A DNA stretch of 43,155 nucleotides from Isoptericola halalbus (GTDB taxonomy: Bacteria > Actinomycetota > Actinomycetes > Actinomycetales > Cellulomonadaceae). Under the pieces are notes generated by a model. It saw only the letters and a list, made by a program, of their open reading frames with translations. It was not told where the DNA came from and did no database searches. The translations under genes and the position numbers were made by a program. This document shows positions 1 through 43,155 of the stretch, in pieces. The stretch is taken from assembly GCA_009663185.1 (NCBI GenBank), contig VJZX01000021.1, positions 1,846 through 45,000 of the forward strand, in the 5' to 3' direction. Numbering within the stretch: position 1 is the first letter of the stretch; the number at the start of each line of letters is the position of its first letter.

Positions 1-1
1 C

Positions 2-301
2 CTGCGCCGCGCCCGCCGCCGCTTCCAGCGCCTCACCGCCGACGCCCGCCGCCACGGCACCACCCTCGACACCCGCGACCTCGAAGCCCGGCTCATGGCC
101 GACGACGAGGAAACCACGCTCATCGTCGGCTCCTGGACCTACCAAGCCTCCGGCTGGCCACGCGCCGGGGACAAAGCCCTTGCCGACGCCGCCGCCTCCC
201 GCGCCCGCGAGTACGCGCAGTGGCGCGCCGAGCAGCGCCACGGACACGCCACCTACGCCCGAAGAGTCACGGCCACAAGAACGAGGGGGAAGACAGCATG
301 A
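2..301 (+). CDS. Replication initiator protein, 3' end only
   Basis: Only the last 99 codons are present; the frame is open from base 2 with no start in view. The C-terminus is Arg-rich, then carries a segment like TLIVGSWTYQASGW followed by an Ala/Arg helix, which resembles the tail of RepSA-type initiators of pSAM2-like actinomycete integrative elements. These proteins start rolling-circle replication of the excised element. The TGA stop overlaps the ATG of the excisionase gene, and the integrase follows, giving the classic rep-xis-int order. The identification rests on that tail plus gene order, since the catalytic part is outside the window. Confidence 0.7.
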   Translation: MRRARRRFQRLTADARRHGTTLDTRDLEARLMADDEETTLIVGSWTYQASGWPRAGDKALADAAASRAREYAQWRAEQRHGHATYARRVTATRTRGKTA

Positions 302-522
302 ACAGCAAGGACGAACAGGTCGCCACCGCGACGACGTCGGACGGTCAACCGCTGATCTACAGCGTCGAGGAGGCCGCACGGGTGCTGCGGGTCTCGCGCG
401 ACACCACCTACGAGCTGCTGCGCTCGGGGCAGCTCCGGTCGATGAAGGTTGGCCGCCGCCGACTCATTCCCGCCATCGCGATCCACGAGTACATCCACAC
501 CTGCATGGCGGTGACGGCATGA
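298..522 (+). CDS. Excisionase-type helix-turn-helix protein
   Basis: A 74-residue protein with a winged helix-turn-helix of the AlpA/MerR-like excisionase family at about residues 20-67: it has the YSVEEAARVLRVSRD turn, then LLRSGQLRSMKVGRRRLIP, where the wing and the recognition basic residues lie. Such proteins bend DNA at the attachment site and bias the integrase toward excision. It starts with ATG overlapping the rep stop, and its own stop overlaps the integrase start, so the three genes are translationally coupled. It could also act as a transcriptional regulator of the element. Confidence 0.85.
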   Translation: MNSKDEQVATATTSDGQPLIYSVEEAARVLRVSRDTTYELLRSGQLRSMKVGRRRLIPAIAIHEYIHTCMAVTA

Positions 523-1691
523 CCGAGACGAGACGTCGAGCACCGCACGGCGAAGGGAGCGTCTACTGGGACGCGGCCCGTCAGCGCTACCTCGCGGCGA
601 AGGTCGTCGGCTACGACGCACGCGGCAAGCGGATCGTTCGCCGGGGCTCGGGCAAGACCGAGTCAGCCGCTCTCCGGGCCCTGCGCGAGAAGGTCAAGGA
701 GTACGAGGCCGGGATCCGCGTCGGCGCCGACCGATACACGGTCAAGCAGGCCGTCGAGGACTGGCTCGCGCTCGGTCAGGGCAAGGCCGGCGACCGCACG
801 AACGAGAAGCACGCGTACCTTGCCCGTCACGTCGTCCAGCACCTAGGTGCGCGGAAACTCAAGGATCTGCGCGCCGACGAGGTCGAGCGTTGGCTGCTCA
901 CCCTGGCCGAGTCGCAGTCGACTCGCACACTCCGCGAGACGCGCTCGGTCCTGAACCGTGCGGTCCGTCGTGCCGTGGTGCAGGGCATGGCCGCGCGCAA
1001 CGTCGTCGAGCTCGCAGCGATCCCTCGCGGCAGGGCAGGGCGAGAGTCGCGGTCGCTGACGCTCGCACAGGCCGACGACGTCCTCGGCAAGACCGTCGGC
1101 CACCCGATGCACGCGTACATCGTGCTGTCGCTGACGACGGGACTGCGCACCGAGGAGGTTCGCGCGCTCGAATGGCGGCACGTGGACCTCGACGGTCGAC
1201 CCGACGCCCAGCCGCCGGCCCCGCCATCGGTCAACGTCTGGCGGTCGGTCCGGGTCGGGGGAGACACCAAGACCCGCAAGTCTCGCCGGACGCTCGCCCT
1301 CCCGGCCATCGCCGCTCGCGCCCTTCGTGCACACCGAGCGTCGCAGGAGGCTGCGAAGACGAGGGCGGGGGAGCGCTGGCAGGAGAGCGGCCTTGTGTTC
1401 GCGTCCCAGGTCGGGACGCCGCTCGACGCCGCCAACGTCCGCCGGCAGTTCCGCGACGCGCTCCGCCGAGTGCCCGGGCTCGAGCCGTCCGACTGGACGC
1501 CCCGCGACCTGCGCCACTCGTTCGTCTCGCTCATGAGCGAGCACGGCGTCCCGCTCGAAGAGATCTCGCGTCTCGTCGGGCACTCCGGCACCGCAGTCAC
1601 CGAGGCCGTCTACCGCCACGAGCTGCGCCCCGTGCTCCAGACTGGCGCCCGCGCAATGGACGACCTGTTCGCCGTCGCAGACCGGGGATGA
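519..1691 (+). CDS. Tyrosine recombinase, phage/AICE-type integrase
   Basis: A 390-residue site-specific recombinase. Residues about 70-160 form the SAM-like core-binding domain. The catalytic domain shows Arg210 (TTGLRTEEVRALEW), a Lys region near 251-254, Arg332-His333 in RDLRHSF, His355 in LVGHSG and the nucleophile Tyr365 in VYRHELRPV. The first His of the usual HxxR box is Arg329; as far as I recall this is common in pSAM2-type integrases. Start chosen at the ATG overlapping the excisionase stop. It should integrate the element at the 3' end of the tRNA-Pro gene about 735 bases downstream, which fits the usual int-next-to-att layout. Confidence 0.93.
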   Translation: MTETRRRAPHGEGSVYWDAARQRYLAAKVVGYDARGKRIVRRGSGKTESAALRALREKVKEYEAGIRVGADRYTVKQAVEDWLALGQGKAGDRTNEKHAYLARHVVQHLGARKLKDLRADEVERWLLTLAESQSTRTLRETRSVLNRAVRRAVVQGMAARNVVELAAIPRGRAGRESRSLTLAQADDVLGKTVGHPMHAYIVLSLTTGLRTEEVRALEWRHVDLDGRPDAQPPAPPSVNVWRSVRVGGDTKTRKSRRTLALPAIAARALRAHRASQEAAKTRAGERWQESGLVFASQVGTPLDAANVRRQFRDALRRVPGLEPSDWTPRDLRHSFVSLMSEHGVPLEEISRLVGHSGTAVTEAVYRHELRPVLQTGARAMDDLFAVADRG

Positions 1692-1754
1692 GGTCATTGC
1701 CATGCCGTTGGCGCACGTTGGCAACTCGGATCGCAAGGATGCTACGTCCCGCGG

Positions 1755-2231
1755 TTACGTATCGAGCGGGACGACGTCGTCAAGTCGGCCGTTGTGCTCG
1801 CGAACGTGGTCGAGGACTGCGGACAGTTCTGCCGGGAGTAGTTCGACTACCGTCGCGGTCCCCGTGTCGCCCACCGACCAGATGATTCGGCCGCTCTGGC
1901 TCACCCCAGATCCATCGATCACATATGGGGCGAGTGTTGAAGCGAGCTCGATGTCGCGGTCGGAACGGGGGTCAAGTCGCACGCTGATGCTGGGTTCCCC
2001 ACCGAGCATGCGGCGCAACAGGCCGTGCCGAGCGTGCCGTCGAGAGGTCAGTTCGTCAACGGCCCACTGCACCTCCGGGGGCCAGGGCTCATCAGAAAGG
2101 AGGTCGAGCCAGATGTCCTTGAGGCGCTCACGCTGTGCAAGGAGGCTCCCGCTGCACAGCGCGGCAACTGTCCGAGGGGCGGCGCCTTCACGTGTGGTGA
2201 AGGTCTGCGCCGCGGGTCGTCTAGGCCCCAT
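1755..2231 (-). CDS. Hypothetical protein between integrase and attachment site
   Basis: A 158-residue protein of no recognised family. Codon third positions are GC-biased but less so than in the core genes, supporting real but foreign coding. The C-terminal half has acidic and hydrophobic stretches (for example [16 protein letters not shown], and [19 protein letters not shown] near the end). No signal peptide or membrane segment is visible. The frame stays open upstream to a TTG at 2378, but that codon sits in the T-tract of the tRNA terminator, so the ATG at 2231 is preferred. It converges on the integrase and lies inside the predicted element, so it is probably cargo. Function unknown. Confidence 0.55.
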
Positions 2232-2371
2232 CGTGGCAGTGTGGCAGACCAGGACCCGTTCGCATCGTTGCCAGAGGCAGGCGTGCAGGTCAGCGGCGAC
2301 GAAGGGGATGGGCGTGGCGCCGCGTAGGCACTCACTTTGGCACTCGGGCCTCGCGGACGACGGCTCTGGGC

Positions 2372-2418
2372 AAAGCAAAAGGCCCCCTGCGGTCAGCGTT
2401 TCCGCTGGTCAGAGGGCC
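2372..2418 (-). terminator. Rho-independent terminator of tRNA-Pro
   Basis: On the minus strand, just after the tRNA, GGCCCTCTG and CAGGGGGCC form a 9-bp stem (one G-T pair). A second inner AGCG/CGCT stem is closed by a GAAA loop. The hairpin is followed by TTTTGCTTT. It is the clearest T-tailed terminator in the window. Confidence 0.85.
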
Positions 2419-2425
2419 GTTCGGC

Positions 2426-2470
2426 TGGTCGGGGGGACAGGATTTGAACCTGCGACCTCTCCGTCCCGAA
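2426..2470. other. Predicted attachment site (att) in tRNA 3' half
   Basis: AICE and phage tyrosine integrases usually recombine in the anticodon-loop to 3'-end part of a tRNA gene, and the element lies on the 3' side here. The core should fall between the anticodon loop and the CCA end. The second att copy lies beyond base 1, so the exact core cannot be set from this window. Confidence 0.5.
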
Positions 2471-2502
2471 CGAAGCGCGCTACCAAGGTGCGCCACACCC
2501 CG
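2426..2502 (-). tRNA. tRNA-Pro(CGG), site of element integration
   Basis: A 77-nt cloverleaf with encoded CCA. The anticodon loop TTCGGGA gives anticodon CGG (plus-strand 2466-2468), the D-stem is GCGC/GCGC, the anticodon stem CTTCG/CGGAG and the T-arm GCAGG-TTCAAAT-CCTGT. The acceptor stem CGGGGTG/CCCCCCG has a U-C mismatch at position 6:67, where the usual partner would be A. Position 15 is C although position 48 is also C, so the normal Levitt pair cannot form. The 3' end faces the integrase, as expected if an integrative element rebuilt the 3' part from its own attP. Confidence 0.93.
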
Positions 2503-2587
2503 AGGGACTGCCTCCACGGGCTCATGCCTTGGTGCGGAAGCCTGCCCAGAATAGCCGACGAACTGCCCAGGACGAAAACGAGATCCG

Positions 2588-3502
2588 CTACCGGGCGGTG
2601 AAAGTGAGCAAGGTCGCCTCCGGGGGGCACGCGAACCGCACGGGTGCGTATGGCGAGGTGCCGGCGCCGGCCGAGACGTGGAGCCACGTCGAGCCGTTCC
2701 CGCCCGCCTCGTCCGGCCGGGGCCCTGGCCACCCGTGCAGCCCGGACGCCCGACGCCGGTCGAGGTCGCAGTTGGTCACGAGCGCCCCGTAGCCCGGCAG
2801 GCAGAGCTGGCCGCCGTGCGTGTGGCCCGCGAGGATCGCGTCGACCCCGTCGCCGTGCATCGCGTCGAGCACTCGCCTGTAGGGCGCGTGCGTGACACCG
2901 AGGCGCAGGCCGGCGTCGGTGTCGGCGGGCGGTCCGGCGGGGAACTCGTCGAAGTCGAGGTGAGGGTCGTCGACACCCACGAGATCGATGCGTCGGCCGT
3001 CGGCCACGACGATGTCGCGCCGGTTCGTGAGGTCCTTCCAGCCGGCGACCCGCAGCTCGCCCGCCAGGCGGTCCGCAGGCAGCTGGACGGGATCTCGCTG
3101 CGGCAGTCGCGCGTCGGGCAGCAGGTACCGCGCCGGGTTCTTCGGCGTGGGGGCGTAGTAGTCGTTCGAGCCCATGACGAACGCGCCCGGCGCCGACTCG
3201 AGCAGCGGCTCGAGTGCGCCGAGCAGCGGGCCGAGCACGTCGGGGTGCGCCATGTTGTCGCCCGTGTCGACTACGAGGTCGGGCTTCAGCTCGGCAAGCG
3301 AGCGCACCCAGGCGATCTTCCGCTCCTGCGTCGGAGTCAGGTGCAGGTCCGAGATGTGCAGCACCCGCAGGTCCGGCTCACCGGCCGGCAGGACCGGGAC
3401 GGTGGCACGGCGGAGCGTGAAGAGCTTGGTCTCGAGGTGCGCGTAGGCCAGTCCCGCCGCGCCGAGCGCGGCGATTCCACCGATCACGTTCCGGACGCGC
3501 AC
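2588..3502 (-). CDS. Membrane-anchored metallophosphoesterase
   Basis: A 304-residue calcineurin-like phosphoesterase. An N-terminal hydrophobic segment (about residues 7-21) looks like a signal anchor. The dimetal site is complete: Asp52 and His54 in ISDLHLT, Asp82 in GDN, Asn113 in GSND (a GNHD variant), a THAP histidine, then GHTHGGQ. The layout resembles YkuE/YaeI-type enzymes that act on nucleotide or lipid phosphates at the membrane; the substrate is not shown. The GTG start is chosen because it lies 11 bases after the stop of the penicillin-binding protein gene, making a two-gene operon. The longer open frame upstream is only the shadow of that gene. Confidence 0.88.
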   Translation of the reverse strand: MRVRNVIGGIAALGAAGLAYAHLETKLFTLRRATVPVLPAGEPDLRVLHISDLHLTPTQERKIAWVRSLAELKPDLVVDTGDNMAHPDVLGPLLGALEPLLESAPGAFVMGSNDYYAPTPKNPARYLLPDARLPQRDPVQLPADRLAGELRVAGWKDLTNRRDIVVADGRRIDLVGVDDPHLDFDEFPAGPPADTDAGLRLGVTHAPYRRVLDAMHGDGVDAILAGHTHGGQLCLPGYGALVTNCDLDRRRASGLHGWPGPRPDEAGGNGSTWLHVSAGAGTSPYAPVRFACPPEATLLTFTAR

Positions 3503-3513
3503 GCTGCGCCCGC

Positions 3514-5853
3514 TCAGTTGTTGCCCCCGTCGCCGCCGCCAGCGCCGCTGTTGCCCGGGCCGCTGTCGTCGCCGCCGCCCGTACCGCCGGAGTCGGAGCC
3601 ACCGCCGTCGCCGCCTTGGTCGCCACCACCGTCGCCGTTGCCCGGCGTCGAGGGTGCCGGCGGCGTGACGGGCTGCGGGGGAGCGGGCGGGGTGCCGATG
3701 AGCTTCTGGTCGGGCTGGCCGAAGTTCCGCACGGGCAGGCGTGCGATCGCGACGTCCATGTACGTCTTCCACACCGGGGCAGCAACGCTCGAGCCGTAGA
3801 GCGGGTCGAAGCACTGACCATTGACGCAGGTCCGATCGGTGTGGTCTTCCGTGGCACTCTCGATCGACCCCACCCAGACCGACGTGGCCAGGTTCGGCGT
3901 GTACCCAGTGAACCAGCTCTGGGCCGAGAGCTGCGACGTGCCGGTCTTGCCCGCCACGGGCCGTCCGTCGGAGAGCCCGCCGAGTCGCCAGGCCGTGCCG
4001 TCCGTGAACACCTTCTCCAGCGCGTACGTGACCGTGTTCGCGATGTTCGTGGGCAGCGCGTTGGGCTTGCACTTGGCCTTCGGCACTTCGTACTCGGTGC
4101 TGTTCGGGCCGGTCACGCTCTTGATGGCGACCGGGTCGCAGTACGTGCCACCGCTGGCCAGGGTCGCGTAGATCGACGCCATGTTGAGGGGCGAGGTCTC
4201 CTGTGTCCCGATCACCATCGGCGCCGTGATGTCGATGTCTGACTTCTCCGGGTTGCGAATCACCTTCCCCTGGACGCCGGACGAGCTGGGCCGGAAGCCC
4301 ATGTTCCACGCCGTGTCCCGCAGCGCGCAGAGGTCGAGCTCGTATCCCATCGAGGCGTAGGCGGTGTTCACTGATTCGTAGGTGGCGCGCAGCACCGAGA
4401 TGTTGCCAGTGAGGACGCCCTCGGCGTTCGCCGGCGCCCAGGTGTCTGCGCCGAGACCTCTGATGCAGGGCGTGTTGAAGTTTCCGACGACCCGCTCGAC
4501 CTTGGTCGCGCTGACTGTCTCCTCGAGCGTGTGACCCGCGCGGAGCCATTCGGCGAGCACGACCGGCTTGAAGTTCGAACCTGGCTGAAGGCCGCGGGAC
4601 GCTCCGTGGCTGAAGTCCGCCGAGTAGTTGATCGTGGTGTGCCGGTTGCTCCGCCCGTCCTGCGGGTCCGTGTACGGGACGTTCTGGGCCATGGCCCTGA
4701 TCTCGCCAGTTCCGGGCTCCACCGAGACGATCGCGGCCTCGAGGTTGCTCGGGTCGTCGGCTGGCACGGCCTGGCGGATCGTCTTGTTCGCGGCACGCTG
4801 CATCCTCATGTTGAGCGTGGTGTGGATCTCGAGCCCGCCCTTGTAGAGCAGATCCCGCCGCTCGTCACGCGTCTCGCCGAACGCGGGGCTCAGCATGATC
4901 TCCTTGATCACGTAGTCGCAGAAGAAGGTGGCGCCGCCGCCCGCGGCCTGGCAGCCGACGGGGATCGGCTTGACCTTGAGCGTGTCCTTGAGCGGAGTGT
5001 CCTTGGCGTCCTCGTACTCGGACGTGCCGAGGTAGCCCTGCTCCCACATCTTGTGCAGCACGAGGTCGCGGCGGACCTTCGCGCGCTCCGGGTTGACCGT
5101 GGGGTCGAACGCGCTCGGCGCCTTGGTCACCCCGGCGATCGTGGCGGCCTCGACGGCATTGAGGTCCTTGGCCGACTTCGAGAAGTAGTAGCGGGCCGCC
5201 GTCTCGACGCCGTAGATGCTGCGCGAGCCGAACTGCGCGACGTTGAGATAGCCCTGGAGGATCTCCTCCTTGCTCATGCGCTTCTCGAGCGCGATGGCGA
5301 GCTTGGCCTCCCTGAGCTTGCGCGCGATCGAGTCTTCCCGCGCGTCGAGCACGCCGAACGGGTCGTCCTCGACCAGCGCCTGCTCGATGAGCACGTTCTT
5401 GACGTACTGCTGGGTCAGGGTCGACGCGCCCTGCTGCGAGTTCTGCCCGAGGTTGTTGGCCAGCGCGCGGGTGATGCCGCGCACGTCCACGCCGCCGTGC
5501 TCCCAGAACCGCTCGTCCTCGATGGCGATCGCGGCCTGCTGCATCGGCTCGGAGACCTGGTCGAGCGACACCACGATGCGGTTCTGCGCGTAGAAGGTTG
5601 CGAGGAGCTTCCCGTTGCTCGCGTAGATGCGCGACTGCTGCGAGAGCGGACCCGGCTCGAGCTCGGCCGGCACCTCGTCGAAGATCTGCACCGTGCTGTT
5701 CGCGGCCACGTTCGCGCCGGCGACGAGCGGGATGACCAGGCCGGCGGTGAGGACGCCGCCCGCGCTCGCTGCCAGCAGGAAGGCGAGCAGGAGGGCGACG
5801 AGCTGCGTCGCCGTCATCGTGCGCGTGATGCGGCGGGACTCAGGATTCGCCAT
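3514..5853 (-). CDS. Class A penicillin-binding protein (transglycosylase/transpeptidase)
   Basis: A 779-residue bifunctional peptidoglycan synthase. After a short cytoplasmic tail and a membrane anchor (about 17-45) comes a GT51 transglycosylase domain with catalytic Glu112 in AIEDERFWEHGG, then a transpeptidase with Ser426 in PGSNFKP (SxxK), SVN at 494-496 and KTGT at 636-639. The C-terminal tail is a long Pro/Gly/Asp/Ser-rich disordered stretch, as in actinobacterial PonA proteins. Polymerises and cross-links glycan strands outside the membrane. The start codon sits 7 bases after a TAGGCT hexamer, suggesting a leaderless message. Co-transcribed with the phosphoesterase. Confidence 0.95.
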   Translation of the reverse strand: MANPESRRITRTMTATQLVALLLAFLLAASAGGVLTAGLVIPLVAGANVAANSTVQIFDEVPAELEPGPLSQQSRIYASNGKLLATFYAQNRIVVSLDQVSEPMQQAAIAIEDERFWEHGGVDVRGITRALANNLGQNSQQGASTLTQQYVKNVLIEQALVEDDPFGVLDAREDSIARKLREAKLAIALEKRMSKEEILQGYLNVAQFGSRSIYGVETAARYYFSKSAKDLNAVEAATIAGVTKAPSAFDPTVNPERAKVRRDLVLHKMWEQGYLGTSEYEDAKDTPLKDTLKVKPIPVGCQAAGGGATFFCDYVIKEIMLSPAFGETRDERRDLLYKGGLEIHTTLNMRMQRAANKTIRQAVPADDPSNLEAAIVSVEPGTGEIRAMAQNVPYTDPQDGRSNRHTTINYSADFSHGASRGLQPGSNFKPVVLAEWLRAGHTLEETVSATKVERVVGNFNTPCIRGLGADTWAPANAEGVLTGNISVLRATYESVNTAYASMGYELDLCALRDTAWNMGFRPSSSGVQGKVIRNPEKSDIDITAPMVIGTQETSPLNMASIYATLASGGTYCDPVAIKSVTGPNSTEYEVPKAKCKPNALPTNIANTVTYALEKVFTDGTAWRLGGLSDGRPVAGKTGTSQLSAQSWFTGYTPNLATSVWVGSIESATEDHTDRTCVNGQCFDPLYGSSVAAPVWKTYMDVAIARLPVRNFGQPDQKLIGTPPAPPQPVTPPAPSTPGNGDGGGDQGGDGGGSDSGGTGGGDDSGPGNSGAGGGDGGNN

Positions 5854-5860
5854 GTGCCCA

Positions 5861-5866
5861 AGCCTA
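5861..5866 (-). promoter_or_regulatory. -10 hexamer TAGGCT, leaderless start of PBP gene
   Basis: TAGGCT on the minus strand ends 7 bases before the ATG at 5853, so transcription would begin at or next to the start codon. No Shine-Dalgarno sequence lies in between. The -35 element is not clear. Confidence 0.5.
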
Positions 5867-5950
5867 CGTTGTGGGGATCCACCCGATCTCGCCGAAGGTC
5901 GGCGCCGCGGTGTGCAGGTCCTGTGGACGGTGCACGCCGTCGGCGCGGGC

Positions 5951-5956
5951 TACGAT
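5951..5956 (+). promoter_or_regulatory. -10 hexamer TACGAT, leaderless start of DUF4177 gene
   Basis: TACGAT ends 7 bases before the ATG at 5964 with no ribosome-binding site between them. It fits the spacing repeated at many starts in this window and is divergent from the PBP promoter. Confidence 0.5.
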
Positions 5957-5963
5957 CGGCCGC

Positions 5964-6128
5964 ATGGCTACCACGTGGGAGTACGCGACGATCCCCCTTC
6001 TTATCCACAACACCAAGGCGATCCTCGACCAGTGGGGCGCCGACGGCTGGGAGCTCGTCCAGGTCGTGCCAGGTCCGGACGGCACCGGGCTCGTCGCCTA
6101 CCTCAAGCGCCCGAACGGCAGCCACTGA
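5964..6128 (+). CDS. DUF4177 small protein
   Basis: A 54-residue protein, WEYATIPLLIHNTKAILDQW followed by GADGWELVQVV and a YLKRP end. The pattern of a beta strand, a helix and a GWELV strand is that of DUF4177. In actinobacteria this small protein often precedes a RidA gene, as here: its TGA overlaps the next ATG (TGATG), so the two are translationally coupled. Function unknown; a role tied to the neighbouring imine deaminase is an inference. Confidence 0.8.
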   Translation: MATTWEYATIPLLIHNTKAILDQWGADGWELVQVVPGPDGTGLVAYLKRPNGSH

Positions 6129-6604
6129 TGCCTCACGGCGTCGAGTCCCGCCTCGCGGAGCTCGGCATCACACTTCCCGACGTCGCGGTTCCGGTCGCGG
6201 CCTACGTCCCGGCCGTTCGCTCGGGTCGCTACGTCTACACCGCCGGCCAGCTCCCGTTCGTCGACGGCGCGCTGCCCGCCACCGGCAAGGTCGGCGACGG
6301 CGAAAGGCTCGTCGCCCCGGAGACGGCCGCGGACCTCGCCCGCACGTGCGCGCTCAACGCGCTCGCGGCGGTGCGCTCCGTCGTCGGCTCGCTCGACGAC
6401 GTCGCGCGCGTCGTCAAGGTGACCGGCTTCGTCGCGTCCGACCCGTCCTTCACCGGCCAGCCCGGCGTCGTCAACGGTGCCAGCACCGTCCTGGGGGAGG
6501 TCTTCGGCGACGCGGGCGTCCACGCCCGATCGGCCGTGGGCGTCGCGGTCCTCCCGCTCGACGCCCCGGTCGAGGTCGAGCTGATCGTCGAGCTGAAGCA
6601 GTAG
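6128..6604 (+). CDS. RidA/YjgF-family protein
   Basis: A 158-residue member of the RidA (YjgF/YER057c/UK114) family, subtype with a long N-terminus like YjgH-related proteins. Recognisable parts are YVYTAGQLPFVDG near residues 37-49, the central helix with ARTCALNALAAVRSVVG, a VVKVTGFVASDPSF strand and the C-terminal ARSAVGVAVLPLDAPVEVEL. Classical RidA hydrolyses reactive enamine/imine intermediates such as 2-aminoacrylate; the catalytic Arg and the terminal Glu-containing strand seem kept, but the exact substrate is not assignable. The start overlaps the DUF4177 stop. Confidence 0.9.
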   Translation: MPHGVESRLAELGITLPDVAVPVAAYVPAVRSGRYVYTAGQLPFVDGALPATGKVGDGERLVAPETAADLARTCALNALAAVRSVVGSLDDVARVVKVTGFVASDPSFTGQPGVVNGASTVLGEVFGDAGVHARSAVGVAVLPLDAPVEVELIVELKQ

Positions 6605-6796
6605 AACCGTTTTCCATGGGGGACGAAGACCTGCGCCGGGTCGGCCGCGCGGGCGTGGCGAGCACCATGACGTCTGCATCGGTCCGAACCGCCGGTGGCA
6701 GCAACGGAACGGTCTCGTCCAGCAATGGCGGGCCGTTGGGACGGCAACGCGCCAGCCGGAGCGAAGTGGTAACGAAACTCCAAATTGGTGCGCCGT

Positions 6797-6825
6797 TTGA
6801 CAACGCGCGACTAGGCCGGTCGGAT
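6797..6825 (+). promoter_or_regulatory. Sigma-70-like promoter TTGACA-N17-TCGGAT
   Basis: A perfect TTGACA -35 (6797-6802) and a TCGGAT -10 (6820-6825) are separated by 17 bases, followed by 6 bases and then the GTG at 6832. This is the best complete promoter in the window. It predicts a leaderless lipoprotein mRNA and settles the start codon. Confidence 0.7.
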
Positions 6826-6831
6826 TCGCTG

Positions 6832-7539
6832 GTGAAAAGGGTGCACATAGGGCAGATTGTTCTCGGTGTTGTGGTAGTGGCTCTGATGTCGGCGTGCGCC
6901 GTCACGGACCAGAACGGCGCGACGCCAGCGCCCTCGGAGACGCGCGCGTCCTTAGGAAGTGCGGGATCAAGTCCGTCACGCTCCTCCAAGACGATCGATG
7001 GAGAAGACCCCTGCGCGCTGAGTGACGTCGGGAAACTGGAGGAAGTCTCCGGCCTGGACCTCGACGAAGGGCGCCGGGCCATGGTGGGTGGGCAGATTCC
7101 GGCCTGTCAGTACACCGCAGTGGCAAAGGGCGGCGGCGCACAGATCGCTCGCGTTCCAGCCGACGAGTGGATCCAGGCAGTACCGAGTATCCTGAGCCAG
7201 CTCGAGCAGATCCCTACGTTTGCTGACGACCCTGAGATGCAACGCCGGATGGAAGACGCGATCACCATCCTGGAGGATGGCGGACCACCTGACGCCGATC
7301 AGGCATGCGAGATCTTCTCGCTCATGGCCGCACTCAACGGGACACCTCCAGGCTCAAAGGTATCGATCGCCTATCTCCCGACGGAGGAGGCAGCGCAGGG
7401 ACTGTCCGCGCAGGGCTGTGACAAGGGAAGCTATGCCTCGGTCCTCGTGTTGAAGGAGGCTGGGATGGAGCCTTCGGCCGAGACGGAAGCCGCGATAATG
7501 GACTTGATCACCAGCCTCCTAGTCACTGGCGGAAAATGA
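6832..7539 (+). CDS. Secreted lipoprotein, DUF3558-like
   Basis: A 235-residue lipoprotein: basic start VKR, hydrophobic core, lipobox LMSAC with lipidation Cys22, then a Ser/Thr/Pro linker. The mature part begins DPCALSDVGKLEEVSG and has Cys residues in QIPACQYTA, QACEIF and AQGCDKG. The opening and first Cys pair resemble DUF3558 lipoproteins, though the match is partial. GC content and codon use are visibly lower than in the neighbours, suggesting acquisition. The GTG start is fixed by the promoter six bases upstream and by the signal peptide. Function unknown. Confidence 0.75.
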   Translation: MKRVHIGQIVLGVVVVALMSACAVTDQNGATPAPSETRASLGSAGSSPSRSSKTIDGEDPCALSDVGKLEEVSGLDLDEGRRAMVGGQIPACQYTAVAKGGGAQIARVPADEWIQAVPSILSQLEQIPTFADDPEMQRRMEDAITILEDGGPPDADQACEIFSLMAALNGTPPGSKVSIAYLPTEEAAQGLSAQGCDKGSYASVLVLKEAGMEPSAETEAAIMDLITSLLVTGGK

Positions 7540-7833
7540 TCGCCGGCCGGACCGGAAGAGTGTAAGCCTTGACGTTATGGTCTCTTTGACACCCCGATGT
7601 CTCCATGCGGAACAAAAGCGTCACCCTCGTCGTCGAGAAGATTCGTCGGGATTCTTCCTCGTGAAGCCTGGCTAAGAGAGAGTTCGGCACAACTGTAGCC
7701 AGCGTGACGTCGATGCGGTGCACCGAGCAGACGAAGAGGCCCGCGCGGGGCCGGTCGTATCTCTCCCGAAGTGGAGGGCGCCCTGGCGCCCGTGAACGCG
7801 ACCGGACCCGCGAGGGCCTCTCCGTCTGCGGAA
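7540..7833. other. Intergenic region with no gene found
   Basis: No convincing reading frame, RNA gene or repeat is visible between the lipoprotein and crp stops. A GGGCGC-CCTG-GCGCCC hairpin at 7776-7791 is present without a T-tail. The left half shares the lower GC of the lipoprotein gene. A 66-codon minus-strand frame at 7523-7723 has unbiased codons and is not believed. Confidence 0.5.
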
Positions 7834-7860
7834 GCTGAGTCCGAAGAGCGAGGACTCAGC
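7834..7860 (-). terminator. Hairpin overlapping the crp stop codon
   Basis: A perfect 9-bp stem (GCTGAGTCC/GGACTCAGC) with a 9-base loop overlaps the last codon and stop of the regulator gene. There is no T-tract, as is common for actinobacterial terminators, so the assignment as terminator is tentative. Confidence 0.4.
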
Positions 7861-8533
7861 GAGCCCGGCGCTCCAGCCGATCCATGTCGAGCAGCACGAC
7901 GGCGCGGCCCTCACGGCGGACCCAGCCGCGCGTCGCGAAGTCGGCCAGCGCCTTGTTGACCGTCTCGCGCGAGGCGCCGACGAGCTGGGCGAGCTCCTCC
8001 TGGGTGAGGTCGTGCGCGACGCGGATGCCGTCGTCGTTGGGCTCGCCGAAGCGCGCGGACAGGTCGAGCAGCGCCTTGGCGACGCGCCCGGGCACGTCGG
8101 AGAAGACGAGGTCGGCGAGCGTCTCGTTGGTGCGGCGCAGGCGGCGGGCGAGCGCGCCGAGCAGCGTCGTCGCGACGTTCGGGTGCGAGGCGATCCACTG
8201 CACGAGCGCCTGGTGGCGCAGCTCGTAGACGAGCGCGTCGGAGACGGACGACGCGGTCGCGGTGCGGGGGCCCGGGTCGAACAGCGAGAGCTCGCCGAAC
8301 ATCTCGCCCGGGCCGAGGATCGACAGCAGGTTCTCGCGGCCGTCGCTCGAGCGGCGGCCCAGCTTGATCTTGCCCTGCGCGATGACGTACAGGCGGTCGC
8401 CCGGCTCGCCCTCACGGAAGAGGACGTCCCCGCGCGTCAGCTCGACGGGGACCATGGATTCGAAGAGCGCCTTCGACTCTTCGCTGTCCATGTCCGCGAA
8501 GAGGGGGGCGGCGAGCACGACGGTGTCGTCCAC
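7856..8533 (-). CDS. Crp/Fnr-family cAMP-responsive regulator, GlxR-like
   Basis: A 225-residue regulator. Residues about 10-120 form the cyclic-nucleotide beta-roll, with [19 protein letters not shown] as the phosphate-binding cassette. A long dimerisation helix follows, then a C-terminal winged helix-turn-helix with [20 protein letters not shown]. It matches GlxR/Crp of corynebacteria and mycobacteria, a global regulator of carbon metabolism. The GTG at 8533 is preferred over the one at 8545 because AGGAAA lies five bases upstream of it and the family starts with a similar DD-containing N-terminus. Divergent from endonuclease III, an arrangement I recall as conserved in actinobacteria. Confidence 0.9.
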
Positions 8534-8684
8534 AGGTTTCCTCACGTTGTCGGGGGCGGCCGTCCCGGCGTCGGGACAGGCGACCGGATGTGTCTGCGCT
8601 GTGTGTTCCGGTTCTCAGTCTGCCTCACGACGGCAAATCGCGTGGAGAGGGTCCGTGGATCCGATCCGTGTCGTATCCCCTGGC

Positions 8685-8690
8685 TACGCT
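8685..8690 (+). promoter_or_regulatory. -10 hexamer TACGCT, leaderless start of nth
   Basis: TACGCT ends 6 bases before the GTG at 8697 with no ribosome-binding site, supporting that GTG over earlier in-frame starts. Confidence 0.45.
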
Positions 8691-8696
8691 GCGGAT

Positions 8697-9434
8697 GTGC
8701 CTGTCACCGAGTCCGAGACCGCGACCCCGACACCGACCGGCGAGTCGCGCCTCGCGCTCGTGCGGCGTGCCCGCCGCATCGACCGCGAGCTCGCCAGGGC
8801 GTACCCCGACGCGCGGGCCGAGCTCGACTTCACGACGCCGCTCGAGCTGCTCGTCGCGACGGTGCTGTCGGCGCAGACGACGGACGTGCGCGTCAACGCG
8901 ACCACGCCCACGCTGTTCGCGCGGTATCCCGACGCCGCGGCGTACGCGTCGGCCGACACGGCCGAGCTGGAGGAGATCCTCAAGCCGCTCGGCTTCTACC
9001 GGGCCAAGACGCGCGCGGTGATCGGGCTCGGTCAGGCCCTCGTGGAGCGGTTCGGCGGCGAGGTGCCCGCGCGCATCGAGGACCTCGTAAAGCTCCCGGG
9101 CGTGGGGCGCAAGACGGCGAACGTGGTGCTGGGCAACGCGTTCGACATCCCCGGGATCACCGTCGACACGCACTTCGGCCGCCTTGCGCGCCGGTTCGGG
9201 TGGACGACGTCGCAGGACGCGGTCAAGGTCGAGCACGAGGTGGGCGAGCTCATCCCCAAGAAGGACTGGACCATGCTGAGCCACCACCTCGTGTGGCACG
9301 GGCGGCGGGTGTGCCACTCGCGGCGCCCGGCGTGCGGGGCGTGCCCGGTGGCGCAGTGGTGTCCCTCGTACGGGGTCGGGGAGACCGACCCGGTCGCCGC
9401 GGCGAAGCTCGTCAAGCCCGGCCCGCGCGGCTGA
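8697..9434 (+). CDS. nth: Endonuclease III, DNA glycosylase/AP lyase
   Basis: A 245-residue base-excision repair enzyme that removes oxidised pyrimidines and cleaves at the abasic site. The helix-hairpin-helix is [17 protein letters not shown] with catalytic Lys139; the second catalytic residue is Asp157 in [10 protein letters not shown] [4Fe-4S] loop is formed by Cys206, Cys213, Cys216 and Cys222 (C-x6-C-x2-C-x5-C). The N-terminal Thr/Pro-rich extension of about 15 residues is an actinobacterial feature. The start is the GTG just after the -10 hexamer; the frame is open much further upstream only because of the shadow of the divergent regulator. Confidence 0.95.
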
Positions 9435-9441
9435 CGGGGCG

Positions 9442-10389
9442 CTACCCCGCGGGGAGGCGCAAGGAGCGGCCCAGCCAGTCGAGCAGTAGCTCGGAGATCC
9501 GGTCGGGCGCCTCCTCGGGCAGGAAGTGCCCCGCGCCGTCGACGACCTCGAACCGGAAGTCACGCGTGAGGGCCGCTCCGTCGGCGTCCGCGAGCTCGCG
9601 CCTCAGGAACCCGTCGGCAGACCCGTGCACCTGCAGCGCCGGGACGTTCACGGGGCGCCGGACGGCCGCGAGGTAGCGCCGGCCGTCGCGGCGGGGCGAG
9701 GAGCGCACGATCCACCGCAGGGACTCCATCGCGCTGTGAGCGGCGAACGGGATGCGCATGACGGTTCGGTACGGCTCGACGTCGCGCTCCGGCAGGAGTC
9801 GGGCCGACCCGGCCGCAAGCACCCGGTCGACGAGGTCACCCTCCGTCAGGCCCCGCTCGGGCAGCGTCGGCAGCTGGTAGTAGGCCAGGGCGCGCCGCGC
9901 GGCGGGGGTCAGCAGCTGCCGGAACGAGGCGTGCATCCGCGCGGGGTGCGGCGCCGAGACCGCCGCGACGCCGGCGGTCACCGCGGGCTGCAGGGTCGCC
10001 ATCGACCACGCGAGCCCGCCGCCGGTGCTGTGGCCCACGAAGACGGCCCGGTCGTGCCCGAGCGAGCGCACGACGCCGGCGATGTCGCGGGTCCGGGTCG
10101 GCGCGTCGTAGCCCAGCGGTGGCTTGTCCGAGCCGCCGACGCCGCGCAGGTCCATCGCGGCGACCCGCAGCCCGGCGTCGGCCAGCGTCTCGAGCTGGTG
10201 CCGCCACGCCCACCAGAACTGCGGGAAACCGTGGAGCAGCAGTATCAGCGGGGGCCGGTCGCTGCCGGACCGCTCGGGCCCCGCGACGGCCACGTGGAAG
10301 CGCGCGCCGTTGGCGGGCACGAACTCGTGCCGCCAGGGCCCCTCGGCGAGGGCGGCGGTGTAGTCGGCGGCCGGGGACGTGGCGCTCAC
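9442..10389 (-). CDS. Alpha/beta hydrolase, epoxide-hydrolase-like fold
   Basis: A 315-residue alpha/beta hydrolase. The oxyanion region is LLHGFPQFWWAWRHQ, which resembles epoxide hydrolases, but the nucleophile elbow is GHSTGG with Ser121, not Asp. With Asp259 (HGSADGF) and His288 (GAGHFLPEE) it forms a serine triad, so it is more likely an esterase, lipase or perhydrolase-like enzyme than a true epoxide hydrolase. A cap domain lies between about 150 and 245. No signal peptide. It ends 7 bases from the nth stop, convergent. The GTG start is 7 bases after a TACATT hexamer. Confidence 0.85.
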   Translation of the reverse strand: MSATSPAADYTAALAEGPWRHEFVPANGARFHVAVAGPERSGSDRPPLILLLHGFPQFWWAWRHQLETLADAGLRVAAMDLRGVGGSDKPPLGYDAPTRTRDIAGVVRSLGHDRAVFVGHSTGGGLAWSMATLQPAVTAGVAAVSAPHPARMHASFRQLLTPAARRALAYYQLPTLPERGLTEGDLVDRVLAAGSARLLPERDVEPYRTVMRIPFAAHSAMESLRWIVRSSPRRDGRRYLAAVRRPVNVPALQVHGSADGFLRRELADADGAALTRDFRFEVVDGAGHFLPEEAPDRISELLLDWLGRSLRLPAG

Positions 10390-10396
10390 CTGCCGG

Positions 10397-10402
10397 AATG
10401 TA
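10397..10402 (-). promoter_or_regulatory. -10 hexamer TACATT, leaderless start of hydrolase
   Basis: TACATT on the minus strand ends 7 bases before the GTG at 10389, with no Shine-Dalgarno sequence between. Confidence 0.45.
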
Positions 10403-10438
10403 CCGGGCGTACCGCGTCGGCGCGAGGAACGCGCCCGG

Positions 10439-11185
10439 TCAGCGCGAGGTCCGGAGGGTCCGCGTCGGGCCTCCCGCGGCGTCGTCCCCCTCGGGCTCGT
10501 CGTGGCGCTGCTCCTTGGGCGGGTCGAACCGGTAGCCGACGTTGCGCACCGTACCGATGAGCTGCTCGTGCTCGGGACCGAGCTTGGCCCGCAGGCGCCG
10601 CACGTGCACGTCCACGGTGCGCGTACCGCCGTAGTAGTCGTAGCCCCACACCTCCTGCAGGAGCTGCGCGCGCGTGAACACGCGGCCCGGATGCTGCACG
10701 AGGTACTTCAGGAGCTCGAACTCCTTGTAGGTGAGGTCGATCGGCCGTCCGCGCAGGCGGGCGGTGTACCCGCCGGCGTCGATCGCGAGCTCCCCCGCCG
10801 AGATCTCCTGCGGACTCTCCTCCGCGGGGCCGCGGGCCGAGCGCTCCACGACGAGCCGCAGCCGCGCCTCGACCTCGGCGGGCGAGGCGGTCTCGAGGAG
10901 GAGGTCGTCCGCGCCCCACTCGTGCGTCACGACCGTCAGCCCACCCTCGGTGAGGATGAGGACGAGCGGCACGGTGAGGCCGGTCGCGTGCAGGAGGCGG
11001 CACGTGGTCCGGGCCGCCACGAGGTCGCGTCGCGCGTCGAGCAGGACGACGTCGGAGTCGGGTGCGTCGACGAGCGCCGACGGCTCCATGGGAAGCACGC
11101 GCACCTTGTGGTTGAGCAGCCCGAGGGCCGGCAGCACCTCGACGGACCCGCCGCTGGCGGGCGTGAGGATCAACAGCTCTGCCAC
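10439..11185 (-). CDS. glnR: GlnR-type nitrogen response regulator
   Basis: A 248-residue OmpR-type regulator. The receiver domain (1-115) has the GlnR hallmarks [21 protein letters not shown] with Asp50, ILTEGGL and [13 protein letters not shown]. The DNA-binding domain (about 128-222) is nearly identical in pattern to Streptomyces Gln[21 protein letters not shown], the [19 protein letters not shown] stretch, [17 protein letters not shown] and [11 protein letters not shown]. GlnR controls glutamine synthetase, ammonium and nitrate genes and acts as an orphan regulator without a cognate kinase; none is adjacent here. Start chosen at GTG 11185 because AGGAGG lies five bases upstream; the longer frame has no such site. 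Confidence 0.93.
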
Positions 11186-11221
11186 TGGCACCTCCTCCCG
11201 GCGCGCCGGTCCGTGTGATCG

Positions 11222-11259
11222 TTCCCGGACCGGCCCGGGAATCACCGTCCGCACGGACG
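11222..11259. promoter_or_regulatory. Two adjacent palindromes upstream of glnR
   Basis: TTCCCGG-N6-CCGGGAA (11222-11241) and CGTCCG-CA-CGGACG (11246-11259) lie 37-74 bases before the glnR start. They may be operator sites or mRNA hairpins. Neither resembles the published GlnR box as I recall it, so the binding factor is unknown. Confidence 0.35.
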
Positions 11260-11474
11260 CTGATCGCCAAGGTACCGTGCCCGCCTCTCGGCTCACACCT
11301 CCCGACACGCCTCTGTGAACCCTGGCAGTGTGCCTGGTCACGTGTTGCGCGGAGGTTAACAGCGCTCTGCCTGGACGATCGGGACCCTGCGAGCTGCCCG
11401 AATCGTCACGCTCGCGTGATCCGCCCGACGCCGTCCGGTCCTGGCCGTGGTGCCCGTCTGGGACACTCGTGGTC

Positions 11475-12212
11475 GTGACCCTGACCTCGCGTGCCGTGAC
11501 GACGGCTGTCCTGTCCGCCGTCGTGGCGGTCGCGGCCTCGCTGGGGACGCTCTACCTGCCCGCCGCGGCGGGTCTGCTCGTGCTCCTGCTCGCCGTCGGC
11601 TGGTCCCCGCTGCTGCGCCTGCCGTCGCGGGGCGGCCCGGCACTGGTCGTGGCGCTCACGGGGCTGGGCGCGGTGGGAGTCGCGTGGGTGACCGGCGGAG
11701 AGCCGATCCTGCGCCACCTGCCGCTCGTGATCGCGATGGGGCTCGTGCTCGCCTTCGTCGCCGAGATGCTGCGCGGCGGCGGCCGGCTGCGGCTCGTGGA
11801 GTCGGTGAGCGGGACGATCACGGGCGCCGTCGTCGCCGTGGCCTGCGCCGCGTGGGTCGCGGCGGGCCGCTCGGAGGCGGGCGAGGCGCTCGTCGTCACG
11901 AGCGCGGTCGGTCTCACGGTGGCGTCGGGCCTCTCGGCGCTGCGATTCGCGGGCGGCTGGGCCGGCTCGCTGGTCGGCGTGGTGCTCGCGGGCGCGGCCG
12001 GCGCCGGCGCCGCTGCGATCGTCCCCGAGATCGAGCCCCTCACGGGCCTCGTGGCAGGACTCGTCGGCGGGCTCGTCGTCGCCGCCCTGCGGCTGCTGTT
12101 CGAGCGGCAGCCCACGCTCGCGCGACGGCGCGCCGGACTCGCCGCTGCCGCCGCGCCCGTGGCGGTGGGCGGCATCCTCGTGTTCGCCGTCGGCCGCGTC
12201 GTGCTCGGCTGA
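11475..12212 (+). CDS. Multi-pass membrane protein of unknown function
   Basis: A 245-residue, very Ala/Val/Gly/Leu-rich protein with about seven predicted membrane helices and short loops (for example [22 protein letters not shown], and [13 protein letters not shown] before the last helix). There is no cofactor or transporter motif. It is divergent from glnR across about 290 bases and convergent with the YceI gene. Starts GTG at 11475 or 11469 are both possible; neither has a clear ribosome-binding site. Actinobacterial integral membrane proteins of this kind are generally unassigned. Confidence 0.75.
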
Positions 12213-12234
12213 GCCGGAGCTGCCAGGCGGCCGA

Positions 12235-12900
12235 TCAGGCCTGGCGGATCGCCTCTCCCGCGAGCTCGATGCGGACGGACTTCGCGACGAGCACGCCGCC
12301 GGCCTCGAGCACGACGTTCCACATCAGGCCGTACTTCTCGCGGTCGAAGTCGCCGGTCGCGCTGAAGCCGAAGATGTCGCGCCCGTACGGGTCACGACCT
12401 GCGCCGCCGAACTCGGCGTCGAGCGCGATGGGGTGCGTGATCCCGCGGATGGTGAGGTCGCCATGGAGCCGGAACTTCGCGGAGGTGCGCGCGGCGGCGG
12501 CGCGGTTGAACTCGCCCGAGCGCCCGGGCGTCCTGCCCTTGAGCGCGGCCCAGCTGAAGATCGGGTCTGGCTCCGTGCGCCACTCGACCGCGGTGCTGCG
12601 GAACTCGAGGGTGGGGTGGTTCTCGACGTCGAGGAAGTCGGCGCTCTTGAGGTGCGTGTCGCGGTCCTCGTTGAGAGTGTTGAGCGACGCCGCGTCGATC
12701 GTCGCGGTGACCGACGACCGGAGCGGGTCCTCCGCGACGTGGATCTCCGCGCTGCCTGTGCCGAACTCGCCGCGCACAGGGCTGACCATCATGTGCATCG
12801 CGAGGAAGCCGAGCCGCTTGTGCGCCTCGTCCAGCTGATAGGTGCCGGCGGTCGGGATGATGAGATCATTCCAGGTACGCGTGGGCGGCGCGTCGGTCAT
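12235..12900 (-). CDS. YceI-family protein
   Basis: A 221-residue YceI-like lipocalin-fold protein. Typical parts are TAGTYQLDEAHKRLGFLAMH at the start, FGTGSAEIHV, DAASLNTLNEDRDTHLKSAD and LHGDLTIRGITHPI, with an extra loop (KGRTPGRSGEFNR). Members bind polyisoprenoids or other hydrophobic ligands; several are linked to stress. There is no signal peptide, so this is the cytoplasmic type common in actinobacteria. The ATG at 12900 has GAGGAC 7 bases upstream. Convergent with the membrane protein gene with 22 bases between. Confidence 0.9.
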   Translation of the reverse strand: MTDAPPTRTWNDLIIPTAGTYQLDEAHKRLGFLAMHMMVSPVRGEFGTGSAEIHVAEDPLRSSVTATIDAASLNTLNEDRDTHLKSADFLDVENHPTLEFRSTAVEWRTEPDPIFSWAALKGRTPGRSGEFNRAAAARTSAKFRLHGDLTIRGITHPIALDAEFGGAGRDPYGRDIFGFSATGDFDREKYGLMWNVVLEAGGVLVAKSVRIELAGEAIRQA

Positions 12901-13085
12901 CGGGGTCCTCACGGAGTGCGGGTGGTACGGGCGCCTGCGTCCGGTGGGTCCGCCCCCGCCCTGGGCGTCGTCGAGACGTGCCGTTCGGCATTCGGTCGCA
13001 CGGGCGCTCGACGGCGTCCGTTGGGCAGGATGATGCCCGAGAACAAGTTCGAATCTCAAGCATCGACCGAGGGGGTGAGCACATA

Positions 13086-13544
13086 GTGGAGAGCATCACA
13101 CTCGCGGGGCTCGTCCTGGCGACGGTCTTCCTGGGCCTGCTCTGGCGATCCCGGCAGGGTGTCGTGCGCGCGCCGAGCACCGCTGCCGCGGGCGTCGACT
13201 GGCCCGCGCGCCTGGGCGAGATCGGCGTCGAGCCGGGACCCCGCGCGACGTTCGTGCAGCTCTCCGCCGCGGTTTGCGCCCCCTGCCGGGCGACCGCTCG
13301 CGTGCTGTCGGCGCTCGCCGACGCCGAGCGTGGCGTCGTGCACACCGAGCTCGACGTCGAGGCGCACCCCGACCTCGTGCACGCGGCGCACGTCCTGCGC
13401 ACCCCCACCGTCGTCGTGCTCGACGGCGCGGGAACCGAGGTGGCGCGCAGCAGCGGCGCGATGACACCGGCCCAGGCACGCACGGCGCTCGCCGTCGTCG
13501 GCGGGGCCACGGCAGACGACGAGACCCGAGGCAGGACCGTATGA
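13086..13544 (+). CDS. Membrane-anchored thioredoxin-like protein
   Basis: A 152-residue thioredoxin fold. An N-terminal membrane anchor (about 4-18) is followed by a linker and a domain with the active site VCAPCRATA (CxPC-type) and the cis-Pro region LRTPTVVVLDGAG. It probably reduces or transfers sulfur on partner proteins. Its TGA overlaps the ATG of the DUF4395 gene, so the two are coupled, and a DsrE protein is encoded convergently next to them. A GTG start with GGGGG eight bases upstream is chosen. The C-terminus is short and charged. Confidence 0.88.
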   Translation: MESITLAGLVLATVFLGLLWRSRQGVVRAPSTAAAGVDWPARLGEIGVEPGPRATFVQLSAAVCAPCRATARVLSALADAERGVVHTELDVEAHPDLVHAAHVLRTPTVVVLDGAGTEVARSSGAMTPAQARTALAVVGGATADDETRGRTV

Positions 13545-14011
13545 CCGAGACCACTCCCGCCCGGCCCGCGCGTCCGGCCGGCATCGACCCCCGCGGCCCC
13601 CGCTTCGCCGCCGGCGTGACCGCGGTGCTGCTGGCCGTCGTCGTGCTGCTCGGCGCCAGCACCGCCGCGCTCGTGCTCCTCGCGGTGGTGGCGCTGAGCT
13701 TCCTGCTCGGCGCCCTCGGCGGGACGCAGCGCACGTGGCAGGCCTGGCTCTTCCGCAGCTTCGTGCGCCCGCGCATCGGCCCGCCGAGCGAGCTCGAGGA
13801 CCCGCGCCCGCCGCGGTTCGCGCAGAGCGTGGGGCTGGTCGTCACGGGTGCCGGCGTGGCGCTCGGGCTCGCGGGCGTGCTCGCCGCGGTGCCGTGGGCG
13901 GCCGGGATCGCGTTCGCCGCGGCCGCGCTCAACGCAGTGTTCGCGCTGTGCCTGGGGTGCGAGATGTACCTGCTGCTGCGCCGTCTGCGCCCGGCGGCCG
14001 TCCGTCAGTAG
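13541..14011 (+). CDS. DUF4395 membrane protein
   Basis: A 156-residue protein with four predicted membrane helices in two pairs (about 26-64 and 104-150). It carries the DUF4395 signature: a TWQAWLFRSFVRPRIGPPSE loop, EDPRPPRFAQSVGL, and CLGCEMYLLLRR at the end, where a CxxC-like Cys pair (C-L-G-C) sits at the membrane. DUF4395 genes usually sit beside thioredoxin or sulfurtransferase genes, as here, so a role in membrane thiol exchange is likely but unproven. The ATG overlaps the thioredoxin stop. Confidence 0.88.
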   Translation: MTETTPARPARPAGIDPRGPRFAAGVTAVLLAVVVLLGASTAALVLLAVVALSFLLGALGGTQRTWQAWLFRSFVRPRIGPPSELEDPRPPRFAQSVGLVVTGAGVALGLAGVLAAVPWAAGIAFAAAALNAVFALCLGCEMYLLLRRLRPAAVRQ

Positions 14012-14376
14012 ACGAGCGCCTGCGCGCCGGGGCGCAGGACCTCCTCGGCGAAGAGCGCGGCACCCGCGATGCGGACTCCCGGCAGGACGTCGTCGGCCGT
14101 GATCTCGCGTCGCGCGGCGCACTGCGTGCACAGCGTCACCGTCCCGCCGGTGACGACCGCGTCGAGCAGCTCGGGGGCCGGGGCCGCGTGCTCGAGCTCG
14201 AGATCGGCGGCCCTGCCTGGGAGGGCGAACCAGGCGGCCTCGCCCGTGAGCCACAGGCTGACCTCAGCCCCCGCGGCGACCGCGGCCGCGGCGACGGTCA
14301 GCGCCTGGTTGGCCGCCTCCGGCCGGTCCGTGCCGGACGTGGTCTTGATCACGAGCGGGCGTGTGACGTCGGTCAT
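14005..14376 (-). CDS. DsrE-family sulfur-relay-like protein
   Basis: A 123-residue DsrE/DsrF-like protein: VIKTTSGTDRPEAANQALTV at the N-terminus, EVSLWLTGEAAWFA in the middle and the Cys pair in VTLCTQCAARR, followed by a DDVLPGVRIAGAALFAEEV helix. Family members bind or pass persulfide sulfur. The last seven bases overlap the DUF4395 gene tail to tail, so the two genes may interfere with each other's 3' ends. Together with thioredoxin and DUF4395 it suggests a small sulfur or redox module. The start is 6 bases after a TAGGGT hexamer. Confidence 0.85.
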   Translation of the reverse strand: MTDVTRPLVIKTTSGTDRPEAANQALTVAAAAVAAGAEVSLWLTGEAAWFALPGRAADLELEHAAPAPELLDAVVTGGTVTLCTQCAARREITADDVLPGVRIAGAALFAEEVLRPGAQALVY

Positions 14377-14382
14377 GGCGCG

Positions 14383-14410
14383 ACCCTACGCCAGGGCGGC
14401 CGGATAGGAT
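14383..14410. promoter_or_regulatory. Compact divergent promoter pair
   Basis: TAGGGT on the minus strand (14383-14388) and TAGGAT on the plus strand (14405-14410) stand 16 bases apart. Each ends 6 bases before the start codon it serves (14376 minus, 14417 plus). Only 40 bases separate the two start codons, so both -35 regions must overlap the other promoter or gene. Confidence 0.5.
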
Positions 14411-14416
14411 CCGGGC

Positions 14417-14530
14417 ATGGACTACCACGCACTCGAGGCAGTGTTCATCGGTCTTCTCGTCGCCGCGACGGTGACGATCACCTGGTTCGCCGGCTACGTC
14501 GTCTACAAGCTGTTCCAGGGCCAGCGCTGA
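14417..14530 (+). CDS. Small single-pass membrane protein, 37 residues
   Basis: MDYHALEAVFIGLL starts a 37-residue protein with one membrane helix (about 8-30) and a basic end, YKLFQGQR. It begins 6 bases after the TAGGAT hexamer, and its TGA overlaps the ATG of the nitrobindin gene (TGATG), so translation of both is coupled. This tight arrangement supports real coding despite the short length. Function unknown. Confidence 0.7.
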   Translation: MDYHALEAVFIGLLVAATVTITWFAGYVVYKLFQGQR

Positions 14531-15081
14531 TGCCCTTCGCCTTCCCCGAGGGCCTTGCGCCCGAGGTGTACCCGCTCGCCTGGCTCGTCGGCAGCTGGCG
14601 GGGCGAGGGCGTCATCGAGTACCCCGGGATCCGCACCACACCGTTCGTGCAGGAGGTCGTGTTCGACCACGACGGCGGCCCGTACCTGCGCTTCGAGTCG
14701 ACGCTGCGCGTCCGCTCGTCCGCGTCCGCCGACGGCGAGGGCGACGGCGAGTCGGACGAGCCCGACACCGTGTGGTCGACCGAGACGGGCTACTGGCGCA
14801 TGTCGAGCGACCGGCCCGACGGTCTGTCGGACGACCAGTACGCGGTCGAGGTGCTGCTCACCGACGCCTCCGGCCGGCTCTCCCTGTTCCTCGGCGTCGT
14901 CGGCAACGGCCGCATCGACCTGGCGACGGACTTCGTGGCGCGGACGTCGACGGCGGCCGAGGTGACCGCGGCCAAGCGCCTCTACGGGCTGGTCGAGGGC
15001 CGGCTCCTGTGGGTCGAGGAGCTCGCGGCGTTCGGCCACCCGCTCGGCTCCTACGCCTCGGCGCAGCTCGACCGGCAGTAG
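14530..15081 (+). CDS. Nitrobindin-like heme-binding protein (FABP family)
   Basis: A 183-residue beta-barrel protein of the nitrobindin/THAP4 family. It shows the LAWLVGSWRGEG motif (the family GxWxGxG) near residues 17-28, and a distal His in ELAAFGHPLGSY near the C-terminus, where mycobacterial nitrobindin has its heme-ligating His. Homologues bind ferric heme and detoxify or isomerise peroxynitrite. An Asp/Glu/Ser-rich insertion (about residues 64-77) is unusual. It overlaps the small membrane gene upstream and leads into ygfZ, 29 bases downstream, probably in one operon. Confidence 0.88.
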   Translation: MPFAFPEGLAPEVYPLAWLVGSWRGEGVIEYPGIRTTPFVQEVVFDHDGGPYLRFESTLRVRSSASADGEGDGESDEPDTVWSTETGYWRMSSDRPDGLSDDQYAVEVLLTDASGRLSLFLGVVGNGRIDLATDFVARTSTAAEVTAAKRLYGLVEGRLLWVEELAAFGHPLGSYASAQLDRQ

Positions 15082-15110
15082 GACACTCGATGGGCGATGA
15101 GGGACCTGGG

Positions 15111-16283
15111 ATGAGCGAGTACACGAGCCCGCTGCTCTCGCGGCACGGGGCGGTCGCGGCGTCGGGCCCCGACGCGGGCGTGGCCTGGCACTACGGCGAC
15201 CCGGTCGCCGAGCAGCGCGCGCTCGCGCGCGGCGGCGCCGTCGTCGACCAGTCGCACCTGGCGATCGTGCGCGTGGCGGGTCCGGACCGCCTGTCGTGGT
15301 TGCACTCGATCACGTCGCAGGACGTGCAGGCACTGTCGCCCCGCACGTCGACCGAGCTGCTCGTGCTCTCGCCCCACGGGCACGTCGAGCACGCGGCCGG
15401 CGTCGTCGACGACGGCGAGGCCACCTGGCTCGTCACCGAGCGCGACCACGCCGCCCCTCTCGTCGCGTGGCTCGAACGGATGAAGTTCATGATGCGCGTC
15501 GAGATCGCGGACGTCAGCGACGAGTACGCGGCCGTCGGCGAGCCGGTCGCGGCCGAGGGCGCCGAGGGCGAGCCCGTGACGTGGTGGGACACCTGGCCGC
15601 GGGTCGCGGCCGGCGGCACCCGGTACGGCCCGCCGGAGCGGGAGCATCCGGGCGCCGACCGCCCGTGGCGGCTCGTGCTCGTGCCGCGTGCGAGGCTCGC
15701 CGACGCGATCGCAGAGCGCGAGGCGGCCGGCTGGCGGCTCGCGGGCACGTGGGCGACGGAGGCGCTGCGCGTCGAGGCGTGCCGCCCGCGCCTGGCCCTC
15801 GAGGTCGACCACCGCACCATCCCGCACGAGCTCGACTGGCTGCGCACCGCCGTGCACCTGCACAAGGGCTGCTACCGGGGCCAGGAGACGGTCGCACGCG
15901 TGCACAACCTCGGCCGGCCGCCGCGCCGGATCGCCCTGCTGCACCTCGACGGCTCGCAGCACGTCGTGCCCGACGCCGGCGCCGAGGTCCGCCAGGGCGG
16001 TCCGGACGGGCGCGTGGTCGGCACGATGACGTCGGTTGCCCGGCACCACGAGCTCGGTCCCGTGGGGCTCGCGGTGCTCAAGCGCTCGGTGCCCGAGGAC
16101 GCGGAGCTCGCCGTCATGGGGACGGTCGGCTCGGGCGCGGACGCCCGCGAGCTCACGGTCGCCGCGACCCAGGAGGTCGTGGTGCCGGGCGACGGCGTGT
16201 CGGCCGACCGTCCCGAGGCCCGCGGGCCGGTGATGCGCGGCCTGAGCCCGCGCGGCGGGGACGCCCCGCAGAGCCTGCTGTGA
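15111..16283 (+). CDS. ygfZ: Folate-binding YgfZ/GcvT-like protein
   Basis: A 390-residue member of the YgfZ/IBA57 family, which uses tetrahydrofolate to help maturation or repair of Fe-S clusters. The diagnostic motif KGCYRGQE lies at 252-259, with the essential Cys254. The GcvT-like N-terminal domain (about 45-140) includes DRLSWLHSITSQDV. Of two in-frame ATGs (15090, 15111) the second is preferred because GAGGG lies about 8 bases upstream. Its stop overlaps the next GTG. The neighbouring nitrobindin gene also deals with iron or heme, so an iron-cofactor theme is an inference. Confidence 0.92.
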   Translation: MSEYTSPLLSRHGAVAASGPDAGVAWHYGDPVAEQRALARGGAVVDQSHLAIVRVAGPDRLSWLHSITSQDVQALSPRTSTELLVLSPHGHVEHAAGVVDDGEATWLVTERDHAAPLVAWLERMKFMMRVEIADVSDEYAAVGEPVAAEGAEGEPVTWWDTWPRVAAGGTRYGPPEREHPGADRPWRLVLVPRARLADAIAEREAAGWRLAGTWATEALRVEACRPRLALEVDHRTIPHELDWLRTAVHLHKGCYRGQETVARVHNLGRPPRRIALLHLDGSQHVVPDAGAEVRQGGPDGRVVGTMTSVARHHELGPVGLAVLKRSVPEDAELAVMGTVGSGADARELTVAATQEVVVPGDGVSADRPEARGPVMRGLSPRGGDAPQSLL

Positions 16284-17413
16284 CGGCAGTGCCGGTCCTC
16301 GGGCCGGCAGGCGAGGCGGCGCGCACGGCGCTGCGCTCGATGACGCGTCGCATCCGCGTGCGCCAGGGCAGGGCCCGCGTGCGCAGCAGCTTCTGGCCGA
16401 TCGTCCAGGCGTCGCTCGCGGCGGGCGCCGCGTACGCGTTCGCGCACCACGTCCTCGGGCACGCGCAGCCGTTCTTCGCGGCGGTCGCCGCGTGGGTGTG
16501 CCTCGGCTTCAGCTTCGACCGCCAGCTGCGACGCGTGGCCGAGGTCGCCGTGGGCGTCGCGGTCGGCGTCGGGATGGGCGACCTCGTGGTCCACCTCATC
16601 GGCTCGGGATGGTGGCAGCTCACGCTGGTCCTGCTCGTCTCCGCGCTGGTCGCGCGGTTTCTCGACCGCGGAGCCCTGCTCGCGACCCAGGCCGGCGTCC
16701 AGGCGATCGTCGTCGTGGGCCTGCCCGCTGCGACCGTGGCGGCCGAGGGCTCGCTCGGGCGGTGGACCGACGCGCTCGCGGGCGGCGGGGTCGCGCTCCT
16801 CGTCGCGGTCCTGACCCCCGGGGACCCTCGGCGTCGCATCCGGTCGGTGGCCGGCGAGGCGACGGGCGAGCTCGCGGACACCCTCGAGGCGCTCGCGCAC
16901 GGCCTGCGCGAGCGCGACGTCGACGAGGTCGAGGGCGCGCTCATGCGGGGGCGCGCGTCCGAGCCCGTGCTCGCCGACTGGCAGGAGACCGCCCGGCACG
17001 CGGCCGACCTCGCCCGCGTGAGTGTCAACCGCGTGCACCGCGCCGAGATCCGGCGCCTGGCCGGACAGGCCGTGCTCGTCGACCGGGCGATGCGCAGCGT
17101 CAGGGTGCTTGCCCGTCGCGCACGCACGGCGACGCAGACCCGTGGGCCGGAGCTCGACGCCCTGGCCGACCTCGTCGACGCGTACGCCTCGGGCGTCCGG
17201 TCGCTCGCGGCGGCGCTGACGGCGGGCGACGCGACACACAAGGCGCGCGACGAGCTGCTCGCCGTCGCTGCCGGCGCCGACCCGCACGGCCTCGCAGCGG
17301 GCGAGTGGCAGGTGCAGTCGCTGGTCCTGCTGGTGCGGGCGCCGATCGTCGACACGCTCGAGGCGGCGGGGATGTCCCCCGCGGACGCGCGCGACTCCCT
17401 GCCCGAGCTCTGA
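16280..17413 (+). CDS. FUSC-family membrane protein
   Basis: A 377-residue protein. The N-terminal half has about six membrane helices in the pattern of the FUSC/aromatic-acid exporter (ArAE-like) family: FWPIVQASLAAGAAYAFAHH, FFAAVAAWVCLGFSFDRQLR, VAVGVGMGDLVVHLIGSG and ATQAGVQAIVVVGLP. The C-terminal half (from about 180) is an alpha-helical cytoplasmic domain. Such proteins are thought to export aromatic acids or relieve envelope stress; the substrate is unknown. The GTG overlaps the ygfZ TGA (GTGA), placing it in the same operon. Confidence 0.85.
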   Translation: MTAVPVLGPAGEAARTALRSMTRRIRVRQGRARVRSSFWPIVQASLAAGAAYAFAHHVLGHAQPFFAAVAAWVCLGFSFDRQLRRVAEVAVGVAVGVGMGDLVVHLIGSGWWQLTLVLLVSALVARFLDRGALLATQAGVQAIVVVGLPAATVAAEGSLGRWTDALAGGGVALLVAVLTPGDPRRRIRSVAGEATGELADTLEALAHGLRERDVDEVEGALMRGRASEPVLADWQETARHAADLARVSVNRVHRAEIRRLAGQAVLVDRAMRSVRVLARRARTATQTRGPELDALADLVDAYASGVRSLAAALTAGDATHKARDELLAVAAGADPHGLAAGEWQVQSLVLLVRAPIVDTLEAAGMSPADARDSLPEL

Positions 17414-17473
17414 CGTCCTCAGAGAGGGTCCGGCACGAGGCGAGCCGCGGTGTCGGAGCGCCGCGATCGACGG

Positions 17474-17479
17474 TACGGT
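17474..17479 (+). promoter_or_regulatory. -10 hexamer TACGGT, start of toxin-antitoxin operon
   Basis: TACGGT ends 8 bases before the antitoxin ATG at 17488 without a ribosome-binding site. Spacing is slightly longer than at the other leaderless candidates. Confidence 0.35.
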
Positions 17480-17487
17480 CGTCCCCC

Positions 17488-17775
17488 ATGGAGGTCTCCG
17501 TGAGCGCGCTTCGTGCCGAGCTGAAGTCGTGGATCGAGAAGGCCCGCTCCGGCGAGGAGGTCATCATCACCGACCGCGGCGTGCCCGTGGCGCGCCTGTC
17601 GGCCGTCGCGACGGCGGACCTCGTCACGGGCCTGGTCCGCGACGGCCTGCTCACGCCTGCCGAGGCGGAGCGCCCGGTCCACGCCGTGCCCGCGGTCTTA
17701 CCGACGAACGGTGCCGCCGCGTCCGCGCGGACGCCGTCGCGCATGTCGGACCTCGTCCGCCGCATCCGGCGCTGA
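17488..17775 (+). CDS. Type II antitoxin, Phd/YefM family
   Basis: A 95-residue antitoxin. The N-terminal DNA-binding fold is canonical: MEVSVSALRAELKSWIEKAR, then GEEVIITDRGVPVARLSAV (residues 27-45). The C-terminal part, an Ala/Pro-rich linker ending in SDLVRRIRR, should fold onto the toxin. It lies 12 bases before the PIN-domain gene, the usual antitoxin-first order. Such antitoxins repress their own promoter. Confidence 0.9.
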   Translation: MEVSVSALRAELKSWIEKARSGEEVIITDRGVPVARLSAVATADLVTGLVRDGLLTPAEAERPVHAVPAVLPTNGAAASARTPSRMSDLVRRIRR

Positions 17776-17787
17776 GAACCGACCGCC

Positions 17788-18213
17788 ATGGCCCTCGTCT
17801 ACCTCGACGCGAGCGCGCTCGTGAAGCTGTGCGTGCCCGAGCCGGGCTCCGAGCTCGCGAGCGCCCTGTGGAACCGGGCCGACGTCGTCGTGACCTCCCG
17901 GATCACCGATGTCGAGGTGCGTGCCGTGCTCGCGGCCGGCGAGCGTGCGGGTGTCCTCGACGCCGCGACGCGTGAGCGCGGACTGGCCGTCTGGGAACAG
18001 CTGTGGCCCACGCTCCACGTGGTCGAGCTGACGCCCGAGGTGAGCGCGCGGGCGGCCGAGCTGCTCGCCACGTCACACCTGCCGCTGCGCGCGGGCGACG
18101 CGGTGCACGTGGCGAGCGCGCTCGCCGTCGACCACCCCGACACGGTGGTGGCCGCGTGGGACGAGCACGTGGCCGGGGCCGCGCGATCACGGGACCTCCG
18201 CGTTCTCCCGTAG
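17788..18213 (+). CDS. PIN-domain toxin, VapC-like ribonuclease
   Basis: A 141-residue PIN domain. The acidic Mg-binding residues are in YLDASALVKL (Asp8 with Ser10), the conserved Glu in TDVEVRAVLA, and Asp in RAGDAVHVASAL, followed by the last acidic position in WDEHVAGAARSRDL. These match VapC endoribonucleases, which cleave tRNA or rRNA when free of antitoxin. The active site looks complete. Paired with the Phd-type antitoxin directly upstream. Confidence 0.9.
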   Translation: MALVYLDASALVKLCVPEPGSELASALWNRADVVVTSRITDVEVRAVLAAGERAGVLDAATRERGLAVWEQLWPTLHVVELTPEVSARAAELLATSHLPLRAGDAVHVASALAVDHPDTVVAAWDEHVAGAARSRDLRVLP

Positions 18214-18216
18214 GCT
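18211..18216 (+). promoter_or_regulatory. -10 hexamer TAGGCT, leaderless start of DUF2516 gene
   Basis: TAGGCT begins inside the PIN-domain stop codon and ends 6 bases before the GTG at 18223. It gives the next gene its own leaderless transcript, separate from the toxin-antitoxin operon. Confidence 0.5.
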
Positions 18217-18222
18217 CGGCAC

Positions 18223-18555
18223 GTGCTCTCACAGCTGCAGCTCTTCGTATGGATGGTGCTCGCCCTGGCGGTGTTCGCCGTGCAGGTCGTGGCTCTCGTC
18301 GACGCCCTGCGCCGACCCGCCCGCGCGTTCACCGCCGAGGGCAAGCTCAGCAAGAACATCTGGCTGATCATCCTCGGCATCGCGGCCGCGATCGGCCTGC
18401 TGGGGATCCCGTCCGGGGGCGGGGGCGGTGGCTTCGGGTTTTTCAACATCATCGCGGTGACGCCGGCGATCATCTACTGGGTCGACGTGCGCCCGCGCAT
18501 CCGACACCACGGGCGCGGTGGCGGCCGCCCGCAGGGTCCGGCGGGCGGCTGGTGA
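18223..18555 (+). CDS. DUF2516 membrane protein
   Basis: A 110-residue protein with two or three membrane helices: QLFVWMVLALAVFAVQVVAL with VDALRRPARAFTAEGKLSK, then NIWLIILGIAAAIGLLGIP, a Gly-rich turn, and an AVTPAIIYWVDVRPRIR helix. This is the DUF2516 pattern of actinobacteria, of unknown function. The C-terminus is a Gly/Arg/His-rich tail. The asparaginase gene follows after 7 bases, so the two are likely co-transcribed. Confidence 0.85.
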   Translation: MLSQLQLFVWMVLALAVFAVQVVALVDALRRPARAFTAEGKLSKNIWLIILGIAAAIGLLGIPSGGGGGGFGFFNIIAVTPAIIYWVDVRPRIRHHGRGGGRPQGPAGGW

Positions 18556-18562
18556 GCGGCAG

Positions 18563-19594
18563 ATGACCAACCTGGTGCCGGCGGGCGTCGCGCACGGCGC
18601 GGGCCCGCTGGCCGAGGTCGTCCGGGGCGGCCTCGTCGAGTCGGTGCACCTGGGTCACCTTGTCGTCGTCGACCCGCAGGGCGACGTCGTGCTGGCGGCG
18701 GGCGAGCCGGGGGTGCAGGTCTGGCCGCGCTCGTCGGTCAAGCCCCTGCAGGCGGTCGCCATGCTGGACGCGGGCCTGGACCTGCCCCAACCGCTGCTCG
18801 CGCTCGCGGCCTCGAGCCACAACGGCGAGCCGCGGCACGTCGCGGGGGCGCGCGAGATCCTCGCCGGCGCCGGGCTCGGTCCCGCCGCGCTGCGCAACAC
18901 GCCCGACCTGCCGCTGCACGCGCCGTCGGCCCTCGCGTGGCAGCAGGCCGGGCACGGGCCGGACCGGATCACGCAGAACTGCTCGGGCAAGCACGCGGCG
19001 ATGGTCGCCACCTGCGTCGCGGCCGGCTGGCCGACCGAGAGCTACCTGGAGCCCGACCACCCGCTGCAGCGTCAGATCCGCTCGACCCTCGTCACCCTCA
19101 CCGGCGACGACCCGTCCACCGTGCGGGCCACGGTCGACGGCTGCGGCGCCCCGTTGTTCACGACGTCGCTGATCGGCCTCGCGCGGGCGTTCGGCCGGCT
19201 CGCCGCCGCCGGTCGCGTGCCCGACGACGGCACCCCGGTCGCGCGCGTCTCGCGCGCGATGGCGGCACACCCCGAGATGGTGGCCGGCATCGGGCGCGAG
19301 GACACGCTCGCGATGAGGTGCGTCCCGGGTCTGGTGACCAAGATCGGCGCCGAGGGCGTGTGCGCGGCGGGCCTCCCCGACGGCACGGGGGTCGCGTTCA
19401 AGATCCTCGACGGCTCGACCCGCGCGCGTCCGGCGATCCTCGCGGCCGCCCTGCGCGCGGCCGGTGCGGCCCGCCTGGCGGGCGCCGACGCCGACGCGCT
19501 CGACGCCGTAGGCACCACGCCTGTCCTCGGCGGCGGACAGCCCGTCGGCGAGGTGCGCGCCGTCGTCGACACTCGCAGGGGAGTCCGCGCATGA
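18563..19594 (+). CDS. L-asparaginase, Rhizobium etli type (PF06089)
   Basis: A 343-residue thermolabile-type asparaginase, unrelated to the E. coli AnsA/AnsB fold. It has the tandem SxxK-like RSSVKPLQ motif with Ser57, Ser58 and Lys60, and the second pair NCSGKHAAM (Cys140, Ser141, Lys143), both typical of the R. etli ReAV class. Converts asparagine to aspartate and ammonia in the cytoplasm. ATG at 18563 is chosen because it follows the DUF2516 gene closely. Its TGA overlaps the ATG of the D-aminoacyl-tRNA deacylase gene. With GlnR in the same region a nitrogen link is possible, but no GlnR box was seen. Confidence 0.9.
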
Positions 19595-20016
19595 GGGCGG
19601 TGCTGCAGCGCGTGAGTCGCGCGAGCGTCACGGTCGACGGTGAGGTCGTCGGCGCGATCGACCGGCCGGGCGTGCTCGCCCTCGTGGGGGTCACCCACGA
19701 CGACGGGCCAGAGGAGGTGGCGACGATCGCCCGCAAGATCGCCGAGCTGCGCATCCTGCGCGACGAGCGGTCGGTGCTCGACGAGGGCGCGCCCGTGCTC
19801 GTGGTCAGCCAGTTCACGCTCTACGGCGAGGCCCGCAAGGGGCGGCGGCCCACGTGGTCCGCGGCGGCAGCGGGTCCGGTGGCCGAGCCGCTCGTCGAGG
19901 ACGTCGTCACTGCGCTGCGTGAGCGCGGGATCGAGGTCGCGACGGGCCGGTTCGGCGCCGACATGGCGGTTGAGCTCGTCAACGACGGGCCGATCACGCT
20001 GCTCCTCGAGGCCTGA
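19591..20016 (+). CDS. dtd: D-aminoacyl-tRNA deacylase
   Basis: A 141-residue chiral-proofreading enzyme that hydrolyses D-aminoacyl-tRNA. The SQFTLYG motif (73-79) and the Gly133-Pro134 motif in [10 protein letters not shown], the cis-Pro substrate selector, are both present. [20 protein letters not shown] is the usual N-terminus. Length is normal. It overlaps the asparaginase stop by four bases, so the two are made from one mRNA. A hairpin 24 bases after the stop probably ends the operon. Confidence 0.95.
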
Positions 20017-20040
20017 GCACGCCGACCCGGGTCAACGCGC

Positions 20041-20069
20041 GGCCCCCGACGATGGATTCGGCGGGGGCC
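20041..20069 (+). terminator. Hairpin terminator after dtd
   Basis: GGCCCCCG pairs with CGGGGGCC across a 13-base loop. No T-tract follows. The same hairpin in a shorter form recurs at 20252-20278. Confidence 0.5.
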
Positions 20070-20127
20070 GGCGCCGTCGGGGGACGCGTCACTCGTCTGA
20101 CCCGGCGCCTCGGCGCGGCCTCACGGC
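20041..20127. repeat. Copy A of duplicated terminator plus LPXTG-gene 3' end
   Basis: This stretch repeats, with small changes, 20252-20337: hairpin with ACGATGGATTCG loop, GGGGACGCGTCACTCGTC, and GGCGCCTC. On the minus strand it still encodes a GSDE-stop end like the LPXTG gene. It looks like the remnant of a second, deleted paralogue. Confidence 0.65.
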
Positions 20128-20251
20128 GGAGGGTCGTGGGGGCGCGGCGTGAGGTTCATCGTCAACGCTATCCACCGGTTCGGCGCCGTGGTGCACCTGA
20201 GGGGTCAATCCCACGACGAGTTCTCATGGACGGCGCCAGTTCCGTGCCGAC

Positions 20252-20278
20252 GGCCCCGACGATGGATTCGCCGGGGCC
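20252..20278 (-). terminator. Hairpin terminator after LPXTG gene
   Basis: GGCCCCG and CGGGGCC form a 7-bp stem with a 13-base loop, 20 bases beyond the stop of the minus-strand surface-protein gene. No T-tract. Confidence 0.5.
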
Positions 20279-20337
20279 GCCGTGGCCGGGGGACGCGTCA
20301 CTCGTCAGACCCGACCCGGCGCCTCCGCACGACGGCG
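20252..20337. repeat. Copy B of duplicated terminator plus LPXTG-gene 3' end
   Basis: The intact partner of 20041-20127; it holds the real stop codon (20298-20300) and last codons of the LPXTG gene. The two copies are about 211 bases apart in the same orientation. Confidence 0.65.
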
Positions 20338-20831
20338 AGCGTCACCGCGACCCCGCCGACCAGGACCAGACCGGCCGCCGCGGCGAGCAGGGGGAGCGCC
20401 TCGATACCGGTCCGGGGAAGGTCGTCGCTCGGAGGGACCGACTCTTCCGGGGGGCACACGTTCAGGTCGACCGGGACGGTGACCTCGGTCTTGCCGACCT
20501 CGAACGTCACGTCGACCACGGCGAGGGGCCCCGTCCAGGGGATCTGCCCCGTCAGCGGCCGGCCGGTCAGGACGACGTCGTCACCGCTCGGGGCGTCGAC
20601 GGTGATGGTCGTCGTGTCGGCCTTGGTCCCGGTCACGGTCACGGCGTAGTCGATGGTGGGCACGCCGCCCGGACAGACTGCCTCGACGTCCACGCTGATC
20701 GTGGGCTTCTTCGGGGGCGGGTACTGCGTGTCGTCGGACACCGCGGCACCGGCCGTGCCTGCCAGCACCAGGCCGGCGGCGGCCCCGATCACGAGCAATG
20801 TTCGCGCGGTCGCGCGGCGGACATGGACCAT
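20298..20831 (-). CDS. LPXTG-anchored surface protein
   Basis: A 177-residue exported protein. Signal peptide about 1-30 (basic VRRATAR, hydrophobic core, ends near GTAGAA). The mature part is a single beta-rich domain with two Cys (53 and 126) that may form a disulfide. The sorting signal is complete: LPRTG at 138-142, a hydrophobic helix, and RRRR followed by VGSDE. Sortase should therefore anchor it to the wall. The ribosome-binding site is duplicated: GAGGGAATCAC occurs twice in tandem right before the ATG. No ligand-binding domain is recognised; a pilin or adhesin-like spacer role is possible. Confidence 0.85.
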   Translation of the reverse strand: MVHVRRATARTLLVIGAAAGLVLAGTAGAAVSDDTQYPPPKKPTISVDVEAVCPGGVPTIDYAVTVTGTKADTTTITVDAPSGDDVVLTGRPLTGQIPWTGPLAVVDVTFEVGKTEVTVPVDLNVCPPEESVPPSDDLPRTGIEALPLLAAAAGLVLVGGVAVTLAVVRRRRVGSDE

Positions 20832-20955
20832 GGTGATTCCCTCGTGATTCCCTCATGAGCGGTGGACGGGGAAGTCCTGCTGGTCGTTCACGCTAGCCAC
20901 GCCGGCCGCGCTGCGAATCACCCACCCCGGGTGAAACCCCACGTGAGCGCGAAGA

Positions 20956-22848
20956 TCACCCGCACTCGGGGACGGCAAGCCGGTGCAGCCCGGGCGCCGT
21001 GACCGTGGGCGTCGTCCACACGTCGAGCATGGGGCCGTGCGAGCCGCGTGCGGCCGGGACGGCGACGTCCAGCACTGTCTCCTCGCCCGGTGCCAGGACC
21101 ACCGTGACGAGAGCCCCGTGCCGGTCGTGCGCGGTCGCCGTCATGCCCCCGAACGGCTTGCCGTCGCGTTCCAGACGGGGCGCGTCCGCGCCGCGGGCGC
21201 CGAGCACGGTGACGTTCAGGCTCACCGTGCCGGGCGGAGGCCCTGACCTGTCCGGCAGGCCCGCGACGTACCACGGCAGGACCTGCGCAGCGTCGGGAGG
21301 AGCCGTCGAGCGCATCCGGACCCGGAGGCCGTCGACGCGACCCGCCGGCGTGCACGTCGAGCCGGTGTGCTCGATCGACATGTCGAGGTAGGCCGACATC
21401 TTTCCCGAGACCGTGTCGTCGAGGAACACGCCCACCGCGTCCCGGGTCTGGGCCGCTGCGGTGAACGACCCGCCGAGGGCGGTCGAGCCCAGGCGCTCCT
21501 GCTCCTGCGGCGTGGCGGACCACGCGCGCAGCCGGTGCTCCTCGGCCGCGCCGCGCACCGCGGGCACCAGGGCGGCCAGCTCCTCGGTCTGCGCGACGCG
21601 GTCGAGCACCGCGGCCGCGGTGACCGCGAAGAACCTGTCGGCCTTCCCCGGTTCGAAGACGTCGTAGACCTGACGCACCAGGACGTCGACGACGTTGTCC
21701 GCCGTGATCTCCACGGTGTCCCGACCCAGGTCGGCGGCCAGCGCACGCGGCAGGGACACCGTGATCGGCCCTGTGGCGGCGAGGAGGTGGGACAGCGCGA
21801 CGGGGTCGGCCGCGAGCACGCCGTCGACCTGCTCGCCCTGCGCGTCGGCCCACATCTGCGCCGCGAGCGCCGCCGTCGTCGGGAAGTCGGGCGTCGCGGT
21901 GACGTCCTGCACGAACCGTCCGAGCCGCTCGGTGTGCAGGGCGACGTCGTCGGGGTCGAGCGGGAGCACCGGCTCGGCGAAGTCCGGGATCGCCGAGGTG
22001 GGGACCTGGCGCACGGCCTCAACCCGTCCGGCGTCGACACGCAGCAGCACGAGCGCACCGGGGATCCCGCCGCCGGCGCGAAGCTCGCCGTTGTTCATGC
22101 CGAGAAGCAGATAGGTCCGCGGCTCGTCGGTGCCGAGCATCGGTGGAATCAGCGTCACCGCGGCGTCGGCGGTCGCGACGACGGACCCGAGCCCGTCGAG
22201 GTGGCTGCGAAGCGTGACGACCGGCTCGACGAGCGCGGCGTGGACCGCGTCGAGCCGGAGGCCGTCGAGCCGGTCGCGCGCGCGGGACAGGGTGTCGTGC
22301 GCCGCGTGCACGCGGGGCGCCACCGTCACGAGCGGCGCCGTGTCGATCCCGCCGTCGGGCGTGCGGGCGATCGAGGCGACCGCCTCGCCGCTGGCGGCGA
22401 GCGGAGGCAGGACGTCGTCGCTGATGTCGTCGAGCACGGCCGAGACCGTGGTCACCGTGGCCGCCGTCGCGCCGACGCCGGGCAGTCGCGCCGCGACCCA
22501 CCACAGGGGACCGTCGGTGCTCTCGCGGGCGGTCTCGGTGAGTGCCTGCAGCTCGGCGAGCTCGGGCGAGGCGGCGAGCGCGCCCGCCTGCCGGGGGTCG
22601 GTGGCCGCGCGGACGAACGACTCCTCGACGGCGGGCAGGTGCTCCGCGGCTCCGGTGAGCGCGTCGCGGGCCTCGAGCGCGTCGCGCACGAGCAGCACGG
22701 CGCAGACGACGGCGCCGAGCACCACCGCGACGACCACGAGCGCGACCTTGCGCAGGGTGCGACGTCGGCGCCGCGCCGGCGGGATCTCGGACTGCCGCGG
22801 GGCGCGCGGGCCGGGCGAGGCGGCCTGCGGGACGGCGTGCATGGTCAT
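20956..22848 (-). CDS. DUF4012 membrane-anchored envelope protein
   Basis: A 630-residue protein. After a basic stretch (PPARRRRRTLRK) comes a single membrane helix (about 31-52) and a large extracellular region. DUF4012 is recognised from PRTYLLLGMNNGELRAGGGI and the following IPDFAEPVLPLDPDD segment. Actinobacterial members occur in cell-surface polysaccharide or surface-protein loci, but the function is unknown. The frame opens earlier at a TTG (22911); the ATG at 22848 is preferred, though neither has a clear ribosome-binding site. It is divergent from an ECF sigma factor, which may control it. Confidence 0.85.
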   Translation of the reverse strand: MTMHAVPQAASPGPRAPRQSEIPPARRRRRTLRKVALVVVAVVLGAVVCAVLLVRDALEARDALTGAAEHLPAVEESFVRAATDPRQAGALAASPELAELQALTETARESTDGPLWWVAARLPGVGATAATVTTVSAVLDDISDDVLPPLAASGEAVASIARTPDGGIDTAPLVTVAPRVHAAHDTLSRARDRLDGLRLDAVHAALVEPVVTLRSHLDGLGSVVATADAAVTLIPPMLGTDEPRTYLLLGMNNGELRAGGGIPGALVLLRVDAGRVEAVRQVPTSAIPDFAEPVLPLDPDDVALHTERLGRFVQDVTATPDFPTTAALAAQMWADAQGEQVDGVLAADPVALSHLLAATGPITVSLPRALAADLGRDTVEITADNVVDVLVRQVYDVFEPGKADRFFAVTAAAVLDRVAQTEELAALVPAVRGAAEEHRLRAWSATPQEQERLGSTALGGSFTAAAQTRDAVGVFLDDTVSGKMSAYLDMSIEHTGSTCTPAGRVDGLRVRMRSTAPPDAAQVLPWYVAGLPDRSGPPPGTVSLNVTVLGARGADAPRLERDGKPFGGMTATAHDRHGALVTVVLAPGEETVLDVAVPAARGSHGPMLDVWTTPTVTAPGLHRLAVPECG

Positions 22849-22992
22849 GCTCGGCACGGTATGCGCGACGGGCTGATGCGGAGGGGTGAATCTGCGGGTG
22901 ACTTCCTGCAAGGATGCTGCGCGTCACGACACAGGACTGCATAGATGGTGCCGAATCGGTGCCGACAGCGCCGACGACGGCAGGAGGAACCC

Positions 22993-23574
22993 GTGCCCCC
23001 GGGTCAGGTCACCGCTCACGACGACGCATGGTTCGACGCGCTCTTCCACGAGCACGCCGCCGCGATCCATCGTTACTTCCTCAGGCGACTCCCCATCTCC
23101 TCGGGCGCCCGCGTCGACGACGCCGAGGACCTCGCCGCGGAGGTGCTCACCACCGCCTGGCGGCGACGCGAGGACGTCCCCGCGGGGGCGGAGCTGCCCT
23201 GGCTCTACCGCACGGCGGGGTTCGTGCTGGCCAACCACCGTCGTAAGCTCCGGGCCCTGCCGGTCGCCGTGGTGCCCGACGAGCCCGACGACGTCGACCC
23301 CGAGAGCATCACGCTCGACGACGACCGCGTGCGTCGTGTGCTCGGCCGCCTGACCCCGCGTGACCGGCGCATCCTGCTCCTGGTGGCGTGGGACGGGCTC
23401 GACGGGGCGGGACTCGCCGAGGTGCTCGGCGTCTCGCGCGGCGGGGCGGACGCCGCGCTGTCCCGCGCGCGGGCGCGGCTGCGCCTCGCGTGGGACGACG
23501 AGACCGGCGTCGACGGCTCGTCTGCGACCTCGGGCGCGGACGACGGCGGCGGCGCGCAAGCCCAGACCCGCTGA
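22993..23574 (+). CDS. ECF-type RNA polymerase sigma factor
   Basis: A 193-residue sigma factor. Region 2 (about 10-75) holds FDALFHEHAAAIHRYFLRRL, then EDLAAEVLTTAWRRRED for -10 recognition. Region 4 (about 115-165) holds LGRLTPRDRRILLLVAWDGL, with the DNA-binding helix-turn-helix LAEVLGVSRGGADAALSRAR. The start is GTG 22993, with AGGAGG five bases upstream. A predicted membrane protein directly downstream is a likely anti-sigma partner, and the divergent DUF4012 gene a possible target. Confidence 0.92.
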   Translation: MPPGQVTAHDDAWFDALFHEHAAAIHRYFLRRLPISSGARVDDAEDLAAEVLTTAWRRREDVPAGAELPWLYRTAGFVLANHRRKLRALPVAVVPDEPDDVDPESITLDDDRVRRVLGRLTPRDRRILLLVAWDGLDGAGLAEVLGVSRGGADAALSRARARLRLAWDDETGVDGSSATSGADDGGGAQAQTR

Positions 23575-23641
23575 CGACACAGACAGGGCGCGGGCTGCGG
23601 AGGCGATCATGCCCTCGCGGGACCCGCACCAGGAGGTCGAG

Positions 23642-25345
23642 ATGAACCAGAAGGACGAGGCCCGGGAGCCGCAGGCGTCCGCCGAGCAGGACGAGACCGT
23701 CGTCGAGCAGAACGACGCCACCGTCGCGGACGACGCCACCCCCGAGGCGCACGAGGATGTCGCGACGGGTGACGCCGTCGCAACCGACGAGGCCGACGGG
23801 ACGGCCGGCGACGGCGAGCCCGAGTCGCGCGCCGAGGACGCCGACGCCGGAGACGGTGCCGACCTGGCGGAGGCCGAGTTGGGCGTGGTCGACCGTGACC
23901 CGGTCTTCGACCGGCTCGTCGCCGCGGACCCGGCCGCCGACGCAGACCTGCGCCTCGGCGTGCTGCGCGCGAAGGTCGACGTCGCGCGCTCGGTGCACAC
24001 CGCCGGGGTGGGCACGGTCGAGGTCCCGCTCGTCGGCGCGCCGGGCGACGAGCTCGCGGCCCGGCGGGAGCGCCGTCGCCGGCCCTGGCTGGTGGCCGCC
24101 GCGGTCGCCGGTGTGGTCGCGATCGGTGGTGCCGGGTACGGGGCGGGCACGGCAGGCATCCTGGCCGGCGGCGGCGGCGCCGCCAGCGACGGCGACGCCG
24201 CGAGCACGGTCCTCGACGCTCCGCTGGGCGAGGAGGACACAGGCGAGCTCGGCGGGGCCGAGCCGGCGATCCCGGCCCCCGGTGTCGGCGAGGGCGACGG
24301 CGGCGGCGGTGACGACGCCGCGGCGTCGTCCGAGGCCATCCGAGGCGGCGTCGGCGGGGTGGCCGACAGCACGTACCCCACGTGGTTCGAGGGGCGCGCC
24401 GTGTTCCGCGCGTCAGGGCTCAGCACCGAGCGCGGCACCGCTGAGGCCTACGCGCTCGACGCGCGAGAGGTGGCGACGAAGGAGTCTGCGCGTCGTCTCG
24501 CCGAGGCGCTCGGCGTCAAGGGCGAGCCGCACTGGAACTACGGCGCCTGGATGGTGGGGTCCGAGGACGGGCAGGGCCCGACCGTGTGGCTGTCGGCCGA
24601 CGGCAGCGCCTACTTCAGCTACAACGACCCGCGAGTCGACCCCTGGCGGTGCGAGGTCGCGTCCGGCCCGGCCGAGGGCGGGGGCGACAGCGGGAGCGAC
24701 GGCGGGGACGTCGACACGATGCCGGAGATGTGCGTGACCCCGGCACCGACGACGCTCTCCGGCGACGACGCGCGCAAGGCCCTGCGCGACGTGATGACGC
24801 GGATCGGCCTCGACGTCGACGCCTACGAGATCCAGGTCCAGCCCTCGAGCAGCGATGAGCCCATGCGCTGGGCGACGGCGTACCAGATCGTCGACGGGAA
24901 GCGGACCGGCGTGCAGTTCAGCGCGAGCGTCGCCGACAAGGGCGTCGCCTGGGTCGACGGCGCACTCGCCCAGCCGATCAGCATCGGCGAGTACCCGGTG
25001 ATCAGCCCGACCGAGGCGGTCGAGCGGCTCGGCGACCCGCGCTTCTCCGGTTCGTCGTGGCCGATCGCCTACGCCGAGGAGCAGAGCCCGCTCGACGACC
25101 CGGTCGACCCGGGCCAGGAAGGGCCGAGAGCGCCGCCCGCACCGCCGTCGCCGGGCTCGTCGATCTCCTGGCCGGTCTCGGAGGTCGTGATCACCGAGGC
25201 ACGGCTCGCGCTATCCCAGCACCACCAGCGCGACGGGTCGGTGCTGATCCTGCCGACGTACGAGCTGAGCGACGCGCAAGGCAACGCGTGGTCCGTGATC
25301 GCGGTGGCCGACGAGAAGATCGACTTCAGCGCCCCTGAGCGCTGA
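23642..25345 (+). CDS. Single-pass membrane protein, probable anti-sigma partner
   Basis: A 567-residue protein of no assigned family. Residues 1-80 are extremely acidic and disordered; 81-145 form a cytoplasmic domain with RDPVFDRLVAADPAADADLR; a membrane helix follows (about 149-165, after RRERRRRPW), then a Gly-rich linker and a large outer domain of about 370 residues. Gene order and topology (sigma, then a membrane protein) fit an anti-sigma factor, but no zinc anti-sigma motif is seen. The ATG at 23642 has AGGAGG five bases upstream. A perfect 36-base palindrome lies just after its stop. Confidence 0.75.
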   Translation: MNQKDEAREPQASAEQDETVVEQNDATVADDATPEAHEDVATGDAVATDEADGTAGDGEPESRAEDADAGDGADLAEAELGVVDRDPVFDRLVAADPAADADLRLGVLRAKVDVARSVHTAGVGTVEVPLVGAPGDELAARRERRRRPWLVAAAVAGVVAIGGAGYGAGTAGILAGGGGAASDGDAASTVLDAPLGEEDTGELGGAEPAIPAPGVGEGDGGGGDDAAASSEAIRGGVGGVADSTYPTWFEGRAVFRASGLSTERGTAEAYALDAREVATKESARRLAEALGVKGEPHWNYGAWMVGSEDGQGPTVWLSADGSAYFSYNDPRVDPWRCEVASGPAEGGGDSGSDGGDVDTMPEMCVTPAPTTLSGDDARKALRDVMTRIGLDVDAYEIQVQPSSSDEPMRWATAYQIVDGKRTGVQFSASVADKGVAWVDGALAQPISIGEYPVISPTEAVERLGDPRFSGSSWPIAYAEEQSPLDDPVDPGQEGPRAPPAPPSPGSSISWPVSEVVITEARLALSQHHQRDGSVLILPTYELSDAQGNAWSVIAVADEKIDFSAPER

Positions 25346-25358
25346 CCGGCCGCACGGG

Positions 25359-25394
25359 GAGGAGCAGGGTGGGCCGCGGCCCACCCTGCTCCTC
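25359..25394. terminator. Perfect 36-base palindrome, probable terminator
   Basis: An uninterrupted 18+18 base inverted repeat starting GAGGAGCAGG, 13 bases after the stop of the membrane-protein gene. It would form an exceptionally stable hairpin with almost no loop. No T-tract on either side. Confidence 0.65.
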
Positions 25395-25461
25395 GCGCGC
25401 AGGGCGGATGGGCCGATACGGTCGGACCTGATCCGACACGACAGTCACGAAGGAGTCACGC

Positions 25462-25890
25462 ATGGCCACCCGCACCGCACGCACCGCTTGGAACGGCACT
25501 TTGGACGAGGGCTCGGGCCAGGTCGAGCTGACCAGCTCGGGCACCGGAACCTTCGACGTCTCGTGGCCGCGCCGCATCGGCGAGGTCGAGGGTGTCACGA
25601 GCCCCGAGGAGCTCATCGCCGCGGCCCACTCGTCATGCTTCTCGATGGCGTTCTCGGCGGAGCTGGGCAAGGCCGGCGGCACGCCCGAGCAGGTCGAGGT
25701 CACGGCCGACGTCACCTTCGTCCCCGGGAAGGGGATCACGACGAGCGCGCTGAGCGTCCGCGGTTACGCCAGCGGCGTCGACGAGGCCGGGTTCCGCGCC
25801 GCGGCCGAGGCCGCCAAGACCGGCTGCCCGGTGTCGCAGGCGCTCGCCTCGGTCCCGGAGATCACGCTCGACGTCACGTACGAGGGCTGA
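25462..25890 (+). CDS. OsmC-family peroxiredoxin
   Basis: A 142-residue OsmC/Ohr-like protein that reduces organic peroxides. The two reactive cysteines are Cys59 in AAAHSSCFSMAFS and Cys116 in KTGCPVSQAL, with the usual EGVTSPEELI lead-in. The ATG has AAGGAG 8 bases upstream, and the message therefore has a leader, unlike many neighbours. The TGA stop overlaps the first unit of the GAGGTAG repeat array that separates it from the convergent epimerase-like gene. Confidence 0.93.
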   Translation: MATRTARTAWNGTLDEGSGQVELTSSGTGTFDVSWPRRIGEVEGVTSPEELIAAAHSSCFSMAFSAELGKAGGTPEQVEVTADVTFVPGKGITTSALSVRGYASGVDEAGFRAAAEAAKTGCPVSQALASVPEITLDVTYEG

Positions 25891-25975
25891 GGTAGCGCAT
25901 TCTCCGGCGAGGTAGCGCGTCTCAGGGCGAGGTAGCGCGTTCGCGCTACCGCGCACTGAGACGCGCTACCTCGCG
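25889..25975. repeat. GAGGTAG repeat array, site 1 (3 direct + 2 inverted units)
   Basis: Direct units start at 25889, 25909 and 25929, an exact 20-base period, each GAGGTAGCGC plus a spacer. Inverted units follow, one ending at 25973 and a second, degenerate one at about 25941-25952. Arms 25909-25925 and 25957-25973 (GAGGTAGCGCGTCTCAG and its complement) pair perfectly, with a nested GGTAGCGCG hairpin inside. It lies between two convergent genes. The OsmC stop overlaps the first unit, and the opposite gene's TAG is the TAG of an inverted unit. Confidence 0.85.
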
Positions 25976-27090
25976 GTGAGGGGCGGGGTCGAGGCACCGG
26001 CGTTGTCGATGATCGCGTCGACGACCTCGAGCACGGCCTCGGCGGTCGTCCGCGTCGGCATCCACCGCAGGGTCGAGCGTGCGCGGGACGAGTCGATCGC
26101 GGGCAGCGCCGTCCCCATGTCGAACCACCCCTCGTCGATGGCCGCGAGCCGCAGACGGAAGGCCACCGCGAGCGCCTGCCGCACCACGCTCTGCGGCAGC
26201 TCGAGCAGCCGGCCGCCGGCGAGCAGGTCTGCCAGGTTCTGGCCGGTCAGCACGTCGTCGGCCGCGAGGTTGAACGCACCGGGGTGCCGGCGGACGATGA
26301 CGGCCCGGATGGCCTCCCCGGCGTCGTCGGCGTGCAGCGCCTGCAGCCGCACTCCCGCGGGGAAGGGCAGCAGCGGGAGCCGCGCGCCGTCGTCGGGCGC
26401 GGGCACGTCGCCCTCCGCGTGCCAGCCCCGCAGCAGCCCGCCGAGCACGTCGCCGGGCAGGCCGGCGGCAGCCCGCAGCGCGAACGTCCCGGGCCCGCCG
26501 AGGAACAGGCCGGCGACCTCGCTTCCGGCCTCGCGCTGGAACATCAGCGCCGGGCGCATGCGGGACACCGCGAGGCGGGGTCGAGCTGCCTGGAGCTCGT
26601 CGAGCATGCGCTCGACGGCGGCCTTGTCCACCGAGTACGACGACGTCGGCACGCCACGCGTCGGCCACGACTCGTCCACGGGCCGCCCGTCGACCGGCCC
26701 GCGCGAGTACGCACCCCACGAGGAGACGACCACGAGGTGCGGCACGCGGTTGCGCACGACGGCGTCGAACACCCGCCGGGCGCCGTCGACGTTGACGCGC
26801 CGCAACGCCGCGCGGTCACGGCTCGGCTGCACCGCCCAGGCGAGGTGCACGACGACGTCGGCCCCGCGCAGCGCCTCGTCGAGGCCGCGTGTGACGGCGT
26901 CGACCGTGCCGGTGAGGTCGACGCGCACCCAGTCGGCCGCGTCGTGCGGGAACCCGACCGTGCTCGACCCGTCCGCGCGGGGAACACGTCGCGCGACCCC
27001 CACCATCGAGGTCACCACCGGCTCGGGCGCGAGCGCACGCAGCACGGCCGTCCCGACGTTGCCGCTCGCTCCGATCACCACGACCCGCAC
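25966..27090 (-). CDS. NAD-dependent epimerase/dehydratase-like protein (extended SDR)
   Basis: A 374-residue extended short-chain dehydrogenase. The Rossmann motif is VVIGASGNVGTAV (GxxGxxG at 8-14); the catalytic Tyr and Lys are in YSVDKAAVE, with SSWGAYSRG as the serine strand. The C-terminal half resembles NAD-dependent epimerases acting on nucleotide sugars or similar; the substrate is not clear. The GTG start is 6 bases after a TAGCGT hexamer on the minus strand. Its last codons read ACC GCG AGG TAG, that is, the stop is supplied by the repeat array. Divergent from the FAD/Fe-S oxidoreductase. Confidence 0.88.
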   Translation of the reverse strand: MRVVVIGASGNVGTAVLRALAPEPVVTSMVGVARRVPRADGSSTVGFPHDAADWVRVDLTGTVDAVTRGLDEALRGADVVVHLAWAVQPSRDRAALRRVNVDGARRVFDAVVRNRVPHLVVVSSWGAYSRGPVDGRPVDESWPTRGVPTSSYSVDKAAVERMLDELQAARPRLAVSRMRPALMFQREAGSEVAGLFLGGPGTFALRAAAGLPGDVLGGLLRGWHAEGDVPAPDDGARLPLLPFPAGVRLQALHADDAGEAIRAVIVRRHPGAFNLAADDVLTGQNLADLLAGGRLLELPQSVVRQALAVAFRLRLAAIDEGWFDMGTALPAIDSSRARSTLRWMPTRTTAEAVLEVVDAIIDNAGASTPPLTAR

Positions 27091-27096
27091 GTACCG

Positions 27097-27102
27097 ACGC
27101 TA
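27097..27102 (-). promoter_or_regulatory. -10 hexamer TAGCGT, leaderless start of SDR gene
   Basis: On the minus strand TAGCGT ends 6 bases before the GTG at 27090. No ribosome-binding site in between. Confidence 0.4.
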
Positions 27103-27172
27103 ATCGGGCGAACGCGCCCTCGCGCGCCGGTGTGCGACCTGGGACGTTCCCGCACCAGCCGGTCGTGGGTGC

Positions 27173-27178
27173 AAGAAT
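27173..27178 (+). promoter_or_regulatory. -10-like AAGAAT, possible leaderless start of oxidoreductase
   Basis: AAGAAT ends 7 bases before the GTG at 27186. The hexamer is imperfect, but the spacing matches the pattern in this window and supports this GTG over the one at 27132. Confidence 0.3.
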
Positions 27179-27185
27179 CGGGCCC

Positions 27186-30100
27186 GTGCCTGCCCCCACG
27201 ACGACCCAGACGCACGATCGGACCGACGCGGACCTCACCGCGGCCCGTCGTGAGGCTGAACGGGCGGCGGCCGAGGCGCGGGCGGCGGTCGCGACCGCCC
27301 TGCGCACGGTGGTCACGGGCGACGTCGACACGAGCGCGCGCCGGCGCGCCGAGTACTCGACCGACGCGTCCAACTACCGCGTCGTGCCCGACGTCGTCGT
27401 GTTCCCGCGCAGCGTCGACGAGGTCGTGCGTGCGCTCGACGTCCTGCGCGAGCTCAAGGTCCCGGTCACGGCGCGCGGTGCCGGGACGTCGGTCGCCGGC
27501 AACTCCGTGGGGACCGGCGTCGTGCTCGACTTCTCCCAGCACCTCGGCGCGGTCCGCGAGATCGACCCCGACGCCGGGGTCGCCGTCGTCGAGCCGGGCA
27601 CGATCATGTCGACGCTGCAGAAGGCGGCGGCCCCGCACCGCCTGCGGTTCGGGCCCGACCCCTCCACGCAGAACCGCGCCACGCTCGGCGGGATGATCGG
27701 CAACAACGCGTGCGGCCCGCACGCCGTGGCGTACGGGCGGACGGCGGACAACGTCGTCGAGCTCGACGTCGTCGACGGGCGCGGGCGGCGGTTCACGGCC
27801 GGCGCAGGCGACCCGACGTTCGCGGCCGTGCCGGGCCTGGCCGAGCTCGTGCGCGACAACCTCGCGCTCATCCGCACCGAGTTCGGCCGGTTCGGCCGCC
27901 AGGTGTCCGGGTACTCGCTCGAGCACCTGCTGCCGGAGAACGGGTCGGACCTGGCCAAGGCGCTCGTCGGCACCGAGGGCACGCTCGTGACGGTCCTGGG
28001 AGCGACGCTGCGCCTCGTGCCCACCCCGAGCGCCCCGACGCTCGTCGTGCTCGGGTACACCGACATGCCGTCGGCCGCCGACGACGTGCCGGCGCTCCTT
28101 GCGCACGACCCGCTCGCGGTCGAGGGCCTCGACGCACGGCTCGTCGACGTCGTGCGCCGGGCCAACGGCGACGCGGCGGTGCCCCCGCTCCCCGAAGGTG
28201 CGGGCTGGCTCATGATCGAGGTCGGCGGGACGACCCAGGAGCAGGCGCTCGAACGGGCCGAGCAGATCGTCGCGGCGTCGTCCGCCATCTCGTCGGAGAT
28301 CCTGCCCGCCGGGCCCGCGGCCACCGCGATGTGGCAGATCCGGGCCGACGGCGCGGGCCTGGCCGGGCGCACCCCGGCCGGCGAGCAGGCCTGGCCGGGC
28401 TGGGAGGACTCCGCTGTCCCGCCCGAGCGGCTCGGCGACTACCTGCGCGACCTCGAGGCGCTCATGAAGCGCTACGGCGTCGACGGGCTCCCGTACGGGC
28501 ACTTCGGCGACGGCTGCGTGCACCTGCGGATCGATCTCCCGCTCGAGTCGTCCGGCTCCGTGCTGCGCACGTTCATGCTCGAGGCCGCGGAGCTCGTCGC
28601 GAAGTACGGCGGGTCACTGTCGGGCGAGCACGGCGACGGCCGCGCGCGCTCCGAGCTGCTGCCGCTCATGTACTCGCCCGAGGCGATCGCGCTCCTGGAG
28701 AGGTTCAAGGCGCTGTTCGACCCCGACGACGTGCTCAACCCGGGCGTGGTCGTCCGGCCACACGCCGTCGACGACGACCTGCGACGCCCGGGCGCACGAT
28801 CGGTGCCCTCGCGCTCCGGCGTGGGCGCTCGCGGCCTCGCCGGCCCGACGCCGCTGCGCGGCATCGCGAAGAAGGCTGGGTACGCGGGGTTCAGCTTCGC
28901 GCACGACCACCACGACCTCACGACGGCGGTGCACCGGTGCGTGGGCGTCGGCAAGTGCCGCGCCGACACGTCGGGGGCGGGCGGGTTCATGTGCCCGAGC
29001 TACCGCGCGACGAAGGACGAGAAGGACGTGACGCGCGGGCGTGCCCGGGTGCTGCAGGAGGCGGTCAACGGCACGCTCGTGGGCGGGCTCTCGGCGCCCG
29101 AGGTGCGCGAGTCGCTCGACCTGTGCCTGAGCTGCAAGGCGTGCTCGTCCGACTGCCCGGCCGGCGTCGACATGGCCCAGTACAAGTCCGAGGTCCTGTA
29201 CCGCACGTACAAGGGCAGGCTGCGGCCCGTCGACCACTACGCGCTCGGGTGGCTGCCGCGCTGGGCGCGCCTGGCCGGCACCATGCCGCGGTTGCTCAAC
29301 CGCGTGCTGCGCGTGCGCCCGATCGCCCGGGCCGTGCTGTGGGCCGGCGGCATGGACACGCGCCGGGAGGTGCCCGAGTTCGCCGAGATCCCGTTCCGCA
29401 CCTGGTGGCGGCGCGGGCACGCGACGCACGGGGTGCCCGGGCTCGCCGTCGGTCAGACGCCGGGCAGGCCGCGGCCCGCGCACATGCGGCCCAAGGTCGT
29501 GCTGTGGACCGACTCGTTCAGCGACGCGCTGTCACCGTCCGTGCCCCAGGCGGCCGTCGAGGTGCTCACGGCCGCGGGGTACGACGTCGTCGTGCCGGAC
29601 CAGCAGGCGTGCTGCGGCCTGACCTGGATCTCGACCGGGCAGCTCGACGGCGCGCGCCGGCGGCTGTCGTCGCTGCTGTCGGTGCTCGGGCCGTACGCCG
29701 TGAACGGGATCCCGATCCTCGGGCTCGAACCGTCGTGCACCGCCGTGCTGCGCTCCGACCTGCTCGACCTGTTCCCCGACGACCCGCGCGCGCACGCCGT
29801 CGCGGGGGCGACCCGGACCCTCGCCGAGCTGCTGACCTCGCCGGAGACGGCTCCGAGGCCCGAGACCGGCTGGACGATGCCCGACCTGTCCGACCTCACC
29901 GCCGTCGTGCAGCCCCACTGCCACCAGCACTCGGTCATGGGCTTCGCCGCCGACGAGGAGCTGATGCGCGGCGCGGGCGCGAGGATCAAGGTGCTGGCCG
30001 GCTGCTGCGGGCTCGCGGGCAACTTCGGGATGCAGAAGGGGCACTACGACGTGTCGGTCGCGGTGGCCGAGAACGCGCTGCTGCCGGCGCTACGTGCGCA

Positions 30101-30239
30101 AGGCGAGGGGGAGGCGTTCGTCGCCGACGGGTTCTCGTGCCGGACGCAGGCGCTGCAGCTGGAGGGTGTCGAGGGCAAGGCGCTCGTCGAGGTCATCGCC
30201 GAGCGGCTGCCCCGGCCGCCGCGTCGTCGCCCGAGGTAG
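27186..30239 (+). CDS. FAD- and Fe-S-containing oxidoreductase (D-lactate dehydrogenase-like fusion)
   Basis: A 1017-residue fusion. An FAD-binding PCMH domain (about 65-250) has VTARGAGTSVAGNSVGTGVV and GGMIGNNACGPHA. A FAD-oxidase C-terminal domain follows to about 530, with YGHFGDGCVHLRID and SGEHGDGRARSELLP. A ferredoxin-like domain has Cys clusters HRCVGVGKCRAD and LCLSCKACSSDCPAGVD. Two CCG domains end the protein (DQQACCGLTW, LAGCCGLAGNFG). This matches the GlcD-plus-GlpC/LldE architecture of actinobacterial D-lactate or D-2-hydroxyacid dehydrogenases feeding electrons to the chain. Its last codons are CCG AGG TAG, the stop lying in a repeat unit. Confidence 0.9.
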   Translation: MPAPTTTQTHDRTDADLTAARREAERAAAEARAAVATALRTVVTGDVDTSARRRAEYSTDASNYRVVPDVVVFPRSVDEVVRALDVLRELKVPVTARGAGTSVAGNSVGTGVVLDFSQHLGAVREIDPDAGVAVVEPGTIMSTLQKAAAPHRLRFGPDPSTQNRATLGGMIGNNACGPHAVAYGRTADNVVELDVVDGRGRRFTAGAGDPTFAAVPGLAELVRDNLALIRTEFGRFGRQVSGYSLEHLLPENGSDLAKALVGTEGTLVTVLGATLRLVPTPSAPTLVVLGYTDMPSAADDVPALLAHDPLAVEGLDARLVDVVRRANGDAAVPPLPEGAGWLMIEVGGTTQEQALERAEQIVAASSAISSEILPAGPAATAMWQIRADGAGLAGRTPAGEQAWPGWEDSAVPPERLGDYLRDLEALMKRYGVDGLPYGHFGDGCVHLRIDLPLESSGSVLRTFMLEAAELVAKYGGSLSGEHGDGRARSELLPLMYSPEAIALLERFKALFDPDDVLNPGVVVRPHAVDDDLRRPGARSVPSRSGVGARGLAGPTPLRGIAKKAGYAGFSFAHDHHDLTTAVHRCVGVGKCRADTSGAGGFMCPSYRATKDEKDVTRGRARVLQEAVNGTLVGGLSAPEVRESLDLCLSCKACSSDCPAGVDMAQYKSEVLYRTYKGRLRPVDHYALGWLPRWARLAGTMPRLLNRVLRVRPIARAVLWAGGMDTRREVPEFAEIPFRTWWRRGHATHGVPGLAVGQTPGRPRPAHMRPKVVLWTDSFSDALSPSVPQAAVEVLTAAGYDVVVPDQQACCGLTWISTGQLDGARRRLSSLLSVLGPYAVNGIPILGLEPSCTAVLRSDLLDLFPDDPRAHAVAGATRTLAELLTSPETAPRPETGWTMPDLSDLTAVVQPHCHQHSVMGFAADEELMRGAGARIKVLAGCCGLAGNFGMQKGHYDVSVAVAENALLPALRAQGEGEAFVADGFSCRTQALQLEGVEGKALVEVIAERLPRPPRRRPR

Positions 30240-30423
30240 CGCGCCTTCCGCCGAGGTAGAACGTTTCTCGCCGAGGTAGAACGCTTTTCGGCCGAGGTAG
30301 AAGGTTCTGCCGTCGAGGTAGAACGTCCTCCCTCTACCTCGCCGACGAGCCCTTCTACCTCGACGGGGAGGAGTTCTACCTCGCCGAACTCACCCTCTAC
30401 TTCGACGACCGCCTCTCTACTTC
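30233..30423. repeat. GAGGTAG repeat array, site 2 (5 direct + 5 inverted units)
   Basis: Direct units start at 30233, 30253, 30273, 30294 and 30315 (periods 20, 20, 21, 21). Inverted units end at 30340, 30361, 30382, 30403 and 30423 (periods 21, 21, 21, 20). Most units read GAGGTAGAACG or similar, with spacers like TTTCTCGCC; the two outermost inverted units are GAAGTAGA. The central pair, GAGGTAGA and TCTACCTC, is an 8-bp stem with a 10-base loop. It separates two convergent genes whose stops both lie in terminal units. No gene fits within it. Confidence 0.92.
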
Positions 30424-30653
30424 GCCCGCTCGACGCCCAGCCCTCGGCGAGCGAAGCGCCTCTTGGTCCGCGGGCCGTTCTTGCCGGTGGCGAGCAGCAC
30501 CGCCGCCACGATCGCCAGCAGGTTCACGGCGCCCGTCGCCACGGCGAAGGTTCGGGCACACAACGCAGTCGCGAGCGACCGTCGGGTGTCCCGTCGCGTG
30601 GGCGTCCAGATGACCTCCACCCAGGGGTCGTCCCCGCCTCCGTAGCTCGGCAT
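30417..30653 (-). CDS. Small membrane protein, 78 residues
   Basis: A small protein with a Gly/Asp/Trp N-terminus (GGGDDPWVEVIWTP), one clear membrane helix in AVNLLAIVAAVLLATG and a basic C-terminus ending ERAK. No family recognised. The ATG has GGAGGA seven bases upstream, supporting real coding. The reading frame ends GCG AAG TAG, using the TAG of the outermost inverted repeat unit. Convergent with the oxidoreductase. Confidence 0.65.
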   Translation of the reverse strand: MPSYGGGDDPWVEVIWTPTRRDTRRSLATALCARTFAVATGAVNLLAIVAAVLLATGKNGPRTKRRFARRGLGVERAK

Positions 30654-30715
30654 GCGCGAATCCTCCCATCAGGCGGACGGGCCCTGCTGGACGCCTCGGG
30701 CAACGAGCGGGGCTC

Positions 30716-30721
30716 TAGGCT
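30716..30721 (+). promoter_or_regulatory. -10 hexamer TAGGCT, leaderless start of nucleotidyltransferase
   Basis: TAGGCT ends 7 bases before the ATG at 30729, favouring that ATG over the GTG at 30723. Confidence 0.45.
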
Positions 30722-30728
30722 CGTGGCC

Positions 30729-31484
30729 ATGTTCAGCCCGGAGACCAGACGTGCCCTTCGCGAGAGGCTGGTCGAGCGAGCGCGTCACGACCCGGGCGTG
30801 GCAGGGGCCGCGTTCGTCGGGTCCGCCGCAACCGGTCGCGAGGACTCCTGGTCCGACATCGATCTTGCGCTCCAGGTCTCGCGGGGACACGATCCCGCAC
30901 AGATCGCTGCGGACTGGACTACCTGGCTGCGTCGTGAGGCAGAGGTGGCGGATACGCTCGACGTCGTCGGCGCAGGGACCCTCTTTCGTGTCTTCCTCCT
31001 GGCCGACTCTCTCCAGATCGACCTCTCGTTCTGGCCGTTCGACGCGTTCAGGGCCACTCAGGACGGATTCACGGTGCTCTTCGGGTCACCGAACGAGCCC
31101 ACCACATCTCCGCCGCTCGACGCGGAACACCACGTCGGTATGGGATGGCTCTACGCGCTGCACGCTCGCTCCGCTCTGGCGCGCGACAAGCTCTGGCAGA
31201 CCGCGATGATGCTCGACGGAGTGCGCGACCAGATCGTCATGCTCGCGTGCGCGCGGTACGGGCTGGATCCTCACCACGGTCGCGACGTCGACTCTCTGCC
31301 GTCGTGGGAGCTCACCGCCCTGGCCGCCGCTCGAGCCACCTCTCTCGACCCGGCCGAGCTCGAGCGGTCGAAGGCCGCGATGGTCACGCTTCTCCTTGCG
31401 GAGGTCGAACGCCACGACGCGACACTCGCGCAACGACTTGCGCTGCCCCTGAGCATCATCAGGGCCGTGAAGGCCGAGGGGTAG
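30729..31484 (+). CDS. Nucleotidyltransferase-domain protein
   Basis: A 251-residue protein with an N-terminal polymerase-beta-like nucleotidyltransferase fold: GSAATGREDSWSDIDLAL (31-48) carries the GS motif and the metal-binding Asp43 and Asp45. The third acid is probably Asp in QIDLSFWPF. The C-terminal helical region (about 130-250) resembles that of aminoglycoside or streptomycin adenylyltransferase-like proteins, but the pocket cannot be assigned, so substrate is unknown. Convergent with the FAD monooxygenase, with 45 bases between. Confidence 0.8.
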   Translation: MFSPETRRALRERLVERARHDPGVAGAAFVGSAATGREDSWSDIDLALQVSRGHDPAQIAADWTTWLRREAEVADTLDVVGAGTLFRVFLLADSLQIDLSFWPFDAFRATQDGFTVLFGSPNEPTTSPPLDAEHHVGMGWLYALHARSALARDKLWQTAMMLDGVRDQIVMLACARYGLDPHHGRDVDSLPSWELTALAAARATSLDPAELERSKAAMVTLLLAEVERHDATLAQRLALPLSIIRAVKAEG

Positions 31485-31529
31485 CAGGAGCGCGCCGACG
31501 GAATGGCCCGGGGCAGGCTCGTACGAGCA

Positions 31530-32699
31530 TCAGGCGGGCGGCGTCCATCCCATGACGGCGTCCGCCCCGCGGCTGATCGACCCCGCGGGCACAACCCGCA
31601 GCAGGCCGTTGCGCACGCCCTGCCACCGCGGTCCCAGGTGGGCGCCGAACCGGCCCGAGAGCACCGACGCCCGGCCGATCGCCCGGCACCGCGGCCGCCG
31701 TTCGGCGTCGAAGGCCGCCAGCGCCGCGTCCAACGGGTCTCCGGCCGCCACCGGCCGGCCGACGACCAGCCCCACGCACAACCCGTCCTCGAGCGCCGTC
31801 GCCGCGCCCTGCCCCATCGTCGGGAGGGTGAGGTGGGCGGCGTCGCCCACCATGACGACCCGCCCGGTCACGTACCGGGCCAGGCCGCCGGGCAGGTAGT
31901 ACACGTCGTGCCGCAGGACCGCGTCGGGCGGCGTGCGGTCCAAGATGCGGGTGACGGCCGGCGCCCACCCCGTGAACCGGCGGCGTGCCTCGTCGAGCTC
32001 GTCGAACGGCCCGGACCGCTCGGGCATCTCGGTGTAGCCGTACCAGTACGTCTGGGTCTCGCTCACCTGCAGGATCCCGAACTCGGCGCGCGGCCCCCAG
32101 TACTGGTGCAGGCCCGCCTCCTCGGCCGGGCCTGGGACGATCGCGCGCCAGCTCGAGTAGCCGGAGTACACGGGGACGTGAGCGGGGAAAAGCGCGGTTC
32201 GCACGGCGCTCCGCGCGCCGTCGGCTCCCACGACCAGGTCCGCCTCCCAGCGACCGTCCCCGTCGACGACGGCGGCACGCGCCCCGCGGGGATCCCCGGG
32301 CTCGACGGTGGTCACGCGGGTGCCGGTCACCAGCTCGACGCCGGCGGCGCGGGCGCGGTCGAGCAGGGCGCCGTGCACCCGGGCGCGGTGCACGCCGAGG
32401 ATCGTCGTCGCCCGGCGGGCATCGGGCTCGTCCGGGATCCGCAGGATCGGGCGGCCGTGCAGGTCCCACGTGCCCGCGGCCCAGGTCTCGTGACCGAGAC
32501 GGGCGACGTCGTCGTCGTCGTCGAACCCGAGGCCCCGGAACGCCGCCACCGCGTTGCGTGACATGGCGAACCCGGCTCCGATCTCGCCGAGCTCGGGCGC
32601 CTGTTCGACGACGGTGGCGCGCCACCCCTGCTTGGTGAGCGCGATCGCTGAGGCCAGGCCGGCGATACCGCCGCCGACCACGACCGCCACGTGCTCCAT
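31530..32699 (-). CDS. FAD-dependent monooxygenase (PHBH/UbiH type)
   Basis: A 389-residue class A flavoprotein monooxygenase. The Rossmann motif VVGGGIAGLASAIAL is at 8-22, the DG motif LVVGADGARSAVR sits in the middle, and the GD motif VVMVGDAAHLTLPTMGQGA toward the C-terminus binds the FAD ribityl chain. Such enzymes hydroxylate aromatic or polyketide substrates using NAD(P)H. The ATG at 32699 has a GGGGGAAG ribosome-binding site. The reading frame is open without a stop for another 222 codons upstream, discussed separately. Confidence 0.9.
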   Translation of the reverse strand: MEHVAVVVGGGIAGLASAIALTKQGWRATVVEQAPELGEIGAGFAMSRNAVAAFRGLGFDDDDDVARLGHETWAAGTWDLHGRPILRIPDEPDARRATTILGVHRARVHGALLDRARAAGVELVTGTRVTTVEPGDPRGARAAVVDGDGRWEADLVVGADGARSAVRTALFPAHVPVYSGYSSWRAIVPGPAEEAGLHQYWGPRAEFGILQVSETQTYWYGYTEMPERSGPFDELDEARRRFTGWAPAVTRILDRTPPDAVLRHDVYYLPGGLARYVTGRVVMVGDAAHLTLPTMGQGAATALEDGLCVGLVVGRPVAAGDPLDAALAAFDAERRPRCRAIGRASVLSGRFGAHLGPRWQGVRNGLLRVVPAGSISRGADAVMGWTPPA

Positions 32700-33365
32700 C
32701 ACTTCCCCCTCTGGCAGGTTCCGCCACGCCTTGCGGTACCTATGGTGTACGCCCTGTCGTTGCCCATGCCACCCATTCGAGCAAGGTGGTGGTCCTGGCC
32801 TACTCGTGCCATCCAGCTGTCGCGGCGGCGCGTTCCCCCACTGCCTCACGCCCAGACCGTTCCGCTCACTGCGATGGCAGAACCGTTCGAGAGACTCGCA
32901 CCGAGCCAGCATGGCGGCGCGGCCGGCGGGCCAGGTCGGCACGTCACCGCCGTAGGCATCGAAAGAGTGGTTGAGCGCGCTCCGGTGCTCGGGGTGGTAC
33001 ATCCGCACGATCCGCTCGCACCAGAGCGCCACGTGTCCACCCCGGAGCGCATCGTCCACCGAGCCGCTAGGGATGGGTTCCCGCCGTCCTGGACAAGCGC
33101 CCTGGAGGAGCGCTTCCCGGTCGGTCACCGCCAGACCGACAGGTGCGTGGTCGCGAATGATCCGCGACAGCACACCGACGTGGTCGTCGTCCACGACAAC
33201 GACCTCGTCAGGGTTCTTTTGGGCGTCCACCACAGCCTTGGCGATGCGCAGTGCCTCGGCCAGAAACTCCAGCGCGTCCGACGCGCCTTGGATGATTCGC
33301 TCCCGCAGCGCGTGGCATCCGGCGCCGTTCGCACGCATGAGAACGCGCACGCAGAAAGGGTGCAC
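32700..33365 (-). CDS. Unassigned reading frame in frame with the monooxygenase
   Basis: From a GTG at 33365 the frame runs with no stop straight into the monooxygenase ATG. The first about 170 codons (to about 32850) have high GC3 and look coding, with helix-like ASDALEFLAEALRIAKAVVD, a VVVVDDDHVGVLSRIIRDHA stretch and an HPEHRSALNHSFDAYGGD part. The last 50 codons look non-coding and contain the monooxygenase leader. It may be a gene that lost its stop, with a frameshift near 32846, or a true N-terminal extension. No family recognised. Confidence 0.35.
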
Positions 33366-33523
33366 TTCGGAGACTATCCGTCACCAGCGGCACTCATGTA
33401 CTCGCAACGGGACCAGGCGGGCGATCCCCACCGGTCCGTCGCGGATCAGTCCGGTAGGTCGATGGGCCAGCCTGGGACCCACCGATCCATCGCGAGGGCG
33501 TAACGTGGGTTGTACCGTGCATT

Positions 33524-33727
33524 GTGGAGGAGCAATTGAACCGCTCGTGCTGGAGACAGCCGCTGAGCAATGACGTGCATGAGGACGACGCTCTGCACGC
33601 ACTCCGCTACGCCATCCACCACAATCCGCTGGACGACGGCATGGTGATGTTCGTCGGACCCGACCGGGCGGGCAACCTGCTCGAGGTAGGAGTCATCGAT
33701 CACCACGGATATATACGCGGTCGTTGA
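33524..33727 (+). CDS. Small protein, possibly a truncated toxin-like domain
   Basis: A 67-residue protein. The stretch HEDDALHALRYAIHHNPLDD, followed by MVMFVGPDRAGNLLEVGVID, resembles small actinobacterial BrnT/HicA-like toxin proteins, which normally continue with a further strand containing HAMP-type residues. Here it stops soon after, at GYIRGR, so it may be 3' truncated. No antitoxin gene is adjacent. The GTG at 33524 has no strong ribosome-binding site. Identity is tentative. Confidence 0.4.
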   Translation: MEEQLNRSCWRQPLSNDVHEDDALHALRYAIHHNPLDDGMVMFVGPDRAGNLLEVGVIDHHGYIRGR

Positions 33728-33728
33728 G

Positions 33729-33742
33729 GCGCATAAATGCGC
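33729..33742. promoter_or_regulatory. Palindrome GCGCATAAATGCGC before sugar operon
   Basis: GCGCAT and ATGCGC flank two A bases, 46-59 bases upstream of the solute-binding-protein ATG. A TATATA hexamer lies about 14 bases further upstream (33710-33715), so the palindrome would sit near the transcription start, a typical repressor position. No LacI-family regulator is encoded in the window. Confidence 0.35.
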
Positions 33743-33787
33743 GGCGAAGGTGTCGGCGGCGGCAGGACTCGACGAGGAGGACGGGTC

Positions 33788-35062
33788 ATGAACAGGACTG
33801 TGCGCATAGGGGCCACGGTGCTCGCGATCACCGCGCTCGGTCTCAGCGGCTGCGGCCGCGGAGACGATGGCGGAGGCGATGGTGGCGACGGCGCTGCGGA
33901 GCCCGGCGAGGCCGTCGAGGAGGGTGAGGCCGCCGGGTCGATCGACGTCTGGGCCATGGGTACCGAGGGGGAGGCCCTGGGCGCGTTCGCCGAGGCGTTC
34001 ACCGAGGAGAACCCGGAGGCCGAGATCAACGTGACGGCGATCCCGTGGGATGCCGCGCACGACAAGATCTCCACCGCGATCGCAGCCGGGCAGACACCGG
34101 ACGTGTCGATGATCGGGACGACCTGGCAGGGCGAGTTCGGCGCGACCGACGCGCTCGACGTCACCCCGGACCTCATCGACGACAGCGCGTTCTTCCCGGG
34201 CGCCTGGGAAGGCACCCGGGTGGGCGGGACGTCCTACGGCGTGCCCTGGTACGTCGAGACCCGGGTCCTCTACTACCGCTCGGACATGGTCCCCGAGCCC
34301 CCGGGCGACTGGGAGGGGCTGAAGGCGATGGCCCAGGCGATGCAGGACGGTGGCGCCGAGTACGGCTTCAGCGCCCAGCCCGGCGGCACCGGGGCCTGGC
34401 AGACGTTCATGCCGTTCGCCTGGCAGGCCGGTGCCGAGCTGACCAACGAGGACGGCACCGAGTTCACGTTCGACTCCCCCGAGTTCGTCGAGGCGCTGAC
34501 GTTCTACCAGTCGATCTTCGAGGAGGGCTACTCGCCGACCGACCTCCCGCAGGGGGAGCTCGAGCCCGGCTTCATCGACGGGCGGATCGGCTCCTTCATC
34601 TCCGGTCCCTGGCACATAGGCATCCTGCGTGACACCGGGGGTGAGGAGGCGATGGCGAACCTGGGTCTCACCACCCTGCCGGCCGGCGCGGCGGGCCCGT
34701 CCTCGTTCATCGGCGGCGCGAACCTGGCCGTGTTCAAGGACTCCGACAACCGCGACACGGCGTGGAAGTTCGTCGAGTGGCTCTCGCGACCCGAGGTCCA
34801 GGCCGAGTGGTACAAGACCGTGAACGCGCTGCCGTCGGTGGCGAGCGCCTGGGACGACCCGGCGATCGCCGACGACGAGTACCTCGGCGTCTTCGCGGAG
34901 CAGCTCGAGTCCGCCAAGGCCCCGCCGGCCATCCCGACGTGGGAGGAGGTCGCCAGCGTGATCGACACCGAGCTGGAGAAGCTGACCAAGGCGGGTACAG
35001 ACCCGCAGCAGACCGCCACCACCATCCAGGAGCGGGCCGCCGCCATCGGTACCGGGCTCTGA
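33788..35062 (+). CDS. Sugar ABC transporter substrate-binding lipoprotein
   Basis: A 424-residue family-1 solute-binding protein. The signal peptide is MNRTVRIGATVLAITALGLS, with the lipidation Cys22 in LSGCG, then an acidic Gly-rich linker. The mature body starts SIDVWAMGTEGEALGAF, a common start of carbohydrate-binding proteins, and contains QTPDVSMIGTTWQGEF. GAGGAGG lies 7 bases before the ATG. It heads an operon with two permeases, a GH94-type phosphorylase and a GH3 remnant. That order matches the Listeria locus whose binding protein takes up sophoro-oligosaccharides, so beta-1,2-glucooligosaccharides are the best substrate guess. Confidence 0.93.
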   Translation: MNRTVRIGATVLAITALGLSGCGRGDDGGGDGGDGAAEPGEAVEEGEAAGSIDVWAMGTEGEALGAFAEAFTEENPEAEINVTAIPWDAAHDKISTAIAAGQTPDVSMIGTTWQGEFGATDALDVTPDLIDDSAFFPGAWEGTRVGGTSYGVPWYVETRVLYYRSDMVPEPPGDWEGLKAMAQAMQDGGAEYGFSAQPGGTGAWQTFMPFAWQAGAELTNEDGTEFTFDSPEFVEALTFYQSIFEEGYSPTDLPQGELEPGFIDGRIGSFISGPWHIGILRDTGGEEAMANLGLTTLPAGAAGPSSFIGGANLAVFKDSDNRDTAWKFVEWLSRPEVQAEWYKTVNALPSVASAWDDPAIADDEYLGVFAEQLESAKAPPAIPTWEEVASVIDTELEKLTKAGTDPQQTATTIQERAAAIGTGL

Positions 35063-35063
35063 C

Positions 35064-36143
35064 GTGTCCGCGGACACCGACGTCCTGCCCGGCGCTCCGG
35101 CGTCGGGCCGGACCGACCCGCAGGCGGTGCGCAAGCACTCCCCGCTCTACCGCCGCCGGACCATCGCGGCATGGGGCTTCGCGCTGCCGTTCATGGTGCT
35201 GTTCCTGGCCTTCACCGCCGGTCCGGTGCTGCTGTCACTGGTCATGGCACTCACGGATCTCAAGAGCCGGGATCTGCGCGACCCGCTGGCGGTCAACCCG
35301 GTGGGGCTCCAGAACTTCGCGGACGTCCTGGCGGACCCGACGTTCCGCAAGGCGGCCGCGAACACCGCGTACTTCGTCCTCGTGGGCGTCCCGCTCACGC
35401 TCGCGGTGTCCCTGGCGATCGCCGTGCTGCTGAACACCGGCATCACCAAGCTGAAGACCCTCTTCCGGATCGGGTACTACATGCCGGTCGTGACGAGCAT
35501 CGTGGCGGTGGCCGTCGTCTGGCGGTTCCTCCTGCGGCCGGACACCGGTCTGATCAACGAGGTCCTCGGCTGGTTCGGTATCGACGGCCCCAACTGGCTG
35601 GCGAGCACGACCTGGGCGATGCCGTCCTTGATCGTGATGGCGACGTGGCGGTCCATGGGCACGCTTATCATCATCTTCCTCGCGGGACTGCAGTCCGTTC
35701 CCACCTCGTTGCACGAGGCAGCGGCGCTCGACGGCGCGACCGCCTGGGAGCGGTTCCGCCACATCACGCTCCCCACGATCCGGCCCACCATGCTGTTCGG
35801 TGCCGTGATCACCGGCATCGGCTACCTGCAGTTTTTCGAGGAGCCGTTCGTGATGACCCAGGGCGGGCCGCTGAACAGCACGCTCTCGGTGTCGTTCTAC
35901 ATCTACAACCAGTTCGGCTTCGGCAACTACGGCTATGCCGCGGCGATGAGCTACGTCCTGTTCATCGCGATCGTGATCCTCACGATCATCCAGTTCCGCG
36001 CCCTCGGAGAGCGGGACGAGGTCCCCCGCCGCAAGCGGTTCCGCCGGTCCGCCACCGGGGCGCCTTCCGCGACCGACGCCCCCACCGGCACGGCCACCGC
36101 GACGGCCTCCGCCACCGCCGCCCGGAAGCAGGTCGGGCCATGA
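35064..36143 (+). CDS. Sugar ABC transporter permease (MalF type)
   Basis: A 359-residue permease with about six membrane helices from residue 32 on (FALPFMVLFLAFTAGPVLL onward). The EAA loop that docks the ATPase is HEAAALDGATAWERFRHITL. A Thr/Ala-rich C-terminal tail (about 320-359) is cytoplasmic and low-complexity. The GTG start lies two bases after the binding-protein stop, and its stop overlaps the next ATG. No ATPase gene is present in the operon, so a shared MsmK-like ATPase elsewhere in the genome must power it. Confidence 0.93.
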   Translation: MSADTDVLPGAPASGRTDPQAVRKHSPLYRRRTIAAWGFALPFMVLFLAFTAGPVLLSLVMALTDLKSRDLRDPLAVNPVGLQNFADVLADPTFRKAAANTAYFVLVGVPLTLAVSLAIAVLLNTGITKLKTLFRIGYYMPVVTSIVAVAVVWRFLLRPDTGLINEVLGWFGIDGPNWLASTTWAMPSLIVMATWRSMGTLIIIFLAGLQSVPTSLHEAAALDGATAWERFRHITLPTIRPTMLFGAVITGIGYLQFFEEPFVMTQGGPLNSTLSVSFYIYNQFGFGNYGYAAAMSYVLFIAIVILTIIQFRALGERDEVPRRKRFRRSATGAPSATDAPTGTATATASATAARKQVGP

Positions 36144-37048
36144 GCGATAACAGGGACCGCATCTCCGTCCCGTCCACGCGGCCCCCGACTGAGCGTCAAG
36201 CGCTGCGCAGGACCAAGGAGCAACCCCTGGGCTACGCCCGGCCCAACCTCTGGGTGTACCTCATCCTGGGGATCGGCCTGATCGTCGTGATGAGCCCCTT
36301 CATATGGATGCTCCTGTCCTCGGTCAAGAGCGAGGGGGAGATCCGCCGGGTGCCACCGACGTGGGTGCCGCAGAACCCGACGCTCGACAACTACCGCGAG
36401 CTCTTCGACCGCCTCGACTTCCCGCAGTTCTTCACCAACTCGTTCGTCGTGGCCACCGCCGTCACGCTCGGCAACCTCGTCTTCTGCTCGATGCTCGGCT
36501 ACGTGCTGGCGAAGTCCGAGTTCGCCGGCCGCAACCTCCTGTTCCGGCTGGTGCTCGGCACCCTGATGGTGCCGGGCATGGTGACGCTCGTCCCGCTGTT
36601 CGTGCTCGTGGCGAACATGGGTCTGGTCAACACCTACGGCGGTCTGATCCTGCCCTTCCTGGCCGGACCGTTCGGCGTCTTCCTCATGCGCCAGTTCATC
36701 CTGGGGATCCCCGACGAGCTGATCGACGCCGCCCGCGTGGACGGGGCGAGCGAGCTGCGGATCTTCCTGCAGGTCGTCATGCCGCTGGCCAAGCCGGCGC
36801 TAGCGACGCTGGCGATCCTCACGTTCCTCGCGTCGTGGAACAACTTCCTGTGGCCGCTCGTGGTCGCGACGACGGAGGACAAGTACACGCTGCCCGTCGC
36901 GCTGGCGCTCTACAGCGTCGGGCAGAACCAGACCCAGTACGGCCTGCTGCTCGCGGGCGCGGTGGTGGTGGTCGTACCGATCCTCATCGTCTTCCTGCTC
37001 CTGCAGCGGTATTTCGTCCAAGGCATCGCCATGACGGGTATCAAGTGA
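36140..37048 (+). CDS. Sugar ABC transporter permease (MalG type)
   Basis: A 302-residue inner-membrane permease with six predicted helices, beginning at WVYLILGIGLIVVMSPF. The EAA motif is DELIDAARVDGASELRIFLQ and the C-terminus ends in VQGIAMTGIK, typical of MalG/CUT1 proteins. It forms the channel with the upstream permease. The ATG overlaps the preceding stop by four bases. The GTG of the phosphorylase gene follows after ten bases. Confidence 0.94.
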   Translation: MSDNRDRISVPSTRPPTERQALRRTKEQPLGYARPNLWVYLILGIGLIVVMSPFIWMLLSSVKSEGEIRRVPPTWVPQNPTLDNYRELFDRLDFPQFFTNSFVVATAVTLGNLVFCSMLGYVLAKSEFAGRNLLFRLVLGTLMVPGMVTLVPLFVLVANMGLVNTYGGLILPFLAGPFGVFLMRQFILGIPDELIDAARVDGASELRIFLQVVMPLAKPALATLAILTFLASWNNFLWPLVVATTEDKYTLPVALALYSVGQNQTQYGLLLAGAVVVVVPILIVFLLLQRYFVQGIAMTGIK

Positions 37049-37058
37049 CGGTGGGGTC

Positions 37059-40000
37059 GTGACGCCAGGGCCCGACGGGCCGCCGTGGGAGGTGCGTTCC
37101 GGCGGTCGGTTGAGCGCCGTCCTGGTGGATGGCGGCGCCCCGGCCTCCATCGTCGTGGACGGCGTCGAGCTGGTCCAGCATGCCGCCTCGGCCTTCGAGC
37201 CGGCCATGGTCCAGCTTTGGTTGCGGGACCGGTCGACGGGGAACCGGTCGCCGCTGCTCGGTCCGGGCTCGGCCGGCTTCGTCCGCCCCGTCGCAGGCGG
37301 TGTGGTCGTCACCGGTGCCCAGGCCACCCCGTCGTCCGACGTCGCGCCAGGGCCCAGGTCCGCCCACCAGGGGCTGACGTGGACGGTGACCTTCCTCCTG
37401 GGGGACAGCAGCCCGACGTGGGCCTGGCACCTGGAGGTGCGCAACGACACCTCCGACGTGCGGGAGGTCGATCTCGTCCATTCCCACGACGTCGCTCTCG
37501 CCGGCCCGGGCGTGCTGCGCACCAACGAGCTGTACGTCAGCCAGTACCTCGACATCACGCCCCTGGAGCGGGCCGGGCTCGGCACAGCCCTGGCCGTCCG
37601 GCAGAACCTCCCCCAGGGCGGGCGGCACCCGTGGTGCGTGCTCGCCGCGGACCGGCCGGTCGTCGGCTGGGCGACCGATGCGCTGGACGTGCACGGGTGG
37701 TCCGCCCGAGTGCCGGGGGGCCTGGTGAATGCAGACACGACGCGAGCCGCCGGGCCTTCCGGCGGGCTCGGAGGCGACCTCCCCTCACGTCGCCGGCAGC
37801 ACGAGCACACGCTCGTGACCCTGCAGACCGAGCGGACCTCGCTCGGACCGGGCCAGGTGCTCCGGGTCACGTTCGCCGGTCTGTTCCTGGCCGACCATCC
37901 CGCGGCGACGTCGCAGGACGACGTCGTCCATGCCGACGAGGCGATCGCGGCAGCCCAGGCCGCCGCACCGTGGTCGCACCCTGTGCCGGGGGGCCGGGAG
38001 GGGGCGGATGCGGCCTCCGGCTCGGGCGGTCGCCGCGCGCCGACGGGCTCGTACGACCGCGGACGCGAGCTGGTCACCCGCGACCTCACCGTCGACGAGC
38101 TCCGCGCCCGGTGGCCAGAGCCCTGGCGCGTGGTCGAGCGGGACGAGGAGGGCGGCCTGCTGTCCTTCTTCACCGCAGACGCCGCGCACGTCGTCACGCC
38201 GAGCAAGGAGCTCGCCGTGCTGCGGCCGCACGGCACGATCCTGCGGACCGGGGACGCCGCCGCGCCACGGCCGACGTCCCTGACCGCGACCGCATGGATG
38301 ACCGGCTCCCCGCTGTCCTACCTGACGCGCGGACATGCGTCGGTCGGCAGTGTGCTCACCACGGTGCGCGGGTACCTCGGGCTGCACCGCGCCTACGGGA
38401 TCCGGCTGTTCGTCGACGTCGCCGGACGATGGCGGCTGGTCGACCTGCCGTCGGCCTTCGCGATGACGCCGGCGAGCGCCCGGTGGGTCCATGCGTTCGG
38501 CCCGTCGACCGTGGACGGCCGGGACGACCCGGGCGGGGTGGTGGAGGTGCTCACCACCGCACCGCCGCAGCACGACCGCATGGAGCTGAGGGTGCGCGTG
38601 GTCGACGGGCCGGCTCGCGCGGTGCTCGCTGCCCTCCACCTGGCCACGCCCGCCGACCCCCTCCCCGCACCCCGCGGGGAGGTCCGCGTCGAGGAGACGG
38701 CGGACGGCGTCGTCGTCCACCTCGGCGGGACGGAGCCCGAGGGCGGCGCGGAGCCTGAGGGTGCGGCCCGGTCGCATGATGCGGCCGAAGCCGATGGGGT
38801 GCGAGCTGGGATCGCGACCCTGACGGTCCACGCCTCGAGCCGACCGAGAGTCGGGGACGACGGTGTGCTCTTCGACGACGGCGTGAGCCGGGTCCCCGGC
38901 GTGCTCACGTTGCTCTGGCAGCCGGCCCCGCAGCCGGCCCCGCAGCCCGACCCGGGCAGAGACCCGGGCCGTGACCTGCGCCTCGCGCTCACCGTCGGCG
39001 TTCCCACACCCGCGGACGCGCGCCCTGGCACGGGGGAGGGTCGCCAGGCGTCCCGGACAGGTGCCGCACGGCGTGCCGGGCCGGACTGGTGGGACGAGGT
39101 CACGGCCCTGGCGGTGCACGCGGACCAGGAGGAGGTCGAGCGACTCGCGGTGAGTCTGCCGTGGCTCGTGCGCGACGCGGTGGTCCACCACCTCGCACCA
39201 CGCGGTCTCGAGCAGTACACCGGCGGGGCGTGGGGGACGCGCGACGTGACCCAGGGCCCGCTCGAGCTGCTGCTCGCGCTCGACCGTCTCGACGACGCCC
39301 GCGCCCTGCTCGCAGCCGTCTTCGCGGCCCAGAACACCGACGGGTCGTGGCCGCAGGCCTTCGGCTTCCTGCCGGGTGATGAGGACTTCCGGCTCGAACC
39401 CCCGCACGGAGACGTCGTGCACTGGCCGGTCCTGGCGCTGGGCCGGTACCTCGAGGCATCCGGCGACAGCGGCATCCTGTGGGAGGAGGTGCCGTGGTAC
39501 GCAGGCCCGGACGCGCCGGAGAGCCCGGCAGCGGCGCGCGCCTCCGTGCTGGTCCACGTGCGCCGGGCCCTCGAGCACGCTCGCTCGGGGTTCCTGCCGG
39601 GCACGCGCCTCGTCGCGTACGGCCACGGTGACTGGAACGACTCCCTGCAACCGGCCGACCCGGCGATGACGCGCACCCTCACGAGCGCCTGGACGGTGAT
39701 CCTGCACCACCAGGCGCTGCGGACCCTGGCCGACGGGCTCGAGGGAGTCGAGGTCGACGGCTGGGAGGGCTCCGGGGGCTCCGACCGGGACGACCTCGTC
39801 GCGGCCCTGCGCTCGGAGGCGGAGGCGGTCGCTGCCGACCTGCGCCGTCACCTCCTGGTCGACGGCGAGCTGGCGGGGTACGCCGAGCTCGCCGCGCCGG
39901 ATGATGGCGCGGGCAGCGCGGACGGTGAGCCGGCGGTGGACCGATGGCTCGTCCACCCGCGCGACACCGAGACGGGACTGCGCCACGGCGCCCTGCAGAT

Positions 40001-40772
40001 CATCCACGCCCTCGGGGAGGACCTCCTCGACCCGGACGAGGCCCGCCACCACGTCGAGCTGGTGCGGGAGCACCTGATGGGGGTCGACGGCGTCCGGCTC
40101 TTCGACCGGCCCCCCGGCTACCACGGCGGCGTCATGCGTCACTTCCAGCGAGCGGAGACCGCGACGTTCGTCGGCCGCGAGATCGGGCTCATGTACGTCC
40201 ACGCCCACCTCCGCTGGTGCGAGGCGATGGCGCGGTGGGGTGACGCCGAGGCCTTGTGGCTCGGGCTCCAGCAGGTGCTCTCACCGGCCCCGTCCGCGGT
40301 GGGGAAAGGTGCCCGGCTGCGGCAGGGCAACACCTACTCCTCCAGCTCGGACGCCGCGTGCCTGGACCGCCAGGACTTCGCGGACCGGTACGCCGAGGTG
40401 CTCACCGGCGCCGTCGGCCTCGAGGCGGGATGGCGCATCTACTCCTCGGGGCCCGGGGTCCTGCTGCGCATCGTCAGCCAGTCGCTGCTGGGCGTGCGCC
40501 GGCGTGGCTCGTCCGTCGAGATCGACCCGGTGCTGCCGGCCCGCCTCGACGGCCTCCGCGCCGAGGTCCCCCTCGACGGCCGGCTGCTGCGGCTGCGGTA
40601 CGCCGTGGCGTCCCGCGGGTACGGGCCGGACCACCTCAGCGTGGGGGGGCGGGACCTGAGCGGGCGCCCGACGGCGAACCCCTACCGGCCCGGCGGCCTG
40701 TCCGTGCGCCTCGCCGACCTGGAGGCCGCGCTGCGCGACGGCGGTCCCGAGCTGGAGGTGCGGCTGCCATGA
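37059..40772 (+). CDS. GH94-type glycoside phosphorylase (1,2-beta-oligoglucan phosphorylase-like)
   Basis: A 1237-residue cytoplasmic enzyme of the cellobiose-phosphorylase (GH94, formerly GT36) group. An N-terminal beta-sandwich is followed by an (alpha/alpha)6 barrel with RDVTQGPLELLLALDRLDDA near 728, SWPQAFGF, and GHGDWNDSL, with the conserved DWND at 858-861 in the family's active-site region. YSSGPGVLLRIVSQSLLGVR is near 1128. Length exceeds the roughly 1100 residues I recall for 1,2-beta-oligoglucan phosphorylases; a Gln-Pro/Arg-Asp low-complexity linker near 627-665 accounts for part of this. It would split imported oligosaccharides with phosphate into glucose-1-phosphate. GTG start; overlaps the GH3 remnant. 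Confidence 0.85.
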   Translation: MTPGPDGPPWEVRSGGRLSAVLVDGGAPASIVVDGVELVQHAASAFEPAMVQLWLRDRSTGNRSPLLGPGSAGFVRPVAGGVVVTGAQATPSSDVAPGPRSAHQGLTWTVTFLLGDSSPTWAWHLEVRNDTSDVREVDLVHSHDVALAGPGVLRTNELYVSQYLDITPLERAGLGTALAVRQNLPQGGRHPWCVLAADRPVVGWATDALDVHGWSARVPGGLVNADTTRAAGPSGGLGGDLPSRRRQHEHTLVTLQTERTSLGPGQVLRVTFAGLFLADHPAATSQDDVVHADEAIAAAQAAAPWSHPVPGGREGADAASGSGGRRAPTGSYDRGRELVTRDLTVDELRARWPEPWRVVERDEEGGLLSFFTADAAHVVTPSKELAVLRPHGTILRTGDAAAPRPTSLTATAWMTGSPLSYLTRGHASVGSVLTTVRGYLGLHRAYGIRLFVDVAGRWRLVDLPSAFAMTPASARWVHAFGPSTVDGRDDPGGVVEVLTTAPPQHDRMELRVRVVDGPARAVLAALHLATPADPLPAPRGEVRVEETADGVVVHLGGTEPEGGAEPEGAARSHDAAEADGVRAGIATLTVHASSRPRVGDDGVLFDDGVSRVPGVLTLLWQPAPQPAPQPDPGRDPGRDLRLALTVGVPTPADARPGTGEGRQASRTGAARRAGPDWWDEVTALAVHADQEEVERLAVSLPWLVRDAVVHHLAPRGLEQYTGGAWGTRDVTQGPLELLLALDRLDDARALLAAVFAAQNTDGSWPQAFGFLPGDEDFRLEPPHGDVVHWPVLALGRYLEASGDSGILWEEVPWYAGPDAPESPAAARASVLVHVRRALEHARSGFLPGTRLVAYGHGDWNDSLQPADPAMTRTLTSAWTVILHHQALRTLADGLEGVEVDGWEGSGGSDRDDLVAALRSEAEAVAADLRRHLLVDGELAGYAELAAPDDGAGSADGEPAVDRWLVHPRDTETGLRHGALQIIHALGEDLLDPDEARHHVELVREHLMGVDGVRLFDRPPGYHGGVMRHFQRAETATFVGREIGLMYVHAHLRWCEAMARWGDAEALWLGLQQVLSPAPSAVGKGARLRQGNTYSSSSDAACLDRQDFADRYAEVLTGAVGLEAGWRIYSSGPGVLLRIVSQSLLGVRRRGSSVEIDPVLPARLDGLRAEVPLDGRLLRLRYAVASRGYGPDHLSVGGRDLSGRPTANPYRPGGLSVRLADLEAALRDGGPELEVRLP

Positions 40773-41822
40773 CCGCCGTGACCGGGCGGCCCTGGACCGA
40801 CCCCCACCACTCGGTCGAGGAGCGGGTGCAGCTCCTTCTCGGGGTGATGACCCTGCCGGAGAAGGCCGGTCAGCTGACCCAGGTCGCTCACCCGGACCTC
40901 TAGCGCGACGCCGCGGACCTGGCCGCCGGCGCCTTCGGGTCGTTCATCGTCGGCAGTCGGGGAGCAGGCCGGCAACGTGCGCGACGCCGGCATCGACGCG
41001 ACCGCGACCAACGCCCTGCAGCGGGCGGCCGTCGAGACCTCCCGGCTGGGCATCCCGCTGCTGATCGCGCGCGACGTCATCCACGGTCACCGGACCGTCT
41101 TCCCCATCCCGCTCGGGCAGGCGGCGTCGTTCGACCCGGACCTCGTGCGCGAGTACGCGCGCGTCGCGGCCCGAGAGGCCTCGGCCGACGGCATCCGCTG
41201 GACGTTCGCCCCGATGCTCGACGTCGGCCCGGTCATCCTCCACAACCGCCACCTGCGTCCCTTCCGGGCCGCGGTCCGGGCCGGGGTCGCCACCGTGATG
41301 AGCGCCTTCCACACCCTGGACGGAACTCCCATGACGGCCCATGTGCCGCTCGTTCGCCGGAACCTGAAGGGTGACCTGGGGTTCTCCGGACCGGTGGTGA
41401 GCGACTGGGACGCCATCGGCGAGCTGGGCCGGCACGGGCTCGCGGAGGACCGTCGGCAGGCCGCCGTGCTTGCGCTGCAGGCCGGGGTCGATGTGGACAT
41501 GGTCACCGGGGCGCACCTCACGGGCCGTTCGCGACGGCCCGGGGTGAGCTCTTCGGCACCTGGACGCTCGACGGCCTGCCGAGCGACGTGGCGACGATCG
41601 CCGACGCGGTCCGGGAGCGGTTCGGACCCTCCGGCACCCTCGTGAGGGTCGACGACGGGCGGTTCGTCGACGAGGCCCTCGTCCGGGCCCGCGAGGCTGA
41701 CGTCGTCCTCGCGTGCGTCGGCGAGCACCCTCGCGGTTGCATCGCGCGGACCGTCGCCCGACGTCGCGCCGGGACGCGGTCCACTCGACCTCGACAGCGT
41801 CCACGGCGCCGACGGCTGGTGA
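40769..41822 (+). pseudogene. Decayed GH3 beta-glucosidase
   Basis: Clear GH3 fragments lie in several frames. The ATG (overlapping the phosphorylase stop) starts MTAVTGRPWTDPHHSVEERV, and an in-frame TAG at 40901-40903 ends it. Homology resumes as RDAADLAAGAFGSFIV, shifts frame near 40957, and continues with GIPLLIARDVIHGHRTVFPI, FAPMLDVG and the nucleophile strand VVSDWDAIGEL. About 75 residues between FAPMLDVG and the LRPFRAA strand are missing, and a larger deletion near 41510 joins to GELFGTWTLDGLPSDVATIA of the C-terminal domain. The gene cannot make a whole enzyme. In the comparable Listeria locus a GH3 enzyme acts on sophorose-type sugars. Confidence 0.88.
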
Positions 41823-41881
41823 CATGCGCGCGTCATGCCGTCGCGTGCTCGCGCCGTCCGCGCCCTGGGAGGATGAAACTC

Positions 41882-42496
41882 ATGGAGTTCCAGGACGTCG
41901 TCCGCCGGCGCCGCATGGTCCGCCGCTTCACCGACGAGCCGGTGCCGGCCGAGATCGTGGACCGCCTGCTGCGCAACGCCGTCCGCGCCCCGAACGCGGG
42001 TTTCACGCAGGGCTGGTCGTTTCTCGCGCTCACCGAGCCGCAGGATCGCGAGCGCTTCTGGACCGCCACGACGCCGGCCGGCTCCGGGCGCGAGCTGTCG
42101 ACCTGGCTCGCGGGCATGCGCACCGCGCCGGTGCTCGTCGTCGTGCTGTGCTCCAAGGACGCCTACCTGGACCGCTACGCCCGGCCGGACAAGGGCTGGA
42201 CGGACCGGGACGAGGCGCGCTGGCCCGTGCCGTACTGGCACGTCGACGCCGGCATGGCGTCGCTGCTCATGCTGCAGACCGCGCTCGACGAAGGGCTCGG
42301 TGCGTGCTTCTTCGGCATCGGGGCCGGCGAGGTGCCGAGGTTCCGCGAGGCGTTCGGCGTCCCGGACGAGTGGGCTCCGACCGGGGTGGTCGCCGTCGGG
42401 CACCCCGCCGACGGCGGCGCGGCTGGCTCGCCGTCGCGGCGCCGCCGCAAGCCCCTGGAGGAGGTCGTGCACCGGGGAAGGTGGACGCCGAGATAG
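41882..42496 (+). CDS. Nitroreductase-family FMN protein
   Basis: A 204-residue nitroreductase: MEFQDVVRRRRMVRRFTDEP holds the FMN-phosphate-binding Arg cluster, followed by LRNAVRAPNAGFTQGW. ACFFGIGAGEVPRFREAFGVP and VVAVGHP belong to the second half. These dimeric flavoenzymes reduce nitro groups, quinones or, in F420-type relatives, other acceptors; the substrate is not clear. The ATG at 41882 is preferred over 41873 because GGGAGGA lies eight bases upstream. It ends GCC GAG ATA G in register as CCG AGA TAG, a stop supplied by the repeat unit. Confidence 0.9.
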   Translation: MEFQDVVRRRRMVRRFTDEPVPAEIVDRLLRNAVRAPNAGFTQGWSFLALTEPQDRERFWTATTPAGSGRELSTWLAGMRTAPVLVVVLCSKDAYLDRYARPDKGWTDRDEARWPVPYWHVDAGMASLLMLQTALDEGLGACFFGIGAGEVPRFREAFGVPDEWAPTGVVAVGHPADGGAAGSPSRRRRKPLEEVVHRGRWTPR

Positions 42497-42565
42497 CGAT
42501 CCGTCGTCGAGATAGCGACGGACGCTCGGCGATCGGTGCCGATCGCGACGACGCATCGCTACCTC
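42490..42565. repeat. GAGRTAG repeat array, site 3 (2 direct + 1-2 inverted units)
   Basis: Direct units GAGATAGCGA start at 42490 and 42509 (19-base period). An inverted unit, GAGGTAGCGATGCGTCGTC on the minus strand, ends at 42565; a further degenerate inverted unit precedes it. The units match those of sites 1 and 2 in the first seven bases but have their own spacer sequence, shared within the site. It lies between convergent genes, and both flanking stops are its TAG. Confidence 0.8.
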
Positions 42566-43155
42566 GGCGCAGCGTGCACCGCGTCGGCGAGGCGGGCCAC
42601 GGCCTCGGGCAGCCGGGCGTCCGCGAGGTTGCCGTATCCCAGCACGAGCGTCGTCGAGCGTGCCGCCGGCCGGACCTGATAGCGCCGCAGGTCGACGACG
42701 CCGACGCCGCGGGCCGCCGCCTCGCGCACGACGTCGGCAGCGTCCGGAGGCGGTGAGCCGTCGATGCCGGAGGGAAGCTCGAGCAGAGCATGCAACCCCG
42801 CGGCCATCCCGCGCAGCCGCGCACCCGGCAGCGCGGCGGCCAGGGCAGCCTCGACGGCGTCGTGCCGGCTGCGGTACCGGACGCGCGCGGCGCGCAGGTG
42901 CCGGTCGTACGCACCGCCGTCGACGAACCGGGCGAAGGTCAGCTGGTCGACGACGGACGGCCCCGGCCGCGTCCCGTCCCCGGAGGCCAGCGCCGCGCGC
43001 CAGAGCGGGGGCACCACCATCCACCCGACGCCGAACGCCGGCGCGAGCGTCTTGCTCACGCTGCCGAGGAGCAGCACGCGGTCCGGAGCCAGCTGCTGCA
43101 GCGCCGCGACCGGTCGGCGGTCGTAGCGGAACTCGGCGTCGTAGTCGTCCTCGAT
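42559..43155 (-). CDS. MocR-like PLP-dependent aminotransferase/regulator, 3' part
   Basis: Partial, open at the window edge; 198 residues of the C-terminal aminotransferase-fold domain. EDDYDAEFRYDRRP at the start is the PLP-phosphate strand, followed by the Schiff-base Lys in LLGSVSKTLAPAFGVGWM. MocR regulators fuse a GntR-type helix-turn-helix to this fold; the N-terminal half is not visible, so a plain aminotransferase cannot be excluded. It ends GCG CCG AGG TAG, with the stop provided by the repeat array. Convergent with the nitroreductase. Confidence 0.85.
   Translation of the reverse strand: MEDDYDAEFRYDRRPVAALQQLAPDRVLLLGSVSKTLAPAFGVGWMVVPPLWRAALASGDGTRPGPSVVDQLTFARFVDGGAYDRHLRAARVRYRSRHDAVEAALAAALPGARLRGMAAGLHALLELPSGIDGSPPPDAADVVREAAARGVGVVDLRRYQVRPAARSTTLVLGYGNLADARLPEAVARLADAVHAAPR

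Follow-up and report, generated by a model that had tools for sequence, protein, structure and literature searches.

The array at positions 30233-30423 of the window (the whole 43,155-nucleotide stretch of Isoptericola halalbus DNA analysed here) belongs to a class of gene-end elements that is spread over the genome and specific to certain lineages. The units of these arrays are directional, they follow stop codons at a period of 19, 20 or 21 bp depending on the genus, and facing runs often meet at a central dyad. Judging from the sequences, we tentatively suggest that phased directional binding-site arrays around a hairpin may define transcript ends through a putative DNA-bound factor. We regard this as possible and short of probable.

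Structure of the array in the window

The preliminary description of the window had reported five direct and five inverted units with a GAGGTAG core, and this count was borne out at a spacing of 20-21 bp. The direct GAGGTAG cores start at 30233, 30253, 30273, 30294 and 30315 on the plus strand (spacing 20, 20, 21 and 21 bp). The inverted copies are less uniform than had been stated. Three are exact CTACCTC (30334, 30355 and 30376), but the two outermost are CTACTTC (GAAGTAG), one base off (30397 and 30417); the spacing in this arm is 21, 21, 21 and 20 bp. The window has 18 copies of the word CGAGGTAG; 100 dinucleotide shuffles gave 0.83 on average and never as many as 18. The features of the window are listed below, with gene calls from a rough purpose-made caller and the positions of the third array counted by hand.

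25889-25973, no strand: second array of the GAGGTAGCGC type, three direct and two inverted units (one degenerate)
27132-30239, plus strand: FAD-linked oxidase / Fe-S protein gene, whose TAG stop is the TAG of unit 1
30233-30321, plus strand: five direct units, core GAGGTAG, period 20-21 bp
30314-30341, no strand: dyad, the innermost facing pair CGAGGTAG...CTACCTCG
30334-30423, minus strand: five inverted units (three CTACCTC and two CTACTTC), period 20-21 bp
30417-30653, minus strand: possible small ORF of 78 aa, weak, whose end falls on the TAG of the final inverted unit
30729-31484, plus strand: next clear gene to the right of the array
42489-42566, no strand: third, decayed array with two CGAGATAG units (42489 and 42508) and one inverted CTACCTCG (42559)

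The array had been placed between convergent genes. The left gene is solid, but the minus-strand ORF on the right is weak: it has no Pfam family, it matches nothing but itself among the loci compared, and the next clear gene lies on the plus strand. The second array lies between an OsmC-like gene (ending at 25890) and an epimerase gene (ending at 25966) and has the GAGGTAGCGC sub-type in both arms. In the third array, the CGAGATAG unit at 42489 gives the stop of the gene ending at 42496, and the inverted CTACCTCG gives the stop of the minus-strand gene 42559-43155.

The proposed 191-base near-palindrome holds for the cores. Agreement of the variable spacers across arms (0.37) was the same as within an arm (0.37) and was 0.32 between different complexes of the I. 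halalbus genome, so spacer pairing contributes little. The stem of the dyad is lengthened by one spacer base only. The sense transcript of the array folded into one long hairpin with paired cores and internal loops between them (-99.9 kcal/mol, z -5.4), and the opposite strand reached -110.2 kcal/mol (z -5.8). A scan of 30150-30750 found this hairpin without a T-tract, no combination of stem and T-tract, and no sigma-70-like promoter; a canonical intrinsic terminator was therefore rejected. Among the Rfam covariance models run against the window, tRNA was the sole match, and the array fits no curated family.

Unit, period and spacers

The consensus of the I. halalbus sample was approximately CGNCGAGGTAGAAC with 5-6 variable bases; the eight core letters were the query, and their conservation in this consensus is inflated. 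The interval was exactly 20 bp in 91 of 106 cases. Other genomes kept the core, and most kept the C three bases on, but the two bases between them differed: TG in I. halotolerans, CG in two Isoptericola MAGs, TT in K. flava, AA or AG in Cellulosimicrobium cellulans and funkei, and GG in Sanguibacter hominis. AK164 has GCAAC at the post-core stretch. The modal periods in I. halotolerans, the Isoptericola MAGs, K. flava, Cellulosimicrobium, S. hominis and AK164 were 20, 20, 20, 21, 19 and 20 bp, respectively.

The middle unit between exact cores about 40 bp apart had 0-1 mismatch in 25/25 cases in the I. halalbus sample and in 16/16 cases in the stretch of G017, a member of the same genus; an offset control had 3-6 mismatches. 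Identity over the wider spacer stretch was 0.52 and 0.70, respectively. Spacers are nearly free in the I. halalbus genome but not in Cellulosimicrobium. Spacer identity was 0.42-0.48 within an arm and 0.38-0.41 between complexes in I. halotolerans, an Isoptericola MAG and K. flava; the corresponding values in three Cellulosimicrobium genomes were 0.66-0.76 and 0.64-0.69, and a GTGGTC-like spacer is common genome-wide there. The intact cores and diverged spacers of I. halalbus indicate that the cores, and probably the spacing too, are maintained. The wider-spacer values and the conserved Cellulosimicrobium spacers indicate that some arrays are young or have conserved spacers. Some arrays (in G013 and G017) are made of identical units. 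Three Cellulosimicrobium genomes have arrays at matching places of an orthologous stretch; the core is followed by AG in two of them and by TA or CA in C. arenosum.

The equal unit count on both sides holds for the window array (5+5). Elsewhere it is a weak tendency, and equal arms as a strict rule were dropped: among the loci listed, 16 of 56 two-armed complexes had equal arms against 12.1 by shuffling (p = 0.12), and the arms of 38 of 56 differed by at most one unit against 30.7 (p = 0.016).

Distribution in the genome, genus, family and order

The recurrence that the preliminary description had proposed to look for was found, since the unit is genome-wide and many relatives carry it. CGAGGTAGAAC occurred at 117 sites in the I. 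halalbus genome (59 forward, 58 reverse; control 0), and 109 phased CGAGGTAG pairs occurred at the array period (control 0). At least one pair was present in 62 of 221 genomes of the family; the control pattern was found in 5 genomes, with one pair each. Strong sets were limited to some genera of the family. At least 16 pairs were found in 11 of 18 genomes of the same genus, at least 9 in all 17 genomes of genus g8, and at least 14 in 6 of 7 genomes of g44.

A sample of 396 genomes of the order gave 61 matching genomes (control 4), comprising 12 of 35 inside the family and 49 of 361 outside it. A single pair was found in 43 of these 49; the others were G361 with 28 pairs, G248 and G427 with 6 each, G483 with 3, and G475 and G400 with 2 each. 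The 28 CGAGGTAG pairs of G361, a member of another family of the order, are spaced at 19 bp (e.g., C1:30455-30481). The ten pairs listed have nearly identical spacers at scattered loci, and the set looks younger. A one-gene tree, in which the array-rich label scores the GAGGTAG core only, showed array-rich and array-poor genomes interleaved with at least five changes, a result equalled by 180 of 500 label shuffles.

The named loci are at least 114 stretches, each selected by three perfect units, and therefore over-represent long homogeneous arrays. The stretches listed are mostly from Cellulosimicrobium, Isoptericola, Krasilnikoviella, Sanguibacter, Oerskovia and Cellulomonas; about ten are labelled otherwise, including Sphaerisporangium, cyanobacteria, Polyangiaceae and Bacteroidetes. 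Nine loci from other or doubtful taxa (L034, L039, L089, L101, L108, L117, L125, L130 and L132), some of which are probably coding repeats, contribute to the 170 complexes and 197 runs counted among the loci listed. These nine loci were left out of the middle-unit test, of the count of downstream hairpins and of a second complex count. L039 (1242-1375), from a record of 41% G+C that is labelled Bacteroidetes, contains eight units of 21 bp with CGAGGTAG; this period is a multiple of three, and the units are probably an unrelated coding-region repeat.

Placement and polarity at gene ends

Among the 114 named loci listed, 191 of 197 runs were intergenic. The 170 complexes of these loci were placed in convergent (71), codirectional (63) and divergent (5) regions, inside called genes (10) or at a locus edge (21). 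The background in I. halalbus, 186 intergenic regions of 60-400 bp, comprised 30 convergent, 108 codirectional and 48 divergent regions. Without the nine doubtful loci, the count was 71 convergent, 59 codirectional and 5 divergent of 161 listed complexes, and 9 of 17 complexes of the I. halalbus sample were convergent. The 63 codirectional complexes were sense-only in 29 cases, inward on both sides in 22, antisense-only in 10 and outward in 2 (28, 22, 7 and 2 of the 59 without the doubtful loci); orientation relative to the upstream gene is biased but not fixed. Exceptions are arrays in divergent regions and arrays that are antisense to the single gene end nearby.

The stop codon is often part of the array. 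The stop TAG was the TAG of the outermost unit, at exactly that offset, in 40 of 131 runs of the loci listed. In I. halalbus, 7 of the 11 genes that end at a sense array stop with TAG, compared with 63 of the 392 remaining gene ends; the values were 2 of 6 against 33 of 338 in G017, and 0 of 1 sense-array gene ends in the first G010 stretch. Because the arrays follow stop codons and are rare in divergent regions, a role at transcript ends is more plausible than one as promoters.

By orientation, the 170 listed complexes were two-armed inward (53), two-armed outward (4), of one orientation (109) or mixed (4). An inward partner was found within 1 kb for 33 of the 109 one-armed complexes and within 2.5 kb for 45, which leaves 76 of the 170 one-armed and without an inward partner within 1 kb; the one-armed complexes include 9 from doubtful loci and 13 near a locus end. 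Facing pairs in the 18 genus genomes were inward in 213 cases and outward in 9, a count that includes outer-to-inner pairs of one array, not all of which are independent. At L052 (160-940), eight direct and eight inverted units about 490 bp apart flank a whole gene, which is Nudix-like by eye.

Centre of the facing pairs and hairpins

In many arrays, the two innermost units, facing each other, form a hairpin that covaries. The stretch between them is often self-complementary when they lie close together. The centres were compared at the junctions listed for seven genomes (106 strings, 100 distinct), after removal of rows that contained an exact or near unit, of repeated strings and of one 42 bp row of G164. 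At six I. halalbus junctions (G000), inner positions 1-5 were all Watson-Crick pairs, against 0.4, 0.4 and 0.2 for swapped partners at positions 3-5. Own partners also paired above swapped partners at several inner positions in G016, G024 and G166, and these three genomes and G000 had more than one pair type per position. Pairing was no better than swapped at position 2 of G004 and position 5 of G164. Identical or near-identical centres recur at several loci of G004 and G164; many of these are copies of one another, so the two genomes carry lower weight.

The facing distance of the 100 distinct junctions listed was 19-22 bp in 29, 29-32 bp in 47 and 34-38 bp in none, and 17 of the 47 come from G164 and belong to one subfamily of centres or lie near it. 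This pattern is no more than suggestive of helical phasing across the dyad. G016 has a mode of 24 bp, and in G010/G013 the centre is often fused, so such phasing is not universal.

Where the facing units are far apart, the middle holds another long hairpin at three I. halotolerans loci and several Cellulosimicrobium loci, or it may instead hold an intrinsic-looking hairpin (by eye) or a gene (L052). At the I. halotolerans loci L040 (4183-4612), L063 (5695-6064) and L084 (6966-7333), the arrays flank a common inverted repeat of about 28 bp. Its middle segment is oppositely oriented in L040 and L063, by inversion of the segment or reversed placement of the element. Downstream hairpins were only slightly in excess at the 102 runs for which no facing unit lay within 94 nt: 14 reached -30 kcal/mol or lower (shuffles 3, upstream coding sequence 8) and 53 reached -25 kcal/mol or lower (shuffles 46, upstream coding sequence 31). 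The idea that arrays replace stem-loops at convergent junctions was rejected, as array junctions had no clear shortfall of stem-loops compared with the others, in small numbers.

Different core in sister species

G010 and G013 of the same genus had no GAGGTAG pairs. CGCTGASTCG pairs numbered 310 in G010 and 229 in G013, and none of the remaining 16 genomes of the genus had more than one. Since GCTGAGTCG matches the reversed control pattern as well, that control also scored, with 47 pairs in G010 and 1 in G013. When the genus members without GAGGTAG arrays were searched de novo, arrays of other words at a similar period turned up in G010 and, in smaller number, in G009. In G003, the tandem detector gave four matches, none convincing, against one in shuffles. 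GCCGAACATG pairs were found in G009 (4) and G014 (3).

The 23 runs of the G010 stretches were mainly convergent (16, with 4 codirectional and 3 divergent). Facing CGCTGASTCG pairs (15 in G010, 21 in G013) are palindromes, often fused without a loop, and the two-armed arrays in 0.6 Mb of G010 were three inward and one outward. At one orthologous convergent junction, G017 has eight exact direct and six inverted GAGGTAG units and G010 has three exact GCTGASTCG units. A second common junction has arrays in both, with the cores (as oriented here) pointing opposite ways. Among syntenic arrays, 2 of 3 G017 array junctions had a G010 array and 2 of 11 G010 arrays had a G017 array, with 8 of 19 G010 and 2 of 5 G017 arrays unplaced. 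In view of the 2 of 11 and the unplaced arrays, a core switch in place was not upheld, and the sharing may be chance co-use of permissive gene ends. As read from the sequences, related species have a similar layout built on a different unit, which is a hint that gene ends may be marked or enforced by a means not recognised so far.

Junction downstream of the oxidase gene in relatives

The junction of the window has a GAGGTAG array in 4 of 18 species, all of one clade, which indicates that the elements come and go. In these four species, the oxidase gene reads on to the TAG inside the first unit. In 13 of the 14 relatives without an array, it stops at TGA, and G012 has another TAG. Two of these relatives have other palindromes at the junction, a GCCGAACATG palindrome in G014 (L180) and a different one in G004 (L185), both seen by eye past the end of the oxidase gene. 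Such elements may have landed at this junction repeatedly.

Proposed function and alternative explanations

The core, polarity and period are kept while the spacers drift, which gives the arrays the look of serial protein sites on DNA. Among the functions that the preliminary description had offered, a protein-binding array or bidirectional end element agrees with where the arrays lie, which way they point, their conserved cores and their period. The missing stem with T-tract speaks against a canonical intrinsic terminator. In the proposed mechanism, directional sites (approximately CGNCGAGGTAGNNC in I. halalbus) would follow the stop codon every 20 bp towards the central dyad. A mirror run would often serve the other side, so that each converging transcript would meet the same series. 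A putative sequence-specific DNA-binding protein would fill the sites in phase along the helix, and the bound array would act as a directional roadblock that stops or stalls RNA polymerase leaving the gene. The central facing pair could form an RNA hairpin that aids release or protects the new 3′ end, and a covarying centre would add an RNA or cruciform component. We infer the trans-acting protein, its co-evolution with the core and the effect on transcription.

The arrays may instead be a REP/BIME-like dispersed non-coding element without host function. Lineages would amplify their own inverted-repeat family into permissive gene ends, and the arms would grow outward through local tandem duplication. 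We consider this explanation unlikely on balance, though close behind the binding-site reading because different families occupy the same sites (GAGGTAG in four species, GCCGAACATG in G014 and another palindrome in G004 at the window junction), some arrays have identical units (G013, G017), and the array state changed at least five times in the one-gene tree, as it does in 180 of 500 shuffles. The same or nearly the same centres at several loci of G004 and G164 also fit it. However, a search for the REP-associated Y1 (HUH) transposase (PF01797), the only such enzyme covered, found it in 0 of 18 genus genomes and in 5 of 14 control genomes, so REP/RAYT membership was rejected. Drift alone would not keep the cores and period of I. 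halalbus while the spacers diverged, and the three Cellulosimicrobium genomes keep arrays at the same places with changed post-core bases.

A second alternative is an RNA hairpin that terminates transcription or stabilises the 3′ end, whose arms pair in the transcript and whose several units provide several registers. The folding energies of the window array, the covarying central stems of several genomes and the inward partners within 1 kb of 33 of the 109 listed one-armed complexes agree with this. A common genome-wide core is not needed for pairing, however, the spacers agree across arms hardly above background, 30150-30750 lacks a T-tract, and the runs without a facing unit had only the small hairpin excess given above. 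A long hairpin is unlikely as the whole function because 109 of the 170 listed complexes have one orientation and 76 have no inward partner within 1 kb. These 76 also make an RNA-only function less likely, and we rate the hairpin as the sole explanation as doubtful. Still more improbable is an RNA-level 3′ UTR signal, with a protein, an sRNA or the 30S subunit on the tandem units setting mRNA stability or ribosome fate. GAGGU resembles a Shine-Dalgarno core, and the sense orientation after a stop codon is the commonest arrangement among the loci listed. Against this signal, C precedes GAGG where a Shine-Dalgarno sequence wants G (the C was in the query, and its score is inflated), and mirror arrays in codirectional contexts would be sense RNA of neither gene. 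The CGCTGASTCG core of G010/G013 is without GAGG or GGAG, and the Shine-Dalgarno reading was rejected because this second core does not support it.

The binding-site reading would have a wider form, a bacterial counterpart of the Sal-box/TTF-I system, in which a rapidly evolving putative DNA-binding protein would occupy phased arrays at dozens to hundreds of gene ends and define transcript 3′ ends, and the core set would change with its specificity (GAGGTAG against GCTGASTCG species). We hold this form to be rather unlikely. To our knowledge, transcription ending without U-tracts in high-G+C actinobacteria is poorly described, and no description of such arrays was recognised among the literature matches listed. 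The element is genome-wide, countable and lineage-variable, with a clear polarity and period, and is directly testable. If a protein reads it, close relatives with different cores are a natural experiment in regulator-site co-evolution; if it is a repeat only, it represents a REP-like class in a genus whose genomes gave no match to the REP transposase.

Comparison with known systems

REP, BIME and REPIN elements are species-specific dispersed repeats at intergenic 3′ ends, with inverted pairs and GTAG in the unit, and the arrays share all of these properties. They differ from REP/BIME/RAYT systems in their phased direct runs and in the absence of the Y1 transposase from the 18 genus genomes, and their unit (CGNCGAGGTAGNNC with 5-6 variable bases) is non-palindromic, where a single REP unit is an imperfect palindrome with a GTAG foot; only the facing pair is a palindrome. 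Downstream of rDNA, TTF-I acts on Sal-box arrays of short directional protein sites that stop the polymerase. The present arrays of short directional sites after a gene may work in a similar way with a putative protein, but they are bacterial, genome-wide at ordinary genes and arranged in mirror-image pairs. Iterons are direct repeats of about two helical turns, like the direct repeats here, which are scattered over the chromosome at gene ends and not confined to one origin. The DNA uptake sequences (USS/DUS) that pair as terminators are comparable in the genome-wide enrichment of one word and in its inverted pairs at gene ends. PMC5217627 gives the USS as a brief word found throughout the genome, with about 1300 sites in H. 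influenzae, that makes stem-loops at the ends of genes where two copies are inverted; by comparison, the arrays have hundreds of sites and direct tandem runs at 19-21 bp.

Other palindromes at convergent junctions

A second dispersed family was seen by eye at convergent junctions. It consists of long-armed, near-perfect palindromes that start with YTGTGRGC and end with GCYCACAAC. Copies are located at about 3510 in L007 and about 9802 in L009 (I. halalbus, C34), at about 16760 in L146 (G009) and at about 6770 in L222 (G017). By eye, the copies show compensatory differences.
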